A DNA stretch of 64,000 nt from Candidatus Melainabacteria bacterium (lineage in GTDB: Bacteria > Cyanobacteriota > Vampirovibrionia > Obscuribacterales > Obscuribacteraceae): assembly GCA_003963305.1 (NCBI GenBank), contig RXJR01000001.1:1-64000 (forward strand), in the 5' to 3' direction. Under the pieces are notes generated by a model that searched no databases, was not told the origin of the DNA, and saw nothing but the letters and a program-made list of their open reading frames with translations. Below, piece after piece: positions 1-64,000 of the stretch (positions are counted from its first letter, which is position 1; every line of letters starts with the position of its first letter). A program made the position numbers and the translations under genes.

Positions 1-78
1 CTCGGGACGAGTGCGTTCCATGGCTAGGCGGGACGAATGGCGTTCCGGGCACTCGGGACGAGTGCGTTCCATGGCTAG
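1..78. repeat. Tandem hairpin repeat, three copies, first cut by window edge
   Basis: Copy at 49-78 has a 7-bp perfect stem (GCACTCG / CGAGTGC) with a GGA loop, followed by the tail GTTCCATGGCTAG. Positions 1-27 are the same sequence without its first bases, and 28-48 is a decayed copy lacking a full stem. The stop codon of the neighbouring minus-strand gene (75-77) lies inside the tail. Related copies with changed but still pairing stems are found at 28139-28205 and 35568-35594, which makes this a dispersed family and not a single terminator. Confidence 0.75.
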
Positions 79-1985
79 CCGACTGGTCTGAATACTCGGG
101 TAAAACTTCCGTAGTCCATGTCGGTCAACGGTCCAATGTGGTCGCTTGCCTCCATGCCATTTCCGAGATAAACAAGAATATGCCCATGAGGGTTGGTGCG
201 AGTCGTGCCGTGCACAACAATGTCGCCGGGTTTCAGTTTGCTGTTTTCAGGAATCTCCTGAAATTGATTATCACGAGCGAGACGACCTGCCGCCATATAG
301 GCAGATCCACCGTGAATGTTGCCGGTGCCGGCCATGTCGAGAGCCGTAGCTACGCCCTTAAGGCAGAGTCCATGTGAATCCATACGTCGGGCTACAAGCT
401 TGGCGTCACGACAAATGGTTGCTGCAAGATTTGGATCACCATTGACTGCACCCGTGGCGTCGGTGCCGTTTCCGGCAGCCGCATCGGCGATGGCGGCGGC
501 TCTGCTGTCTTCGACTTCCTTGGCTTCCTTAGCAATCGCATCGGCAGTATCAGGAATGGACTCAGTGTGAACGCCACCGGCACTCCATTGCTCATAAGAT
601 CCGTCGCCGTGAATAACACTGAACGTGCCGTTCGGCTCAACCAGTGGCACTACATCCGCAGATTTGTTGTTGCCGTCAAGCCACTGACCGTTATCTCTGT
701 GAAGCTGATAGCCGTATGCGTCAATCTCAGTCAAACTGCCATTCTGGTCATACTTGAAACGGCTTATCTTGCCACCACCATTGATGATTTCAGTGGGCAT
801 TGTCTTATCGCCAAATTTGGCCGAAACAACTTCGCTACCGCCAAGCCTGAAGTCAATTGATTTGAATTGAGCATCACTGCCGTCTCCGGTTTGAGTGACG
901 GTTAGACGTCCAGAGTCCGAAGCGCTCAGTGTGCCGGCAATTGGAGTGGCTCCGTCGATGGAGACCATTCCGTTTTCCGATTTATACGAATGCGTCTTAC
1001 CATCTTTTCCTGTCATAGAAAAACCAGTCAATTGATTGCTTGCATCGTAAGAGAAACCGGAAGCCTTGTTGCCATTGCTGTATTCAATCGATGTAAGATG
1101 CTGGTCCTTATCCCAGTGAACGACCGTTCCAGCCCATCCTTCCTCAGTAGTGGCGCCGGACTTGTCAGTGATTTTGACTGCGCCTTCCTGCTTCGGATCC
1201 AGCGAAATGTCTAATGGTTTTTTGTGATCCGGATCGGCAGACGAATAGAATTTTCCGTCATCGGCTTTCGCATAGGAAACCTTCTTTCCATCGCGCTCGA
1301 CGGTCATCGCAGAAAGTTCGCCGTCTTTATATTCAAAAGTTTTAGAGGAGTTGCGATTGGTTTCGTGAGTGATCAAGCCGTTCGCGTCGCGGTCGATTGT
1401 GCCACCCCATGGTGAGATAGTGGTAGAACTTCCGTCTGCATGGCTGAGAGTTTCACGCCCCTTGGCGTTAATAGTAACTACATCGTCAGTGGACTTTCTT
1501 GTTTCCTTGCCGTTTTCGTATTCATGATACTTGCCATCTTTGGCATCATATTTCCAGGTGTCACCACTTTTGGTGGTCCATGATTGAACGTGGTTGTCTT
1601 TGTCGTAAGTAAATGTGGTGCCATGAGCTTTGGTCACGAGGCTGGCACTTCCATCAACGGGAGAAGTGCTTGCTGTACTGATTCCGCGATATGCAAAGTT
1701 CGTATCGCCAGTTTCAACAATATCTAAGTTTGGCAATATGCCATCTTTGTGCAACTGCTTAGTAACGGCAGCCAGGTCGTTTTTGAACGTTTCCTTGTCT
1801 ACCTTTCCATTCGTTGAATCTTGCTGACGAAGCGCGAACAGTTCCTGGTGAAGCCGTTGGGCATCAATGTGACCATTCTGATTGGCGCTCTCGATGCGAC
1901 TGACTGTCTGCTGAACACGATCGGTAGTATCGGCGGTGGTTGGTGGCATAGTAAGGGCTCTTGTCGAGGCTGAAGGTGCGCTCAC
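75..1985 (-). CDS. YD/RHS-repeat-like protein with C-terminal CHAP/NlpC-like domain
   Basis: A 636-residue protein. Residues of about 90-490 are a run of degenerate tyrosine/glycine/aspartate-rich repeats (for example SFSYDASNQLTGFSMTG-type units) resembling YD/RHS repeats. An Ala/Glu-rich linker near 490-530 follows. The last ~110 residues look like a papain-fold amidase: a candidate nucleophile Cys in GLCLKG, then KPGDIVVHG and a His in HGHILVYLGNG. No signal peptide is evident. The start used is GTG at 1985; an ATG at 1949 is an alternative, and neither has a clear ribosome site. It may be a cell-wall hydrolase or a polymorphic-toxin-like protein. The domain order is visible, the role is inferred. 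Confidence 0.8.
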   Translation of the reverse strand: MSAPSASTRALTMPPTTADTTDRVQQTVSRIESANQNGHIDAQRLHQELFALRQQDSTNGKVDKETFKNDLAAVTKQLHKDGILPNLDIVETGDTNFAYRGISTASTSPVDGSASLVTKAHGTTFTYDKDNHVQSWTTKSGDTWKYDAKDGKYHEYENGKETRKSTDDVVTINAKGRETLSHADGSSTTISPWGGTIDRDANGLITHETNRNSSKTFEYKDGELSAMTVERDGKKVSYAKADDGKFYSSADPDHKKPLDISLDPKQEGAVKITDKSGATTEEGWAGTVVHWDKDQHLTSIEYSNGNKASGFSYDASNQLTGFSMTGKDGKTHSYKSENGMVSIDGATPIAGTLSASDSGRLTVTQTGDGSDAQFKSIDFRLGGSEVVSAKFGDKTMPTEIINGGGKISRFKYDQNGSLTEIDAYGYQLHRDNGQWLDGNNKSADVVPLVEPNGTFSVIHGDGSYEQWSAGGVHTESIPDTADAIAKEAKEVEDSRAAAIADAAAGNGTDATGAVNGDPNLAATICRDAKLVARRMDSHGLCLKGVATALDMAGTGNIHGGSAYMAAGRLARDNQFQEIPENSKLKPGDIVVHGTTRTNPHGHILVYLGNGMEASDHIGPLTDMDYGSFTRVFRPVG

Positions 1986-2114
1986 ACAACGAACTCTGCG
2001 ACTCCGGGAAATTGGAGCCGATGTTTTTGCGACTATCGAATTGCGATAGCAGCCGAGCCACTGGAGAGCAGGTATATATTTATGGGCAAAAGCAGTGTAA
2101 CAGAATCCAGACAG

Positions 2115-2192
2115 TTGTCAACATCAATTAAGACAAGCCCTGACAGACTTAATGCGCCCAGACTAAATGCGCCCAGGCTTAATGTTTGCCGA
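2115..2192. repeat. Short direct repeat upstream of lipoprotein gene
   Basis: Three adjacent 15-bp units near 2147-2190 share the pattern CTTAATGCGCCCAGA / CTAAATGCGCCCAGG / CTTAATGTTTGCC, the last decayed. They lie in the 253-bp gap between two divergent genes, just upstream of the lipoprotein gene, so they could be operator sites or slippage products. Confidence 0.4.
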
Positions 2193-2238
2193 CAAAGTAA
2201 AATAAGTAAGGTCGAGCCGCTGAGGAGATCTAATCTGC

Positions 2239-3486
2239 ATGAAAACGGCACGCAATCGCACCGCCTTCATTCTGCTCGCCGCACTCGTCTGTACAAGTTC
2301 TTGCGGCAACATAAAAGAGGTAGACAAAAAGCGGCTGCCGCCTATCTCGAAATCACGTCCAATTGGCAGCCCAGCGGGGCCATCAGATTCTGCTTCGATT
2401 AAGCGAATCAACTTCAATCCAACCGGTGAAACCAGCGACTGGACCTTGCCAGCAAGCAATTTTGTTGACCCGAAGCGAACCAAAGATGTCAAAACGAACA
2501 GTCTGATGCGATACGAAGGCTCTGTCGTCGGCTTCGTCAAATTCGACAAGCCCGGATACCTGCAAGAGCGCATCTATGACGATGTTTATGGCGACATCTA
2601 CGGCGGTTGGTCTTCTCACAAGGTTCAAATAAAACCGACCAAAGAACCAGTATACGTATCAGTCGGATTGGGATACACCCGCGACGACGCGGTGCAAGAA
2701 GTTTGCTGGTTTCCCGAGGGCGCGAAAGAGGGTGTTGTTCTTTATTCGACGGCGTATCCTGAGATAGGTGAAAAGCTTACAGCCGCCGATGTTTATGGTC
2801 CAGAGCAACTCGGAAACGAGTACCAGTTCCACGATACGGTCGCCATTAACACAATAAATGAGAACCTGAAAAACGGCAATGTCGACCAAGCCCAGAAAAT
2901 CCTCAAAGATTGCGCCCAGGCTCTCAGCAAAATGAGAGATTCGCAGGACGGCAGTAGCCATGCAATTATTCCGGCAAAAAATCTGAACACACGAAACTGG
3001 GCAATGGTTCGCGCTTATGAATTAGGTCTTGCACTTGGCGAACCAAATTTCAGAACAAAGACGAAAGCTCTGGAAGACGTTCTGAATGGTTCACACTGGC
3101 CGAAAGACACAGCGGACCCGACCGAAAGAGAATACCGCGACATGCTGCCCATGTATGCGTGGCTGAACGAACAGCTAAACGGAAAACACAGTGCTCCGCC
3201 GAAGGTAGACGAATCGAAATCTTGTATTGCCGGTCATGATCCAAAAACTGTAACGGAATACCTTTTGTCAGACAAAGCATCCGAAGATGACAAAGCAAGA
3301 GTAATGTTCACTAACATTGACTTTTGGGTCGCTGTGAAAAATTTCCTGCGCAAAGATTTTAAAGAATCAGAGAAGCATTTGAATGCTTTCTTCAATGACA
3401 GACACTCCAAAGGAGATGCATTCGAAGTCGCGGCAGCAGCCAAACTCAAAGACTTCGAGTTTTTTGAATTGCATCCAGAGAAGTAA
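2239..3486 (+). CDS. Hypothetical lipoprotein
   Basis: 415 residues beginning with a Lys/Arg n-region and a hydrophobic stretch (FILLAALVCTSSC) that ends in a cysteine preceded by TSS. This resembles a lipoprotein signal with modification at Cys 22 or 23. The mature part is hydrophilic, with no motif I recognise; residues ~195-290 are helical and could hold TPR-like repeats. GAGGAG at about 2223 is a good ribosome site for the ATG. It runs towards the thioredoxin-like gene, 160 bp downstream. Function unknown. Confidence 0.8.
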   Translation: MKTARNRTAFILLAALVCTSSCGNIKEVDKKRLPPISKSRPIGSPAGPSDSASIKRINFNPTGETSDWTLPASNFVDPKRTKDVKTNSLMRYEGSVVGFVKFDKPGYLQERIYDDVYGDIYGGWSSHKVQIKPTKEPVYVSVGLGYTRDDAVQEVCWFPEGAKEGVVLYSTAYPEIGEKLTAADVYGPEQLGNEYQFHDTVAINTINENLKNGNVDQAQKILKDCAQALSKMRDSQDGSSHAIIPAKNLNTRNWAMVRAYELGLALGEPNFRTKTKALEDVLNGSHWPKDTADPTEREYRDMLPMYAWLNEQLNGKHSAPPKVDESKSCIAGHDPKTVTEYLLSDKASEDDKARVMFTNIDFWVAVKNFLRKDFKESEKHLNAFFNDRHSKGDAFEVAAAAKLKDFEFFELHPEK

Positions 3487-3646
3487 ACTGGCAGCCCAAA
3501 GAAGCACTCCAGAAATATTTCACAAGCTTCGGTGAGAATTGTATGGAGCGCTGCTGCGCATACACTCCGACAGTCTCCTGATACGCTGCTGAGCAGAGTC
3601 TTGAAGGAGGTGCGATCGGAAACCGTCTTTCAAGAAGGAAATCATT

Positions 3647-4177
3647 ATGGTATCTAAAAAGCTTTTGTTGACACTGATCGCTAGCTGCGTCGCCATATAC
3701 ACCAAATGCAGTGCCAATGCCAATGCCAATGCACCAGAACGGATACCGGGCTTCAAAGGCGCGACAGCCTGGCTGCGCGGAAAAGCTGTAGGACAAGATG
3801 ACCTCCGAGGAAAAGTGGTGCTGGTCGACTTTTATACGTCTCGCTGCTCTAACTGCCTGGCGGCGGTTCCGCATATTTCTGAATTGCATCGGCGGTATAA
3901 AGATCGAGGACTGGTGGTAGTTGGGGTGCACACTCCGGAGTTCGAGGAAGAGCGAGACCCAAAACTGATTGAGAAAACAGCGCAGCGGCTTGGTGTCGAG
4001 TATCCAGTCGCAATAGACAATGATCATGCAATCTGGAACCTCTATCACAATCAATACTGGCCAAATCTGATGCTGTTCGATAAAACTGGAAAGCTTGTCT
4101 ATGCTCACGCCGGTGAAGGTGACTATGAGCAAACAGAGCAGGCCGTGCAGGCGCTGTGCAACGCCCCGACTATTTAG
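3647..4177 (+). CDS. Secreted thioredoxin-like (TlpA/AhpC-TSA type) protein
   Basis: 176 residues with an N-terminal signal sequence ending in an Asn-Ala repeat (SANANANA). A thioredoxin fold follows: VVLVDFYTSRCSNC carries the CxxC redox pair (CSNC), then AVPHISELHRRY, IDNDHAIWNLYHNQYWPNLMLF (the cis-Pro region, NQYWPNL) and GKLVYAHAGEG. This matches the periplasmic TlpA/redoxin type found in NHL- or DipZ-associated thioredoxins. It probably acts as a thiol oxidoreductase outside the cytoplasmic membrane. AAGGAAATCATT precedes the ATG. It appears monocistronic. Confidence 0.88.
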   Translation: MVSKKLLLTLIASCVAIYTKCSANANANAPERIPGFKGATAWLRGKAVGQDDLRGKVVLVDFYTSRCSNCLAAVPHISELHRRYKDRGLVVVGVHTPEFEEERDPKLIEKTAQRLGVEYPVAIDNDHAIWNLYHNQYWPNLMLFDKTGKLVYAHAGEGDYEQTEQAVQALCNAPTI

Positions 4178-4322
4178 TAGACGCTGCTGGATTTCCGGAT
4201 AAGCTTACCCGTGATGCGATTTGCACAACCTTAGTAGCACCTTCCGCATTGTGCCTATTCTGTCATTCGGTTCGAGCGGTGCCAGATTAGAATGCGGTTT
4301 TAACGTGAGGTGGTCTTGCGCC

Positions 4323-4345
4323 TAGTATGACCATAAGCCATACTA
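4323..4345. promoter_or_regulatory. Inverted repeat upstream of toxin-antitoxin pair
   Basis: TAGTATG at 4323-4329 and CATACTA at 4339-4345 form a perfect 7-bp inverted repeat with a 9-bp spacer. Ribbon-helix-helix antitoxins commonly repress their own operon through such palindromes, so this is a candidate autoregulatory operator. It overlaps the start of a 18-codon ORF. Confidence 0.45.
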
Positions 4346-4401
4346 TGAGTATTACCACTGAAGCGAAGCTGAAGGTTACAGTGGATGAGTTGAGAGGCTA
4401 A
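4345..4401 (+). CDS. Possible 18-residue leader peptide of the toxin-antitoxin operon
   Basis: ATG at 4345 opens an 18-codon frame (starting MSITTEAKLKV) that stops at 4401, five bases before the antitoxin GTG. Its end carries the same GAGAGGCTAA string found before the toxin ATG. It could be a translated leader, or the decayed start of an older antitoxin reading frame. No ribosome site is clear for it. Confidence 0.25.
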   Translation: MSITTEAKLKVTVDELRG

Positions 4402-4405
4402 ACAA

Positions 4406-4651
4406 GTGAAAGAAAAAGTGACGGTCTCCATAGACCCTGAACTCTTGAAGATAGTTGACAATTTTGTTCAGAACTCGACGGAAGGCGGCGTGTCTAGAAG
4501 TTCGGTGTTCGAGCAAGCCTTGCAGCTATGGAAACAAGAACTACGCGATGCATTCGATGAGCACTACTACTCTCAACATGCAGACGCGCTAAAGGATCCA
4601 TCCTGGACCGCAATAACAACTGAAGCTGCTAGAGCTATTTGGCGAGAATAA
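4406..4651 (+). CDS. Ribbon-helix-helix antitoxin (ParD/CopG/MazE-like)
   Basis: 81 residues. The N-terminus KEKVTVSIDPELLKIVDNFV followed by SRSSVFEQALQLW is the beta-strand, helix, helix pattern of RHH DNA-binding antitoxins. The acidic, Trp-containing C-terminal half (residues ~48-81) fits a toxin-wrapping tail. It starts with GTG after GAGAGGCTAAACAA. It precedes a MazF-type toxin by 56 bp, so it should neutralise that toxin and repress the shared promoter. The family assignment rests on fold pattern. Confidence 0.82.
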   Translation: MKEKVTVSIDPELLKIVDNFVQNSTEGGVSRSSVFEQALQLWKQELRDAFDEHYYSQHADALKDPSWTAITTEAARAIWRE

Positions 4652-4707
4652 GGTCCGGGAAAATTACGACCGAGTTCCGAATTGAAAACAGGGAGAGAGG
4701 CTAAAAA

Positions 4708-5094
4708 ATGACATCAAATCGGCCTTTTCCGCCTGCATCGTTCCCACAGATTGGCGAGGTCTACTGGGTCAACCTGCCTAATCAACCAAATGATCCACAT
4801 CAACCCAGAACGGCGATTGTAATATCGCCTAATGGTAGAAACAAAAGCTGCAATGACATTATCGTTGTACCCACAACGTCATCAGCTAAGTTTAGAGCAC
4901 ATCCACTTGTACACGTACTTCTGCCAGCCGGAGAGGGGGGCTTGAAGCGCAACTCAATCGTGCGCTGCGATCAGGTAACAACTATAGATAAGTCACTATT
5001 AGGAAGCGGTGCTCTCGGCAGCCCGATCGGCGCAAAATATCAAGAACAAATCATAAGAGGTGTTAGGCGAGCGATAGCCGATCCTACAGCCTAG
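4708..5094 (+). CDS. MazF/PemK-type endoribonuclease toxin
   Basis: 128 residues with the PemK/MazF signature: GEVYWVNLP at the N-terminus, QPRTAIVISPNGRN, DIIVVPTTSS and NSIVRCDQVTTIDKSLLG. These match the conserved beta-barrel, including the Arg and Ser/Thr region of the RNA-cleaving site. Such toxins cleave mRNA at specific short sequences. A good ribosome site (GGGAGAG) precedes the ATG. The size is usual for the family, so it is likely intact. It pairs with the RHH antitoxin at 4406. Confidence 0.88.
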   Translation: MTSNRPFPPASFPQIGEVYWVNLPNQPNDPHQPRTAIVISPNGRNKSCNDIIVVPTTSSAKFRAHPLVHVLLPAGEGGLKRNSIVRCDQVTTIDKSLLGSGALGSPIGAKYQEQIIRGVRRAIADPTA

Positions 5095-5135
5095 TCAATC
5101 TTTACCAGTCCATACAGGCACCCATTCGACGAAAC

Positions 5136-6548
5136 TCAATCAAAAATCTTACCCGGGTTGAGCAAATTTTGAGGATCTAGCGCTTTCTTGATCTGCCTGA
5201 AAATGGCGAGTTCAGCAGGTGTTCGACTGTAGCTTAGTGCCGCCTTCTTCAGTAGTCCAATTCCGTGCTCGGCCGAAACGCTGCCACCGAACTTCCTCAC
5301 GGTTTCGAACATCTCTGTATCTGCGGCGTGACAGATATCAAGGAACTCAGATTTCTCCATCTGCGGTGGCTTCAAAAAATTGACGTGAAAGTTTCCATCA
5401 CCCAAATGACCGAAGAGAAATAATTTCAAGTGCGGATAATTGCTTGAAAGGAGCGCCTGCATCTCAGTTGCAAACTCGTCCAATTTCGCAATCGGCAGAG
5501 CAATATCATTCTTATAGACCAGTCCTTGAGCAGCCAGGCTTTCGCTGACCAGCTCACGCAATGCCCAGAGATCATTGCGCTCCTCGTGTGAATGGGCAAG
5601 AACACCATCTACGATCAAATCATTTTCGAGAGCGATTTGCATCCACTCGTCAAGTTTCTGCTTCTGTTCTGCACTCTCGGCGCACTCGACTTCAAGCAGA
5701 ATATAACTGTGGGCTGCAGACGCGAATGGACTTTTGCGTTGGCTAAATTTGAGCACGCTCTCGAGGCAATCATTGGTCAAATATTCGAACGTGAGAATAG
5801 TGAATGGTCCATTCAACTTAGTGTGTTTCAGCAGCTCGAGAGATGCAGCCAAACTGCTAGTAGCAAAGAAAAACAGTTCGGTGTGGATCGGCAAAGAAGT
5901 AAGCCTGAGCGTAGCTTCGGTGATGATGCCGAGAGTTCCCTCCGTGCCGATAAAGAGCTGCGAAAGTTCCATCCCCGTGTTGTTTTTCTGCAACGAACCA
6001 TTCAACTCTAAAATGTCACCACCAATGGTGACAACCTGCAAGCCATTAACCCAATTGCGAGTCAAGCCATAGCGAATCACGCGCTGCCCACCGGCATTTG
6101 TGGATATGTTTCCCCCGACGTGACTGGACCCTTTCGAAGCGAAATCAATCGGCCACGTCAAACCCAAAGGTGCACAATGTTCATGCACAGCTTGAGTGAT
6201 AGCGCCAGCCTGGACACGCACGGTCGAGGAAAGCAGGTCAACGGGGAAGATTTTGTTCATACGTGCCAAGGACAGGACGACTTCGCCGTTTGCGGCTACT
6301 GCGCCTCCGGAAAGACCGGTCCTTCCGCCGGATGGCACAACGGCGACACCATGCTCACTGCATAGTCGCAAAAAGGCAGCCACTTCATCGGTGGTTCGCG
6401 GAAACACTATCGCAGCTGGTGCGGGGTCGTATACTCGAGTCCAGTCGCGTCCATATTCAGCCAGATCTTCGGGCGCGACGGTCATAAAGTCAGCCGGAAA
6501 GCACCTGACGATTTCTGAATTCAAATCAAGAGGCAACGCTTTGTTCAA
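5136..6548 (-). CDS. glcD: FAD-linked oxidase, glycolate oxidase subunit GlcD / D-lactate dehydrogenase type
   Basis: 470 residues. FAD-binding PCMH domain: PSGGRTGLSGGAV, then GGNISTNAGGQRVIRYG and GTEGTLGIITEATLRL. The C-terminal oxidase domain has LFGHLGDGNFHVN and the closing GGSVSAEHGIGLLKK. The length is typical of GlcD/D-2-hydroxyacid dehydrogenases. It would oxidise a 2-hydroxyacid such as glycolate or D-lactate. GlcE and GlcF partners are absent here. It overlaps the upstream MocR gene by four bases, so the two are cotranscribed. Exact substrate unknown. Confidence 0.9.
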   Translation of the reverse strand: MNKALPLDLNSEIVRCFPADFMTVAPEDLAEYGRDWTRVYDPAPAAIVFPRTTDEVAAFLRLCSEHGVAVVPSGGRTGLSGGAVAANGEVVLSLARMNKIFPVDLLSSTVRVQAGAITQAVHEHCAPLGLTWPIDFASKGSSHVGGNISTNAGGQRVIRYGLTRNWVNGLQVVTIGGDILELNGSLQKNNTGMELSQLFIGTEGTLGIITEATLRLTSLPIHTELFFFATSSLAASLELLKHTKLNGPFTILTFEYLTNDCLESVLKFSQRKSPFASAAHSYILLEVECAESAEQKQKLDEWMQIALENDLIVDGVLAHSHEERNDLWALRELVSESLAAQGLVYKNDIALPIAKLDEFATEMQALLSSNYPHLKLFLFGHLGDGNFHVNFLKPPQMEKSEFLDICHAADTEMFETVRKFGGSVSAEHGIGLLKKAALSYSRTPAELAIFRQIKKALDPQNLLNPGKIFD

Positions 6549-7984
6549 CTGAAAAAACCCTGGGTAAAAGATTGCACCGAGTCATTGATTTCTCGTGGTG
6601 TCATTTGAGCAAACGGTACCACGTATTCATTAGATATTCGTGGGTTGAGATAGTAACTATCAATTGGTATCAGAGGCAGTGCCGCTGCGCGAGCCAGCTC
6701 CATGATCTCCGTTTGAGTTTTATAGTCGTCAAAGCGAATGTACTGATGCAGTCCAGCCGCTTCCTTCGAGAAATAGACATGACGAGAAAGCCTGTCTCCC
6801 AGAGCCGCAATCAAGACATTACGGCGCTCTAGATAAACTGTTTTATTTCTCTTTATCGTACGCTCAAGATCGCCATCCTCGATAAAATCAGCCATCGCAT
6901 GTTGCTCGATCAAAGAAAGTGCATCGCGCTCGGCAACCTGCCGCACAGATTTCGCAACAGGCAAAAGGTCCTTCGGCAGCACCGTAAAGCCGTTGCGCAC
7001 AACCGGTCCCAGTACCTTCCAGAAAGTAGACATGTAGATGACGCGCTGGTTGTTGCTGCCGAATAAAGCGGGCATCGGTCGCGAGGTATAACGAAATTCG
7101 CTGTCATAGTGATTCTCTATGATTATTACATCGCGCTCGTTGGCCCAGTTCAAAAGCGCATCGCGGCGCGAGGGAGACAACACTGCTCCGGTTGGCTGTT
7201 GATGCGACGGACTGATGAACAGCAACTTCACATCATCTTTGATGGCGAACAGTTTTTCGACATCGATACCATCAGAATCTACCGGCACGGGAATCAACTC
7301 CGCCTGATGAGCAGAAAAGATACGACGCGAACCGGCGTTTCCCGGGTCTTCCACGACGACACGATCGCCAGGATCGATTAAAAGCTTGACGATAAATTCA
7401 AGAGTCGGATGCCCACCCGAATGAATTGAAATTTGCTCGCCACTGCATGCGATGCCCTGAGCCCGACCGAGATATCCGGCGATGGCGTCACGCAGCGCGC
7501 GTAAGCCAAATGAATCTTGCGAGGGCTGTAGCAGCTCGCTATTCCGCAACGCATGCTTGGCTAAATGCCGCCTCCACAACTTAATGGGAAACTGCGAAAT
7601 CGGAGGTGCCCCGGTGGAAAAATCTTCCAGTTCACTCGGTTCGCCAAGCTGACAGGCCCGTTTAGCAAACACCGAGATCCGACTGGAGAAATCAACATGG
7701 GGTTGGTCGGACGGACCTGGCTGTGCTGATTTGATGTCTGGCGCAGCCAGGACCGTTGTTCCACTCGAGCTGGTCTGCAGGACGTTCTGCGAAACGAGCA
7801 GCTCATAGGCGCTGATTACCGTTTGTCGAGACACACCGAGGGTTTCGGACAATTTCCTTGTCGTCGGCACGATATCGCCTTGCTTCAGCAACCCGGTCGA
7901 AACTGCGTCACGGAAAGCATCGGCCAATTGCCGATAGAGTGGCGCAGGCAGTTCAGAGTTCAGTTTAATCGGGAAAAACTGCAT
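6545..7984 (-). CDS. MocR/PdxR-type GntR regulator with aminotransferase-like domain
   Basis: 479 residues. N-terminal winged helix of GntR type: PLYRQLADAFRDAV, PTTRKLSETLGVSRQTVISAYELL (~residues 13-70). The C-terminal fold-type I aminotransferase domain has SPSHQQPTGAVLS, NHYDSEFRY and STFWKVLGPVVRNGF, where the Lys is the expected PLP-binding residue. MocR proteins sense PLP or amino-acid adducts and regulate adjacent genes; here the likely target is the cotranscribed oxidase. The ATG lacks a clear ribosome site and lies inside the end of a short upstream ORF, so it may be translationally coupled or start earlier at a non-ATG codon. Confidence 0.9.
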   Translation of the reverse strand: MQFFPIKLNSELPAPLYRQLADAFRDAVSTGLLKQGDIVPTTRKLSETLGVSRQTVISAYELLVSQNVLQTSSSGTTVLAAPDIKSAQPGPSDQPHVDFSSRISVFAKRACQLGEPSELEDFSTGAPPISQFPIKLWRRHLAKHALRNSELLQPSQDSFGLRALRDAIAGYLGRAQGIACSGEQISIHSGGHPTLEFIVKLLIDPGDRVVVEDPGNAGSRRIFSAHQAELIPVPVDSDGIDVEKLFAIKDDVKLLFISPSHQQPTGAVLSPSRRDALLNWANERDVIIIENHYDSEFRYTSRPMPALFGSNNQRVIYMSTFWKVLGPVVRNGFTVLPKDLLPVAKSVRQVAERDALSLIEQHAMADFIEDGDLERTIKRNKTVYLERRNVLIAALGDRLSRHVYFSKEAAGLHQYIRFDDYKTQTEIMELARAAALPLIPIDSYYLNPRISNEYVVPFAQMTPREINDSVQSFTQGFFS

Positions 7985-8249
7985 GAGACGCTCGTACTGG
8001 CTTTGGGCGTTCTCTTGCAGGCGAGTTCGAAACGAGATCCGTAAAAATGGACATTACAACAGCCTTGAGGAGAGACATATTGCAAGTAAAACAGTAACTG
8101 AACGGCTCGATACTCACCCCAAGAAACTTATGCTCCCGGGTGGAGATGTCCAAAATATCACAAACGTCCAGCTGGAGCGCAGCCGTCCCGGCTGCAACAG
8201 GCACTGAGGCGACCTCAGCCTGGCTAGGGGATGCGGGGGCGTGTTTCAT
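7965..8249 (-). CDS. Short hypothetical ORF with strong ribosome site upstream of MocR
   Basis: 94 codons starting MKHAPASPSQAEVAS. The ATG (8247-8249) is preceded by TTAAGGAGGATTCG, one of the best Shine-Dalgarno sequences in the window. The frame contains QLDVCDILDIS and three further-spaced cysteines in SYCFTCNM, and overlaps the MocR start by 20 bases. No family recognised. It could be a true small protein, a leader peptide coupling translation of the regulator, or a peptide-natural-product precursor. The second half may only be open by chance. Confidence 0.45.
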   Translation of the reverse strand: MKHAPASPSQAEVASVPVAAGTAALQLDVCDILDISTREHKFLGVSIEPFSYCFTCNMSLLKAVVMSIFTDLVSNSPARERPKPVRASHAVFPD

Positions 8250-8467
8250 CGAATCCTCCTTAAGAGAATGGGCGGTGAACAACTTAATTAGATTGGGCAA
8301 GAGGAGCGCCGTCGCGGTCGTTTAAGACGCGCTTCGGTAAATTGAGTATGCACCCATTCCACTTGAGAACCACCAAGATTAAATGGTCCTGTCACAAAAT
8401 CGATCGTGGCCTTGGTCGAAAGTCCGAAAATCGGCCTGAACTCGTTAATTCAATGGCGCTCGCTAAA

Positions 8468-8782
8468 TCAATGGTGCCGTTGCTGTGCAGCCTCAGAACT
8501 GATGATTTCTTTGACCTCGCCCGCGTTTGATGTAGTCGTGATGCCGGTATTGAAGTTCGCCACTTCCTGCAAATTTGTCACCTGCGACTGGAGCTGGCGA
8601 ACCTGTTCCTCTAGCGACTCCAAACGTAAGCGGTACTGGCGCTCCTGTTCGGGACCGAGTTCCTGGAATTTGAGTCTCAGTCGCTCAGAGAAGGCATCTG
8701 CAATAGGAGCTGCTACCTTCATGATTCCAGTGATGACTACCACGGCAATCAATATTCCAGCTAGCAGCTCTATGACAATCAT
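8468..8782 (-). CDS. Small membrane-anchored coiled-coil protein
   Basis: 104 residues. One N-terminal membrane segment (IELLAGILIAVVVITGIM), then a charged heptad-like stretch (LRLESLEEQVRQLQSQVTN) predicting a coiled coil at ~45-75, then a Ser/Thr/Glu tail. AAGGAGAGAAACA before the ATG is a strong ribosome site. It lies 62 bp downstream of the SPFH lipoprotein gene on the same strand, suggesting a shared operon and a membrane partner role. No named family recognised. Confidence 0.78.
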   Translation of the reverse strand: MIVIELLAGILIAVVVITGIMKVAAPIADAFSERLRLKFQELGPEQERQYRLRLESLEEQVRQLQSQVTNLQEVANFNTGITTTSNAGEVKEIISSEAAQQRHH

Positions 8783-8844
8783 TGTTTCTCTCCTTGCTCT
8801 TCTCTAACTACTTCTTCTTGCTTCTTCTCTAATTATGCCCATGA

Positions 8845-9666
8845 TTACTTACTAGCAGCATGGTGCGCTGCATCATCTTTCGGCTTGGGCAGCTGCATTT
8901 GCAACATAGTGGCGAAGCCACCAGATGAGCCACCGGAGACAATCATAGTGTCAGGCAACACACCGTCCCACTTTTTCACGCGCTCCCACTCGATAAGTGT
9001 TGGCGATTTCTGCAGAGCCTGGCTCTGCAACTCGATTGACTTAGCTTGAGCTTGCGCGTTGGCAACAGTAATTTCAGCTTCTTTTCTCGCCTTATCCAAC
9101 TCATAGGACTTCTGCAAAGCTTGTTGTTCCATTACCTGTTTCTGCGCAATGGCTTGCTGCAACACTTCCGGCAGTCCAACGTGTGTAATTGGAATGTCGA
9201 CGACTTCAACCAATCCCTTCACGTTTTCACGAACCATAGCTAAAACCTGATTTTTGATCACGTTAACGTTCTTCGTAGCAGCGTCGGCTTTGTACTGCGA
9301 GACAACCTGTCTGAAAGCTTCTTGCACCTGTGGAGCAACAAGACGGTCAAAGGGATCGCCGGCATACTTTTCGTAGAGCACCAGAACCTGACCTTCCGGA
9401 ATTCGATACAACACCTTGTAGCTGATGTTAATCGGCTGCTGGTCTGAAGTCAGAGGATCGGCTTGTCCATCTTTCGTATCCTGCTTGACGCTATATTCAG
9501 TGATTCTGTCAGTGAGCGGATTGAAGAATTGCAAGCCGGAATTTAACAGGTTACGGTCCATCTGACCAAGCGAAACCTTGACGGCACGCTGACCCGGTTC
9601 AACAACCGTGCAGGCTGACAGTGATGTAATACAAACTAACGACACAAACAATTTAGGCAATTGCAT
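8845..9666 (-). CDS. SPFH/prohibitin-family (HflC-like) lipoprotein
   Basis: 273 residues. Lipoprotein signal with lipobox LSAC (Cys 19), then an SPFH domain: VVEPGQRAVKVSLGQ, TDRITEYSVKQDTKDG, ISYKVLYRIPEGQ. A long Ala/Glu/Lys/Gln coiled coil (~170-225) and the prohibitin-like WERVKKWDGVLPDTMIV follow. SPFH proteins form oligomeric membrane scaffolds; anchoring by a lipid instead of a transmembrane helix is less usual. The ATG at 9666 is chosen over an upstream ATG at 9771 because AAAGGAGGGGCGCA lies directly before it. Confidence 0.88.
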   Translation of the reverse strand: MQLPKLFVSLVCITSLSACTVVEPGQRAVKVSLGQMDRNLLNSGLQFFNPLTDRITEYSVKQDTKDGQADPLTSDQQPINISYKVLYRIPEGQVLVLYEKYAGDPFDRLVAPQVQEAFRQVVSQYKADAATKNVNVIKNQVLAMVRENVKGLVEVVDIPITHVGLPEVLQQAIAQKQVMEQQALQKSYELDKARKEAEITVANAQAQAKSIELQSQALQKSPTLIEWERVKKWDGVLPDTMIVSGGSSGGFATMLQMQLPKPKDDAAHHAASK

Positions 9667-9783
9667 TGCGCCCCTCCTTTTATTTTGATTTGAATTCTGT
9701 GAGATCGCCGACATGGCGACATTCTTCGATTTAGTTGCGTTTACGACAAAACAGTCGCTGTTCATGCGCATTACGGTGGGGGT

Positions 9784-9921
9784 ATGCTGCCGATTTCGAA
9801 TTTAGCTATGGTGTTCATGGTCATTCTCTTGCTTCTTTTCTTTCTTTTTGCTTTCTATGTTTTATTAGTTCCACTATATATGTGCCCCCGTAGAGTAATG
9901 ATTGTTGTAATCAATCCGTAA
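9784..9921 (+). CDS. Possible 45-residue single-membrane-segment peptide
   Basis: ATG at 9784 opens a 45-codon frame with one long hydrophobic segment (VILLLLFFLFAFYVLLVPL) followed by YMCPRRVMIVVINP and a stop. The juxtamembrane part faintly resembles the start of flotillins, where a membrane segment is followed by a Cys-Pro motif and a beta strand. It is next to an SPFH gene, so it may be a flotillin remnant or a small membrane peptide. GGTGGGGG sits too close to the ATG for an ideal ribosome site. Confidence 0.3.
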   Translation: MLPISNLAMVFMVILLLLFFLFAFYVLLVPLYMCPRRVMIVVINP

Positions 9922-10267
9922 TAAATCGGTCGAGTTGGAATTTTCTATAGGCAACCGATCTTGTCGCGGTACGATTTCTTAATCAGGCAATACGAGGACT
10001 CAATTTAGACAATAAAATTGGACAAGTCCACGCACGAGCTGACTCCATTTAGAGTCTAAACGTCACGAGATGCATAATTTCCCAAGGCGGAGCAGCCCCA
10101 TGCGCTCGCGGACTGTCAGTAGCTCTGATTCACCGTAACAACTTGGTTATGTTCTACTCTTATACTAGTAATTAACTTTCTAGGTCTTTATCTAAATCTC
10201 GCTGTTCTGAATCCGAATCGAAGCGTGTGAATGCCCTAAAATTTAGGAAGCATGCATTCTGTCGCAG

Positions 10268-10309
10268 AAAAGGTTACTGTTCTAGCGCTCTTCTCTTACC
10301 GTAACCTTT
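10268..10309. promoter_or_regulatory. Inverted repeat in the leader of the ChaN-like gene
   Basis: AAAGGTTAC at 10268-10276 and GTAACCTTT at 10301-10309 are a perfect 9-bp inverted repeat around a 24-base loop, 44 bases before the ATG. It could fold in the 5' untranslated RNA as a regulatory hairpin, or be a protein-binding site. Confidence 0.4.
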
Positions 10310-10352
10310 GGGTTCTTCGCATTCTTTCGAGTCATAAAAAGGCTGGAAAATA

Positions 10353-11285
10353 ATGAGTGAGAAAGTTAGTGACAAATCCCCATGCGTCGCACAAACGCAG
10401 CTGGACAAAATTGAGTCGCGAAGTTTTGATAGTGCGTCGTCTCGTCTGCTTGATGAAACAAAGAATACTGCGGAGACGCCGGTTAATAGGTCGAAAGTAG
10501 AATGTGCTCGTCTGGTCACCGAAGGAGTCCTTCCACCACTTCATCTTACCCAGAGCGGTGACACCGTCCGACCCTCAGCAGACGCCACTCCGGGCGGTGC
10601 GGAACCTACGGAAGATTTAAGTGCGGGCATGAATGCAGCCCGTAAAAACACGAAAGGCTGGAACACAGAGAACCCTCCCCCATTTACCAGCGTAAGCGAA
10701 AAACTGGGTGCCAGTAAAACTGTTTTTTGGGGCGATGATCATTTGGATGAATCGAGCCCACTGCGCTTTAAAAAAGCGTTGCCTGTTTTGAAAGAAGCCG
10801 GGGTCGACACCGTCGGAGTTGAACTACTTCGAGAAAATCAACAGTCCATGGTCGATGGCTATCTAAGCGCCCAAAAGGGCTCGCCCGAGGAAGCTTCAGC
10901 TGAGCAGCGCATTCGAGAGAGGTTAGAGCATACGGTCAACAAGGACCAGCTGTTGACAAACAAAACCATGGAATTTATAAAAGCAGCGAAAGACGCGGGT
11001 CTCAAGGTTCTATGCATTGAGCCGAACGGTGGCAATTTGTACTACGGCGGAGATCCTGGAGAAGGCGCAGCGGCACAGCGCGACACGAACTGGGCTGACG
11101 TAATCGAGGGTTACGAGAAGCGTAATCCAGACTCGAAAGTGCTTGTTATCGCCGGTTCCACACATTTTATCAAAATGCAAAACAACCCCACTCTGCCCGA
11201 AATCCTTTCGCGAAAAGGCGTTCCATCTGTAGATCTCACGCCGCCTTCTCAGTATTTCGAAGGTGAGATCTTGCTGCCAAAATAG
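10353..11285 (+). CDS. ChaN/TIKI-superfamily-like protein
   Basis: 310 residues. The first ~110 are hydrophilic and low-complexity. The C-terminal ~190 resemble the ChaN/TIKI/EreA fold: TVFWGDDHLDESSPLRF in the position of the usual GExH motif, VDTVGVELLRENQQ, an acidic helical region, LKVLCIEPNGG, and KVLVIAGSTHF near the end. Members bind haem or act as metal-dependent hydrolases. The His and Glu/Asp residues typical of a metal site are visible, but the activity is unknown. No signal peptide. It starts with ATG after GGCTGGAAAATA. Assignment is by motif pattern only. Confidence 0.72.
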   Translation: MSEKVSDKSPCVAQTQLDKIESRSFDSASSRLLDETKNTAETPVNRSKVECARLVTEGVLPPLHLTQSGDTVRPSADATPGGAEPTEDLSAGMNAARKNTKGWNTENPPPFTSVSEKLGASKTVFWGDDHLDESSPLRFKKALPVLKEAGVDTVGVELLRENQQSMVDGYLSAQKGSPEEASAEQRIRERLEHTVNKDQLLTNKTMEFIKAAKDAGLKVLCIEPNGGNLYYGGDPGEGAAAQRDTNWADVIEGYEKRNPDSKVLVIAGSTHFIKMQNNPTLPEILSRKGVPSVDLTPPSQYFEGEILLPK

Positions 11286-11395
11286 GATGCCACTTAATAA
11301 GCAGAATGGGCATGATAAGACTGCGAGAAGTCGCTCACTCTGCTAATATGAGCGCAGGAGTTTTTATCACTGGTAGCCTAGATTAAGGTCAAACT

Positions 11396-13888
11396 GTGCA
11401 CCAGAAGCAATTTCCAAAAGATCAAAACGCAAAGACGAAACTAGATAATCTGAAGGCAACGCCTGCAGCGCAGACTAGCATTGACAATCCGGCTGCAACA
11501 CCCTTAGCGCAGACTAGCGCTGACAATCCGGCTGCGACACCCTTAGCACAGACCAGCGTTGACAATCCGGCTGCGACACCCTTAGCACAGACCAGCGTTG
11601 ACAATCCGGCTGCGACACCTTTAGCGCGGACGAGCGTTGACAATCCGGCTGCGACACCTTTAGCGCGGACGAGCGTTGACAATCCGGCTGCGACGCCTGA
11701 AGAGCAGCAGGAAACAATGCAGGCTCCCATGCCCGACAGATTTATCGGAACTACGATAGCCGAGCGCTACGAAATCTTGTCGCTGGCAGGTAAAGGTGGA
11801 ATGAGTTCCGTTTACCGCGCCAGACACGTTTTAACGCACCGAATAGTGGCGCTGAAGCTCATGCATCCACACTTGCTCACCGATGAAAACGCGGTTCGCC
11901 GGTTCCAGCAGGAAGCGAAAGCAGCGAGCCGACTGCATCACATCAATGCAATCTCAGTGCTGGACATGGGTGTAACAGAAGACGACCAACCATTTCTAAC
12001 AATGGACTTTCTGGAAGGTCGCTCGCTCTCAGAAGAGATTAGAGACTGCGGACAAATTGAGCCGATTCGATGCATTCACATATTTCTGCAGGTCTGCTCG
12101 GCACTGGCACATGCCCACGATCAACGCATCGTGCATCGCGATTTAAAACCAAGCAACGTGATGCTGATGCAAGCCGATGATGATCCCGATTTCGTCAAAG
12201 TGGTCGATTTTGGTATCGCCAAAATATTGCGAGAAGGCAGTGAGTCTCTCAAGCTAACGGCAACTGGAGATGTCTTCGGAAGCCCTTATTACATGAGCCC
12301 CGAGCAGTGCATGGGCAATCCGCTCGACGCACGCTCGGACATCTATTCGATGGGATGCCTCATGTACGAGGCTCTTACAGGCAGAGTTCCGCACGAAGGA
12401 AAGAACGTGCTGGAAACGATGTACATGCACACAAACCTCGCAACACCAGCACTTACCGACATCGAAGCAGATCCGCGTCTAAAGCTCAGACTCGATCAGA
12501 TCTTGCAAAAGTGCATGGCGAAAGTACCCGATCAACGCTATCAAAGCATGATCGAACTGCGCGACGATCTGATGACTCTGAGCGACGCACCGCAAAAGGG
12601 CTTCAAAATTGCAGCTCAGCTGGGCATTAATGCCGCTGACCAGGGTAGAAAACTCGACAATAGATTAGCTGCCGTATCTTCAAAAAAATTGTTCTGGGTC
12701 GCAATGCCACTACTTGCGGTGCTGGGAACTATCGTCATATCATTCGGGTACTACTGGTTGAGCACATCAGGAGACCCTTCGCCATCGGACAGAGAATTGT
12801 TGCCGATACGAAATTTATCCGGCAATGAAATTGCTGAGAAGATGGTCGACACCACGGCGGCTCAGTGCAAATCATCAGACGAGGTTCTGAAGGAAAGCCT
12901 GAAAGTGCTGGGCGATACGGAGCAAGCTCATGACCGGAATGTCATGCTCTACAACACCTTGCTTAAGTCTCACAAAAGTTACAGGCCCGAAGAGTTTTAT
13001 CAATTAGTGCAACGTTACGGCTTCTATTTCATGAAGTCCGGCGATTACGGCGAAGCAATCGACGCGTTTGAAACGGCCATTAACACATCCATACAGGGAA
13101 AGTTTGCTCTGCCACTGGAGAACGCTGGGCTGCAAGCGGCTATTGTTGAATGCCTCATGTCGAGCGGTGACGGCACGAAATTGGACAGAAATTTTTCAGA
13201 CAGCACCAGCGCCACCGTAAAGGCGTACAACCTCGCACTGCAAGCCAATTTTGGATTTCATGAGAACAATGTCAACAGTACACCACTAGCAATAACCAAT
13301 CTGGGCAATCTGCTCGAACTCAGCTCCATGAGTCCCGAGCGCTTGAAGCCCGGTATCAGGATTTTTCAGATTTTGTACGGACTGACCGATATTCCACCTG
13401 GTTTAAAAGCCAAGGTTTATTATCAAGCAGCGCAGTTTTTGCTCAGTTGCGAAGCCAATGGATTGAAACAAATTCCAATGCTGGTCTTTAGTCCTCAACT
13501 GCAAAGACCAGTCATGGGCGCCAAGCCCACAGCGGAACTGACAGCAGAGATGTTGGATGGTTCGCTCAAAGCCTGGGAGCAACTGGAACGGAAACGAACA
13601 ATAAAGAGAGCAGTCTTCTACAACGAAGGTGTCATTCACAACCGCCTCGGATTGATTGCGTTAAAGAGCGAAGATCTGGATCTGGCTGCTGCGGAATTCA
13701 ACCTGGCATTGCAAAAGTTTGTGGACAATAATGAGAGTGAAGCAGCGGCAAAAGTTTTGTTCAATCTGAGCGATGTGCGACTGAAACAGCACAATTTGCC
13801 TGCTTACTACGAAACTCACCGTGACGCGAAGAGAATCTGGGACGGCTTGTTGCACCCTTTGAATCTCAGTCAGTTCAAAACATCGTAA
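11396..13888 (+). CDS. Membrane Ser/Thr protein kinase with N-terminal repeats and C-terminal sensor/TPR-like domain
   Basis: 830 residues, GTG start. Residues 21-98 are six 13-residue repeats (ATPLAQTSVDNPA). A complete Hanks-type kinase domain follows (~124-390): GKGGMSSVY loop, VALKLM (Lys 154), HRDLKPSN (Asp 249), DFG (271-273), YYMSPEQC (SPE in place of APE) and SDIYSMGCLMYEALTG. One membrane segment at ~431-457 links to an extracytoplasmic helical region with TPR-like repeats (~500-820). It probably phosphorylates Ser/Thr targets in response to an external signal. It is 110 bp downstream of the ChaN-like gene. Confidence 0.92.
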   Translation: MHQKQFPKDQNAKTKLDNLKATPAAQTSIDNPAATPLAQTSADNPAATPLAQTSVDNPAATPLAQTSVDNPAATPLARTSVDNPAATPLARTSVDNPAATPEEQQETMQAPMPDRFIGTTIAERYEILSLAGKGGMSSVYRARHVLTHRIVALKLMHPHLLTDENAVRRFQQEAKAASRLHHINAISVLDMGVTEDDQPFLTMDFLEGRSLSEEIRDCGQIEPIRCIHIFLQVCSALAHAHDQRIVHRDLKPSNVMLMQADDDPDFVKVVDFGIAKILREGSESLKLTATGDVFGSPYYMSPEQCMGNPLDARSDIYSMGCLMYEALTGRVPHEGKNVLETMYMHTNLATPALTDIEADPRLKLRLDQILQKCMAKVPDQRYQSMIELRDDLMTLSDAPQKGFKIAAQLGINAADQGRKLDNRLAAVSSKKLFWVAMPLLAVLGTIVISFGYYWLSTSGDPSPSDRELLPIRNLSGNEIAEKMVDTTAAQCKSSDEVLKESLKVLGDTEQAHDRNVMLYNTLLKSHKSYRPEEFYQLVQRYGFYFMKSGDYGEAIDAFETAINTSIQGKFALPLENAGLQAAIVECLMSSGDGTKLDRNFSDSTSATVKAYNLALQANFGFHENNVNSTPLAITNLGNLLELSSMSPERLKPGIRIFQILYGLTDIPPGLKAKVYYQAAQFLLSCEANGLKQIPMLVFSPQLQRPVMGAKPTAELTAEMLDGSLKAWEQLERKRTIKRAVFYNEGVIHNRLGLIALKSEDLDLAAAEFNLALQKFVDNNESEAAAKVLFNLSDVRLKQHNLPAYYETHRDAKRIWDGLLHPLNLSQFKTS
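11456..11689 (+). repeat. Six tandem 39-bp repeats inside the kinase gene
   Basis: Six in-frame copies of a 39-bp unit encode ATP-x-A-x-TS-x-DNPA. Copies 3-6 are nearly identical at DNA level, while copies 1-2 have drifted, which suggests recent expansion by slippage or unequal crossing-over. They form a flexible Pro/Ala/Thr N-terminal tail. Confidence 0.95.
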
Positions 13889-14062
13889 GACCGAACTACG
13901 CGAGCACGGAACCGAAGACACACCGGTGGGCGCATTGCAAGCAGACAGCCCCACCCCTTGGAATCAATGAGCAACGAGGATAAATACCCTCAGATGTTCT
14001 AGAATTGGACAGCCTCAGACCGGTTATCAATAGAACCAATAAGCTTCCGCAGCAGCATTCGG

Positions 14063-16060
14063 GTGACGGAACAAATGAACCTAAACAACCACAGACAGTT
14101 TCAAGCGCTAAAAGTCTTCATGCTGTCAGCCTTGTTGACCATGCCTTGCCTATACGGCTGCGGTGCCGACAAAGTACCGACCGGTACCGAAGGTGGTGCT
14201 TCAAGTAATGGAACGTCGACAACAACATCATCCGAAAACTCATCAATATCATCAACGTCAAGTGCCTCGTCAAACGCAGGCAATTCCAAATCTCCTTTAG
14301 CAATTGTCGACCCACCAAACCCCGGTCCCTACAAAATAAAGCTGGTTGATGGGGAAGAGATGAGAGTGGGGCGATTTCCTGTGGGTAAGTTCGGCGGCTC
14401 GTTAGTGCGCTCAATAATCTCCGCAGATCCAAAAACATTCAACTATTGGGCGGCGGAAGATACCAGCTCGACGCTGCTTGCCAGCCACTTGTTCGGCGGA
14501 CTGGTGACCGTCGATCCCTGGACCGGAGAAGTAATTCCGGACATGGCAGAGAGCTTCAAGGTCGATCCCGATGGTGTCACATACACCACCAAATTACGCA
14601 AAGGTCTGACATGGTCTGATGGGAAACCTATAACCTCGGCAGATGTCGCCTTTACATGGAATAAATTGATCGCCGAGGGCTACGGAAACTCATCGATCAG
14701 AGATGTAGTCAGCGTCGACGGCAAGATGCCCACTGTAACAGTAGTGGACGATTTGACCAACAAATTCGTCACACCGAAAACATTCGCTCCATTCTTGAGG
14801 CAGCTCAGCACACCAATTGCCCCTCAACATGTAATCGAACCAATTTTGAAACGCAAAGACGGCAAGGCAGCATTCCAACATTTATGGGCAGCCGATCTCG
14901 ACCCGAAGACACTGGTGACGAGCGGACCATACACTTTGGCGCGGTTCGTTCCTGCGCAGCGGGTAGAACTGCAAGCCACAAAAAATTTCTACATGGTAAA
15001 TGCTGAAGGTAAACGCTTGCCATATCTAGAACGGTTGATGTTCCTGATCGTGCCGGATCCGAACACAAATCTGCTCAAGTTCAGAGGCAATGAGTTAGAT
15101 CTGACACCGGTGCGAGCCCGCGACGTTTCCAAACTGCTGACAGAACAAAAGTCCGGGAACTTCAAACTGAACAACCTCGGACCATCAATCGGCACAATAT
15201 TCATCATGATGAATATGAACCGCAGAGAAAATTCAAAAACGCATAAACCATACGTCAATCCCATCAAATCGAAATGGTTCAACGACACTAATTTCAGACA
15301 GGCGATCAACCATGCAGTCAATCGGCAAGAAATCGTCGACAGCTATTTCAAAGGTATCGGCGCAACTTTGTTTACGGCTGAGCCCAGCGCCAGCCCTTAC
15401 TTCAACTCCAAGCTGAAGCCATTCAAAAACGATCCGGACTACGCAATGTCACTGCTACAAAAGTCCGGATTTCAGAAGAAAGCTGACGGATTTTTGTATG
15501 ACAAGGACGGAAACAAAGTCGAGATCAACATGCTCGCAGCCGCGGGAAGCACGTTGTACGAGTTCATCGGCAATATGATGGTGACCGATATGAAAAAGCT
15601 AGGCATCACCATCAATCTTTCGCCACTGGATTTCAATGTACTCAACGACAAAGTCAACTCCGGCGATTGGGAGTGCTGCCTCGAAGGGCTCTCCCCGGGA
15701 GATGCGCTCGAACCGAATGATGGTGCTAATGTCTGGAAGTCGACAGGTCGCATGCACTTGTTCGACCAGCGCCAGGCTGACGATGCCGGTAAAATCACCG
15801 CGTCTGATGTTCGTCCATGGGAGAAACGGCTCGATCAGCTTTTCAGCGAAGGTGCGCAGACACTGGATAAAGCGAAGCGTCATCAAATTTACGACGAGTA
15901 TCAGCAGATCGTTTATGACGAAGCACCGTTCATTTATCTGGTAACACCTTCGACAATCGTTGCCGCGCGAAACACCCTGAAAAACTACACGCCGACTACA
16001 TTGTCGCAATACACCAACGGTGTGCATAACGTTGAAGAGGTTTGGAAAGCGCCCGAGTGA
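14063..16060 (+). CDS. Peptide/nickel-type ABC transporter substrate-binding lipoprotein (SBP_bac_5), copy 1
   Basis: 665 residues. Lipoprotein signal: LLTMPCLYGC, lipid Cys before GADK, then a Ser/Thr-rich linker. The body is a DppA/OppA-type family 5 binding protein: DPKTFNYWAAED, DPWTGEVIPDMAESF, KGLTWSDGKPITSADVAFTW, FRQAINHAVNRQEIV and a C-terminal YDEYQQIVYDEAPFIYL. It binds oligopeptides or similar solutes outside the inner membrane. It starts with GTG at 14063; ATG at 14075 after GGAACAA is as likely. It begins a four-gene importer operon. Confidence 0.9.
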   Translation: MTEQMNLNNHRQFQALKVFMLSALLTMPCLYGCGADKVPTGTEGGASSNGTSTTTSSENSSISSTSSASSNAGNSKSPLAIVDPPNPGPYKIKLVDGEEMRVGRFPVGKFGGSLVRSIISADPKTFNYWAAEDTSSTLLASHLFGGLVTVDPWTGEVIPDMAESFKVDPDGVTYTTKLRKGLTWSDGKPITSADVAFTWNKLIAEGYGNSSIRDVVSVDGKMPTVTVVDDLTNKFVTPKTFAPFLRQLSTPIAPQHVIEPILKRKDGKAAFQHLWAADLDPKTLVTSGPYTLARFVPAQRVELQATKNFYMVNAEGKRLPYLERLMFLIVPDPNTNLLKFRGNELDLTPVRARDVSKLLTEQKSGNFKLNNLGPSIGTIFIMMNMNRRENSKTHKPYVNPIKSKWFNDTNFRQAINHAVNRQEIVDSYFKGIGATLFTAEPSASPYFNSKLKPFKNDPDYAMSLLQKSGFQKKADGFLYDKDGNKVEINMLAAAGSTLYEFIGNMMVTDMKKLGITINLSPLDFNVLNDKVNSGDWECCLEGLSPGDALEPNDGANVWKSTGRMHLFDQRQADDAGKITASDVRPWEKRLDQLFSEGAQTLDKAKRHQIYDEYQQIVYDEAPFIYLVTPSTIVAARNTLKNYTPTTLSQYTNGVHNVEEVWKAPE

Positions 16061-18168
16061 ACAGGAAACCCAGAGTAAACATGCGACCAGTTGCACAGCT
16101 GATCATCGCCTTCACAGCATCGAGTGTGATTCTGACTGGATGTGGCGCGGATAAGACAGTCAAGACTGCGACTGGCGGTAACAATGTTTCTCACAGCGGC
16201 GCAGATCCTGCACAAACTGGAGGAACTTCGACATCCACCGACCGAATTGCCAAAGGATCTTCTGAACAAAACGGAGCAGACTCTGCACAAACCGGCGAGA
16301 CAGCCCGTACAGGCGTAATCCCAAGCAAAACATTGGAAGCGGCAATGTCGCACATCGCAAAGACACTGGAGCCGCCACCATTCCAACTGATTACAGCATC
16401 AGCCGATACAACCGATAAAGTCATTCCATCTTCAACGGATAAACCGATAGCGGAATTCTGGCAAGCGCGAGGTGAACCGGGCGAGTTTGGCGGCACATTC
16501 AATGTCGGCTCATTCGGGCAGGGTCCCAAAACATTCAACAAGTGGGCATCTGCCGACGCTGAAAGTGATGGCATCGGACAGCTCATGTACGAAGATCTTC
16601 TGGCACCTGATCCCTGGACCGGCGTTTACTATCCCAAACTCGCTAAAAGCTTCAGCGTCAGTCCGGACAAAAAAGAAATCACATTCATTCTTAGAAAGGG
16701 CTTGAAATGGTCTGACGGACATCCTCTGACCGCAGACGACGTTGTTTTCACCTTTGATACCATTGTGCGCAAAGGCTACGGAAACTCGAGTTATCGAGAC
16801 GTATTATCAGTTAACGGCAAATTCCCGGATGTCATCAAAGTCAACGACTTAACTGTAAAGTTCCGCACAACGGTGCCATTTGCACCAATTTTGAACGGTC
16901 TTCGAGTGGCTATCGCACCAAAACACATCCTAGAACCGATAACGCGAAAACCAATTGCTGAATTCTCAAAATTCTGGGACGTCAACACAGATCCGTCAAA
17001 ACTTGTTGTCAGCGGTCCCTTCAAAGTGTCCAGATATCTGCCTGCACAACGAGTTGAAATGACACGGAATCCACTCTACGCAATGGTTGATCGGCACGGT
17101 CGGCGATTGCCTTATCTAGACAAATTCAACGTTGTTATCGTGCCGGATCAAAATACTGAGATTTTGAAATTCTACGGCAATGAAATTGATTTTCTAGACA
17201 TACGCTCGGTGCGCGGCTCAGATGCCGCGACTATGAAAAAGCGCGAGGCTGAGGGCGGATACAAAATGTACAACCTCGGACCCGACGACGGCACAATGTT
17301 TCTCATGTTCAACATGAATAAGCGAAAGGATGCGAAAGGGAAATATTACGTCGATCCGATCAAACAGAAGTGGTTTGAAAGCAAAAGCTTCAGACAGGCA
17401 ATCAGCCATGCCATCAACCGAAAAGCAATCATCAGCAATGTTTTGCGCGGCGTGGGATTGCCTTTGTACACGGCCGAGTCGCCGGCATCCATCTACTTTG
17501 ACCAAAACCTTGAAGGCTATCCACAGGATTTGGAACTAGCAGCAGACCTGCTGCAAACTGACGGGTTCAGACGAAAAGGCGAATGGCTTTACGACAAGGA
17601 TGGACATCAAGTCGAATTCACTCTCATCACAAACGCCGGAAACACTACTAGAGACGGTGTCTGCGTAATGATCGTGAACGAGTTGAAAAAGCTCGGCATC
17701 AAAGCGAATTATCAACCAATCGATTTCAACATAATGATCGATAAAGTTGAAAACAGTCTGGAATGGCAAGCCGTTGTTATGGGATTAACCGGCGACAAAC
17801 TCGAACCATATAATGGTGCCAATATTTGGAAAAGTGACGGACGCCTGCACTTATTCAATCAGCGCCTGGCTGGACCCGACGGCAAAGTAGCGGTCAAAGA
17901 CCCTCTCGATTTCGAAGAGGTCATCGACAAATGTTTCGATCGCGGTGCCACCACATTCGAACCATCGCAGCGCAGGAAATGGTTCGATATGTATCAGCAA
18001 ATTGCTTATGAAAAACTTCCATTCATCTACTTATATTCTACGCTCGATATAACGGCGATGAAAAATAAAGTCGGTAATTACATGCCGACGCCGCTTGGTA
18101 TCTGGTATACGCCCAAAGGCAGTTTGCATAATATCGAAGAGATTTATATCAAGAAGGCGGTTCACTAA
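16057..18168 (+). CDS. Peptide-type ABC transporter substrate-binding lipoprotein (SBP_bac_5), copy 2
   Basis: About 703 residues, paralogous to the preceding gene: DPWTGVYYPKLAKSF, KGLKWSDGHPLTADDVVFTF, SFRQAISHAINRKAI and MYQQIAYEKLPFIYLYS. The lipobox is LTGC. A long linker follows, with SGADPAQTGGTS and NGADSAQTGETA forming a diverged internal repeat. The GTG start overlaps the previous stop codon (GTGA); an ATG at 16081 is an alternative. Two tandem paralogues feeding one permease pair suggest different ligand ranges. Confidence 0.9.
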   Translation: MNRKPRVNMRPVAQLIIAFTASSVILTGCGADKTVKTATGGNNVSHSGADPAQTGGTSTSTDRIAKGSSEQNGADSAQTGETARTGVIPSKTLEAAMSHIAKTLEPPPFQLITASADTTDKVIPSSTDKPIAEFWQARGEPGEFGGTFNVGSFGQGPKTFNKWASADAESDGIGQLMYEDLLAPDPWTGVYYPKLAKSFSVSPDKKEITFILRKGLKWSDGHPLTADDVVFTFDTIVRKGYGNSSYRDVLSVNGKFPDVIKVNDLTVKFRTTVPFAPILNGLRVAIAPKHILEPITRKPIAEFSKFWDVNTDPSKLVVSGPFKVSRYLPAQRVEMTRNPLYAMVDRHGRRLPYLDKFNVVIVPDQNTEILKFYGNEIDFLDIRSVRGSDAATMKKREAEGGYKMYNLGPDDGTMFLMFNMNKRKDAKGKYYVDPIKQKWFESKSFRQAISHAINRKAIISNVLRGVGLPLYTAESPASIYFDQNLEGYPQDLELAADLLQTDGFRRKGEWLYDKDGHQVEFTLITNAGNTTRDGVCVMIVNELKKLGIKANYQPIDFNIMIDKVENSLEWQAVVMGLTGDKLEPYNGANIWKSDGRLHLFNQRLAGPDGKVAVKDPLDFEEVIDKCFDRGATTFEPSQRRKWFDMYQQIAYEKLPFIYLYSTLDITAMKNKVGNYMPTPLGIWYTPKGSLHNIEEIYIKKAVH

Positions 18169-19137
18169 ATGTCGGTGCCTATCTATATTCTCAAACGAAT
18201 TCTGCAGGCGCTGCCGTTACTCTTCATCATTTCAGTAATGAGTTTTACGATGCTGAAATTGGCACCAATTGATCCGCTGGCTCATTTACGAGCGAACCCC
18301 GCGATTTCCCTGTCGGCTATCAAGGCAGAGGAACAGCGACTCGGCTTGGACAAGCCGCCGGTCGTTCAGTACGGAATCTGGATTACCAACCTGGTGCGCG
18401 GCGACCTGGGCATATCCACATCTGGTGCCAACGTTTTCGATCTGCTTATGCAGCGCGCTGGAAACACACTGAAATTAAGCGCTCTGAGTATTTTGTTCAC
18501 CTGGCTGATTGCAATTCCAGCCGGAGTTATCGCTGCGGTCAACCGCGGAAAATTCTCGGACAAATTTTTCGGCGTATTAACATCAGTTGGAATGTCGATG
18601 CCGACATTTTTACTTGCACTGATGTTTTTGATGTTTGCGTTAGCTACACATCTCCTGCCGATCGGCGGTTTGACCAGCTCAAACTATTTCGAACTCGACC
18701 CACTGCATCAGGTGCTGGATGAATTAACACACCTGATTATTCCAGTCGCTGTTCTTACCTTTGTTTCGCTGGCTGGTATTCAGAGACAAATGCGGGCGAA
18801 TCTGCTCGACGTTTTAAGAGCTGAATACGTCCGCACCGCGCGCGCAAAAGGATTACCAGAAAACACTGTCATCTACCATCATGCCCTGCGCAACGCCATC
18901 AATCCGCTGATCACTCTTCTGGGATTCGAATTCGCATCTCTACTGAGCGGTGCTGCACTGACTGAAACTGTGCTTGCGTATCCGGGGCTAGGACGGCTGA
19001 CTCTGGAAGGCGTTCTTACTAAAGACATGAACCTGGTCATGGCTTCACTCATGCTGGGTGCGATCATGCTGATCACCGGCAACTTGCTGGCTGACGTTTT
19101 GCTGAAATTTGTCGACCCTCGCATCACGCTGGAATGA
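18169..19137 (+). CDS. ABC transporter permease, DppB/OppB type
   Basis: 322 residues, about six membrane segments. N-terminal RILQALPLLFIISVMSF and GDLGIST are typical of DppB/OppB. The EAA loop that contacts the ATPase is EYVRTARAKGLPENTVIYHH. The ATG follows the preceding stop codon directly, so it is in the same operon. It forms half of the inner-membrane channel. Confidence 0.93.
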   Translation: MSVPIYILKRILQALPLLFIISVMSFTMLKLAPIDPLAHLRANPAISLSAIKAEEQRLGLDKPPVVQYGIWITNLVRGDLGISTSGANVFDLLMQRAGNTLKLSALSILFTWLIAIPAGVIAAVNRGKFSDKFFGVLTSVGMSMPTFLLALMFLMFALATHLLPIGGLTSSNYFELDPLHQVLDELTHLIIPVAVLTFVSLAGIQRQMRANLLDVLRAEYVRTARAKGLPENTVIYHHALRNAINPLITLLGFEFASLLSGAALTETVLAYPGLGRLTLEGVLTKDMNLVMASLMLGAIMLITGNLLADVLLKFVDPRITLE

Positions 19138-19138
19138 T

Positions 19139-20257
19139 ATGGAATCAGCCGTAGCAACAATCGAACCTGCAGTCGCCAGGGAGCCTTTACGGAAGACTCC
19201 CTGGGACCGACTCTGGGCAGACAAGCTGGCGCGCTTCTCTTTGATCATTCTGGCAATTCTCTATTTCTGTGCGGCATTTGCAGACCCACTAACTCCGTAC
19301 AGCATGGATTTTAATGACGCCGAAGTGGCGAATGCGCCGCCAAGTATTATCCACTGGCACAACGTCAAAGGAGAAGTGGTCGCGCCTTACGTCTTGCAAG
19401 TGGAGCGCACCTTCAACCACGAGACCTACGAACAGCGCTACACCGAAATCGCAGGCGAAGGTTATCCGATACGACTTTTCATCAAAGGCGAGCCATACAA
19501 GATCTTTGGCATTATCCCCGGTGACATCCACCTCTTCGGTGTCTCGGAGCCGGGTCATTTATTCTTGCTTGGATCTGACATAAATGGCCGAGACAATTTT
19601 TCCAGATTATTCTTTGGCGCTCAAAAAAGCTTGACCATAGGATTCTTAGGACTATTCATCGCCTTCCCCATAGGCATTGTATATGGTGGCATGTCTGGTT
19701 TTGTCGGGGGTGCGATAGACAATTTCATGATGCGCGTCGCAGAAGCAATCATGTCCATTCCGAGCTTTTACTTGTTAATCGGACTGGCAGCAATGCTACC
19801 GCCTGAAATGACCAGCTCTCAACGTTTCGCACTGATCACTGTCATTCTCTCTTTCATAGGATGGGCTGGACTCGCCCGCGTAGTGCGAGGCATGGTGCTC
19901 TCAATTCGCGAAGAGGAGTTCGTGCAAGCAGCTCGCGCTGCGGGAATGGCTGAATTCCTCAACGTTGTAAAACACGTGATCCCTCAAACAGCAAGTTTTA
20001 TAATCGTGGCGGCAACATTGCAAGTGCCGAGTTTTATTCTTTCAGAGAGCGGCTTGAGTTTCATCGGCTTGGGCATTCAACAACCTGATGCGAGCTGGGG
20101 CAATATGCTGAAGGCGGCGCTAGACAATGCGAACGAACTCGTCGATCAACCATGGTTACTCGCCCCTGGATTTCTTATCTTTGTTACGATTCTCTGTTTC
20201 AACAATGTCGGTGACGTCTTGCGCGACGTACTCGATCCTAAAATGCAAGGCAGGTAA
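19139..20257 (+). CDS. ABC transporter permease, DppC/OppC type, with long extracytoplasmic insertion
   Basis: 372 residues from the ATG at 19139, one base after the upstream stop. After membrane segment 1 (FSLIILAILYFCAAFADPLTP) comes a ~110-residue extracytoplasmic insertion before the usual HLFLLGSDINGRDNFSR motif and the remaining segments. The EAA loop is EEFVQAARAAGMAEFLNVVKH. It pairs with the DppB-type permease. The insertion is longer than in standard DppC and may contact the binding proteins. No importer ATPase gene lies nearby. Confidence 0.92.
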   Translation: MESAVATIEPAVAREPLRKTPWDRLWADKLARFSLIILAILYFCAAFADPLTPYSMDFNDAEVANAPPSIIHWHNVKGEVVAPYVLQVERTFNHETYEQRYTEIAGEGYPIRLFIKGEPYKIFGIIPGDIHLFGVSEPGHLFLLGSDINGRDNFSRLFFGAQKSLTIGFLGLFIAFPIGIVYGGMSGFVGGAIDNFMMRVAEAIMSIPSFYLLIGLAAMLPPEMTSSQRFALITVILSFIGWAGLARVVRGMVLSIREEEFVQAARAAGMAEFLNVVKHVIPQTASFIIVAATLQVPSFILSESGLSFIGLGIQQPDASWGNMLKAALDNANELVDQPWLLAPGFLIFVTILCFNNVGDVLRDVLDPKMQGR

Positions 20258-20466
20258 TGGAAACTTCTATCCTCTATTGGGCAATTAGCGGAGCCGTCGC
20301 GGCAGCGGCGTTAGCAATCACAGCTTTTAATGCTAAGCACTGGATAGGCGCACAAAAGTTCCTCTGTGAAGATTGCAAATTTAATTCCGCAGAAGACTGC
20401 CTGAAGCCAGAACGCCCCACGGCGCTCGACTGTACCGCCTACCGCCCGTCGAAAGAGACGCCCTGA
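20257..20466 (+). CDS. Small membrane protein with Cys-rich tail
   Basis: 69 residues with one N-terminal membrane segment (ILYWAISGAVAAAALAITAF) and a tail with four cysteines (CEDCKFNSAEDC and LDC). The ATG overlaps the TAA of the permease gene, so it is the last gene of the peptide importer operon. The cysteines could bind a metal or form disulfides. No family recognised. Confidence 0.7.
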   Translation: METSILYWAISGAVAAAALAITAFNAKHWIGAQKFLCEDCKFNSAEDCLKPERPTALDCTAYRPSKETP

Positions 20467-20600
20467 AGGGCTCACTAACGAACTCCTTACACTTTTTGCG
20501 GAACATGAGACGACGGTTGCTTGTCTCATTAAATCAGGGAGATTCACAACCTTGTCTGAGCCGCTTAAGTGCCAGACCACACCGGTCTCCAGGGGGAAAT

Positions 20601-20906
20601 ATGACTGAGATGACGATATACGACAAGTACGCCAGAGAAGGCGAAGCGGCTGTCTCCGCGGGTGACTTTCGCGAGGCAGAAGCATGCTGGTACACCGCCA
20701 TGAAGATCGCTGAATACTTCGGCGAGCGTGACCCCAGACTGACCGAAAGCATGGAAAAGCTGGCGGATGTGTACGACAAAATGGATCGACACCGTGAGTC
20801 CGAAAAGCTCAAATTAAGCATCGGCAAAATGAAGAGCCGAGTCACTGGAACAAACCTGCCACCTCAGGGTCCGTTTAACAATCACGCCAGTAACGTCAGC
20901 GCCTGA
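20601..20906 (+). CDS. Small TPR-like protein
   Basis: 101 residues from ATG 20601, preceded by AGGGGGAAAT. EGEAAVSAGDFREAEACWYTAMKI and ESMEKLADVYDKMDRHRESEKL are two helix-turn-helix units of TPR type. It is probably a soluble protein-interaction module. The upstream in-frame ATG at 20496 lacks a ribosome site. It sits between the importer operon and a strong hairpin terminator. Confidence 0.75.
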   Translation: MTEMTIYDKYAREGEAAVSAGDFREAEACWYTAMKIAEYFGERDPRLTESMEKLADVYDKMDRHRESEKLKLSIGKMKSRVTGTNLPPQGPFNNHASNVSA

Positions 20907-20934
20907 CCAACGCGGACTGGTAGATAGTGACTGG

Positions 20935-20984
20935 TCTCCTTAATGGCGAGTCTCCATAATGGCGAGCGGGTCCTCCATAATGAC
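20935..20984. repeat. Short tandem repeat of CTCCATAATGGCGAG type
   Basis: Three consecutive ~16-bp units (CTCCTTAATGGCGAGT, CTCCATAATGGCGAGCGGG, CTCCATAATGACGGG) precede the terminator hairpin. Likely replication slippage; no function evident. Confidence 0.5.
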
Positions 20985-21011
20985 GGGCCAACCCCTCTCG
21001 GGGGTTGGCCC
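20985..21011. terminator. Strong bidirectional hairpin between convergent genes
   Basis: GGGCCAACCCC at 20985-20995 pairs perfectly with GGGGTTGGCCC at 21001-21011 over a five-base loop: an 11-bp GC-rich stem. It lies between the convergent TPR and protease genes. A T-run is weak on both sides, so it may act with Rho or as an RNA-protecting hairpin. Confidence 0.7.
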
Positions 21012-21041
21012 TGACAATTAGTTCCGACTTTCGACCGAACT

Positions 21042-22277
21042 CTAGTTTCCTACCAGCGCAGCAGCAGCATTCGGAATTCCGTATCCGAAATAATTGATGT
21101 TGTAGCTTGGCGGTTGGATTGCCGTGTTGCGCAGAATCTGGAGAACCTGAGCGTTGGTCAGGAATGGACGTCGAGCCCAGACCTGAGCAGCGACAGCGCA
21201 AGACAGCGGGCAGGAGAATGAAGTTCCACTGGCGGTTAGCGGCTGGCTATTGACGTCACTGGAGACAACATTCACACCAGCAGCAGTGAACCATAGCGGA
21301 TAGCCATAGGTCGAGAAGCTGGCCAGTTGCTGGCTCGAGTTGATCGCCGAGATGACGATCAGATAAGGCGTACGAGGACTGCAGTCGAACTGTCCGTCGT
21401 TTCCTGCAGAGTTAAACAGTAGACCTCCTGAATTGTAGAAATCCACAAACCCAGCAAAGAGAACAGGGTGAGCCGATTGATTTGCGTAAGTGTATGGAAC
21501 TCCGGCATTGACACTCAAGTTAATCAACCGAACATGGCGACTCTCGAGATAGAACAACGAATTCAAGACGTCGGCATCAGTAGTGTAGAGCTGCCCGTTA
21601 AAGCAATCTACGGGAATGATCACCGACCGATACGCCGGAGCTGCGCCCAGAGTGAAATTGTTCGTGGATGCAGCAGCGCAGGTCGAAACGAATGTACCGT
21701 GATAGAAGCCATTCGAAGCGAGATCGACGTTTCCTGCACCGTTCGTAATGATGTTGATTCCTCTGTCAACGCGTCCGGCGAGGTCATTCTGCGAACCGTT
21801 TACACCCGTATCGATCACACCAATTGAGACGCCTCTACCGTCGCCCTTGAGGAGCCATGAGGTCGGAACGTTCATCTGAGGCAGCTGATATTGCTGCGAG
21901 AACAGGGGATCGTTCGAATTGCTCTTAGCACGCATATTTACCTGGACAGCATCAAAATGCTCTTTGTTTTTCGAGAGCTTCTTCATGGTGTCCTGCATCT
22001 TGCCGTCAGGAACCCGGATTAGATAAGCAGTGATACGACCATTCGACATCGTCTTAACGATTGTCCCATCAGCGTCGCGCAAAGCTTGTGAACACTCATC
22101 TTTGTCAGCGCCCTGGTGAGCCATGACCAAGATCTCATTCGGCACATATGCCGAAGCAGGAATCGTGCCTCCCACCACAGCACCCTTCGACTGCGCTAAC
22201 GCAGGAGTGGCCGCGGCAATCAATATGGATAGACCCAGGGCCAACTGCCTGAGTCCAGTTAGTTTTTTTAGACGCAT
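21042..22277 (-). CDS. Secreted subtilisin-like serine protease (S8 family)
   Basis: 411 residues. Signal peptide with cleavage after TPALAQS near residue 30. A ~90-residue prodomain (NEILVMAHQGADKDECSQAL to VQVN) resembles I9/fervidolysin-type propeptides. The catalytic domain has Asp 156 in GVIDTGVNG, His 193 in YHGTFVST, the oxyanion Asn 291 in SAGNDG and Ser 353 in GTSFSCP, so the triad is complete. It should be exported and self-processed. AAGAGG precedes the ATG. Confidence 0.93.
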   Translation of the reverse strand: MRLKKLTGLRQLALGLSILIAAATPALAQSKGAVVGGTIPASAYVPNEILVMAHQGADKDECSQALRDADGTIVKTMSNGRITAYLIRVPDGKMQDTMKKLSKNKEHFDAVQVNMRAKSNSNDPLFSQQYQLPQMNVPTSWLLKGDGRGVSIGVIDTGVNGSQNDLAGRVDRGINIITNGAGNVDLASNGFYHGTFVSTCAAASTNNFTLGAAPAYRSVIIPVDCFNGQLYTTDADVLNSLFYLESRHVRLINLSVNAGVPYTYANQSAHPVLFAGFVDFYNSGGLLFNSAGNDGQFDCSPRTPYLIVISAINSSQQLASFSTYGYPLWFTAAGVNVVSSDVNSQPLTASGTSFSCPLSCAVAAQVWARRPFLTNAQVLQILRNTAIQPPSYNINYFGYGIPNAAAALVGN

Positions 22278-22743
22278 TAATCTAAAGCCTCTTATTGGGG
22301 GCTGAACGGGATTCGGGGGATTCCTTAGGATTAAATGAGCTAAGTTTTTTGCAATACTAGCACAGCGGTTATACCCGACTCAATTTAAATCGCATCTGGT
22401 TTCAGTGAAGTGCCTGCTGATTTTACGTAACAATATAAAGGATGATGATCTTGCATCGTGGCGCACTATCATCTCGAACATTTGAAGGTTTTCCGATCCG
22501 AACAATATTCGACGATGCACCGAATATGGTGCCTCTTCAAATTCATTTAGATCAGTAAAAGCAACTTACTTGATCCGACAATCACGATTGAAGTTAAAGG
22601 GAACTTGAACAGCGTTTAGACATTCTGAGCAAAATTCAGCCGGCAATGTTGCATGGATTACAACTGAACTAATCGCCCATTTGCATATTTGGTGCTACTA
22701 TTCTTGATATCCACGCACTCATCAGAACCGGACCGGCCGAAGC
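22278..22743. other. 466-bp intergenic region with divergent promoters
   Basis: This gap separates the leftward protease gene and the rightward membrane protein gene. It is AT-rich, contains a likely protease promoter (22354-22383) and a small hairpin GCACC-6nt-GGTGC at 22517-22532. No ORF or RNA gene recognised. Confidence 0.6.
22354..22383 (-). promoter_or_regulatory. Candidate sigma70-type promoter for the S8 protease
   Basis: On the minus strand TTGAGT (22383-22378) and TAGTAT (22359-22354) are separated by 18 bases. This is a reasonable -35/-10 pair about 77 bases upstream of the protease start. Prediction by eye only. Confidence 0.35.
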
Positions 22744-23697
22744 TTGAACAAAAACTCATTAGCCCCGCTACGTTGGTTGATTGCACCGTTTGGTGCCACG
22801 GCCGCATTTGTAGCCAGTCAAGAGCTATTCTCGATAATTGCAGGTTTGATTAAGCCGACTTTAATTCCGTCACTGGCAATGTGGGCGGTCAGTGATTGGT
22901 GCAGTACCGCTTTCGCGATGTACACGGCAGTTGAAATTGCTCCAAGGAGAAAGGGAATGGTCGCGCTCGTCGCCGCCGTCGCACTTTCACTCTGGCACTG
23001 TGCCCTCATGGTCCTGGCTCCGCAGCACCCGATTTCAGCAAGCCATTCCCACGAAACCATTTGGATAACCTGCCTGGGCGGATTCGCCATCGCTGCCATT
23101 CTTGCGGCTCGTTTCATTCGCAACGAGCAATTCGACATCCCAGGCGACGAATTAGTGGAAGTAGTAATGAAACAGTTGGCCGAATCACGTTTACAGCTGG
23201 CGGCAGATTCACTGGACGACACCGTACTCGACCACGAGAGCTTCTCTGAAGATAGTGAAAAACCGACATATAAAACTGATCGCGATATGATCCTGCTCGA
23301 ACGAGAGCTCCGCTACGTCAATCTACCGCGAACGGCGTACATCTCCGCCATCAGATTTGCCATTGCAGTTGAACGTGATGCCGCATTGCAAAACTGCAAA
23401 GGTGAGCTTTTGTTCTTCCATCAAATCGTTCTGGATAGTGCGATGAGGCTCAGCGTTATGAAAAACAGCGAGTCATTCTGGAAGACGACCGCGCACCAAT
23501 TTCGCGCTTATGAAAATCTAACGGAAGAAGAGCGTCGCAGCCTTGTGGATCGAACCGAAGCATTGCTGCCGATCGAGCGTGAACCAGAGTCTGAACCTGC
23601 GGAAAGCGAGCTGATTGCAGAGCAAATGCTGCTGGAAGTAACAACAGAACTCGGACTGGAAGTTGAGCCCGAACTACAGTACGCGATGAATACTTGA
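22744..23697 (+). CDS. Hypothetical membrane protein
   Basis: 317 residues, TTG start. About four membrane segments in the first 130 residues (LIAPFGATAAFVASQELFSI, ALVAAVALSLWHCALMVLA, TCLGGFAIAAILAARFI). A charged cytoplasmic region follows, with Glu/Leu-rich helices to the C-terminus. No known family. Six bases separate it from the next gene, so they are cotranscribed. Confidence 0.7.
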   Translation: MNKNSLAPLRWLIAPFGATAAFVASQELFSIIAGLIKPTLIPSLAMWAVSDWCSTAFAMYTAVEIAPRRKGMVALVAAVALSLWHCALMVLAPQHPISASHSHETIWITCLGGFAIAAILAARFIRNEQFDIPGDELVEVVMKQLAESRLQLAADSLDDTVLDHESFSEDSEKPTYKTDRDMILLERELRYVNLPRTAYISAIRFAIAVERDAALQNCKGELLFFHQIVLDSAMRLSVMKNSESFWKTTAHQFRAYENLTEEERRSLVDRTEALLPIEREPESEPAESELIAEQMLLEVTTELGLEVEPELQYAMNT

Positions 23698-23703
23698 TTC
23701 CGC

Positions 23704-24174
23704 ATGAACGACATTGAGCTGAAAGCTCTCGAATTGAAGCGCAAAGCCTGGGAAGTGCTCGACGGTAAGGCAGAAGCCGATGTTCTATTTCAAGAGCTAT
23801 ACAGGCTCGAGCGGCAGAGTCCCGACTTTCTGGAGTCAGTAGCGAAACAACTGGAAGCCGATAACGGGCGCTGGTCAGTGACTTCGGCCCTGCCGAACGC
23901 AGAGGTTAAGAGAGAACAGGCGACTCAGCGCATAGAAGAAATCTCCTTTCACGCACTTGACGAGCCGGTCAACGAACCACATGCTCATGAAGTTGGCAGA
24001 GAGCAATTTCAGCACGTATCTGTCCCTAAAAACGCCGAACTGGAGATGAGTCAGCACGCGGCTGAAAACGCTGAACGATTATCTGTTATTGTTTGGCGGT
24101 CAGATTATGGCGACCGAGCCTGGTTAGAAGATTTCGCCAAAGACATTAACAAAAAGAATAAGGATGAGAAATAG
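23704..24174 (+). CDS. Hypothetical soluble protein
   Basis: 156 residues, mostly charged and helical, with no signal peptide or membrane segment. The N-terminus (IELKALELKRKAWEVLDGKA) suggests an amphipathic helix. No family recognised. It is the second gene of a likely pair with the membrane protein upstream, and 42 bp precede the phosphohexomutase gene. Confidence 0.65.
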   Translation: MNDIELKALELKRKAWEVLDGKAEADVLFQELYRLERQSPDFLESVAKQLEADNGRWSVTSALPNAEVKREQATQRIEEISFHALDEPVNEPHAHEVGREQFQHVSVPKNAELEMSQHAAENAERLSVIVWRSDYGDRAWLEDFAKDINKKNKDEK

Positions 24175-24216
24175 AGCGCACTTCCGTGTGCAGGAAACGA
24201 ATTTGACGGAGCCAGA

Positions 24217-25605
24217 ATGAAAACAGCCACTCTTCACGATGTATTTAAAAGATATGATGTCCGCGGCTTATATCCGTCCGAGTTGAATGAAGAACTCGCT
24301 TATCAGGTCGGCGTGCAGTTCGTGAAGCTTCTAAACGCCAGGACAGTCGTACTGGGGCGCGATATGCGCGTCAGCGGACCGCGACTTTTCGAAGCGCTCG
24401 CACAGGGCATCGCTGATGGTGGCGCACAAGTCATCGACATTGGATTAGTATCCACCGATGCGCTTTATTTCGCTGTCGGAAAATACCACTATGACGGCGG
24501 GATCATGCTAACTGCATCGCACAACCCCGCTGAATACAACGGAATGAAATTTACCAGAGAGAACGCTGAAGCGCTGTCTCTTGAAACGGGATTGGCGCAG
24601 ATTCGCGACGCCATCATGAACGGTGGCAGCGGTGGACCCAGTGGCAGCGGTGGTAGCTATACCGATGCGAAGTCCGCACAAACACGAGCAGGCGCGACCC
24701 GAATAGAGCGGGACATTCTCGAAGATTTCGCGGCGCATTGCCTCTCATTTATTGATACGAAATCAATCAAGCCCTTCAAAATCGCTATCGACACAGGTAA
24801 CGGAATGGGCGGAAAAATTATTCCTCCAGTCTTCAAACACCTGCCTTGCGAGATTGTACCCCTGTATTTCGAACTCGACGGAAGCTTTCCAAATCACCCG
24901 GCCAACCCGCTCGAACCGGAAAATATTCGCGACTTGCAAGAAGCGGTCAAGAAGCACAAATGCGATCTCGGAGTAGCCTTCGACGGTGACGCCGATCGAA
25001 TGTTCATACTCGACGAAAAAGGGAATCTTGTTACCGGCGACATCGTTACCGCGCTAGTCGCAATCAACACATTGAAGCACCATCCGCATCAGACGATCCT
25101 CTACAATGTCGTTTGCAGCCAGACAGTGCCCGAAGTGATCACCGCGCATAGTGGCAAACCGAGAAGAGCGCCCGTAGGACATTCTCTAATCAAGAAAATC
25201 ATGCGCGACGAAGACATCATATTTGGTGGCGAACACAGTGGACACTTCTATTTCCGCGACAACTGGTATGCGGATTCCGGCATGATCGCGCTGTTGCAAT
25301 GCCTGCAAGTATTCAGTGAAACAGACAAAAAAATCAGTGAAATCATTGCTCCAATCGACAAACGATATCGCTCGGGTGAAGTAAATCGAAAAGTAAAAGA
25401 CATTCCAGCGGCAATTTCCAAATTGGAAACTCATCACAAGAATGCGGAGCTAAACCACCTGGATGGCGTCACCATCACATATCCGGACTGGTGGATGAAC
25501 GTGCGCAGCTCCAACACAGAGCCTCTGCTCCGCATCAACATCGAAGCAAACAGCGAAGATGTGCTGAATGCCAAATTAGAAGAGGTTCTAGCGCTGCTGG
25601 CATAG
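24217..25605 (+). CDS. manB: Phosphomannomutase/phosphoglucomutase
   Basis: 462 residues of the alpha-D-phosphohexomutase family. The active-site serine is in TASHNPAEYNG (Ser 101), the metal loop is DGDADR (256-261), the sugar loop is GGEHSGH, and the phosphate-binding loop is RSSNTEPLLRI. It interconverts hexose 6- and 1-phosphates for GDP-mannose or UDP-glucose synthesis. A Gly/Ser-rich insert (residues ~136-147) lies after domain 1's active site and is unusual. GGAGCCAGA precedes the ATG. It stands first in a sugar-nucleotide gene run. Confidence 0.92.
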   Translation: MKTATLHDVFKRYDVRGLYPSELNEELAYQVGVQFVKLLNARTVVLGRDMRVSGPRLFEALAQGIADGGAQVIDIGLVSTDALYFAVGKYHYDGGIMLTASHNPAEYNGMKFTRENAEALSLETGLAQIRDAIMNGGSGGPSGSGGSYTDAKSAQTRAGATRIERDILEDFAAHCLSFIDTKSIKPFKIAIDTGNGMGGKIIPPVFKHLPCEIVPLYFELDGSFPNHPANPLEPENIRDLQEAVKKHKCDLGVAFDGDADRMFILDEKGNLVTGDIVTALVAINTLKHHPHQTILYNVVCSQTVPEVITAHSGKPRRAPVGHSLIKKIMRDEDIIFGGEHSGHFYFRDNWYADSGMIALLQCLQVFSETDKKISEIIAPIDKRYRSGEVNRKVKDIPAAISKLETHHKNAELNHLDGVTITYPDWWMNVRSSNTEPLLRINIEANSEDVLNAKLEEVLALLA

Positions 25606-25777
25606 CAGAGCAATCTAATACGCTTTTCATCAACTCAATGTGGACCTTCGATAATTGCCTATCGAGGCCAATATTTAGTAAGCATTAGGGTTTATTTGAC
25701 CGATAGGCGCCCGGTCTCTGGTAATCTGCCATTGATCGTCTCAAGTCTTCGGACTACTCACCCATAGGATTTGCATA

Positions 25778-27184
25778 GTGGACATTTCTGTAATCGGAGC
25801 CGGATACGTCGGACTGGTAACCAGCGCCATGCTTGCGCGTCTTGGCAACCAGGTCATAGCGGTTGATTCAAATCGAGAAAAATTGGAAAGCCTTAAACAA
25901 GGCAAAGCGCCATTCTTCGAACCGGGATTAGACGAGTTGCTGACTGATGCAATTAATTCAGGCTTTCTCAAGTTTTCAGACAGCATCGAACAAGCCGTCG
26001 CCAAATCAGAAGTGATCTTTATCGCAGTTGGTACACCACCGCTCTCGAACGGTGAGTCAGACCTGTCTCAGGTTATGGCTGTAGCTCGCGCTATTGGTCG
26101 TTCGCTTGACTCGTCGAGACGACGCATTATCGTTAACAAATCTACCGTTCCAGTCGGCTCGGGCAACTGGGTTGAAATGCTGGTGAGCCAGGGCGTTCAG
26201 AGTGTGCAACCAGTTGCGGCTGGCACTTCTCGCGCTGACGCCAGTCGTTCCAACGCTCCCGCTTTCACTGTGGTCAGCAATCCTGAATTTCTCAGAGAAG
26301 GAAGCGCGATAACTGACTCCTTCTATCCTGACAGAATCGTCGTCGGCGCTTCAGACGATCAGGCTGCAAGCCTGATGAAACAACTCTATAAGCCAATCTT
26401 GAGTCAGACATTCGAAGCTCCTGCTTACGCTCCACGTCCGGCAAATTTCACGACCGTGCCGTTTGTTATCACTGACGTGCCGAGCGCTGAATTGATCAAG
26501 TATTCCGCCAACGCGTTTCTTGCATTGAAGATCAGTTTTGCCAACGAAATCGCTGGACTTTGCGAGAAAGTCGGAGCCGATGTTCGTCAAATCGTACGCG
26601 GCATCGGGCTGGACAAGCGCATCGGCTCGAACTTCCTCAGCGCCGGCGTTGGCTGGGGCGGTAGCTGCTTCGGCAAAGATATTGGCGCGCTCCAACAAGT
26701 TGCTCGCGAATATAGCTATCCCACACCACTGCTGGAAGCGACCTGCGAAGTCAACGCTCGCCAGCGTCTTGTAGTGATCAAAAAGCTGCAAGAAGACTTG
26801 AAGATTTTGAAAGGGCGCACAGTAGGTTTGATGGGACTTTCCTTCAAACCAAACACTGATGACCTCAGAGACGCTCCGAGTTTAACGATTGCCAGACAAC
26901 TCTTGAAGATGGGCGCATCAGTAAAGGTGTACGACCCTGTTTCCAATGAAATTTGCCGCACTATGAATCCAGATCTCGATCTGGTCTACTGCGACACGCT
27001 GGTGCATCTCGCCACCGATTCCGATGCACTCGTACTGGTCACGGAATGGGAAGAATTCATTCGCACAGATTGGAAAGCACTGGCGAAAGTCATGCGCTAT
27101 CCACTCATTATCGATGGTCGCAATACCCTGCTTGAAGCTGATGTGACCGGTGCCGATTTGATTTACAGGGGGATTGGACACTAA
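25778..27184 (+). CDS. ugd: UDP-glucose 6-dehydrogenase
   Basis: 468 residues. NAD-binding [13 protein letters not shown] at the N-terminus, VGTPP and STVPVGS, then the catalytic cysteine in [10 protein letters not shown] (Cys 297) and the C-terminal Rossmann-like domain ([19 protein letters not shown]). It oxidises UDP-glucose to UDP-glucuronate. GTG start after AGGATTTGCATA. A Ser/Ala-rich insert around residues 143-160 is longer than usual. Its stop overlaps the start of the decarboxylase gene. Confidence 0.95.
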
Positions 27185-28137
27185 TGAGAGTACTCATCAC
27201 AGGCGGTGCCGGCTTCATCGGATCACATCTCGTAGATCGCATGATCGCAGATGGGCACAGCGTTGTCGTCATGGACAACCTGATTACAGGCAATTTGCAG
27301 AACATTGCCCGCCATACCTCCAACACAAAATTCGAGTTCATTCATCACAACGTCAGCAATCACATTCACGTTGCCGGAAATCTCGACTGGGTAATCCACT
27401 TCGCATCGCCAGCAAGCCCGATCGATTACTTGAATTTGCCAATCGAGACACTGAAGGTGAACTCACTCGGCACCCATAACACGCTGGGATTGGCTCTCAG
27501 CAAAGGCGCCAAATATTTCCTGGCGAGCACCTCTGAATGTTATGGAGACCCTGAGGTTCATCCACAACCCGAATCATATTGGGGTCACGTCAACCCGATC
27601 GGACCTCGCGGTGTGTACGACGAAGCCAAACGTTTCGCGGAAGCTATAACCATGGCTTATCACCACAAACATAATCTGGATTCGAGAATCATCCGTATCT
27701 TCAATTGCTATGGACCGCGCCTGAGATTCAATGACGGCCGTGTCGTATCCAATTTCATTCACCAGGCCCTGACAAACAAGCCGCTCACCATATACGGTGA
27801 AGGTTCACAAACTCGCAGCTTCCAGTACGTTTCAGATCTGGTCGAAGGAATTGTGCGCTTGATGGGTGTCAAATTCCACGAACCAGTCAATCTCGGCAAT
27901 CCGCAGGAGCGGACGGTTGCAGAACTGGCCACATTGATCAAGGAGCTCACCGGTTCCAAGAGCGAAATCGTTTATGAACCGCTACCGACAGATGATCCAA
28001 AGCGTCGCTTGCCGGACATTACCCGTGCCAAGAAACTGCTCGACTGGACACCGGAGAAAGACCTGGTGGAAGGGCTGAATACGACGATTGCCTGGTATCG
28101 CGAGCATCTGCCGCAGTTTGCTGCTGCGCAGAAGTAG
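27184..28137 (+). CDS. uxs: UDP-glucuronate decarboxylase (UDP-xylose synthase type)
   Basis: 317 residues, extended short-chain dehydrogenase. NAD loop [41 protein letters not shown] and [14 protein letters not shown] with the catalytic Ser/Tyr 145/Lys 149. The YGDP...YWG and GPRxxYDE motifs are those of Uxs, not of RmlB. It converts UDP-glucuronate, made by the overlapping upstream gene, to UDP-xylose. The pair points to xylose in the surface glycans. Confidence 0.92.
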
Positions 28138-28138
28138 T

Positions 28139-28205
28139 GATGCACCCGAGACGGGTGCGTTCCATGTTTCCGGCAATGCACCCGAGACGGGTGCGCTCCA
28201 TGGCG
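28139..28205. repeat. Two tandem copies of the dispersed hairpin repeat
   Basis: GCACCCG-AGA-CGGGTGC followed by GTTCCATG occurs at 28142-28166, and again at 28178-28202 followed by GCTCCATGGC. The stem differs from the 49-78 copy at one pair (C-G for T-A), preserving pairing. Both copies follow directly after the decarboxylase stop codon. Confidence 0.75.
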
Positions 28206-28459
28206 AGCACCAGATTTGGTGCACGTGAAAATACAATCAAGCCCCTCTTCCGGTTCACCCACCGGGCAAAGAGGGGCCTGCTCCTAATTTGCTCTTTCGA
28301 GACGGAGAAATATTCGACTCCGTTAGACCTAGTGTCCTCGCCCCGCATGGTGAGACTTATCCCGGGAACCGTGAGGTTCATCCGCTGGGAGAGGGGTTCC
28401 GGACCATTCGATCTGAATCCATCATAGCCACCACTTAACAACCGGTCAAGAGGTAAATA
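28206..28459. other. Intergenic region between convergent genes
   Basis: After the hairpin repeats come a GCACCA-GATT-TGGTGC hairpin (28207-28222), a terminator-like stem (28241-28277) and ~180 bases with no recognised feature before the end of the leftward glycosyltransferase gene. Confidence 0.5.
28241..28277. terminator. Hairpin terminator candidate after the sugar-nucleotide genes
   Basis: GCCCCTCTT at 28241-28249 pairs perfectly with AAGAGGGGC at 28269-28277 around a 19-base loop. It is placed between convergent genes. No good T-run follows, so confidence is moderate. Confidence 0.5.
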
Positions 28460-29311
28460 TCAAGTTTTAGAAACGGGACCAAATTGAAGCCAGCGCTGCT
28501 CTCCAGTCAGTCGTCTCACCAAACCGCCCCGAAAGCGAATGAATTGCTGCAATAAATGAATCTCAACTGCACTGATCGGAGGCTGCGAAAATTCAATCGC
28601 ATGTCTCTTGCATAGATAGTCCAAATACGAACCTGGTGGTGGCGCCTTTTGTTTGTTCAAACCAATTCTACGAATCATCTCGTTCCAGAGATGAACCACA
28701 ATAGACGCGCTTACCGCACTTTCGACAGTGCCAAACAAAGCTGGATCCCAGAAATATAAGTACTGATGCCACTCGATCGCATAACAAAGGCTGATGGGTT
28801 GCGCGCTTTCGGACAGATGAAAACCTTCTAAAGTTTCAGTGAGCAGTTTTGGACCTGTTTGCCCCCAGACCAAATTCTGCCCGCTCGCCTCCGCTCCTTC
28901 CAAACATGCTTGCATAACGGCACTGCCCGCCGGGAAATAGAGCATGCCGTTGTTTATTCGCTTGCCCTCCTCAAATGCGAAAAAAGAATCGTACTGAGGA
29001 ATGTCGGCAGAAAGGCAGATGATGTCCATGTCTACCCACCAGCCGCCACGCTGTGCTAGTAGCGCATAGCGGAATTTATTGGCAAAAGCAGCTACGCTAC
29101 CGGCTCCTGGACCGCTGTTGTAAAAGAAGACCTGGTCTCGCGGCACAATCTCGTTGGCATCGCACAACTCAGTACCAACAGGCACCGCCATCTCTTCATA
29201 TGTGTAGAGACGGAAAGCATGTCCGTGATCCAGAAATGATTTGATACATAGCACCTCATATGGTGTCAAAGACTTCCCGTACCAGAATGAGTTGAACTGA
29301 TGCTGCGACAT
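28460..29311 (-). CDS. Glycosyltransferase with DXD sugar-binding motif
   Basis: 283 residues resembling capsular-type glycosyltransferases with a DXD motif (GT32-like). NSFWYGKSLTPYEVLCIKSF and GHAFRLYTYEE are typical of the N-terminus, and FRYALLAQRGGWWVDMDIICL carries the DMD metal site. It probably adds a sugar from a nucleotide donor in the cytoplasm. The ATG follows the stop of the GT4 gene without a gap. Confidence 0.85.
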   Translation of the reverse strand: MSQHQFNSFWYGKSLTPYEVLCIKSFLDHGHAFRLYTYEEMAVPVGTELCDANEIVPRDQVFFYNSGPGAGSVAAFANKFRYALLAQRGGWWVDMDIICLSADIPQYDSFFAFEEGKRINNGMLYFPAGSAVMQACLEGAEASGQNLVWGQTGPKLLTETLEGFHLSESAQPISLCYAIEWHQYLYFWDPALFGTVESAVSASIVVHLWNEMIRRIGLNKQKAPPPGSYLDYLCKRHAIEFSQPPISAVEIHLLQQFIRFRGGLVRRLTGEQRWLQFGPVSKT

Positions 29312-30475
29312 CTACGACACCTTGCTTATGGCGCGAGAATACACCATAGACAGTTTAGGTTTTACAACTGGTGCGGAAAATTGCTCATTAAAATGCTTCA
29401 AAACATTGGCTGAATAAAGCTCGTTAACGGCTGGATTCAGCAAGGTCACTATGTTTTCCGCAAGTTCTTTTCTCTCGCGAGTTGAACATATCAATCCATC
29501 CACACCGTGCTCAACTATTTCTGTTATGGGCGGATAGTTGCTGCATACTGATGGAATACCAAGCGCCATAACATGCAGCAAAATCAGCGGCAATCCGTCG
29601 AAATTTGTCGGATAAGCAAACACAGTAATCGACGGCAGAATCTCATTCAACAGAGTGTCGCGGTCGACAGCCTCTTCCCAGATGATGTTTCGCTCAGCCG
29701 CTACAGCTGACGATAGCTGCGGCTTCGAACCGACTATATGCAGCACACAATCAGGATAGACTTTTCGCACTAGTTCGAAAGCTTCCAAAACAGCCGGACC
29801 GCCTTTGATCTCAAAATCTCTGGCAACGAAGCCGATCTTCAGGGGATTTGTGTGGCCGCGAGCAGCCACTGATAAAGGCAAATACGGAGGGATAATATCA
29901 ACTTTAGAGCTTGGAACGAGACCCTTTTCGATGTACCAATCACTCATGAACTTAGTGAACGCGATAGCATCGTCAGCGCCCTTCAATCGATATGATGGAT
30001 GCACCAGTCCCGTTAAAACACAAAGCAATATCTCCATTCCTTCGGTTAGTTTCAACTTGATCTCTGAAAAATTTCTCGCGTCACGGTACAGAAAATGATG
30101 CGAAACGGAATTGCTCACGACGAGCGGACAGTCCAGAGAGACGAAACGAACACCAAACATATGCAAATGAACGATGTCATATGCGCCGGGACTAACTGAA
30201 AAGAAGCGAAATGGCTCCCAGAAGAGAAGCCGCCTCTGACGACACCAATCCACGAATCGCAAGAAGCACCACAAAAAGAGTTCTGAAAAAGCATTAGGTC
30301 CTCTCACGGCCGAAGACCAACGCCCATGCTCGATCAATGTACCTTTCCTCAAGGCGTCGTCGTACGTGTCGTAAACAACACCTTCAGGTGGATCTTCCAA
30401 AAGCAGCTCAGTATAAGTAACATCGCCACCGGGCGGGTCCAATTCTTTTAATGGACTGATCAAAAGAACCCGCAC
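29312..30475 (-). CDS. GT4-family glycosyltransferase
   Basis: 387 residues. The C-terminal half has the GT-B donor-binding pattern: KIGFVARDFEIKGGPAVLEAF, DCVLHIVGSKPQ, ILPSITVFAYPTNFDGLPLILLHVMALGIPSV and GVDGLICSTRER. The first half is diverged. GTG start. It begins a two-gene operon with the DXD glycosyltransferase. Acceptor and donor unknown. Confidence 0.85.
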   Translation of the reverse strand: MRVLLISPLKELDPPGGDVTYTELLLEDPPEGVVYDTYDDALRKGTLIEHGRWSSAVRGPNAFSELFLWCFLRFVDWCRQRRLLFWEPFRFFSVSPGAYDIVHLHMFGVRFVSLDCPLVVSNSVSHHFLYRDARNFSEIKLKLTEGMEILLCVLTGLVHPSYRLKGADDAIAFTKFMSDWYIEKGLVPSSKVDIIPPYLPLSVAARGHTNPLKIGFVARDFEIKGGPAVLEAFELVRKVYPDCVLHIVGSKPQLSSAVAAERNIIWEEAVDRDTLLNEILPSITVFAYPTNFDGLPLILLHVMALGIPSVCSNYPPITEIVEHGVDGLICSTRERKELAENIVTLLNPAVNELYSANVLKHFNEQFSAPVVKPKLSMVYSRAISKVS

Positions 30476-30875
30476 GGCCTTCCCCTGTAGACTATATTCG
30501 AATTATGATCAAAAATGCATAAAATCAAGCTGGCAAGCGCATTTCAAAGCACAACAGCCACTCAATATACACAAAGAACAGACGAACATCATCACCGCAA
30601 AGAGCTATTTTTCAGGACACCTGATGGCTGAACAGTTCAAAGCGCCATCTAATGCGCAATACCTCAATAACGGACGGTAGCGTACTGTCCACACACATTG
30701 TGACGTAGTGTATAGCCGACTGACCACAGTGATATCCGTGTGCGACACAGATTACTATTACGTGCAACCCGGACTGCTATAACGCGCGACACGGAGTACT
30801 ATTTACCAGCTCCCAACGTACAACATAGTCGACCAGACCATTCCAATAGCGAAGAACATAGTCTACCAATCACAA
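30476..30875. other. 400-bp intergenic region with degenerate repeats
   Basis: It lies between the GT4 gene start and the end of the large signalling gene, both leftward. It holds the promoter of the GT operon on the minus strand and, at 30738-30806, a set of degenerate tandem units. A second pair, ACAACATAGTCGACCA (30819-30834) and AGAACATAGTCTACCA, follows ~30 bases apart. No gene seen. Confidence 0.5.
30738..30806. repeat. Three degenerate ~23-bp tandem units
   Basis: Units 30738-30761, 30762-30783 and 30784-30806 share the pattern GYGYRAC-C-R-G-A-TACTAT-AC. A fourth, more diverged unit may precede them. Drifted tandem array, possibly protein-binding sites. Confidence 0.4.
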
Positions 30876-33800
30876 CTACTGTGATTTAGACTTACCGCCT
30901 TCCTTCTGAATGATAGAAACAAAGATCTTCACGAGACGCGGATCCCATTCCTTACCAGCGCCCTCCTGAATGACCTTGAGAGCCTCTTCTTTAGACATGC
31001 TTGGTCGGTAAGGGCGATCACTGGTCATCGCCGTATAAGCGTCAACGAGAGCGATTATACGCGAGCCCGGCGGAATTTCGTTTTCACGCATGCCTTTGGG
31101 ATAGCCGCTGCCATCCCAGTGCTCGTGATAAGCCTCGATGATTTGACCAACACGATGCAACAATTTCGCAGGTTCCAGAAGCTTAGCGCCTACGACCGGG
31201 CTGCGCTTGATCATCTCCATCTCTTCAGGAGTGAGTGGTCCTTTCTTTTGCAGAACATCTTCTGGAACCGCTATTTTGCCCAGATTGCTCATGACTGCGG
31301 CCAGCGACACGACTTCGGCTTCTTCTTTCGAGAGATGCAAAGCCTGTGCGATTCGGCTTGCGTATCCATAAGCGCGTGGTGAACGTTCTTCACTGTAGGC
31401 ATCCTTCGTTTCAACGGCGCGCATAATCTGAGCAAAAACACCCAGAATGCCCTTTTCGGCGACCATCTCGAGGTCTATCAAACCGCCCTCTGCAGTTGGG
31501 GCTGGTGGCATACGATCGACCTGCAGAACCGGAGCATTACCATCTTTGATGCTCGGCATCAAATCTTCAGCCACGGAGCAGACTTGATTCCTTCCTCTGT
31601 GCTTAGCGAGGAACAAGGCCTGGTCAGCTAATTCGAACAGTTTTTCACGATCTTGCGCGTCATACGGGAATGTTGCCAGACCAACCGAAGCAGTAATAGT
31701 ACCGATATCTTCGATTGGTTTTTCTCTGATTGCTGCGCAGATTCTCTCTGCCACCATGCGGGCGTGCTGTAAATCTGTTTCAGGCAGAAGCACGACAAAC
31801 TCTTCTCCACCGAATCTGCCGACAGTATCAACATCTCGAACACTGCGCTTTGTCACATTAGCAATGTGTTTAATGGCAACGTCTCCGAAGTGGTGCCCGA
31901 GAGTGTCGTTGATCTTTTTCAGATAATCGAGGTCAACGATAATGAACGAAAAGGCATGACCAAATCTTTGAAAGCGATCGATTTCTTTAGCAAGCTGTTC
32001 CTGGAAATAACGACGATTGAACAAGCCCGTCATTGGGTCGGTTACAGCTTGCTGCTCTACCTGCGCAAACAGCTCAGCGTGGGAAACCACAACTGCAGTT
32101 CGGTCAGCCAGGTCTGCCACCATTTTCATATCCTTCTCAGCGAACGGTCGTTGACGGTGACATGACACCATAGCCAGTGCCGCTTTGAAATTACCGGCAT
32201 GCACAAGCGGCACTAAAGTCGCTGACTTGAAGGAATCTGGCGCAACAATGTCGTTGTATGCGAGATTGTTTTTCAACTCATGCGCAGTCAGAAATATGGT
32301 TCGCCCTTCCGCCAATTCTTCCTTCATACAACGGAAAAGCTGTTCGCCAAAAGTCGGCTCGTCTTTGGCATCAGCGCCTCGAGAATCCGGACCTCTAGCA
32401 TCACCGTTGCGATCTGCTTTGTCTTTTTCAGGCTTCGGTGGCGTGAGCGGACCAGCAGTTTTCGACTGAAAGAAGCGATCGGTTTGATTATCGTATAGAG
32501 AAACGACACAAGATCCCAGATCAAAATATTCCTGCAACGATCCTACCAGCGTGCCCATGATCTGGTCTACTTCCTTGAGCGACTGACGAATTTCGCTGGA
32601 TACTTTATTGATCAGGTCAGCTCTCGACTGATCGGCTCTGATTTGCTGAATAGCTTGATCTGCACGAATAACGTTTGAAAGGTGACCGGCGATAGTTAAT
32701 CCCAGTTCGCGGTCTTGTGGTCTGAACTGAGGTTTATTCGGAAGTCGCTGCCATAAGCCGACTACACCGAGCCGCTCCCCTTCTGACACCAGTGGTAATA
32801 CCAGAGCCATATCATGCCCGAAGAAAGGATCACCTTTACGCGTAAATTCAGCATTTACGATCTTGCCTCGCCCTGAGTCGAACACCGCTACGAAGGGATC
32901 ATCCTTCATAGTCAAAGGCACAGCGGCATTGTTGCCGTCTTGAATCTGGGGAATCAGTTCCTTCTCTTCATGACTGTATAAATAGATCTGAGAATGCGTA
33001 AAGCCCATATGCTCCGCTACCAGAGTTACAGACTTGACGAGCGATTCCTGACTGGTCTGCCCCCGAGACTCACGGAATAAGCTGGCAATTTCGTTAATCA
33101 GCTTCATTTCTTTCGCGTCCATCTCGATTTTCGATTGGTCGAAAGACTGCTGAACTACAACTGAGAGCATTTCAGCGACGCACTGCAAAATGACTGCATC
33201 TTGATGGCTCCAGTCGCGAATTTTTCCGCACTGTTGAAGCTCCAGAAATCCAGAAAAGATACCGCGAGAACGCAACTGAACCATCAGACGCGCTCGCACG
33301 TCGCCCAGTTCGATCAGAGATGACAGCGTCGGAGACATTTTGTGCAAGTTTGTGTCCTGCGATGTATCAGGAATGCTGATTACACCAGCCCCAGACTCGT
33401 CGGGGAAACGAGAGAGGAACTCGAGAACGATTGCCGTCGACTCTTGCGAACCCAGTTGGTTGCCGGCAAAGCAAGTGTGTCCGCTCATGGCGAATTCGTT
33501 GGTTACAGCCAATTGATCGCCAACAACCTGCCAGATCAGACCGCGCTCGGCTCCAACCACTGTGGTGAGCGTCTCGATAGCAAACTGCAAAATAGAAGAG
33601 AGATCGTTGGAATGCCGCAGCTGACCGATGATGTCACTGATGATGGACTGCGCGGCGGGTGGAAAAACTGCTGCCTGCGTGGCGTTCTGCTGATCATCTG
33701 CACCGTCGTGGTCTTCCTCGACGATTTTCTGCATGCGCCGATTCAGTTCTTCGTCGTCTTCGACTTCATCAATTTCAAATTCCTGGGCTGGAATAGTCGA

Positions 33801-34610
33801 AGCCGCGACGGCTGGGTCGAACTGGGGCATTGATGACAACGCCTGCTGGATCGGCATCGGCGGGGCTGAGGGCGAGCGACTGCTGTCTTTATAAGGTCGG
33901 TATTTCGCCCCGGCTAGACCCGGGTTCCCCCCGGGCTCAATGGCGATGGGCTGAATTTTGCCTGACTCAGAGAACAGAGTCGAAATGTCATGCTGGAACG
34001 CCTCGTCTTTACTGGCGTTCAGGTCAGTCGGCTGCAAAATCAGGCTTTGCTGGATGGGCGAGGCTTTGACGATAGGCCAGGCGGAGCGAATTCTTTGCAT
34101 GTAGGGCGGGGCACTTCCGCAAGGTCCAAGGTTGACCCGGGCATCTTCAAGACGGTTGCTCTCGGCCGGGTCTAACCGCTGCCAGGTAGGCAGAAGCCAG
34201 TTAAAAGCCTGCCGGACAATTTGAGGGTCCATTGAACCAGAACATTGAAATTTATCAGCCGTTGGCGACTCGAGTGCTTGCATTCCATAGACGATCAAGC
34301 ACAAACCGCGGCTCTCAATCAGGAAACACCATTCGTCTGGTGGCTCCTCACGGTCTTCGGAGAAGGTCGAGACGCAGAAAGCATCCTTCATCAGTTCTCG
34401 AAAACGAGGTCCACTTGGAAGGTAACGCGCCGCTGTATGCGTCGACCAGTAGACCATTACAGGCGCAAGACGCTCATCCACCGCCAATTGCTCGACAGTT
34501 CTGATGAACGGTAAGAATTTTGCCTGCGCCAGAATGCTTAATGGCAGCGCGCCGGGACCGGCTTGCTGAACCAGCATCATCTGCAGTTGTGTTCGGCCTG
34601 GCTCCGCCAT
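30876..34610 (-). CDS. Multi-GAF GGDEF diguanylate cyclase with degenerate HD-GYP domain
   Basis: 1244 residues, soluble. A low-complexity N-terminal third is followed by about three GAF-like sensor domains (~330-480, 500-660, 690-850). The GGDEF domain is intact: GGEEF at 934-938 with the I-site RDVD at 925-928 (product inhibition). The C-terminal HD-GYP region (~1065-1235) keeps GKI, GYP (1169-1171) and an Asp in LVDAYTAM, but the HD pair is Ser-Asn (1108-1109), the first ligand His is replaced near 1077, HPEIGA is SPVVGA, and HH is YH. It should make cyclic di-GMP, while phosphodiesterase activity is unlikely. Confidence 0.93.
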   Translation of the reverse strand: MAEPGRTQLQMMLVQQAGPGALPLSILAQAKFLPFIRTVEQLAVDERLAPVMVYWSTHTAARYLPSGPRFRELMKDAFCVSTFSEDREEPPDEWCFLIESRGLCLIVYGMQALESPTADKFQCSGSMDPQIVRQAFNWLLPTWQRLDPAESNRLEDARVNLGPCGSAPPYMQRIRSAWPIVKASPIQQSLILQPTDLNASKDEAFQHDISTLFSESGKIQPIAIEPGGNPGLAGAKYRPYKDSSRSPSAPPMPIQQALSSMPQFDPAVAASTIPAQEFEIDEVEDDEELNRRMQKIVEEDHDGADDQQNATQAAVFPPAAQSIISDIIGQLRHSNDLSSILQFAIETLTTVVGAERGLIWQVVGDQLAVTNEFAMSGHTCFAGNQLGSQESTAIVLEFLSRFPDESGAGVISIPDTSQDTNLHKMSPTLSSLIELGDVRARLMVQLRSRGIFSGFLELQQCGKIRDWSHQDAVILQCVAEMLSVVVQQSFDQSKIEMDAKEMKLINEIASLFRESRGQTSQESLVKSVTLVAEHMGFTHSQIYLYSHEEKELIPQIQDGNNAAVPLTMKDDPFVAVFDSGRGKIVNAEFTRKGDPFFGHDMALVLPLVSEGERLGVVGLWQRLPNKPQFRPQDRELGLTIAGHLSNVIRADQAIQQIRADQSRADLINKVSSEIRQSLKEVDQIMGTLVGSLQEYFDLGSCVVSLYDNQTDRFFQSKTAGPLTPPKPEKDKADRNGDARGPDSRGADAKDEPTFGEQLFRCMKEELAEGRTIFLTAHELKNNLAYNDIVAPDSFKSATLVPLVHAGNFKAALAMVSCHRQRPFAEKDMKMVADLADRTAVVVSHAELFAQVEQQAVTDPMTGLFNRRYFQEQLAKEIDRFQRFGHAFSFIIVDLDYLKKINDTLGHHFGDVAIKHIANVTKRSVRDVDTVGRFGGEEFVVLLPETDLQHARMVAERICAAIREKPIEDIGTITASVGLATFPYDAQDREKLFELADQALFLAKHRGRNQVCSVAEDLMPSIKDGNAPVLQVDRMPPAPTAEGGLIDLEMVAEKGILGVFAQIMRAVETKDAYSEERSPRAYGYASRIAQALHLSKEEAEVVSLAAVMSNLGKIAVPEDVLQKKGPLTPEEMEMIKRSPVVGAKLLEPAKLLHRVGQIIEAYHEHWDGSGYPKGMRENEIPPGSRIIALVDAYTAMTSDRPYRPSMSKEEALKVIQEGAGKEWDPRLVKIFVSIIQKEGGKSKSQ

Positions 34611-34778
34611 AAGCCCACCTTAACAGCTACTAATCAATCTGTAATTGTACCCTCGCCATAACTTTAGATACCCAAACAGACACAGTTTCAATCCATATTT
34701 TAGTGTCAAAATTTGTGCTTTATCAGACGTAAACCTCGACCCCGGCGATTTAAGTGCGTATAGTTTTACCGTGCTACC

Positions 34779-35528
34779 ATGGGCAACCTCGCGCAGGTAG
34801 CGATTCTGCGCCTTCTTAAGAGCATCGAGATGACAAGCGACAACTCCGCGACGCCAGCAACGACGAGCAAAATCGACGCTCTCTTGTCGTCAGAAAACTA
34901 CAGAAACAACATCGAATTCTGGAATAGAGCCTGGAATGGGGTGAAAACTCCATACACGCAAATGCCGGACTTGCCCTACCTGCCATCGATTCCAGCCTGG
35001 CTTCTGGAGCGAAAAGTGGAGCGCGTTCTGGACCTGGGCTGCGGAAGCGGCTGGCTCTCAATCTTTCTGGCCAGACAGGGATTCAAAGTGACCGGCATCG
35101 ATGTAGCGGCGCATGCCCTGGAACTCGGTCAACAATGGGCCGAACAGGAAAATCTGACTATACAGTTCGACATCGGCGACATAGCCACAATGGACTACGC
35201 CCCGGGCTCATTCGACGCAATCGTGGCAAACTCAATTTTTGAGCACTTCACATACGATCTGGCGGAAGAAACTATAGCCAAGCTGAAGACAGTTCTCACT
35301 CCGAGGGGCGGATTCATCGGCTGCTTTGACAAAGTAGGAACCGGACCCGGGGAATATTTCGAACTGGCTGACGGCTCCCACATTTATACGGATAAAGCAC
35401 GACAGGGTATGTTGTTACGCTATTTCCCGGACAAAGAACTGGAAAAGCTGTTTAAAGACTGGACCATCACAAAATTCGAAGAATTCGGCTCAGGAAGCCG
35501 CTTTGTCTGCGCCCACCTGGGTAAATAG
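34779..35528 (+). CDS. Class I SAM-dependent methyltransferase
   Basis: 249 residues. The SAM-binding motif I is VLDLGCGSGWLSIFLA, followed by VTGIDVAAHALELG, QFDIGDIATMDYAPGSFDAIVANSIFEH and a Gly-rich GGFIGCFDKVG. UbiE/Methyltransf_11 type. Substrate unknown. ATG at 34830 is an alternative start; neither has a strong ribosome site. It is divergent from the GGDEF gene and convergent with the KGG-repeat gene. Confidence 0.85.
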   Translation: MGNLAQVAILRLLKSIEMTSDNSATPATTSKIDALLSSENYRNNIEFWNRAWNGVKTPYTQMPDLPYLPSIPAWLLERKVERVLDLGCGSGWLSIFLARQGFKVTGIDVAAHALELGQQWAEQENLTIQFDIGDIATMDYAPGSFDAIVANSIFEHFTYDLAEETIAKLKTVLTPRGGFIGCFDKVGTGPGEYFELADGSHIYTDKARQGMLLRYFPDKELEKLFKDWTITKFEEFGSGSRFVCAHLGK

Positions 35529-35567
35529 TCTCACACCATATTTGGTGAATATGATGACAAGCAAAAG

Positions 35568-35594
35568 AAGCACACGGACGGTGTGCTTCCAGCA
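35568..35594. repeat. Single copy of the dispersed hairpin repeat / bidirectional terminator
   Basis: AAGCACAC (35568-35575) pairs perfectly with GTGTGCTT (35581-35588) around GGACG, followed by CCAGCA. Loop and tail match the family at 1-78 and 28139-28205, while the stem bases differ and still pair. It lies between convergent genes and could terminate both. Confidence 0.6.
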
Positions 35595-35610
35595 TAAAAA
35601 CGGCTATAGC

Positions 35611-35895
35611 TTAGCGATTGCCAGATTTACCGCCGGCTTCGCCGCCTTTGCGTCCAATCGCTGACATGTGCTCCCGATTCTGGCTTACGGCCTCGCCACC
35701 CTTACGTCCGATCTGGGACATATGATCGCGATTCTGGCTGACAGCCTGTCCACCTTTACTTGCGATCGACTTCTGCTGGGCCGGGTCCATCGCTGCGAAT
35801 CCACGTTCGCCTCGCTTCTTGGCAGACTTTGTCTCTACGTTTTGCTGCCCTTCACCAACCGGCGGTTCAAACTTCTGTTCCATATTTTGCTGCAT
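35611..35895 (-). CDS. KGG-repeat general stress protein
   Basis: 94 residues, hydrophilic. Three KGG motifs in tandem units of the type SQNRDHMSQIGRKGGEAV (residues ~50-90) and RGFAAMDPAQQKSIASKGG. This is the KGG/con-10/YciG stress-protein pattern, usually induced in stationary phase or by desiccation. The repeat units are nearly identical at DNA level. GAGGAGG lies nine bases before the ATG. Confidence 0.88.
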   Translation of the reverse strand: MQQNMEQKFEPPVGEGQQNVETKSAKKRGERGFAAMDPAQQKSIASKGGQAVSQNRDHMSQIGRKGGEAVSQNREHMSAIGRKGGEAGGKSGNR

Positions 35896-36212
35896 AACTT
35901 TGGTCCTCCTCGACAGGCTCGATGACGGAACGCTCTGAAGTCTGGTTCCACTGCCTCAGTTAATTGGGTCGGTCCTCAACATCGTGTCACGCGAGCAATT
36001 TGGAGAATGTCTCTATTGATGGCGCTTTTGAGCGATCGGGACGACACGGATTTGGGTTCAATATTCCAGGTCCAAGATGAAATCTGGTGGGTTTTAAGGG
36101 CTTTTCATGTCGACTGTAAGTGACCTACAGCGCGCACTGCGGACGAGCTTGTCAACAGACACAGCGATGGTTGTGTGTCTTAAAATATTGCTCCTGGCAG
36201 AGTTTGACGTAG
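35896..36212. other. 317-bp intergenic region, divergent promoters expected
   Basis: It lies between the leftward KGG gene and the rightward PotD-like gene. A 46-codon frame (36108-36248) overlaps the PotD-like start but has no support. No hairpin or RNA gene recognised. Confidence 0.5.
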
Positions 36213-37274
36213 ATGAACAGGCGGCAATTTCTCAAAGCGACTCTTAGCACCGCATTTGGTGTCGGGCTTTCCTCATGCAGTCAGAACAAGAGTCAAATCA
36301 AAACAAAAAACCAGCTCAACATTTACAGCTGGGCCGACTATTTGCATCCCTCTACAATTCCTGAATTTGAACGCCGCTATGGTATCAGGGTCGTCTATGA
36401 CACTTTTGCTTCAAACGAAGCATTACTGGCGAAGTTGCAAGCTGGTGCGTCTGACTATGACATCATCGTGCCGACAAGTTACATGGTCAAGCAACTGAAG
36501 AAATTGAACAAGCTAGATGTTGTCGACCATTCCAGAATCAGGAATTTCGGAAACATAATGGAGCGATTCCGCAATCCCAAATTCGATCCCGGGCTTGAGC
36601 ACTCCATTCCCTACACCTGGGGAACAACGGGCATCGGCTTCAACTCAGCTGCAATAGCGAAGAAAGACTGGCCTGTCGATACCAACATTTTTTGGAACGA
36701 TAAATTTGCACATCGCATGACGCTTCTTGACGATGCTAGAGAGACGATTGGTATGTCTATGAAGCGGCAGGGAAATTCATTCAATTCCACCGAGCCGAGC
36801 CAGATCAAGTCTGGCGCAGAGGCACTGATCTCCCAAAAACCTTTGACCATGTGTTATACCTCAGATCAAGTGATCGTTCAGCTGACGTCAGGCGACAGCT
36901 GGTTGTCGCTGGTTTACAGTGGTGATGCCTATCAAGCCCAGCGAGAGAATGCGGACGTCAAATATGTAATTCCTCAAAACGGCACTTCCATCTGGCTGGA
37001 CAGTCTCTGCATTCCCAACGGCGCGCCACACGTTGAAAACGCTTACAAATGGATCAATTACATGCTGGAGCCGCAAGTTGCTGCCGCTACTGCCTCTTAC
37101 ACGCGTTATGCTACTCCCAATCAGGCAGCATTCAAACTGATTCCAACCAATGTTGCAAAAGATCCAAACCTCTACCCGCCACCAGATGTAATGGCAAATT
37201 GCGAAGAGCTGGGCGACATAGGAAAAGCTATATTTATCTACGATCAGTTCTGGACCGAACTGAAATGCTCTTGA
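36213..37274 (+). CDS. potD: Spermidine/putrescine ABC transporter substrate-binding protein (PotD-like)
   Basis: 353 residues. Twin-arginine signal (NRRQFLKA) combined with a lipobox LSSC (Cys 22), so probably a Tat-exported lipoprotein. The body is PotD-like: LNIYSWADYLHPSTIPEFE, YDIIVPTSYMVKQL, YTWGTTGIGFNS, SIWLDSLCIPNGAPH and ENAYKWINYML. It captures polyamines. Its ATPase partner is probably the PotA-like gene at 41372, but no PotB/PotC permeases lie in this window. A glycosyltransferase gene follows seven bases later. Confidence 0.9.
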   Translation: MNRRQFLKATLSTAFGVGLSSCSQNKSQIKTKNQLNIYSWADYLHPSTIPEFERRYGIRVVYDTFASNEALLAKLQAGASDYDIIVPTSYMVKQLKKLNKLDVVDHSRIRNFGNIMERFRNPKFDPGLEHSIPYTWGTTGIGFNSAAIAKKDWPVDTNIFWNDKFAHRMTLLDDARETIGMSMKRQGNSFNSTEPSQIKSGAEALISQKPLTMCYTSDQVIVQLTSGDSWLSLVYSGDAYQAQRENADVKYVIPQNGTSIWLDSLCIPNGAPHVENAYKWINYMLEPQVAAATASYTRYATPNQAAFKLIPTNVAKDPNLYPPPDVMANCEELGDIGKAIFIYDQFWTELKCS

Positions 37275-37281
37275 GGGTCGA

Positions 37282-38517
37282 ATGACAGCAATACAAGAAC
37301 GGCAGAGCGAGCAAATTCTCTTCATCTCACTCGAACACTGGGACAACGTCTGGCGCCGCAACCAGATCATCTGCGCTCAACTACTGGCACGGCACCCGCA
37401 AGCTGAAATTCTCTGGGTAGGTCCACCTACAGATCTCTGGAACATACAGGGAATCAAATCGGTTAACGCCCCGCTCGGCACGCTCTTCAGACCAGCAGGC
37501 AAGGAGATGAAGCTGTATGCGCTGAAACCTTTTAAACCGCTGCCAAATGTTGTCGGACGTAAGCTTAATGAACGCCTCTTCGTGCAGTGTGTATCGGCAG
37601 CAATCAAAAAACTGGGATGGAAGAATTACATTACCTGGGTCAACAATCAGTCATACTGCCATCTTCTGCCCTATGAGAATTCCACAAAATTGATCTACGA
37701 CATCACCGATGATTGGTCGCATGCCTCTGTGCCACCACATATACTGGCGCAAGTGAAAGCAGACGATGAATGGATGCTGCACAACGCCGATGAAGTAATC
37801 GTTTGCAGCGAGGACCTCCTGAAGAACAAGCGGGACCGAAGCAAGAGCATTCACCTGATTCGAAACGGTGTAAAACTAAAACCCTACTTGCCGGAATCGC
37901 TTGTCCAGACAGCAACACCGTCCGAGATGAAGCTGGAAGGTTCGATAGCTGGATACATCGGCACTCTTCACGAAGACAGGCTGGATGTTGAGTTGGTTAT
38001 TGAGAGCGCCGGCAAACTGCGGTCTATCAACTTCGTTTTCATCGGACCGAATTCTCTCACCGCCGAAAACACCCGCAGACTGACAGAGTTGCCAAACGTG
38101 CACATTTTTGGGGCGCGCCCTTACGAACAGCTGCCAGCATATATGAGCGCATTCGATATCTGTATAACACCACATGTGGTGAGTCCATTTACAGAATCGC
38201 TCGACCCAATCAAAATGTATGAATACATGGCTACCGGCAAGCCGATCGTTTCAACAGCCTGTGCCGGCTTCAGAGACTTAAGGGACCTGATTCATATTGC
38301 CGATAACACCGGTCGATTCACAAGCCTGGTAACCGTGGCAATTGAGGAAAGTAAACAGATTACCGTCAATGCCCCGAGCAACGGGGACGCCGGCACGGGC
38401 AACGCCAGCGCTGGCAGCAGGGCTCGAGTAGCTTGGGCTGGCGAGCAGACGTGGGATAAGCGCGTCGATGCTGTTGAGCAGATTTTGAACTGGAATCCCG
38501 CAGCCGCGCCAGTCTAG
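37282..38517 (+). CDS. GT4-like glycosyltransferase
   Basis: 411 residues. N-terminal ILFISLEHWDNVWRRNQII and WVNNQSYC, then a GT-B C-terminal half: ADEVIVCSEDL, IRNGVKLKPY, IAGYIGTLHEDRLDVELV, VHIFGARPYEQLPAYMSAFDI and SLDPIKMYEYMATGKPIV with the Glu typical of donor binding. ATG follows GAGGGTCGA. Cotranscribed with the PotD-like gene. Its 3' end overlaps that of the next, convergent gene by four bases. Confidence 0.87.
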   Translation: MTAIQERQSEQILFISLEHWDNVWRRNQIICAQLLARHPQAEILWVGPPTDLWNIQGIKSVNAPLGTLFRPAGKEMKLYALKPFKPLPNVVGRKLNERLFVQCVSAAIKKLGWKNYITWVNNQSYCHLLPYENSTKLIYDITDDWSHASVPPHILAQVKADDEWMLHNADEVIVCSEDLLKNKRDRSKSIHLIRNGVKLKPYLPESLVQTATPSEMKLEGSIAGYIGTLHEDRLDVELVIESAGKLRSINFVFIGPNSLTAENTRRLTELPNVHIFGARPYEQLPAYMSAFDICITPHVVSPFTESLDPIKMYEYMATGKPIVSTACAGFRDLRDLIHIADNTGRFTSLVTVAIEESKQITVNAPSNGDAGTGNASAGSRARVAWAGEQTWDKRVDAVEQILNWNPAAAPV

Positions 38518-40211
38518 GGCAACACTTTGTAGAAGGCGAAATCAGTGCCACGAATCAAGAGCTTGATTCTTGGATCGTTTGCATGGTGCGACTCATCGTT
38601 CGCGTTCATAATCAAATAGTCCGGATGGTACCGATCTATAAAGCCTGGATCGTTTCCGCCCATGTAGCGAATCATATCCGCAGTCTTTTCCTGAAAGGAA
38701 GGCGTGGCTACATGCGAGACATAACAGCGCGAACCAGTCGTGCGCATCAGATATTGCTGCATGTACTGATATTCAATTTTGCTTGCAATCAGAGGCGCCT
38801 TCTGGTTCGAGGCAAGCAAGTATTTACGAACATCTTCCAGCTGGTTTGGCATCCAACTCGTCGCAGTGGTTGTATACGGATGATAACCGGTCAGGTTGTA
38901 AGTCCATTTATAGATGTTGATGACATTGTCCGGGATCGAAAAGACAAGCCACAAAGCCAGGAAAACATTGGAGCAGACAACTCTAGCAGCCCAATTGGAC
39001 TGGGGCAGCTGTTGCAGCAATTTGAAAGAGAGCAAGATCAGACCAACCAGCAAATATCCGCGAGAGAAGTGCGCGGGTTGAGTGGTGACCATGATCCAGT
39101 TGTGATTCATGAGCGCAAATACACTGAGCACAAACGCACTCAGCAATCGACCTTCATTTGTTACCCACAACCATCTGGCTCGCGTGCGGTTAGTTAGCAC
39201 CAGAAGCGGTGGCAAAAGCAAGAAGAAATGGTAATGAGCCGGATACGACTTGAGAGTCACTTTGCAATTGATCGTTTTCCAGTACTCTACGAGGTCGCGA
39301 TGCTCGGCAATTGTGTTTAGAAAACCCAGATAGTATCCCAATCCCAGAACGGTGGGCACCGCGCAGACCGCGTATTTCTTCAAGGTGGCAAAAGCGCTGG
39401 AAGGAGCCTCCAGGCAAGTAAACATCACAAAACACGCAGCGATAGCTGTCAATTCAACACCATAGAACGGATGTGACCACCACATGATGGCTAGGCACAA
39501 GGCGAAGCTGCGCACTCTGTTTTTCGCCAGCAAGGCAAGCCCTGCGAACATAAGAGTGTGATAGTAAGCTTCGTTAGCAAAAATTCCGCTCTGAGCGACA
39601 CTATCTAACCACTCCCCGCGTTGTAGCAACGCGTTCAAAGTCAGATCGCCAAAATCTTGCAGTGGTGCGCCAGCGACACCAGCCTTCAACTGCTGAGCAA
39701 GGGCGAACACCCAGCCGACACCACCGGAGAGACCACAGAAGAGAAACATCCAGGTACGCCACTTCCTCGACTTTTCAATCGAGGCTACGAACGCAAACAG
39801 ACTGACAAACATCGTTACGGTGCAAATAGCGCCAATAGAGTGAAACAACACCGAAATATCTACTTTGGTCAGATGATGCAGCCAGCCGACGGCCAAGATG
39901 AATAAATGAGAGTAGTAGAACTGAGTGGGACTTAATGAAAACGGATTCGAATAAACAATTCCATTTCCAAAATCAAAAACGGAACGAGCCAGCACCATGT
40001 AGTACTGCTGATCGAATTGAATCGCTCCAGAGAAGAATCTTCCGGCCGGAGCATTGAAATAGTGCGAGAAAATCGAGCCGTAAATCGCCGCAGCCACAAC
40101 TAGACCAACGAAAATCGATAAGAACCACTCGATTTTTGACGGAGCGGAATCAACTCTTAAAGAAGACTCATTATCGGTGACGACGGACTTTGTTTTTAGT
40201 TGAACTTGCAA
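38514..40211 (-). CDS. Polytopic membrane protein, possible GT-C glycosyltransferase
   Basis: 565 residues with about ten to twelve membrane segments and a C-terminal extracytoplasmic domain (~470-565). The first loop (GAIQFDQQYYMVLARS) and overall shape recall lipid-linked-sugar-using GT-C enzymes, but no diagnostic motif was confirmed. It is divergent from a GT2 gene that may make polyprenyl-phosphate sugars, which would be a fitting donor. No closer family recognised. Confidence 0.7.
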   Translation of the reverse strand: MQVQLKTKSVVTDNESSLRVDSAPSKIEWFLSIFVGLVVAAAIYGSIFSHYFNAPAGRFFSGAIQFDQQYYMVLARSVFDFGNGIVYSNPFSLSPTQFYYSHLFILAVGWLHHLTKVDISVLFHSIGAICTVTMFVSLFAFVASIEKSRKWRTWMFLFCGLSGGVGWVFALAQQLKAGVAGAPLQDFGDLTLNALLQRGEWLDSVAQSGIFANEAYYHTLMFAGLALLAKNRVRSFALCLAIMWWSHPFYGVELTAIAACFVMFTCLEAPSSAFATLKKYAVCAVPTVLGLGYYLGFLNTIAEHRDLVEYWKTINCKVTLKSYPAHYHFFLLLPPLLVLTNRTRARWLWVTNEGRLLSAFVLSVFALMNHNWIMVTTQPAHFSRGYLLVGLILLSFKLLQQLPQSNWAARVVCSNVFLALWLVFSIPDNVINIYKWTYNLTGYHPYTTTATSWMPNQLEDVRKYLLASNQKAPLIASKIEYQYMQQYLMRTTGSRCYVSHVATPSFQEKTADMIRYMGGNDPGFIDRYHPDYLIMNANDESHHANDPRIKLLIRGTDFAFYKVLP

Positions 40212-40392
40212 AAGTCAAAACCTGCGGCAATATTTTCCCTGAGCAGGTGATTTTGTACTATCCGGACCGATTCTTCAATTGAACTCTTTTCATCCAGTTA
40301 CATGTAACAACTATGCCAAAATGAGTCTTATTCCGCTTGATATGCCCTAAGCTTGTCATCTGGCACAAAATCGACCTGGATCTCAATCGACT

Positions 40393-41409
40393 ATGCGCAA
40401 AGTTCTCTGGCTATTCGTGCCCTGCTTCTACGACTATCAGTCTTTTGCAGAGCTGCAAAAAAGAGCAAAATTAATCGCTTCCAAAGAGCTGCCACATTTG
40501 TCTTTGCGTTTCGTCGTAATCGACGATTCTGGCGGGCAAGATGTTGAGCTGGAAGCGCTAACCGGTAGTCCAGACGTCCAAGTGGTGACAGCTCCGTACA
40601 ACCTGGGTCACCAGGGAGCCCTCGTCTTCGGTCTTAGGAAGATGTCCCTATCGATTGCAGAGGAGGACTTTGTCGTCACACTCGACTGCGATGGCGAAGA
40701 TAGACCGGAAGATATTCCAAGCCTGCTCTATCCGTTACTCGAACACGAGCACAATTTGCATTCGGTATGCCTGGCTCAAAGAACGAAGCGCAACGAAAGC
40801 CTGCTGTTCAAAACGCTTTACTTCTTTTTCAAGCTGTTTTTCAGCACTCTCACAGGCACAGTCGTGCGCAATGGAAATTTCGCCGCCTACAGAGGCTGGG
40901 TAGTGAAAAACATTCTCTTCCACCCATTCTTTGACTATTGCTATTCCTCGTCCTTGCTAGCCTTACCGATCAATCGTTACAACATACCGCTGGCCAGAGG
41001 TTCTCGGTATCACGGCACAAGCAAAATGACGCTAGTCAGTCTCGTTTCGCATGGATTTAGAATGTTATTGCCGTTCTCAGAGCGCATCGCAATCCGTTCG
41101 ATTATCCTGTCATTCTTTCTCTTCGCGGCAGTATCTTGCCTTGCAGGAATCTATACGGTCCTCCTGGTTTCCGGACAGAACTATCCGCTGCTGCTGGTAT
41201 CAACTGCGGTGCTCGTAGGTCTAACCGCCTTGATCGCAGCGACTTCGTGCATCTTCTTCCAGATCGTGAACCAGACGAAGGCACTAAGCTTGCGAGAGTT
41301 GACATCGCCAATTTTTGTTTCCAATCAAGCTGAATTACGTGCTGAACGAGAATCGTCAAACGCAGGCACAATCACAAAGGCAGTACATCGCACGCATCAG
41401 CCGAGATAA
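40393..41409 (+). CDS. GT2 glycosyltransferase, polyprenyl-phosphate sugar synthase-like
   Basis: 338 residues. N-terminal GT2 domain: VVIDDSGGQDVE, VTAPYNLGHQGALVFGL and the metal motif VTLDCDGEDRPEDIP. Two C-terminal membrane segments (SIILSFFLFAAVSCLAGIY and LLLVSTAVLVGLTALIAAT) match GtrB/DPM1-type enzymes that load a sugar on undecaprenyl phosphate. Its last 38 bases overlap the end of the convergent PotA-like gene. Confidence 0.85.
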   Translation: MRKVLWLFVPCFYDYQSFAELQKRAKLIASKELPHLSLRFVVIDDSGGQDVELEALTGSPDVQVVTAPYNLGHQGALVFGLRKMSLSIAEEDFVVTLDCDGEDRPEDIPSLLYPLLEHEHNLHSVCLAQRTKRNESLLFKTLYFFFKLFFSTLTGTVVRNGNFAAYRGWVVKNILFHPFFDYCYSSSLLALPINRYNIPLARGSRYHGTSKMTLVSLVSHGFRMLLPFSERIAIRSIILSFFLFAAVSCLAGIYTVLLVSGQNYPLLLVSTAVLVGLTALIAATSCIFFQIVNQTKALSLRELTSPIFVSNQAELRAERESSNAGTITKAVHRTHQPR

Positions 41410-42508
41410 AAACTCGAGCGTTGCCGTCCAACGTTTTTCTGTCAGATTCAACTATCGGATTGACTGCAGACAGCCTCAACTCGGTGCCACCATTAACACT
41501 GACTATATACTCCGTACAGGTGCCCTGGAAGCTGCGGTTAATAATCTGCACCGGCAAAACTTTTCCGGTTTGTGACGGACTGAAATCGTCATCCACAAAG
41601 TTAACGGCAGCTGGTTTAACCAGTGCAGCTACTCTTGTGCCAGTTGGAAGCCGATCACCTCTTATGGTGGCACAAAGCTCCAAACCAGTCGCAGTCAAAA
41701 GCCTGTAACACTGGTCGACAGAATCAACGATTTCACCTTCAATGACATTGGTCTGCCCGATGAATTTCGCTACAAACAAAGTCGCAGGAGATTTGTAAAT
41801 CATCTCGGGCGTGGCCACTTGCTCTAGATTGCCCTGACAGAAAACCGCAATCCGACTGGAAAGAGCAAGAGCTTCGTTTTGATCGTGAGTAACCATAATA
41901 AAAGTCATACCAAGACGTTTTTGCAGGCGCGCTAACTCGACTTGCATCTCTTCTCGAATCTGTGGATCTAGAGCCGAGAGTGGCTCATCAAGCAACAACA
42001 CTTTGGGATCGTTGACTATCGCCCGCGCAAGAGCCACACGCTGCTGCTGCCCGCCTGAAATCTGTGCCGGCAATCGGTCGATAAACTGTCCCAAACGAAC
42101 CAACTCAAGCGCATCCTTTACGCGCTGAGCTATTTCAGAACTCGAGAGCATCTTCTTTGTTTTAAGGCCAAATGCAACATTCTCTCCTATTGTCAAATGA
42201 GGGAAAAGCGCATAATTTTGAAAGACCATGTTGACAGGACGCTTGTGCGGCGGCACAGACAACATGTTCACACCAGCGATGGATATGGTGCCTTCTGTCG
42301 GATGTTCGAATCCACCTATCATGCGCAGAAGCGTTGTTTTACCACAACCAGACGGACCTAAAAAACTAAAGAACTCACCGTCACCGATCGCCAGATTGAT
42401 ATCATTGGCGGCCAGATTTGAGCCAAACCTCTTCGTTACGTGCACTACTTCAACGGCATTTGTTGTCGCAGATCGAGGTCCGCTCTCAACAGTCTTGCTT
42501 TCGATCAT
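41372..42508 (-). CDS. potA: ABC transporter ATPase, PotA-like
   Basis: 378 residues. Walker A GPSGCGKTT, signature ISGGQQQRVALARA, Walker B VLLLDEPLSALD, H-loop MVTHDQ and a C-terminal TOBE region (~290-378). The arrangement is that of PotA/FbpC-type importers. The ATG at 42508 overlaps the upstream methyltransferase stop (ATGA), favoured over ATG 42523. It is third in an operon with a PucR regulator and a methyltransferase, away from the PotD-like gene 4 kb upstream. Confidence 0.92.
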   Translation of the reverse strand: MIESKTVESGPRSATTNAVEVVHVTKRFGSNLAANDINLAIGDGEFFSFLGPSGCGKTTLLRMIGGFEHPTEGTISIAGVNMLSVPPHKRPVNMVFQNYALFPHLTIGENVAFGLKTKKMLSSSEIAQRVKDALELVRLGQFIDRLPAQISGGQQQRVALARAIVNDPKVLLLDEPLSALDPQIREEMQVELARLQKRLGMTFIMVTHDQNEALALSSRIAVFCQGNLEQVATPEMIYKSPATLFVAKFIGQTNVIEGEIVDSVDQCYRLLTATGLELCATIRGDRLPTGTRVAALVKPAAVNFVDDDFSPSQTGKVLPVQIINRSFQGTCTEYIVSVNGGTELRLSAVNPIVESDRKTLDGNARVFISADACDVLPL

Positions 42509-43218
42509 GCCCCTTTCTTCCAAATACCAACGACTGTCTTGCCAAACTGATATCCCAAGATAGGATCGACTATCTGTGAAACAGGAATTAGAACTCTATC
42601 CCAAAACAAAATCTGGTCTTCAGTGGGCATGGACTGGCGCAACAACATGCGATTTCCGAGAGAGGCGAACAGCCCGACAGAATCGAGATAACGGAGCGAA
42701 ACCGGCTCCAGGCTGGCTGGTATGGCAGACCGCAGTTCCTCTAAAGAATACCGCCGGTAGTGCCCAATTGCTTTGTCGAACGGCGAATAAAGGAACTGAT
42801 GCGCGGGCGATAAAACAATCAAATGTCCACCGGTTCTCAAATGACCGACTGCTCCCAATGCTTCTTCTTTATCGTTCTCAATGTGCTCAAGCACATCAAT
42901 GTACAAGATCGCATCGAACAGCGCAGTCTCTGGTAACTCGCTGCGAAAACCGGCCTGGGCCCGACAACAAGCAGGCAATTCACCAGCGGAAATCTTTCTT
43001 CTTATCGACTCAGTCATTTCTTGATCTGGTTCAAGACATAACCAACTGTTCTGCGAACCGTCACATAATATTTCGGTCGTTCCGCCCAAGCCAGCTCCAA
43101 CCTCGAGCACGTCCCCCTTTAAAAACCGGCTGAAAGTCGAACGAAAATACTTTTTCCATCGAATCGCTTTAGCAAATAGATCCAGTTCTGAACCTACATA
43201 AGCACCGGTGCCGTTCAT
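42505..43218 (-). CDS. Class I SAM-dependent methyltransferase
   Basis: 237 residues. Motif I is VLEVGAGLGGTTEIL, followed by SWLCLEPDQEM and ALFDAILYIDVLEHIENDKEEAL. Methyltransf_23-like. Stop and start overlap with both neighbours (ATGA), so it is in one transcript with the regulator and the ATPase. The target is unknown; in this setting a glycan or lipid-linked sugar is possible. Confidence 0.87.
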   Translation of the reverse strand: MNGTGAYVGSELDLFAKAIRWKKYFRSTFSRFLKGDVLEVGAGLGGTTEILCDGSQNSWLCLEPDQEMTESIRRKISAGELPACCRAQAGFRSELPETALFDAILYIDVLEHIENDKEEALGAVGHLRTGGHLIVLSPAHQFLYSPFDKAIGHYRRYSLEELRSAIPASLEPVSLRYLDSVGLFASLGNRMLLRQSMPTEDQILFWDRVLIPVSQIVDPILGYQFGKTVVGIWKKGA

Positions 43219-44918
43219 GCTCTCCCCTTGCCTCTTATGTTGTTTTTCATATCGCGAATCAAATAAGCAATTTGCAAATTGAGCAACACTTCTTGCGAAT
43301 CAATATCAACCTTGAGAATGTCAGCAATCTGTTCCAGTCGATAACGGAGGGTATGACGGTGAATGAAAAGTGCTCGGGCAGCCGAATTCAGATTTGCTCC
43401 CTGATCTAAATAGACTCGCAAACTTTCGACCAGTTCACTCTCCCACTCGGTGTCATATGCTTCAAGTGGCGCCAGGTTTTCCTCGTAGAAACGATCGAGT
43501 TCAGGATGATCGATCATCAGGTAGAGCAGTCGTCTGATTCCCAGCTCACCATAACCAATAACAAAATCCTTATCACCATGCACCATAGAACCTATGATCA
43601 AGGCCTGCCTGGCTTCACGATAAGCTTCGGGCAGATCAACAATTGTCTGAACTATTCTCGCCGCACCCAGCTGAATTTTCGAATTGACAATACCGCCTGC
43701 AGTGACCTTAATCTTCTCAATCAGACTCTGCGCTTCTTGCTGCCAGGTAGTACCATTCTTTTCGAAGAACGGAACAACGAATACGCGCGTGCCTTCAATC
43801 TCAGTCGATGCAAATCCGTCTTCCAGAAAATTCTTGTTTGTGCCACTGCCACCGGTGACGGCGGACTCCACAGCGAAAGTACAAAGACCGTCACAAAGAT
43901 CGAAGCCATAGTAGCGCTCCAATCTCTCCTGGTCTGAGGCCGAGAGGCTGTTGCCCGACAACAAATCTTTCAAAAGGCTCTGCTGGGTGACAGTGAATAC
44001 AGTTCCATCACGCCTGCGTTGACTGAATTCGACCATGACGGCAACCGCTGCAGCCTGCAAGTATTCACCAATCATTTCCAGATCATCGTTGGGGCGCACC
44101 ATTGCTGCTATATATCCGACCAACGTATCACTCAGCAATACTGGAAGAACTAACCTCCTGCCTACTTTTATAGGAGCGAGAAAGAAATCTTGATTCTGCG
44201 ACTTCTCATGAATCGACACACGCCGGCGCACCGCTTTCGATGCCTCTTCTTCCAGTGAGCGCTGCTGACTGACCGGAGTTGCACCCATATTGCGGGAAGC
44301 TAAAACTTTGAAGTCGGCAGTCTCAACCACGACCGGTCTGTTGAGTCGATTACTGAACTCCTCAACAAGCCCTTCCAAACCTTCATCCAGAAGAAGGGAC
44401 AGCAATGCTGATTGCAAACGCGCACTGGTCAATTTCAGCTCGCGTAAGAATGAAAGCCGAACATCTTCAGCCACCTGGGTTGGATCGCCAAAGCCCGGAA
44501 TGAGAATTAGTGGTACTTCTTCCTCTGTACACAGCTTGGAGATTCTTTTCAGCGCAGCATCGGCACCGCCCAGGTTGACCGGCGAAGGACTCGGCACAGC
44601 CGCCGTACCAGCATTTACCGGCGTATGACTGTCGGCGGAACTTGGCTTAATCACAGCCAATGCCGACAGCCCGCTCAAAGCACTGGCCTCGAGACCGAGC
44701 AATGTCTCAATCCTACAGACAGCGAGGGAGCCCGGGCGAGGTGGCGGACTCAAAGCAGAGACGACCTGCACCACAGGACGATCTATCAAATCTTCCCCGT
44801 AAATCACCTGTGCTTCTGCCAACGCCTCAGTGTTGAGGAGTTGGCGCAGAGTGGGTTGGTGAGATAACTGAGCGTCGAGCATATCTTTCTCGCCATCGAC
44901 ACTACCATTATCGAGCAT
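43215..44918 (-). CDS. PucR/CdaR-family transcriptional regulator
   Basis: 567 residues. N-terminal PucR-like ligand domain (VIYGEDLIDRPVVQVVSAL), a middle region with GAF/CdaR-like features (~230-430), and a C-terminal HTH of the PucR type: YLDQGANLNSAARALFIHRH followed by TLRYRLEQIADIL. These regulators respond to purines, sugar acids or amino acids. It is first in the operon with the methyltransferase and PotA-like ATPase, which it may control. It starts 150 bp from HU, divergently. Confidence 0.88.
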   Translation of the reverse strand: MLDNGSVDGEKDMLDAQLSHQPTLRQLLNTEALAEAQVIYGEDLIDRPVVQVVSALSPPPRPGSLAVCRIETLLGLEASALSGLSALAVIKPSSADSHTPVNAGTAAVPSPSPVNLGGADAALKRISKLCTEEEVPLILIPGFGDPTQVAEDVRLSFLRELKLTSARLQSALLSLLLDEGLEGLVEEFSNRLNRPVVVETADFKVLASRNMGATPVSQQRSLEEEASKAVRRRVSIHEKSQNQDFFLAPIKVGRRLVLPVLLSDTLVGYIAAMVRPNDDLEMIGEYLQAAAVAVMVEFSQRRRDGTVFTVTQQSLLKDLLSGNSLSASDQERLERYYGFDLCDGLCTFAVESAVTGGSGTNKNFLEDGFASTEIEGTRVFVVPFFEKNGTTWQQEAQSLIEKIKVTAGGIVNSKIQLGAARIVQTIVDLPEAYREARQALIIGSMVHGDKDFVIGYGELGIRRLLYLMIDHPELDRFYEENLAPLEAYDTEWESELVESLRVYLDQGANLNSAARALFIHRHTLRYRLEQIADILKVDIDSQEVLLNLQIAYLIRDMKNNIRGKGRA

Positions 44919-44989
44919 GGTCCGCGTTAAATCGACATCTGCGCATATACACTCGCCTCTAAAATTCTGCAGATCTAGCCTGGTAGCCC

Positions 44990-45017
44990 TTGAAAGAAGA
45001 CATTAGCCAGTGATAAC
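44990..45017 (+). promoter_or_regulatory. Candidate promoter for HU
   Basis: TTGAAA at 44990-44995 and GATAAC at 45012-45017 are spaced by 16 bases and lie ~54 bases upstream of the HU ATG. Prediction by eye. Confidence 0.4.
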
Positions 45018-45070
45018 ATCCGCGTTTGGAAGCCCTCTAGCTGGTTTTGTGTCCAAAAGGAGGAAACAAA

Positions 45071-45433
45071 ATGAATCGAGCTGAGCTAATCAGCGAAATC
45101 GCGGAAATGACAGGACAACCCAAGACCGAAGTGGGAATGACCTTAACGGGCATTCTGCATTCGATCACAGGCGCCTTGAGCAAGGGTGAAAAAGTCACCC
45201 TGGTCGGCTTTGGCACTTTTGAACGGCGCACCCGTCAAGCCAGAACAGGCCGGAATCCTAGAACGTTGGCACCGCTACGCATCCCTTCCAGCCGTGTACC
45301 AGCCTTCCGCGCCGGTCAGGAGCTGAAGGACGTTGTTGATGGTCGTTCCAAACTTAAGAGCTACCAGGCTCCGGGAACGAAGTCTCCCAAGAAGAAAACA
45401 GCAAGCAAGGCTTCCAAAGCCAAAAAGCGCTAA
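45071..45433 (+). CDS. hup: HU-family DNA-binding protein with Lys-rich tail
   Basis: 120 residues from ATG 45071, preceded by AAAAGGAGGAAACAA, an excellent ribosome site. MNRAELISEIAEMTGQPKTE and KGEKVTLVGFGTFERRTRQA with GRNPRT are the HU core. A ~25-residue Lys/Ser/Ala tail (KSPKKKTASKASKAKKR) extends beyond the usual 90 residues, as in some actinobacterial and other histone-like HU proteins. It is a nucleoid protein and ends in a strong terminator. Confidence 0.96.
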   Translation: MNRAELISEIAEMTGQPKTEVGMTLTGILHSITGALSKGEKVTLVGFGTFERRTRQARTGRNPRTLAPLRIPSSRVPAFRAGQELKDVVDGRSKLKSYQAPGTKSPKKKTASKASKAKKR

Positions 45434-45457
45434 CAACAGCGACTGAGAAATTGCGCA

Positions 45458-45481
45458 AAAGGGCTCCGAAAGGAGCCCTTT
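45458..45481 (+). terminator. Intrinsic terminator after HU
   Basis: AAAGGGCTCC pairs perfectly with GGAGCCCTTT around a GAAA tetraloop. The 10-bp stem lies 24 bases after the HU stop. Only a short T-run follows. Confidence 0.85.
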
Positions 45482-45641
45482 ATGCATACGTCCGATATAT
45501 CACTGATTAAATGTGAGATGGGCAGCCACTTTTTTCAATTTTCCTATTGTGGTTAGCGAGCTTTTGAGACAGAATTAATTCACTCTCGAAAGCGAGTCAC
45601 GCCTCTCCATTAGCAACCCAGCCTGCCTAGAAAGCAATTCA

Positions 45642-45803
45642 ATGAACGAACACGTCAAGAACTTCAACCAGCGCCTGATCGGCATCTTCGAGCTAAAAGC
45701 AGAAGAATTTACCAAACACTCTCAGGAAAACCCTTTGACTTCTAAAATCACTGCCGAAATAGCCGGAATGTACAGTGATCTAGTGGAAATAATGAAGCGC
45801 TAG
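45642..45803 (+). CDS. Small conserved-looking ORF (53 residues) bounded by terminators
   Basis: ATG 45642 to TAG 45803 encodes an acidic, helical peptide starting MNEHVKNFNQRLIGIFEL and ending SDLVEIMKR. A strong terminator precedes it (45458-45481) and another follows 20 bases after its stop, so it looks like its own transcription unit. No clear Shine-Dalgarno was seen. No family recognised. Alternatively the segment is a small RNA gene. Confidence 0.55.
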   Translation: MNEHVKNFNQRLIGIFELKAEEFTKHSQENPLTSKITAEIAGMYSDLVEIMKR

Positions 45804-45822
45804 CCGCATTTACAGCATTCTC

Positions 45823-45853
45823 AAGGGCACGGTCTCAAAGCCGTGCCTTTTTT
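45823..45853 (+). terminator. Intrinsic terminator after the 53-residue ORF
   Basis: GGCACGG (45826-45832) pairs with CCGTGCC (45841-45847), extended by AAG/TTT, and is followed by a six-T run. Textbook form. Confidence 0.88.
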
Positions 45854-46045
45854 GTTCGTGAATTTTGGTTCAGGTGAGGAAATCACCATGGACAGACCCT
45901 AATCAATAGCTTAATCTACGATCACTTGATTTCTCCAGCAAATCAAGCGCCACCCGACCATACGGGATTCGACCGAAAGGTCGGCGTCTGATTTCCAGCT
46001 GAGAAACGGGTTCGGTGACAGACCTTTGTCTCATAACGGTGATTT

Positions 46046-46315
46046 ATGGATATTTTTCTGTTTGCATTAGTCGGCGTGGTGGCATTCGTGCTTCTTCTGG
46101 TTGTTTCCGAACCACATCGCTTTCTGCCGGAATCAAAAGGTCCAAAGAAAAAAGTCGGTTCGACATACTGGGGCGCATACGAAGGTTGCCCGGTCGAATC
46201 ACCAATGGAACAATGCACCATAGAAATTCGCAAATCAACTCGTAAAGAGAAGATTGTTGCCGGAAGCCAAACCTATGCAGCCGGTCGCGGCGTAAACATG
46301 TCTGGTCGAGGCTGA
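46046..46315 (+). CDS. Small single-pass membrane protein
   Basis: 89 residues. An N-terminal membrane segment (IFLFALVGVVAFVLLLVV) is followed by a basic, polar tail with two cysteines (EGCPVESPMEQC). GGTGATTT directly before the ATG is a weak ribosome site. No family recognised. An antisense open frame covers the same region but lacks any feature of a protein. It is 55 bp from the phosphatase gene, so possibly cotranscribed. Confidence 0.55.
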   Translation: MDIFLFALVGVVAFVLLLVVSEPHRFLPESKGPKKKVGSTYWGAYEGCPVESPMEQCTIEIRKSTRKEKIVAGSQTYAAGRGVNMSGRG

Positions 46316-46370
46316 ACGAGAATTCGTTACATCGCCCCTCAATGCTTGTGCAGCTTGATACGATCTGCAC

Positions 46371-47042
46371 ATGCGTAAGATGCTTCTTTCTTTTTCAATT
46401 GCTCTTTTATCGCTGCACAGCTCAGCGATAGCTTGTCCTTGCTCTGAAATTACGGTACCGCCCGCGCCTACTTCGACGAGCAGTTACGAAGAGGGGCTGA
46501 AATTTACAGAGACGACTCAGTACAGAAGAGAGTTTACTAACGCCATCAACTCAGCGAAAAAGTTCTGTACGAACTACAAAAGAGAACATCCCGGCGAAAA
46601 CAATCTGGCTGTTGTCTCAGACATTGATGAAACGCTCCTCGACAATCGTCCCCATTTCAGGCTCCATCCGGTCAGGAGTTGGGACGTATTCGATCAATGG
46701 GTTAAGGAGTCGAAAGCGCCGGTCTTGAAGCCGACTTATGAGCTGCTCAAGTGGTGCAGGCAGGAAGGATTTGCCGTATTTCTCATCACCGGACGACCGG
46801 AACCAGATCGAAAACCGACGATTATCAATTTAGTCAAAGACCAGGTCTCTTACGACGGTCTCTATCTTAGAGACCACCACGGCGGACCTCCGGCAGAAGA
46901 ATACAAGACAGCCGTGCGCAAACAGATCGAACAGATGGGCTTCAAAATCGTCATGAACATAGGCGATCAATTTTCAGATCTGGCAGGCGGATACGCGCTC
47001 GACTGCGAAAAGTTGCCAAACAAGATGTACTTCATCAAGTAG
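46371..47042 (+). CDS. Secreted HAD acid phosphatase (class B / plant acid phosphatase type)
   Basis: 223 residues. Signal peptide ending in SSAIACPC, where the Cys could make it a lipoprotein (SAIAC). The HAD motif I is VVSDIDETLLDN (Asp 84, Asp 86), as in e(P4)-type phosphatases. VFLITGRPEPDRK is motif II, and NIGDQFSDLAGG is motif IV. It dephosphorylates monoesters, perhaps nucleotides, outside the cytoplasm. Confidence 0.9.
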   Translation: MRKMLLSFSIALLSLHSSAIACPCSEITVPPAPTSTSSYEEGLKFTETTQYRREFTNAINSAKKFCTNYKREHPGENNLAVVSDIDETLLDNRPHFRLHPVRSWDVFDQWVKESKAPVLKPTYELLKWCRQEGFAVFLITGRPEPDRKPTIINLVKDQVSYDGLYLRDHHGGPPAEEYKTAVRKQIEQMGFKIVMNIGDQFSDLAGGYALDCEKLPNKMYFIK

Positions 47043-47095
47043 CACCACTTCCATCAGATTCATCCCATGTCAAACTACGCAGTGTGCATCCAAAT

Positions 47096-48268
47096 TCAAG
47101 CCTGAAAGTATTTCTTCAACTTGAGGAAATGCACCTCGTAGAGCTGATAGCTGGTTACAGCGATAAGCATAGAGCAGGCCGAGGCAACAAAAAGAAAGAG
47201 CAAATAATTTGGCACCGGTGGTAGTGCGTTCCAGCTCCAGAGGTGTTCCAGCCCTACGATAACTATAAAGTGGTAAATATAAAGTCCATAGCTGTACTTT
47301 CCCAAGACCCTCAAAACACGATTCTCGAAGAAGTGCTTGCACTCCGTCCTTGTCAGAGTCAAAACCAACAATGAAGCAAACAATAGGGCAAATATTGTTG
47401 GACCCCAAATACGATCTGTATTCGACGCATGCGGCACGACACCGATGAAAATAGGCACCAGCACAGCCATGCCGAGAGCCACTGCAACGGCGGATCTTTT
47501 AAGTATTTCAGGTCCTCTTAAATAAGCGACTATGGCAATGAAACAACCAATGAGAAGTGAATCGACCCGACAAATAGTAAGTACGTAAGCAGCAAGTTCG
47601 TTGTGCAGTGGATACACGAAAGCAGCCCGAATAAGCAATGAGGCTGGCACAGCAGCGAGACAGAACCAAAGCAATGGTCCAGTCTCCAAAGCCATCACCA
47701 GAAAAGGCCACACCAGATAGAAGTGTTCTTCAACCGCCAGCGACCAGAAATGATTCAGTGAAGAATAGGTCCAGGTGTGTCTGAGCGTCATCAAGATATT
47801 TGTACCGTAGAACCAGAGCCAGGTTCTGTCGGCAGGCATACCCATGAGTGCGTCGGGGGGCTCGCCCCAAATTTTTATGCCACACCAAATCAGGGCTAAT
47901 GCAAGATAGTACAAAGGGAATATTCGCAAAGCGCGACGAACATAGAAGCTTTTAAAATAGTTGGCAGAATTTTTAGAACGAAGCAAAATTCCTGTGATCA
48001 GAAAACCTGACAGAACAAAAAACAAGTCAACTCCGCAAGTCGAGAAACAAACGACTTTGTGCACAGCTTTCACAAAAAAATCAGACTGTGGTGTCCAGTG
48101 AAGAGCATTCTCGCAGTGCGTAATCAAAACGAGCGCTATTGCCAGACCACGCAAACCGTCCAGGGCTGGCAGATGGCTCGTCGACGCAGATTGACTCTTG
48201 TTGGCGATGGAACCAGGCGCAACGGGTCGTATTTTGGCGACAACGGTGGACTTTTCGACAGTAGGCAT
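47096..48268 (-). CDS. Membrane acyltransferase (acyltransferase 3, OafA/YrhL type)
   Basis: 390 residues, about ten membrane segments. LPALDGLRGLAIALVLITHC holds the conserved first-helix Arg and His, and FFVLSGFLITGILLRSK plus FYVRRALRIFPLYYL are the family motifs; WSLAVEEHFYLVWPF follows. It probably adds acetyl or another acyl group to a surface glycan. AAAGGATG precedes the ATG. Confidence 0.92.
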   Translation of the reverse strand: MPTVEKSTVVAKIRPVAPGSIANKSQSASTSHLPALDGLRGLAIALVLITHCENALHWTPQSDFFVKAVHKVVCFSTCGVDLFFVLSGFLITGILLRSKNSANYFKSFYVRRALRIFPLYYLALALIWCGIKIWGEPPDALMGMPADRTWLWFYGTNILMTLRHTWTYSSLNHFWSLAVEEHFYLVWPFLVMALETGPLLWFCLAAVPASLLIRAAFVYPLHNELAAYVLTICRVDSLLIGCFIAIVAYLRGPEILKRSAVAVALGMAVLVPIFIGVVPHASNTDRIWGPTIFALLFASLLVLTLTRTECKHFFENRVLRVLGKYSYGLYIYHFIVIVGLEHLWSWNALPPVPNYLLFLFVASACSMLIAVTSYQLYEVHFLKLKKYFQA

Positions 48269-48502
48269 TGAAACATCCTTTAGAACGAATTATGCTCGCA
48301 TGATTCTTGGACCAAAATCATGAGAACCTGCTCAAACGGAATGCCAGAGTAGATTAGCATTTATTGATGTTGTCAACAGAGGAGTCCGATACGGTTTGGC
48401 TCACCGGTGACCGGAGTAGTGTCCTCAATTCGAGAGGTAATAAACTACTCATCTTCGTTACAGCCAAACACAAGAGTCGGGATAAGCGCGATCATAGATG
48501 AC

Positions 48503-48545
48503 TGCGAGAAGCCACGAGAACAGGGCGAGGAGCCATGAGATCAGG
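48503..48545. repeat. Two tandem 21-bp units upstream of the oxygenase-like gene
   Basis: GCGAGAAGCCACGAGAACAGG is followed by GCGAGGAGCCATGAGATCAGG, 17 of 21 bases identical. Read in frame they would encode ARSHENR-ARSHEIR at the extreme N-terminus if the upstream start (48498) is used. Confidence 0.6.
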
Positions 48546-48593
48546 CGGAATCGCAACTCTGATTCCAACTCATTTTCAGTTTCGGTCGAACCC

Positions 48594-49271
48594 ATGCAAC
48601 TGCAACTACTTCAAGAAATTCCAGTTTTGAGCGCCGACGAGTGCGATCGAGTCAGACTTTCTGTTCACGAACTCAAACCGCTGTGGGACGAAGAGCGCTA
48701 TCGGTTCGGTGCAGGTATTTCCTATTACAAGCCGCAAGCTCTCTACTATGCCACCGCAAAACAGATGAATCCGATCCTCAAGAGGCACTTTGGTTGGCTC
48801 TATGAGAAGCTTTTGACAGCCTTCTCCGCTCAATTCAAACGCCCAGTTGTCTTTCGAGACGACCTTGCCTTGCCCGGTTTCAACATTTATTGCGGTCCTT
48901 CAGACTTCTCCAAAATTGCCTACAACGTGCACGTCGATTTGCAATATCTCGATTTGAATTGGGACCCGCCAGGCTCTGCCGACTTCGACAGCACAATGTC
49001 ATTCACCCTTCCAATTACCGCACCGCGTCAAGGCACCGGTCTCAATATCTGGGAAGTTACTCAACTGAGCGACGAGCAGTTCGCGAAATCTGATGCCCTT
49101 TCTGACGAAAAAGCTTACTATCACTCTTATAAACCAGGTACTGCTACCATCCACGATGGCAAGCATTACCATCAAATGCAAATCACCAGTGACTGGGAGA
49201 GTTCCGACGAACGAATCACCCTGCAAGGACACGGACTTGTGCAGAACGGTGCACTGGTCATTTATGGTTGA
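48594..49271 (+). CDS. 2OG-Fe(II) oxygenase-like protein
   Basis: 225 residues from ATG 48594 (an upstream ATG at 48498 would add 32 residues). VPVLSADECDRVR-type N-terminus, then a double-stranded beta-helix pattern: YNVHVDLQY with an HxD metal pair, TIHDGKHYHQM with candidate distal His, and ERITLQGHG with the Arg that usually binds 2-oxoglutarate. It could hydroxylate a peptide or glycan. Its end overlaps the start of the next GT4 gene by eight bases. The motif set is visible, the substrate is not. Confidence 0.65.
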   Translation: MQLQLLQEIPVLSADECDRVRLSVHELKPLWDEERYRFGAGISYYKPQALYYATAKQMNPILKRHFGWLYEKLLTAFSAQFKRPVVFRDDLALPGFNIYCGPSDFSKIAYNVHVDLQYLDLNWDPPGSADFDSTMSFTLPITAPRQGTGLNIWEVTQLSDEQFAKSDALSDEKAYYHSYKPGTATIHDGKHYHQMQITSDWESSDERITLQGHGLVQNGALVIYG

Positions 49272-50481
49272 GACACACCGACCACTGCGTGTTCTCTATG
49301 TCGATCACACAGCGAAGCTGAGTGGGGGCGAAATTGCATTATTGAACCTGTTGCGAGTCATCGACCGTAGTGCAGTCGAGCCGCATGTATTGCTATTTTC
49401 GAAAGGTCCACTGCAATCACTTCTCACTGACTCTTCTGTAACCACACATCTTTTAGAGATGGATAACGAAGTGCTGGAAACGCGGAAAGAATCTCTGGGC
49501 GTTAATTCCATCTTCAAACTGAAAAAAATTGAGCTTGTCGTATCGCAAATCTGGAAAGTCTTCAAGTTCATACGCGAAAACAAAATCGACATTGTTCACA
49601 CCAATTCATTGAAATCTGACGTGATTGCCGGGATATCAGCAAAATTAGCTGGAGTTCCGCTGATCTGGCACATTCGTGACCGCATCGACGGTGACTATTT
49701 ACCGGCCAAAGTAGCGTCCACATTTAAACTCTCAGCCAAAATCATTCCAGATCTCGTCATCGCCAACTCCTATGCCACTCTCTCATCCCTCAATGACAAC
49801 CAGGTGAAAACGAACGGGCATGAGATCGTCGTTCATGATGGTACACCGTTAGCCCAGGCGCTGCTGCACAGGCAGATGAGCAAACGAAAAGATGGTAACA
49901 CCACGATTGGTATCATCGGCAGAATCAGTCCCTGGAAGGGGCAACACATTTTTCTGCAGGCCGCCCAGCAAATCAACCGCCAGTTTCCGGAAGTTCGGTT
50001 CAAAATTGTCGGTTCGGCAATGTTTGATGAACAGGCTTATGAAAAGCAGATTCGACAATTAGCAACAGATCTGCTGCTAGACGAGGTTGTCGAATTTACC
50101 GGATTCAGAGAAGACGTCGCCCAGGTACTAGACGAGTTGGACATAGTAGTGCATGCGTCAACAACCGGAGAACCCTTTGGACAAGTTATCGTTGAAGCAA
50201 TGTCGGCCGGCAGACCCGTCGTTGCAACCAATGGCGGTGGCGTACCGGAAATCGTAAATAGTCAGTCAGTCGGTCTGCTTGTACCGATGAATAATGCCGA
50301 CGCAATCACAGAAGCTTTGAAGCGCTTGATTTCAGATCCGAACTATGCCTCGACATTAGGTGAAGCTGGACGACAACACGTTCTTCAGAATTTCACCATT
50401 GAAAAAACCGCTCGCGGCATTGAGCAGGCCTACAGCAAACTGACATCAACCGCTAAGCAAACGCGGCCGATTCATAGCTGA
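49264..50481 (+). CDS. GT4-family glycosyltransferase
   Basis: 405 residues from ATG 49264. LRVLYVDHTAKLSGGEIALL at the N-terminus (acceptor side), HTNSLKSDVIAGISAKLAG, IGIIGRISPWKGQHIFLQA, VEFTGFREDVAQVLDELD and GQVIVEAMSAGRPVVATNGGG with the E-x7-E region and GLLVPMNNADAI. A complete GT-B enzyme. Coupled to the oxygenase-like gene; its 3' end overlaps that of the convergent ATP-grasp gene by 29 bases. Confidence 0.92.
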   Translation: MVETHRPLRVLYVDHTAKLSGGEIALLNLLRVIDRSAVEPHVLLFSKGPLQSLLTDSSVTTHLLEMDNEVLETRKESLGVNSIFKLKKIELVVSQIWKVFKFIRENKIDIVHTNSLKSDVIAGISAKLAGVPLIWHIRDRIDGDYLPAKVASTFKLSAKIIPDLVIANSYATLSSLNDNQVKTNGHEIVVHDGTPLAQALLHRQMSKRKDGNTTIGIIGRISPWKGQHIFLQAAQQINRQFPEVRFKIVGSAMFDEQAYEKQIRQLATDLLLDEVVEFTGFREDVAQVLDELDIVVHASTTGEPFGQVIVEAMSAGRPVVATNGGGVPEIVNSQSVGLLVPMNNADAITEALKRLISDPNYASTLGEAGRQHVLQNFTIEKTARGIEQAYSKLTSTAKQTRPIHS

Positions 50482-51457
50482 CCAGAGCTTCGCTTTTTCC
50501 GGCAAGGAGAAGGGCTAGCTCTTTCGACAGGGGCACTTTAGTCAAATTCTCAAGCCACATATATTGGCCGGCGGGATTGATTTCCAGAAAGACATAACGC
50601 CCCTCGGTATCCAGACAAAAATCTATCGCCCCGTAATTAAGCCCGAGCCGGCGCAGCAATTGCAAACACTTCTCCGAGAGCTGATCTGGCAATTCACAGA
50701 CTCGCATGGGCACATCGTAGTCGGTTCGCCAATCCAATTTTCCAGAACCGGACTGACTTTCAATATGAAAAGCAAAGAGCTTTTTACCAATCACAGTAAC
50801 TCTGATGTCGGCATTTTTCTCAATCTTCTGCTGAAACAAATGTGGTGCGTGACGGACCTGATCGAGATGAGCTAAATCCACCTCTCGCACGGGCAAGGTA
50901 GGAATACCATGCGGAAACTCGAATTGGGGCAGAAAAAAATTGCTCTTCTCCGTCACCAACTTATAGATCACTTGCCCTTTGTGCTTTTCGTAAAAGGCTC
51001 TCGCAAACTCAGGGTCGTTTGTGACGATGGTTTCCGGGACAGATATGCCCAGGGTTTTCGCCACCTCAAGCTGAAAGAGTTTTAACGAAGCCGCCGCATC
51101 ACGAGCCGGGTAATTCACCCAGAGACAGGGCATGGAGTAAAGCATGCCATACAAAGCGTTGTGAGCCTCGGTTTCGACAACTGCAGATACCCATGGCTGA
51201 AAAAAGCGTTTTGATTGTGGGGCTCCTGGTCTCCGGAACCAGATCGAATCAAAAGACGAAACGTCTATAGAGCGACCATCTTGATTGAACCTAAAGACGC
51301 GTTGGCCCTCATCCGTAACAAATTCAAGCTTGCAATCATGGACGAACGGTTCAAATTTCCAGTAAGTGACGCTCGCGTCCCATTCGCTCAAATGTTGTGC
51401 CACCCGCACGGCGTGGGCATCTTCGGGCGACGACAAAATAAGTACTCTACTCGACAT
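50453..51457 (-). CDS. ATP-grasp peptide ligase of the MvdC/MvdD (graspetide) family
   Basis: 334 residues from ATG 51457. Features of the microviridin/graspetide ligases: VLILSSPEDAHAVRVAQHL, FDSIWFRRPGAP (72-80), LWVNYPARDAAASLKLFQL, VPETIVTNDPEFARAF, GQVIYKLVTE, an Asp in YGAIDFCLD and EINPAGQYMWLE (292 onwards), with the metal-binding Glu/Asn. These enzymes join acidic side chains to Ser/Thr or Lys side chains in a small precursor peptide. It starts nine bases after the stop of a 68-72 residue peptide gene, its likely substrate. Confidence 0.88.
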   Translation of the reverse strand: MSSRVLILSSPEDAHAVRVAQHLSEWDASVTYWKFEPFVHDCKLEFVTDEGQRVFRFNQDGRSIDVSSFDSIWFRRPGAPQSKRFFQPWVSAVVETEAHNALYGMLYSMPCLWVNYPARDAAASLKLFQLEVAKTLGISVPETIVTNDPEFARAFYEKHKGQVIYKLVTEKSNFFLPQFEFPHGIPTLPVREVDLAHLDQVRHAPHLFQQKIEKNADIRVTVIGKKLFAFHIESQSGSGKLDWRTDYDVPMRVCELPDQLSEKCLQLLRRLGLNYGAIDFCLDTEGRYVFLEINPAGQYMWLENLTKVPLSKELALLLAGKSEALVSYESAAFA

Positions 51458-51466
51458 CACAACCAA

Positions 51467-51685
51467 CTAATAGCTTTGATCGACGGTACCGACGTCGCAC
51501 AGAGGATCAGAGTGCAGCGACCAGAGGGGAGACGTTACTCCTGATTCTTTGGTCCACACCAGACCTTCATTTTCAATAAAATTGCGCAGCCACCAGGCAC
51601 GCAAAAAAAAGGGCAGCTCATCGGCTTCTTCTTGACGTGAAAGTACTTTTTCAGAAGCGCCGTCACCACTCATAGTGCCTTCCAT
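51467..51685 (-). CDS. Candidate graspetide precursor peptide
   Basis: 72 residues, or 68 from the second ATG at 51673, which has GGAAGG before it. From that start, residues 19-37 are ELPFFLRAWWLRNFIENEG, which resembles the PFFARFLE helix by which microviridin leaders bind their ligase. A short C-terminal segment (41-68) rich in Ser, Thr, Asp and Trp (TSPLWSLHSDPLCD, VGTVDQSY) is a plausible core. It directly precedes the ATP-grasp gene. The core does not match known microviridin cores (TxKxPSD). Confidence 0.7.
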   Translation of the reverse strand: MEGTMSGDGASEKVLSRQEEADELPFFLRAWWLRNFIENEGLVWTKESGVTSPLWSLHSDPLCDVGTVDQSY

Positions 51686-51755
51686 GAAAACTCAACTCAT
51701 TTGAATAGTCTAGTCTAAACTAAACCAGATAAAAAAACGGTTGCACCAGAGCTTT

Positions 51756-53102
51756 ATGCCAGAGATAGAAGAACGAGTTGCCATTATTGCCCTGGACGGA
51801 TTGTCGCTCGGGCAATTCGAACAGCTACAAGCACTGATGCCGCTATGCGCCGCTCTCCTGAAAAATGGGCACCTGCAACAACTCGATGCCACACCATTCT
51901 CCGACGCCCATCCGATCTGGGCAGAAATTTTGACCGGCGAACCGTGGTATAGCAATGGCTGTGTGGGCTACGCCACCCTTCAAAAATCATTGAACGAGTT
52001 GCGCTTGTTTCGCGAGAATGATCTGCTCTGTCCAGTAACCTTGCTGCCTGAAGTTGCAGCAGAACAAAGAAATATCGTTATCAATGTGCCTCTGCTCGAA
52101 CCGCGAGAGCATGAAAGAATCTGGCTCGCAGAAGCAAGTTCAGCCGTTGTCACGCATGTCTCTCCAGCATCATTACAAAGAGACAAAACATTCGCCGACT
52201 ACAAACCAAGACCGATTCTAAGTATGGGGCTTGCCATGGCTGATCACTTAGCGGTGACCAGGTTCATCGAGTGTGAACTGAACAGACTGGCATGCGCTAC
52301 GGCACTCATTGAATCGAACTGGAAATCGTTTGTATACAGAATCACTATATTCGATCAATTGATTCATCTGCTCGGCAATGGCTTTCTGGATGCGACCCTG
52401 ATTTGTTCGGCTCAAATCAGGTCAATGCTGGCAAAACTCGACAAAGGTTTGAGTCAAATTTTGTCGCATTCCAGCCGCTTCATTTTTCTTTCGGCCTTTT
52501 CTCACACCACTTGCAAAGAGATATTTAGCCTCAACGACTTCTTTGAAGATCGGGGCTTGCAAGAAAAAGCCACCATCGATCAAAAATCGAAGCAGGCTCA
52601 ACTTCGCCAACAAGCGTTCATGCTGATTCAGGATGAAAACGGCCCACCGCTGGTATCAGCCGACAAACAAATACTCCTCGCCAAAACCAAGTGCGCGTCG
52701 CCGATTCGCGGAGCCGTATATATAAATGACAGTGAACGCTTTTCTGAAGGCAGCATCGATTCATCTGCCGTTCGTACCCAGGTGGATATCGTTGCAAACC
52801 TGCTGGCGTCGGAGTTTAGAAGATTCCCGACCTTCAAAAAGTTGATTTGTAATCCTATTTATATCGATGCTGATCAACAAACATCTGAGACACGAAAAAC
52901 CGTTACGAGGCTGTCGCTTCCTGATCTGATCGTAGACGTGCCTGGGCTTGATTTTGTTGAGAATCTCGATGCGATCAGCAGAGGCTATGATTTGCCACCA
53001 TCCGTTCACACCTCTTCCGGCTTTGTATGGTCTATGACGCACAGCGACAAAGGCACTTCAATCAAATCTTTTGAAGTCGCAAATCTGCTCAGTCGCACTT
53101 AG
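51756..53102 (+). CDS. Diverged alkaline-phosphatase-superfamily protein
   Basis: 448 residues from ATG 51756. VAIIALDGLSLGQFEQL (metal Asp 14) and IWAEILTG resemble type I phosphodiesterases/nucleotide pyrophosphatases, and FDQLIHLLG matches the D-x-x-x-H motif. The usual Thr/Ser nucleophile position (four before Trp 55) is Ala, HGI is SNG, and SDHG is replaced by SAFSH. Catalysis may be lost or altered. It is transcribed away from the peptide/ATP-grasp pair and towards the PqqD-like gene, from which 86 bp separate it. Confidence 0.68.
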   Translation: MPEIEERVAIIALDGLSLGQFEQLQALMPLCAALLKNGHLQQLDATPFSDAHPIWAEILTGEPWYSNGCVGYATLQKSLNELRLFRENDLLCPVTLLPEVAAEQRNIVINVPLLEPREHERIWLAEASSAVVTHVSPASLQRDKTFADYKPRPILSMGLAMADHLAVTRFIECELNRLACATALIESNWKSFVYRITIFDQLIHLLGNGFLDATLICSAQIRSMLAKLDKGLSQILSHSSRFIFLSAFSHTTCKEIFSLNDFFEDRGLQEKATIDQKSKQAQLRQQAFMLIQDENGPPLVSADKQILLAKTKCASPIRGAVYINDSERFSEGSIDSSAVRTQVDIVANLLASEFRRFPTFKKLICNPIYIDADQQTSETRKTVTRLSLPDLIVDVPGLDFVENLDAISRGYDLPPSVHTSSGFVWSMTHSDKGTSIKSFEVANLLSRT

Positions 53103-53188
53103 AAGTCCAGAAAAGCTTTAGTCCCTCTCATCAAAAGATCATGCTGACATCGTAAACTGGGGCAAAACCAAGCATCGGTGAGAATTGC

Positions 53189-53464
53189 ATGATGAGACCT
53201 AAACGAAATCCTGATGTCCAAACGAAAATGCTTCCTGATGGTCATGTTGTGATCTTCAGTAAGCAAAGTGATTGGGCCCACACAATTACTCCTCTGGCTG
53301 CTATTGCCTGGGAGTTCTGCGATGGAGAGCATTCCGTTGACGAGATAGTGAGCCAGGTTCTGGCTTACAGCTCCGACTCAACAGCCGCCGAGATTCAGCC
53401 TGCTATTTGCGAACTGTTAAATGATTTTGCACAGGGTGGTCTCGTTTCCGATACAAGTGCTTAA
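53189..53464 (+). CDS. PqqD-like RiPP recognition protein
   Basis: 91 residues of PqqD type: KRNPDVQTKMLPDGHVVIFS, TPLAAIAWEFCDGEHSVDEI, then VLAYSS and an amphipathic helix (IQPAICELLNDFAQGGLV). PqqD-like domains bind leader peptides and present them to modifying enzymes. The next gene encodes a short exported peptide, a likely client. GGTGAG precedes the ATG. No radical SAM or cyclodehydratase partner is adjacent. Confidence 0.87.
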   Translation: MMRPKRNPDVQTKMLPDGHVVIFSKQSDWAHTITPLAAIAWEFCDGEHSVDEIVSQVLAYSSDSTAAEIQPAICELLNDFAQGGLVSDTSA

Positions 53465-53619
53465 TTTCTAAGCGTCCGCAAACCCTGATGAACAGGGACT
53501 TTCAATGCCAGACACTTGTCATGCGCTCAAGATCGACTTCGGAGATAGTTGCAGGTTAAAAGTCGAAGTACTATAGTTAATCTGTTCGAAAATGCTTCCT
53601 AGTGAAATGGATAAACGAA

Positions 53620-53937
53620 ATGCCTGATAATTTGAGACAAGAAGCAGATGTCAATACAACTGCTTGCGACGAAAGTCTTAGCCGCAAAGAATTCCTTACT
53701 AAGCTGGTACAAAAGGCAGCTCTAGCAGGCTCCCTTGTAGCAGCACCAAAAATCATCGATAAGTTCCTCGTACCTCCCGCACTCGCGGTAAACAGTACGC
53801 AGCACTTCCATGATAGCCATGCGCCACTGAGAAATCCAGCAACTGGTGGTACCACCGGACCTGCTGGAAAAACAGTTCCTAGCAACACCCAGAAACAAGC
53901 TCCTCAAGCTCCCGAAGACAACGGCGGCTGGGGTTAG
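53620..53937 (+). CDS. Short exported peptide with Tat-like signal, candidate RiPP precursor
   Basis: 105 residues from ATG 53620. SRKEFLTK (21-28) resembles a twin-arginine motif with Arg-Lys, followed by a hydrophobic stretch (ALAGSLVAAPKI) and PPALA (52-56), a likely signal-peptidase site. The remaining ~49 residues are Pro/Thr/Gly/Asn-rich, with HFHDSH and a C-terminal EDNGGWG. It lies 155 bp after the PqqD-like gene. It may be modified through that protein and then exported. No known precursor family matches. Confidence 0.65.
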   Translation: MPDNLRQEADVNTTACDESLSRKEFLTKLVQKAALAGSLVAAPKIIDKFLVPPALAVNSTQHFHDSHAPLRNPATGGTTGPAGKTVPSNTQKQAPQAPEDNGGWG

Positions 53938-54128
53938 TTTGCGGAAAGCTGCTTAGAAACTAAGCGGCACTGGATTTCACTAGGCGTTTGAGCTGACTGT
54001 CCATCAATTGGTTCAGTATAAATTCGCGTGGCATAGCGGATCAAATCAATAAATCAGCCCTTGAGCTACACTTGTGTGTTCTCAAGGGTTTGGTGATAGA
54101 GTGTTATCTCATCGATGAACACCTAGAG

Positions 54129-55256
54129 ATGATTGCGGTCACAGAAACTATTCAAAATGAAACAACAGCACCCGTCGGCGATACAAATCAACGGGTGCAA
54201 GCGCTTGACTGCCTGCGAGCAATCGCTTGCCTTATCGTCATACTCAGCCATACACAGAAATACACCACTGACGGCGGATGGAGCATTGGAGCTTACGGTG
54301 TAGGGCTCTTTTGCGTCTTGAGTGGCTATTTGATTACATCCATTTTGTTGCGCGACGAAAAGGAACATGGGCACGTCGACATCACTTGTTTCCTGAAGCG
54401 CCGTTGCTTGAGAATCTTGCCTGCATACTTCGCCGTGCTGCTGCCCTGCGCATTACTCATGAAAACGGGCGTCTTCTTGAAAAATCACGGCTCTATGGTG
54501 GCAAAGACGTTGTCCGAGTTTCCATTCTTTGTGACACTAACCCACAATCATGGCGACGGCATTGGCATCAATCACCTCTGGAGTATCTCGGTCGAAGAGC
54601 AGTTTTATTGCCTTTTGCCGCTACTTCTTATCGCAACCAAAAGTAAGATGCTACGACAAGTATTCCTCATCGCAACGTCACTATATATGGTGCGATACGC
54701 CTCATTAGGATCCAACGAGCCATATTTCTGCAATGCAGCCTTCATATCATTAATCATCGGCTCTTTGATGGCGATGAACTTCGGACCAGTGACTGCCTTT
54801 CTAAACAGATTCAAAACGCCGACTATTCTCTGCTCTGCAGCAGTGTTGCTTGCAGCCTCAGTATTGGGCAGATTCTGTCCTTATGGTCCTCTCTATTCAA
54901 CAGCATGCGCGCTGATCGTCTGGCTATGCACTACAAAGTGCAAAGACGCTCCCGCACTCAACCCTCTGGCTTATGTAGGAAAGGTAAGTTACGGAATCTA
55001 TTTGATTCATCTGCCTGTCTGTCTGGTGATATATTGGTATTTGAGCAAATTTGCTCTCCAGCACTTCGTTCCATTGTCATTTGCAATCAGTGCCGCTCTG
55101 TCGATTTTGCTCGGTGCATTGAGCTGGGAATTATTCGAGAAACGGATACTGGCTCTGCAAAACAAGTTTAAGCATCGTTCAATCGATTTGATTTTGGCGG
55201 CAGTGTCACCACTACTTTTGACTGTTGGTGCGGTGCTGCACTTACTCCACAAATAA
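54129..55256 (+). CDS. Membrane acyltransferase (acyltransferase 3)
   Basis: 375 residues from ATG 54129, ten membrane segments. VQALDCLRAIACLIVILSHT contains the family Arg and His; YGVGLFCVLSGYLITSILLR, FLKRRCLRILPAYF and NHLWSISVEEQFYCLLPLL follow. Likely acylates a surface polymer. An 8-bp inverted repeat (54168-54198) lies in its first codons. Close in type to the acyltransferase at 47096 but clearly distinct. Confidence 0.9.
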   Translation: MIAVTETIQNETTAPVGDTNQRVQALDCLRAIACLIVILSHTQKYTTDGGWSIGAYGVGLFCVLSGYLITSILLRDEKEHGHVDITCFLKRRCLRILPAYFAVLLPCALLMKTGVFLKNHGSMVAKTLSEFPFFVTLTHNHGDGIGINHLWSISVEEQFYCLLPLLLIATKSKMLRQVFLIATSLYMVRYASLGSNEPYFCNAAFISLIIGSLMAMNFGPVTAFLNRFKTPTILCSAAVLLAASVLGRFCPYGPLYSTACALIVWLCTTKCKDAPALNPLAYVGKVSYGIYLIHLPVCLVIYWYLSKFALQHFVPLSFAISAALSILLGALSWELFEKRILALQNKFKHRSIDLILAAVSPLLLTVGAVLHLLHK

Positions 55257-55277
55257 GCACACACTTACGGTAACCAC

Positions 55278-56204
55278 ATGCACGTTGCAAGAGCTGAAGA
55301 CTGGATCGTTATATTAGCGGTGATGGGAAGTGTAGCCGCCCTTTATATTGCCGCAGCCTTCATACTGCTGCGCCCCTTCATTGTGCCCGAGAAAATTCGG
55401 CCAAAGTTAGGTGCCACCGGCGTACTTGTGCTCATCCTTACAGGCTTCAGTTTTGCCTGTATTGCATATGCGTATTTCGTAGAACCTTACTGGCTAGAAG
55501 TCACTCACGTAAAAATTGGGCTCGCCAACTTTCCTGCAGATCATGCGCCGATCAAAATAGTGCAAGTCTCGGACATGCATTGCGACAAGGTGAAACGACT
55601 GGAAGATCGCGTTGTAAGAGAAATTGAAAAGGAGAAGCCGGCAATCATTCTCTTTTCAGGCGACGCAATGAATTCCTTAGAAGGACAGAGTAACTTCAAC
55701 GAATTCGCAGCAAAAATTGCCAAGATTGCTCCAACTTTTGCGGTGAAAGGCGATTGGGATTTTGCTTTCCACCCGGTCAACGTTTTGGAGGAAAGCAAGC
55801 TCGAAATTTTGTCAGGACATAAGGTCGTAAACGTAGATGGCGTCAATATTTGCATCGCCGGAGCAGATTCCGGCGCCTCATGCCAGTCAGTGCTTGAGTC
55901 AGCTCCTAAAAACATGCCGACCATTGTCATGTATCACAATCCAGATGCAGACATCATCATGGACAAACAGACAGATAATGTCGATCTGTATGTTTGCGGA
56001 CATACTCACGGTGGACAAATTGCTCTGCCATTCTATGGTGCCCTGATCACTCAATCTAAACAGGGCAAGAAGTACGACGCTGGATTACACAAACTAGGAA
56101 ACACGTATATCTACACTAATCGGGGAATAGGCATGGAAGGGCATTTTCCCCGACTGCGATTTTGCTCACGTCCTGAGCTGACTGTGTTTGAGCTCTCACA
56201 CTGA
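55278..56204 (+). CDS. Membrane-anchored metallophosphoesterase (YkuE-like)
   Basis: 308 residues. Two N-terminal membrane segments, then a calcineurin-like domain: IVQVSDMHCD, ILFSGDAMNS, VKGDWDF (in the place of GNHD), MYHNPD and CGHTHGGQIALP. The metal ligands are largely present, with Asp in place of the usual Asn-His. YkuE-type enzymes act on phospholipid or UDP-diacyl-like substrates at the membrane. Twenty-one bases after the acyltransferase, so probably cotranscribed. Confidence 0.88.
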   Translation: MHVARAEDWIVILAVMGSVAALYIAAAFILLRPFIVPEKIRPKLGATGVLVLILTGFSFACIAYAYFVEPYWLEVTHVKIGLANFPADHAPIKIVQVSDMHCDKVKRLEDRVVREIEKEKPAIILFSGDAMNSLEGQSNFNEFAAKIAKIAPTFAVKGDWDFAFHPVNVLEESKLEILSGHKVVNVDGVNICIAGADSGASCQSVLESAPKNMPTIVMYHNPDADIIMDKQTDNVDLYVCGHTHGGQIALPFYGALITQSKQGKKYDAGLHKLGNTYIYTNRGIGMEGHFPRLRFCSRPELTVFELSH

Positions 56205-56215
56205 AAGCACAGCAC

Positions 56216-57574
56216 TCAGCCTGACGATCCGATTTGTCTTTCAGGCCAGATCAACTGCCCAAAGGTGCGGCGCACCACACCGCCCGGCAATAATATAACG
56301 AACCAGTGCAGGATCAAGGCTCGCAAATAATCAACGAAGTTCATTGTTCGGCCTGCCAGATAGTAAGCGGAAAGAAAAGACTTATCGGGGAAAAACGAAC
56401 GCCTGAGCACATTCATCTTCCGCGTCGAATCGTCGGATACCGCCGCGTTTGCAAGCAACATCGGTAAGCTGCTTGTATTCCAATAAAAAAGTGGTGTGAC
56501 CGTAAATGCAAGCAGGCGCTTCGAAATATTTTGACCAGTGGCGCCGGTCTCGCTAATCACGTCATCAATTCCGCTCAGGCCAAGCCGTTCGCGCGCCAAA
56601 CTCAGACCAGCACAGCATGCCGTTGATAAGCCCTCAACCTGACATCGTCTGACAAATTCTTTCCAGCCTTGAGGATGCAGATTTATTTTTTCGGCTAGCA
56701 ATTTGATGTCCAACAATTGTTTCCATCCAATAAATCTATCTTTCTCCAGGTGAGTAAGCGAAATCAAAAGCTGATCTAGCAATCCGGGTGAGAGAAAGGT
56801 TCGACCGCGCCAGGGAACACTCTCAACTTCTGAGAGAAAGCGATCCAATTCAATCATTTTCAAACCACGATCGAGTGGATTGAATTTGATATCAACGATC
56901 GGACAGCGATTCTTGAAATATCCAACCACCGCCGATGGCACTAATTCTTCGTTCGGTACGAGAAATAGACTATCCAGAGCCAGAACAGGCCCAACTCCCA
57001 GCTGATTACAAAAGCCGTAGTCATCAAGAATGACGTGAAAACCAGCAGCGACCAAAATTTCGTTCAGGTGAGTCAAATATCGAGATTGCAAAAAACAATC
57101 AAAATCACCAGAAAGCCTTTGAGCTGGTTCCCTGTAACAGGTGCGACTGGCGACAATGCCTTTCAGCCAGATAATTTCCGAACCAAGCGCTGCGGTTAGA
57201 TCAAGAAAATCAACAAATTTGTTGTCGAACTTTTCGAATTTGATAGCCTCGAGAGCTGACTGACGTGAGATCGCCGTAAACAGATCAACTTCGCCACCAT
57301 CCAGGGTGACGAAAATTTTGCGAAATATTGCTTCCAACTTAAGCAAATAAATAGATTCCAGAACGTAACCACCCAGCTCGTTCTCAATTAACATTTGCAA
57401 AAAAAGATTGGCTGATTCGGCAGTTTGGCTTGCCAGAATGGCGTCGGTCGATGAGCTACGTCCAAGCATAAACGCCATCAAACGCTCTGCAAGGCTGAGT
57501 TGATTCACCGCGGGCATCGTAAAAATGCGCCACGAGCTCCCACTTTGCCTAAACAAATATTTCGTTAAGTCCAT
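56216..57574 (-). CDS. Nucleotidyltransferase family protein (NTP_transf_5 / PF14907-like)
   Basis: 452 residues. IWLKGIVASRTCYREPAQRL and GDFDCFLQ (Gly-Asp-x-Asp) match the LKG and GDxD motifs of this family. The rest is helical with VPSAVVGYFKNRCPIVDIKF and DIKLLAEKINLHP in the expected positions. Members sit next to PqqD-like proteins in lasso-peptide and polysaccharide (HPr-rel-A, exosortase) loci and are thought to modify a peptide or glycan. It is convergent with the metallophosphoesterase gene. Confidence 0.8.
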   Translation of the reverse strand: MDLTKYLFRQSGSSWRIFTMPAVNQLSLAERLMAFMLGRSSSTDAILASQTAESANLFLQMLIENELGGYVLESIYLLKLEAIFRKIFVTLDGGEVDLFTAISRQSALEAIKFEKFDNKFVDFLDLTAALGSEIIWLKGIVASRTCYREPAQRLSGDFDCFLQSRYLTHLNEILVAAGFHVILDDYGFCNQLGVGPVLALDSLFLVPNEELVPSAVVGYFKNRCPIVDIKFNPLDRGLKMIELDRFLSEVESVPWRGRTFLSPGLLDQLLISLTHLEKDRFIGWKQLLDIKLLAEKINLHPQGWKEFVRRCQVEGLSTACCAGLSLARERLGLSGIDDVISETGATGQNISKRLLAFTVTPLFYWNTSSLPMLLANAAVSDDSTRKMNVLRRSFFPDKSFLSAYYLAGRTMNFVDYLRALILHWFVILLPGGVVRRTFGQLIWPERQIGSSG

Positions 57575-57774
57575 CTCTCAAAAGTGCGTCAAAGCGCATG
57601 TCTGCAGAAGGTGTATTTGTCCTGTCGGAACGCAATGCAGTGTAAACATAACTGATACAAAGGGGTAGTTGAAAGAATCTTACTACGAACAAACAGTTGT
57701 CAGTAAGGCGCAGTCTAAACACCTACTGTATACTCGTGCACATAACTTGTTTACTAGCTGTTCAAAGATTTGGA

Positions 57775-58500
57775 ATGCCAATGCCTTCGGAAACCGTCGC
57801 CAGAGTCGCAGAAAAATTTGAGGCGCAGGAGAGGCGGCCTGTCGAGTACGCTCGAGTCGCAGAGAACACAACCAAACGGTTAATAGATATTTGTGTGGCA
57901 GTGGTCGGATTGACCCTGAGCGCTCCCGTCCTGCTTTTCTTTCTCGCGCTCGTGGCTTTGGAAAGCCCCGGCAGTCCAATTTATATTCAAAAACGAATCG
58001 GCCGGAATGGACAAATTTTCGATATTTACAAACTTCGCACAATGTTTTCCGGTGCCGATACCGACGGCTTTAAAACAGCAAAAGACGATCGCAGATTAAC
58101 GGTTACCGGCAAATTACTTCGGGCTACAAACATCGATGAATTGCCGCAGCTCGTCAATGTTTTAAATGGTGATATGTCGCTGATCGGTCCGCGACCGTTG
58201 TCTGTAGACGAAACGGAATACATCATCAAACACTTCAACATCTGGTCGTCATATCCAGGCTTTTTCCCTAGCGCTAGACCCGGTCTTGTCGGTCTAGAAC
58301 AGGTCAATCGAAACAAAGAAATGACTTACCTGGAGCGCTTCAGTTACAACAACGAGTACGAGACCAACTGGAGTCTCTACTTAGATGGTCAGATCTTCAT
58401 CAAGGCGCTGATAATCTGCCGCCATGTTTGTTACGCACTGATGGCCGGTGGAGCACTGCTCTTATCATTGATGGCAGCTGGAATCACCCTGGCGGGCTAA
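57775..58500 (+). CDS. Initiating sugar-phosphate transferase (polyprenyl-phosphate glycosyl-1-P transferase)
   Basis: 241 residues from ATG 57775. KRLIDICVAVVGLTLSAP, YIQKRIGRNGQIFDIYKLRT, DELPQLVNVLNGDMSLIGPR and the following P complete the bacterial sugar transferase signature (WcaJ/PglC-like catalytic domain). A further hydrophobic segment ends the protein (RHVCYALMAGGALLLSLMAA), which is uncommon. It transfers a sugar-1-phosphate from UDP-sugar to undecaprenyl phosphate to start exopolysaccharide synthesis. Confidence 0.93.
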   Translation: MPMPSETVARVAEKFEAQERRPVEYARVAENTTKRLIDICVAVVGLTLSAPVLLFFLALVALESPGSPIYIQKRIGRNGQIFDIYKLRTMFSGADTDGFKTAKDDRRLTVTGKLLRATNIDELPQLVNVLNGDMSLIGPRPLSVDETEYIIKHFNIWSSYPGFFPSARPGLVGLEQVNRNKEMTYLERFSYNNEYETNWSLYLDGQIFIKALIICRHVCYALMAGGALLLSLMAAGITLAG

Positions 58501-58644
58501 TTCACGGCGAATTTACATCTGTCTGGCAGGCTTAAACGGTCGCGAATGCTGCCTCTGTTGGTTACGCCTGAGTTCCTATAGCAGGCTCGCCCAAAGGACT
58601 GCAAAGCACTGCTGGTGCGCACTACAGCACCCTCTCCGCTCTGT

Positions 58645-58672
58645 TAAATACACAGCCATGAGACTGTATTTA
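58645..58672. terminator. Inverted repeat between convergent genes
   Basis: TAAATACA (58645-58652) and TGTATTTA (58665-58672) are a perfect 8-bp inverted repeat, with outer CTCTG / CAGAG also able to pair. It lies between the convergent sugar transferase and Gly-rich protein genes and may end both transcripts. Confidence 0.4.
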
Positions 58673-58739
58673 GTGCCAGAGTCAGCGATGCGGCACTAGT
58701 TGTTCCGCCCGACACAAGCAAAACCAAACAACATCGAGA

Positions 58740-59408
58740 TCAGTAGGCAGCGCCACCCGCCATGCCACCAGCCCCCGCAACGGACCGTCCAGATGAGGCG
58801 CCGAACACTCCACCCCCACGCCCTATGCCGGTTCCGGCACCTGAGCCAAAGGCATAATGGGATGAGCCGTAGGGATTCATTCCGCCGGACGGGTCACCAC
58901 CACCGTAGTTGCCCCAACCGCGCGTGCCACCACCAGAACGATAACCAGAGACAGAGCCTGACCCCATAGGATAGTAACGAGAATTTCCATATGATCCAAG
59001 TGAATAAGACGAACTTCCAGAGTCAATCATTTTCTTCAATGGAATGTTGGATTTTTCATTGGGGGTAAGTCGTCGAGTCATTCGGGAACCGTCAGCAGCC
59101 TTGACTTGAACACGATTCTCAATGACTTTTTTGTTCGAATCTATATAAACAATTCCGGCGTTAGCGTTTGCCGGCTGCGGATTGAAATTCCAGCCACCAC
59201 GCCTGGTGCCCCAGCCGGCTGAATCACCATCAGCGGGGGCAGTTGTGTGTCCGTTCAAAAAATTCGAAAGTCCGCTGGTGATGTTATTGCAAAAATCAGC
59301 CAGGGGATCGCGCCCGGAAGCCCACTTACTATCATCATCACAGAAAGCAGCCATCGGGAAGGCTATTTGAATTGTCAGCGCCAGTCCGGCTATAACGTGT
59401 GCTTTCAA
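58740..59408 (-). CDS. Secreted Gly/Ser-rich hypothetical protein
   Basis: 222 residues. Signal peptide (AHVIAGLALTIQIAFPMAAF, cut near CDDD). The middle has a basic segment (VQVKAADGSRMTRRLTPNEKSN). The C-terminal ~110 residues are Gly/Ser/Tyr-rich with GGGTRGWGNYGGGDPSGGMN and GAGTGIGRGGGVFGA. Low-complexity surface proteins of this sort often lie beside polysaccharide genes. No family recognised. Confidence 0.72.
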   Translation of the reverse strand: MKAHVIAGLALTIQIAFPMAAFCDDDSKWASGRDPLADFCNNITSGLSNFLNGHTTAPADGDSAGWGTRRGGWNFNPQPANANAGIVYIDSNKKVIENRVQVKAADGSRMTRRLTPNEKSNIPLKKMIDSGSSSYSLGSYGNSRYYPMGSGSVSGYRSGGGTRGWGNYGGGDPSGGMNPYGSSHYAFGSGAGTGIGRGGGVFGASSGRSVAGAGGMAGGAAY

Positions 59409-59526
59409 CTTCTTTGACCTCTTACACCTTTGTCAGTATATAGGAGCTTTCAAAAAACGGTTGTCTCACAAGAATTTCCTTAAACTGCCTTAAAATATAC
59501 GGAGCTGAAAACTGTATGGTCAACCG

Positions 59527-60627
59527 TCAATTTGTCAGCAACTCAGAGTACAGATCGGAAACAGCTTTGACGTGATGCTTAAGCGTAAACATCTGATGGG
59601 CTCGATGCGCCGCCTGTGCACCAAGTTTCTGTCTCAACCCAGAATCATTCAACAATAATTTTATCGCGCCTGCAAGCGCTTCAGCATCATTAGGAGGCAC
59701 TGTCAGCCCAGTTTCGTTGTGCAAACTGACCCAGGGTACGCCCGTCGGTAAATCAGTGTTGATTACGGGCTTGCCGTTAAGCATTGCTTCGACTTGAACA
59801 AGTCCGAAACACTCTGTTGCAAAAATAGAAGGCAAAACAAATATTGAGCTGGCTTTATACATTTTGGCCAGCTCTTCATCAGAGACACGCCCCATAAAGC
59901 GTACTCGCTCAGCTATACCGAGCTCTGCCGCCTGCGCTTCCAGATCAGCGCGTAACGGACCTTCACCAACCAGCGCTAGAGTAGCGTCGACCTTACTAAT
60001 GGCGTCGAGCAAAACATTACAACCTTTGTAGTACACAAGTCGACCGACAAATAGAACGTCGGCACCATACTTGATCTGATCAGGAGATGGATTCACTCCT
60101 TCCTCTTTAAAGCGACCTTCTTCGATGCCCAGTGGAATGACTCGACACTTGTGTCGACGTTTTGCCAGTACTGGAGTGTGATCAATCAATGCCGGGGCTG
60201 TGACAATAATCACATCTACTTTGTCCAGGAATGATTCAAGCAACGGCTGAATCATTTTATTGAACCGAGCGTGACGAACCAGATCATGATGCCAGGTCGC
60301 CACGGTCAGACGAGCCCGCGGCGCTCTCAGAATGTGTGATGCCATGGCCAGAGGAAACGGCAAATGATAGTGTGCGACATCACATTCCTGACGTCCGAGT
60401 TCAAGTGGAAAAGTAGCTGAGAGCGGTCGTCCTTGAATTCCGAACGGAGCACCGACTGCAGTGACTTTTACCCCATCGCGCTCTTCTCGTTTAGTCTTAA
60501 CAACATTATGAGTGCAAAGAACGTGAACGTCATGTTCCCGCTTCAAGCCGGAAACGAGATCGGAGACAGATTTCTCTACGCCTCCGTGGTCCGAGAAAAA
60601 TGTTGAGATTTGAACTACTGAAACCAA
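59527..60627 (-). CDS. GT4-family glycosyltransferase
   Basis: 366 residues, apparent TTG start. VVQISTFFSDHGGVEKSVSDL, VAHYHLPFPLAMASHILRAP, DVLFVGRLVYYKGCNVLLDA, ALVGEGPLRADLEAQAAELG, VRFMGRVSDEELAKMYKASS and ECFGLVQVEAMLNGKPVI are the full GT4 set (donor Glu in ECFGLVQVEA). Complete enzyme, possibly mannosyl- or rhamnosyltransferase in the exopolysaccharide locus. Confidence 0.92.
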   Translation of the reverse strand: MVSVVQISTFFSDHGGVEKSVSDLVSGLKREHDVHVLCTHNVVKTKREERDGVKVTAVGAPFGIQGRPLSATFPLELGRQECDVAHYHLPFPLAMASHILRAPRARLTVATWHHDLVRHARFNKMIQPLLESFLDKVDVIIVTAPALIDHTPVLAKRRHKCRVIPLGIEEGRFKEEGVNPSPDQIKYGADVLFVGRLVYYKGCNVLLDAISKVDATLALVGEGPLRADLEAQAAELGIAERVRFMGRVSDEELAKMYKASSIFVLPSIFATECFGLVQVEAMLNGKPVINTDLPTGVPWVSLHNETGLTVPPNDAEALAGAIKLLLNDSGLRQKLGAQAAHRAHQMFTLKHHVKAVSDLYSELLTN

Positions 60628-60863
60628 AGTTTATTAATGCTCCGAACCGACAGACTATTCAGAATTATAGGTATTAAGAGCATGAATACGGACGAAGCGC
60701 ATTACGTAGCATTTAGTTTTCAAGAATGTCACGTTCTTCATGTACAAAGGCTGTACAATCACCGTTTTCTGGCTTCGTTAATGAATTTCAAGGACCCATT
60801 CGGTCCGGAGCCTGCGGTTACACCTTGCATCTGTAGTATTCTGTTGACATTCTGAATACGGTT

Positions 60864-62105
60864 ATGAGTACGGGGAACGTCATGTTCGGTCTGGTTAGAA
60901 AAGTTACGGCCTGCGCCATCACAGCATCTGTAACTACAATGAGCGGTAGTGCTTTCTGTTTGGCGGGCACTGTTACCCCGGTTCTTAAGGAATTGTCCCC
61001 GGCCACCGACACCACTCCGACAGCGCCACCGGCACGGGCCCCACAGTTGGCCAGAACCACGCCGATGCCGAAGACTTTCAAACTCAACGCCGGCATTACC
61101 CAGGAGTATGTGCTCGGTCCCGGAGACGTAATGTCTGTAACGGATCTGTCATCAGACGATGATAAGCCGACAGCAACTGTCCTTGCACCAGTTCTACCTG
61201 ACGGTACAGCCGTGATCAATTACTGCGGCGTTATCGAAGCAGCCGGACTGTCGCTACGACAAATAAACGAGTTAGTTAACGAGAAAGCGAAGAAGTGGTT
61301 TGTAAACCCCGATATCGTAATAAATTTGGCCAAGCAACGCGCCACACAAGTTTACTTACTGGGCGAAGTCTCTCACCCAGGACTGTACAGTCCTGACGGC
61401 GGTGCTTCAAAAGGAAGCACAGACGCCAGCAGCGAACTGGGCAGCAGCGAAGGGAAATCAACACCTGCATCGGCGACTGCCAGTTCCATCTTCACCGTAT
61501 CGTCCGCACTGGAAATGGCAGGCGGATTGAAAGACACAGCCGATATAAGACATATTCATGTCACCCGCCTGCACCCAAAGCAAGTAATCGACGTCGATCT
61601 ATGGAAACTCATGCTTGACGGTGATGTCAGCGAAGATCTGGTGCTGCAGCCGGGAGACGTGGTGTACGTACCGAAAGGTGGTGCAGACTTCAACAGCGCT
61701 GATTTCGGTAAGGTCGTAAGCAACGGCAATAAAGTGCGCGTCATGGGTGCCTTTAAATCACCGGGACTGGTAATGATGTCTGGAGACGACGACCTGTTTT
61801 CTGTAATTGCTAAAGCCGGTGGATTAACAGACACGGCGAAAAACGGATATGTGGTCCTTGCTCGCACCAGCCGTGATGGCAGCGTGAAGATGGAAAAGGT
61901 ACCGATCGGAAAGAACGCACTGAAAAATCCCGAATCGCGGGCGCGCGTAAAGGTTCGCCCCGGCGACATTATCATGGCGAAAACGTCGTACACCAAGGTG
62001 GCGCTGACAACAACGGGACGAATGGTTCCTCAGATGTTCATGCAGGCGGCCATGATGTTGATGCTCAGACAAGCTAACAACAGCAATACCAGCAGCGGCA
62101 GATGA
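60864..62105 (+). CDS. Polysaccharide export protein (Wza-like, SLBB domains)
   Basis: 413 residues. Signal-like N-terminus (MFGLVRKVTACAITASVTTM). Poly_export domain: EYVLGPGDVMSVTDLSSDDD, PDGTAVINYCGVIEAAGLSL, NPDIVINLAKQRATQVYLLG. Two SLBB units around EVSHPGLYS and VMGAFKSPGLVM. A Ser/Ala-rich insert (~190-215) splits the first SLBB. It would form the outer-envelope export channel for the polysaccharide. Its stop overlaps the next start (ATGA). Confidence 0.9.
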   Translation: MSTGNVMFGLVRKVTACAITASVTTMSGSAFCLAGTVTPVLKELSPATDTTPTAPPARAPQLARTTPMPKTFKLNAGITQEYVLGPGDVMSVTDLSSDDDKPTATVLAPVLPDGTAVINYCGVIEAAGLSLRQINELVNEKAKKWFVNPDIVINLAKQRATQVYLLGEVSHPGLYSPDGGASKGSTDASSELGSSEGKSTPASATASSIFTVSSALEMAGGLKDTADIRHIHVTRLHPKQVIDVDLWKLMLDGDVSEDLVLQPGDVVYVPKGGADFNSADFGKVVSNGNKVRVMGAFKSPGLVMMSGDDDLFSVIAKAGGLTDTAKNGYVVLARTSRDGSVKMEKVPIGKNALKNPESRARVKVRPGDIIMAKTSYTKVALTTTGRMVPQMFMQAAMMLMLRQANNSNTSSGR

Positions 62106-63235
62106 ACGCTCGGTTTCGACGCTTAGTCTGCATGATGCTGGTTGCGTGGATATCAGCAGCTGGCATGATTCAGCCAGCTGAAAGCAAAGAAGATCGAGAG
62201 ACTGAACGTGCCATCCGAGACGCTATGGAGGCACCGCCAACGCCACTGGAAACGGTAAACGAATTCGTGGCGCACAGCACGGCAGTAGGTGTTCCGAAAC
62301 CAGAGACAGTGACAGTTCGGAACGGTCTTATTTTCGTGCGGTTATTAACGCCCTTAAATTCTTCGTTCAACATGAGCGGCGATGTCGTGCGAGCAGTGGT
62401 TGTCGGCTCGCAAGGTGAAAACGGAAAACCCTGGCTTCAGGAAGGCGCAATCCTCGAGGGGTGTGTGGAATCGGCAAAGAAAGCCACATACGGACAGACC
62501 GACGGCGCTCTGGTAATCAGATTTTACGCCGCCAAGATAGACAACCGTCGTGTTGAGTTGTTCACGACACCCGACACGGATGACCACACACTCAAGCCCT
62601 CACCCGTACACCTCACCACGAAAAAACAAAAAATTCGCGGCATTCTTATGACCGTGACAAGAATCGCCGTGCCGGCCGCAATCGGCTCAGGCGGCATGTC
62701 CATCGCCATCACGGCGGGTGCCGGCGCTGCAATCGGATTAGCATTTTCTGAGAAAGGGAAACGCATTCAGGGCACGGTGCGCGGAGCTTGGGAAGGCGCC
62801 GGTCTGACAGTTTTTGACCCCATAGTGCGCAAGGGCGATTCAGTAGTTTTGCCGGAGGGAACGCCTCTTCAACTGCAACTAACAGAAACGTTGCAAGCAC
62901 CGAAATATGTGCCAAACGTTACCAGTGTTAAGAGTGAAGGAGAACTCGCCAATCTCCAGACAGACGCATCTATTACGCAATTGAAGACCCATGCTGAAAT
63001 TGTGAAGAATAATTCGACTACAGGGGAAAGTGTTCCGATAACTGAAAAAGTCGATCCATTAGCGACTGTAAACAGAAAAATTCTTCAAAACGACCTTGCC
63101 GCTGCTATTACGGCATTAGCTGAGGCCGAGAGGCTCTATCCAGACGATGAAAACGTTAGAGCCATGCACACTAAGATATACGAGCTAGTTTCAGGACAGA
63201 AGACGTCCGGTACCGAGAGTGGTACCACACATTAA
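62102..63235 (+). CDS. Secreted hypothetical protein of the export operon
   Basis: 377 residues. Signal peptide (LVCMMLVAWISAAGMIQPAES). Central beta-rich region (VRLLTPLNSSFNMSGDVVRA, EGAILEGCVESAKKATYG) resembles conjugal-transfer/TrbI-like or LPS-envelope barrel domains where a bounded inhibitory value is set, but this is weak. A Gly/Ala hydrophobic segment (~205-225) and a C-terminal helical part (AAITALAEAERLYPDDENVR) follow. Translationally coupled to the export protein. Confidence 0.7.
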   Translation: MNARFRRLVCMMLVAWISAAGMIQPAESKEDRETERAIRDAMEAPPTPLETVNEFVAHSTAVGVPKPETVTVRNGLIFVRLLTPLNSSFNMSGDVVRAVVVGSQGENGKPWLQEGAILEGCVESAKKATYGQTDGALVIRFYAAKIDNRRVELFTTPDTDDHTLKPSPVHLTTKKQKIRGILMTVTRIAVPAAIGSGGMSIAITAGAGAAIGLAFSEKGKRIQGTVRGAWEGAGLTVFDPIVRKGDSVVLPEGTPLQLQLTETLQAPKYVPNVTSVKSEGELANLQTDASITQLKTHAEIVKNNSTTGESVPITEKVDPLATVNRKILQNDLAAAITALAEAERLYPDDENVRAMHTKIYELVSGQKTSGTESGTTH

Positions 63236-63339
63236 TGAATCTTCGTCAACAATCCATTATGTCGTTGTGCAGTATACTCATATGACAACGTAGGTAGTTT
63301 TTCTTAACTGCCCTTAACGCGCATCGAGGAGCCGAAGCT

Positions 63340-64000
63340 GTGATTAAGCCTCAGTCCATTATGTCGATACTATTCTCATTGCCTGCAAAGATTGCTCTGC
63401 CGCTGATAGTGCTCAGTGCTGCACTTGGTGTCGCGGCTGTCCGCACAGCGCAAATTCCGAAACAGTATCAAGCCACAGCAAGAATCTGGGTGCAGACGCG
63501 CGGAGCCGACATGAACGGAAACGGCACCGGCGCACAGTATTTGAGCTCCCCCCTGACCACAGGGATGAACGCCCTGGCAACAGCTTGCGAAGTTATCAAA
63601 TCTGAAGCTGTAGTCACGGCTGCGCGTGAACAAACCGCTCAAACCGTACCAGCAAAATTTTGTCCATCTGCAGCGGAGATGAACGGCAACCTCAAGATCG
63701 AGCTGGTTAAGGACGCAGATATCATCAAGCTGAACTACGTATGCGGCAACGATAAGATAGCTCTAACCTGCTTGCAATCCTTTATAGATGCTTTTTTCCA
63801 CGAGAACACCGTCGCGATGGTTGGTAATGCAACCAAATCAAAGTTCTACCTGCAGAAACAACTGGAAGAAGCGAAGGCGCTCAGTCAAAAAACTCATAAC
63901 AATCTCAGACAGTTCCAGGAAGCCACGCAAACAATCAACTTAGAAGCCCAATCAGGGTCTCTTCTCTCGGAGAAGGATGATCTGGAGAAAGAGATCATCC
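63340..64000 (+). CDS. Wzc/GumC-like polysaccharide chain-length protein, 5' part
   Basis: Open from GTG 63340 to the window end (~220 residues). GAGGAG lies nine bases before the GTG. An N-terminal membrane segment (IALPLIVLSAALGVAAV) is followed by RTAQIPKQYQATARIWVQTR, the Wzz signature, and a long coiled coil (YLQKQLEEAKALSQKTHNNL). It matches the periplasmic part of Wzz/Wzc proteins that control length and, in Wzc, carry a tyrosine kinase. The kinase part, if present, lies beyond the window. Confidence 0.82.
   Translation, partial: MIKPQSIMSILFSLPAKIALPLIVLSAALGVAAVRTAQIPKQYQATARIWVQTRGADMNGNGTGAQYLSSPLTTGMNALATACEVIKSEAVVTAAREQTAQTVPAKFCPSAAEMNGNLKIELVKDADIIKLNYVCGNDKIALTCLQSFIDAFFHENTVAMVGNATKSKFYLQKQLEEAKALSQKTHNNLRQFQEATQTINLEAQSGSLLSEKDDLEKEII

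Follow-up and report, generated by a model that had tools for sequence, protein, structure and literature searches.

The window analysed here is a stretch of 64,000 nucleotides from an uncultured, non-photosynthetic relative of Cyanobacteria belonging to the order Obscuribacterales. Two neighbouring genes on its reverse strand, one encoding a small peptide (51467..51685) and the other an ATP-grasp ligase that resembles MvdC and MvdD (50453..51466), are the subject of this study. Translation of the peptide from the ATG at 51685 would yield 72 residues, and translation from a second ATG at 51673 would yield 68; because GGAAGG lies four bases ahead of the second ATG, we consider the 68-residue form the likelier product, and its residue numbers are used throughout. 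The ligase gene, with its stop at 50453, encodes 337 amino acids if translation begins at the TTG (51466) that immediately follows the stop of the peptide gene, and 334 if it begins at the ATG at 51457. A first-pass annotation of this DNA had described a peptide of 68-72 residues that contains ELPFFLRAWWLRNF and ends nine bases before an ATP-grasp gene bearing the motifs IWFRRP and EINPAGQYMWLE. Both genes and all of these motifs are indeed in place, and the nine-base gap holds for the ligase start at 51457.

A profile built from 14 sequences of the putative precursor peptide was run on 53 Obscuribacterales genomes and returned 16 matches in 11 of them. All 16 adjoin an ATP-grasp, MvdC/MvdD-like ligase of the same family as that of the window; at a copy located at a contig edge (G032), only the end of the ligase gene is on the contig. 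Orthologous peptide genes, compared within the same genus and among three genomes of another genus, differ mostly at third codon positions (pN 0.06-0.28 against pS 0.56-0.83 per site), and this contrast is gone in both shifted frames, which disposes of the possibility, raised in the first-pass annotation, that the frame is non-coding. The peptide is under strong purifying selection. A chance open reading frame beside the ligase is ruled out by the codon-level conservation together with the 16 family members.

The family appears to be confined to this order. A phylum-wide search of 386 genomes gave a precursor match in the window's own genome only, and precursor patterns run on 84,980 species genomes yielded 11 loci, all in metagenome-assembled genomes of Cyanobacteria, Melainabacteria or Obscuribacterales except for one labelled Chloroflexi. 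This last genome (L049, SBAT01000412.1) carries an Obscuribacterales cassette, and its peptide is identical to that of G032. Because G032 is a member of the window's own family, we doubt the Chloroflexi label, which looks like a naming artefact, and read the genome as belonging to that same family. A wider host range was therefore rejected, this presumably mislabelled genome being the only outlier of the scan. A viral origin was likewise rejected, as relatives are absent from viral contigs and there is no PHROG match.

The ligase and its pairing with the peptide

The enzyme had previously been called a microviridin-type ligase, and the family models bear this out: it scored 254 bits against TIGR04187, 193 against MvdD, 182 against MvdC and 47 against RimK, and the MvdD pre-ATP-grasp domain (PF21068) was found above its cut-off. 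The first of these scores lies below the curated cut-off of TIGR04187 (350 bits), which was exceeded in none of the 53 Obscuribacterales genomes, and the scores for MvdD and MvdC lie far below their equivalog cut-offs. Among solved structures, the sequence matched MdnB, CdnC, PruB, MdnC, AMdnB and PsnB. An AlphaFold2 model (mean pLDDT 88.6) had as its best structural match MdnC bound to MdnA (5ig9; TM 0.84); ranks 1-32 were all graspetide ligases, and RimK appeared from rank 33 on. The conserved ATP-grasp residues K166, R219, R244, D279, E292 and N294 are identical in 15/15 ligases, as is Asp194, which lies in a stretch aligning with an MdnC segment that we take to be near the MdnC leader site.

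Together, the family models, the sequence matches to solved structures and the predicted fold lend good support to a putative role as graspetide synthetase. The scores and the fold rule out a RimK-type ligase. More broadly, an amino-acid ligase of RimK or LysX kind, adding residues to the peptide or to a partner and closing no ring, might be suggested by the weak RimK match and the related fold; we regard it as very improbable, given that the graspetide models score far higher, that PF21068 is present, that graspetide ligases take the first 32 places among the structure matches, and that a peptide with a PFF leader is paired with the enzyme.

In a phylogenetic analysis, the peptide-bearing ligases formed one clade within the phylum with support of 100/100, and support was 96/98 after ligases of Herpetosiphon, Burkholderia, Bradyrhizobium and Streptomyces had been added. 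The first-pass annotation had reasoned that homologous ligases without an adjacent LPFF-containing peptide would speak against the pairing; 14 of the 15 ligases of the clade have the peptide. The exception (L026, also L035; G002 C144 30661-31641) is nested in the clade, with neither precursor nor cassette genes recognised nearby, and a motif search for precursors near this ligase and near L003 and L023 found none. In cyanobacteria, this upstream scan picked up microviridin precursors of the form PFFARFL...KYPSDWEEY, indicating that the scan works. Precursor and ligase are always on one strand, with a single ligase per cassette. The distance matrices of precursor and ligase are correlated (r = 0.74), but all cassette genes correlate as well, so this value reflects shared inheritance rather than specific co-evolution.

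Leader, core and predicted linkages of the peptide

Across the 16 family members, the peptide consists of two conserved blocks separated by a variable linker and preceded by a variable N-terminus. The first, PFFLRAWWLR (residues 21-30; 51584..51613, reverse strand), is predicted from its conservation to be the helix recognised by the ligase. Its consensus is L/V/M20-P21-F22-F-L-R25-A-W27-W28-L-R30, i.e., [LVM]PFFLRAWWLR, with P21, F22 and W27 in 16/16 members and R25 and R30 in 15/16. It occupies the same position as PFFARFL in the microviridin precursors recovered by the same upstream scan, consistent with the likeness to the microviridin PFFARFLE helix that had been noted from the sequence of the window. 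A comparison of the precursor with a microviridin profile gave a match over 12 leader residues only (E 0.0028, probability 11%), so that homology to microviridins beyond the leader is unsupported. In PMC8939145, 174 graspetide families are set out together with a leader motif of general validity, Phhx(1,2)h; the present peptide is a short precursor with a leader of this type, adjoining a synthetase.

The second block, the predicted core (T47-D65, TSPLWSLHSDPLCDVGTVD; 51479..51535, reverse strand), has the consensus T47-x-P-L-W51-S52-x-H/Y-S55-D56-P57-x-C59-D60-(4)-D65, or T..LWS.[HY]SDP.CD in short. Asp56, Pro57 and Cys59 are present in 16/16 members, Asp60 and Ser55 in 15/16, and Ser52 in 13/16. 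Residue 47 is Thr in 11 members, Ser in three, Cys in one (G023) and Met in one (G030, with a Ser one position later). Conserved donor and acceptor residues, which would be looked for among homologues of a graspetide precursor, as the first-pass annotation had proposed, are found here as Thr or Ser at position 47 (14/16) together with Asp56 and Asp60.

We propose, with a probability of about 0.8, that the gene at 51467-51685 encodes a graspetide precursor, that the gene running from 50453 to 51457 or 51466 encodes its single synthetase, and that the core is closed into omega-ester macrocycles. The ligase would bind the leader helix PFFLRAWWLR and use ATP to phosphorylate Asp residues of the C-terminal core on their side chains, and hydroxyl side chains would attack the phosphorylated Asp residues to form the esters. 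We infer both that this reaction takes place and which residues it would join. Positions 47 and 56 are the sole combination of donor and acceptor that practically all members have retained, and an ester joining Thr/Ser47 with Asp56 is therefore predicted for all of them; this would be the most economical chemistry and is the best fit to the conservation. A second ester, from Ser52 to Asp60, may form where both residues are present, as they are in most members. Several points count against this explanation: ester chemistry leaves over the invariant Cys59, and Ser52 and Asp60, as possible donor and acceptor, fall short of being universal; the short microviridin match, the peptide-less clade member L026 and the lack of a recognised protease or exporter in the cassette weigh on the same side.

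Cys59 might instead be a nucleophile, as might Cys47 in G023, giving a thioester (thiolactone) in place of or besides the esters. The invariance of Cys59 and the Cys at position 47 of one member point in this direction, and the main text of PMC13097080 reports non-native thioesters for graspetide synthetases. We nevertheless think such a linkage improbable, since nearly every member has Thr or Ser at position 47 and since Cys59 is so close to Asp56 (three residues) and to Asp60 (one residue) that the ring would be awkward; this Cys may instead form a disulfide, bind a metal or contact a partner protein. The G023 precursor (L008/L040), which reads ICAPLWS and has Cys where its relatives have Thr or Ser, offers a natural test case for thioester formation.

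The core is conserved in orthologues and paralogues alike, and also between genera; a product with one fixed function (a signal, cofactor-like or cell-surface role) is therefore to be expected, rather than a diversifying antimicrobial. Such conservation, unusual for a natural product, and the lack of an evident leader-cleavage site or protease could also be accounted for if the peptide were a partner of the ligase, structural or regulatory, and its core were always left without cross-links. We give this little credence: the hydroxyl donors and Asp acceptors are conserved at fixed spacing, leader and core blocks are split by a variable linker, and microviridin cores are conserved likewise.

Genes surrounding the pair

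The pair lies in a conserved cassette that the first-pass annotation had missed. Fifteen loci were compared first, after which profiles of the individual genes were applied. Within about 8 kb and in shuffled order, the recurrent genes are the precursor and ligase, a phosphatase-fold protein, and the pair's usual companions, namely a second small peptide, a PqqD-like protein, an HprK-like kinase and an NTP_transf_5 protein. Neither a protease nor an exporter for product release was recognised in the cassette. In the window, the PqqD-like protein (53189..53464, forward strand; PF05402, 30.7 bits against a cut-off of 23.4), which is conserved in the cassette, may act as a peptide chaperone, and the nucleotidyltransferase-like NTP_transf_5 protein is encoded at 56216..57574 on the reverse strand (PF14907, 65 bits). 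The HprK-like gene is missing here, but the second cassette of this genome (C1, about 95-98 kb) has one. The ligases of these two cassettes are 46% identical, and the core motif is common to both.

Two further genes are noted. One at 57697..58500 (forward strand) resembles, by sequence appearance, an initiating sugar transferase; it is part of a surrounding polysaccharide region, recurs near several cassettes and was counted as context. The other, at 48498..49271 (forward strand), encodes a conserved protein without a Pfam match whose HxD...H...R residues suggest a possible Fe(II)/2-oxoglutarate oxygenase; it adjoins the ligase or lies close by at three loci, which cover all three species of the genus examined, and it was not found elsewhere.

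The phosphatase-fold protein (51741..53102, forward strand) was assigned, from Pfam (Phosphodiest) and its structural model, as a divergent member of the alkaline-phosphatase/NPP superfamily. Its family has 17 copies in the 53 Obscuribacterales genomes, and these are in exactly the 11 genomes that bear the precursor; the sole copy without a neighbouring precursor (G002 C72) is near a contig end. The model (pLDDT 83.8) matched phosphonoacetate hydrolase and NPP enzymes with a TM of about 0.5. Metal and nucleophile positions were assigned on the assumption that the general family pattern applies. Three metal-type residues (D205, H209 and H423) never vary, D19 is found in 13/14 and H255 in 12/14, and at the second site the metal Asp has given way to Ser, Gly or Ala. 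As no more than 3/14 have Thr at the presumed nucleophile position and one metal Asp is lost, an ordinary phosphodiesterase is doubtful; the protein might be a binding partner or have altered chemistry.

The second small peptide (53602..53937, forward strand; likely start at ATG 53620) has a leader-like segment, SRKEFL...AAPKIIDKFLVPPALA, and a variable tail. Members of its family share the segment (S/T)Rx(E/D)F...G..AAP.I.DKFLVPPA.A, which gives the impression of a Tat signal without the second Arg, followed by a variable tail that is short and sometimes Ser/Thr/Gly-rich. Other copies were seen at L093 9260-10171, L094 6816-7649 and L095 7910-8278. This peptide is more widespread than the ligase: three genomes (G018, G020 and G021) have it with PqqD and HprK genes and lack the ligase, and in two of the three it occurs in tandem copies. 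It could be the precursor of a separate, uncharacterised RiPP system.

These ligase-free genomes are also what would suggest that the second peptide is the main product of the cassette, made through PqqD, the HprK-like kinase and NTP_transf_5, with the LPFF peptide and its ligase as accessories (e.g., a regulator or carrier). Such an arrangement seems rather unlikely to us, in that precursor and phosphatase-fold genes go together in 11 genomes with the second peptide nearby, and in that the LPFF peptide has a strongly conserved core of its own. The PqqD-like protein, the HprK-like kinase, NTP_transf_5 and the phosphatase-fold protein may have as their substrate either the LPFF-derived product or the second peptide. 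A more speculative and decidedly tentative idea is a composite RiPP, in which a graspetide ring that includes the invariant Cys (as a thioester or Cys-bridged) would be further modified by the HprK-like kinase and NTP_transf_5, through phosphorylation or nucleotidylation, with PqqD as chaperone, the phosphatase-fold protein as obligatory partner, and a conserved role in the Obscuribacterales cell envelope.

Relationship to known graspetides

By every sequence criterion that could be tested, the assignment of this pair as a putative graspetide system, in a conserved and unusual cassette, is well supported. A close parallel is with the microviridins (group 1; MvdC/MvdD or MdnB/MdnC with MdnA), which share a PFF leader helix placed ahead of a linker and a C-terminal core, the ligase fold, and a Thr...Ser-Asp order in the core. 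Microviridins, however, have two tandem ligases of MvdC and MvdD type, a FARFL leader in place of FLRAWWLR, and a core of KYPSD type (T..KYPSD followed by acidic residues). As the first-pass annotation had stated, the window's system has one ligase and a core that does not match: TxxLWSx[HY]SDPxCD lacks Lys, KYPSD and any EE/ED pair, and it has an invariant DPxC. The ligases, too, form a clade separate from the cyanobacterial MvdC/MvdD-type enzymes.

The best NCBIfam model, TIGR04187 (GRASP_SAV_5884; tgmB, with tgmA and tgmC, in Actinomycetota), likewise describes a single ligase beside its precursor, but the window ligase falls under its cut-off, the precursor is different, and the tgmC methyltransferase was not recognised in the cassette. 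PruB (9bou), an actinobacterial ATP-grasp ligase from Streptomyces coelicolor, resembles the window ligase in fold, with 32% identity over the structural alignment, a likeness that concerns the ligase alone. The main text of PMC13097080, which covers 43 graspetide groups (RODEO) and partner-dependent synthetases, describes rosaritide and corallotide, whose synthetases also have a strictly co-occurring partner gene; there, a divergent isomerase of PpiC type, and a 2OG oxygenase with a predicted beta-lactamase, serve as partners, in contrast to the phosphatase-fold protein found here. HprK-related kinases, PqqD-like proteins and nucleotidyltransferases also meet in other peptide-modification loci, namely the HPr-rel-A and SynChlorMet cassettes and lasso clusters with HPr kinase, PqqD and nucleotidyltransferase. 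Matches of the cassette to the HPr-rel-A/SynChlorMet NCBIfam models were weak and under the cut-off, and the genes that recur in the cassette included neither a recognisable lasso cyclase nor a recognisable radical SAM enzyme.

The main text of PMC8939145 makes no mention of Melainabacteria, and that of PMC13097080 mentions neither Melainabacteria nor PqqD, HPr kinase, nucleotidyltransferase or phosphodiesterase; a literature search on RiPPs in this lineage found nothing relevant. Judged against these two main texts, as distinct from their supplementary group lists, the core type appears to be undescribed.

Other candidate graspetide genes were seen in passing. The window's genome has a third, divergent ligase (G000 C9 25580-26485; L029 7578-8522), which follows a 275-residue protein (L029 6758-7582) with a Thr/Asp-rich C-terminal half (TTDYAQETSIDITTDYSADE...). 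This protein, in which no clear repeats were found, may be a long precursor of a different type of graspetide. On plasmid pHAU01 of Herpetosiphon aurantiacus (L128, about 7.8 kb), an unannotated 52-residue open reading frame ending in PCTCTPWGGIDVD lies upstream of the ligase that gave the best match on a plasmid (36% identity), and it is plausibly an unrelated graspetide precursor.

These results extend graspetides, as predicted here, to the Obscuribacterales, non-photosynthetic relatives of Cyanobacteria, with a core motif unlike that of microviridins and a ligase clade of their own. Natural products seldom have a core conserved as tightly as the leader, and this suggests that the physiological role is a fixed one. 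Through the link with the phosphatase-fold protein and the usual association with PqqD, the HprK-like kinase and the nucleotidyltransferase, graspetide and kinase-decorated, lasso-type tailoring would come together in one locus, and the enzymes of the cassette are directly testable.
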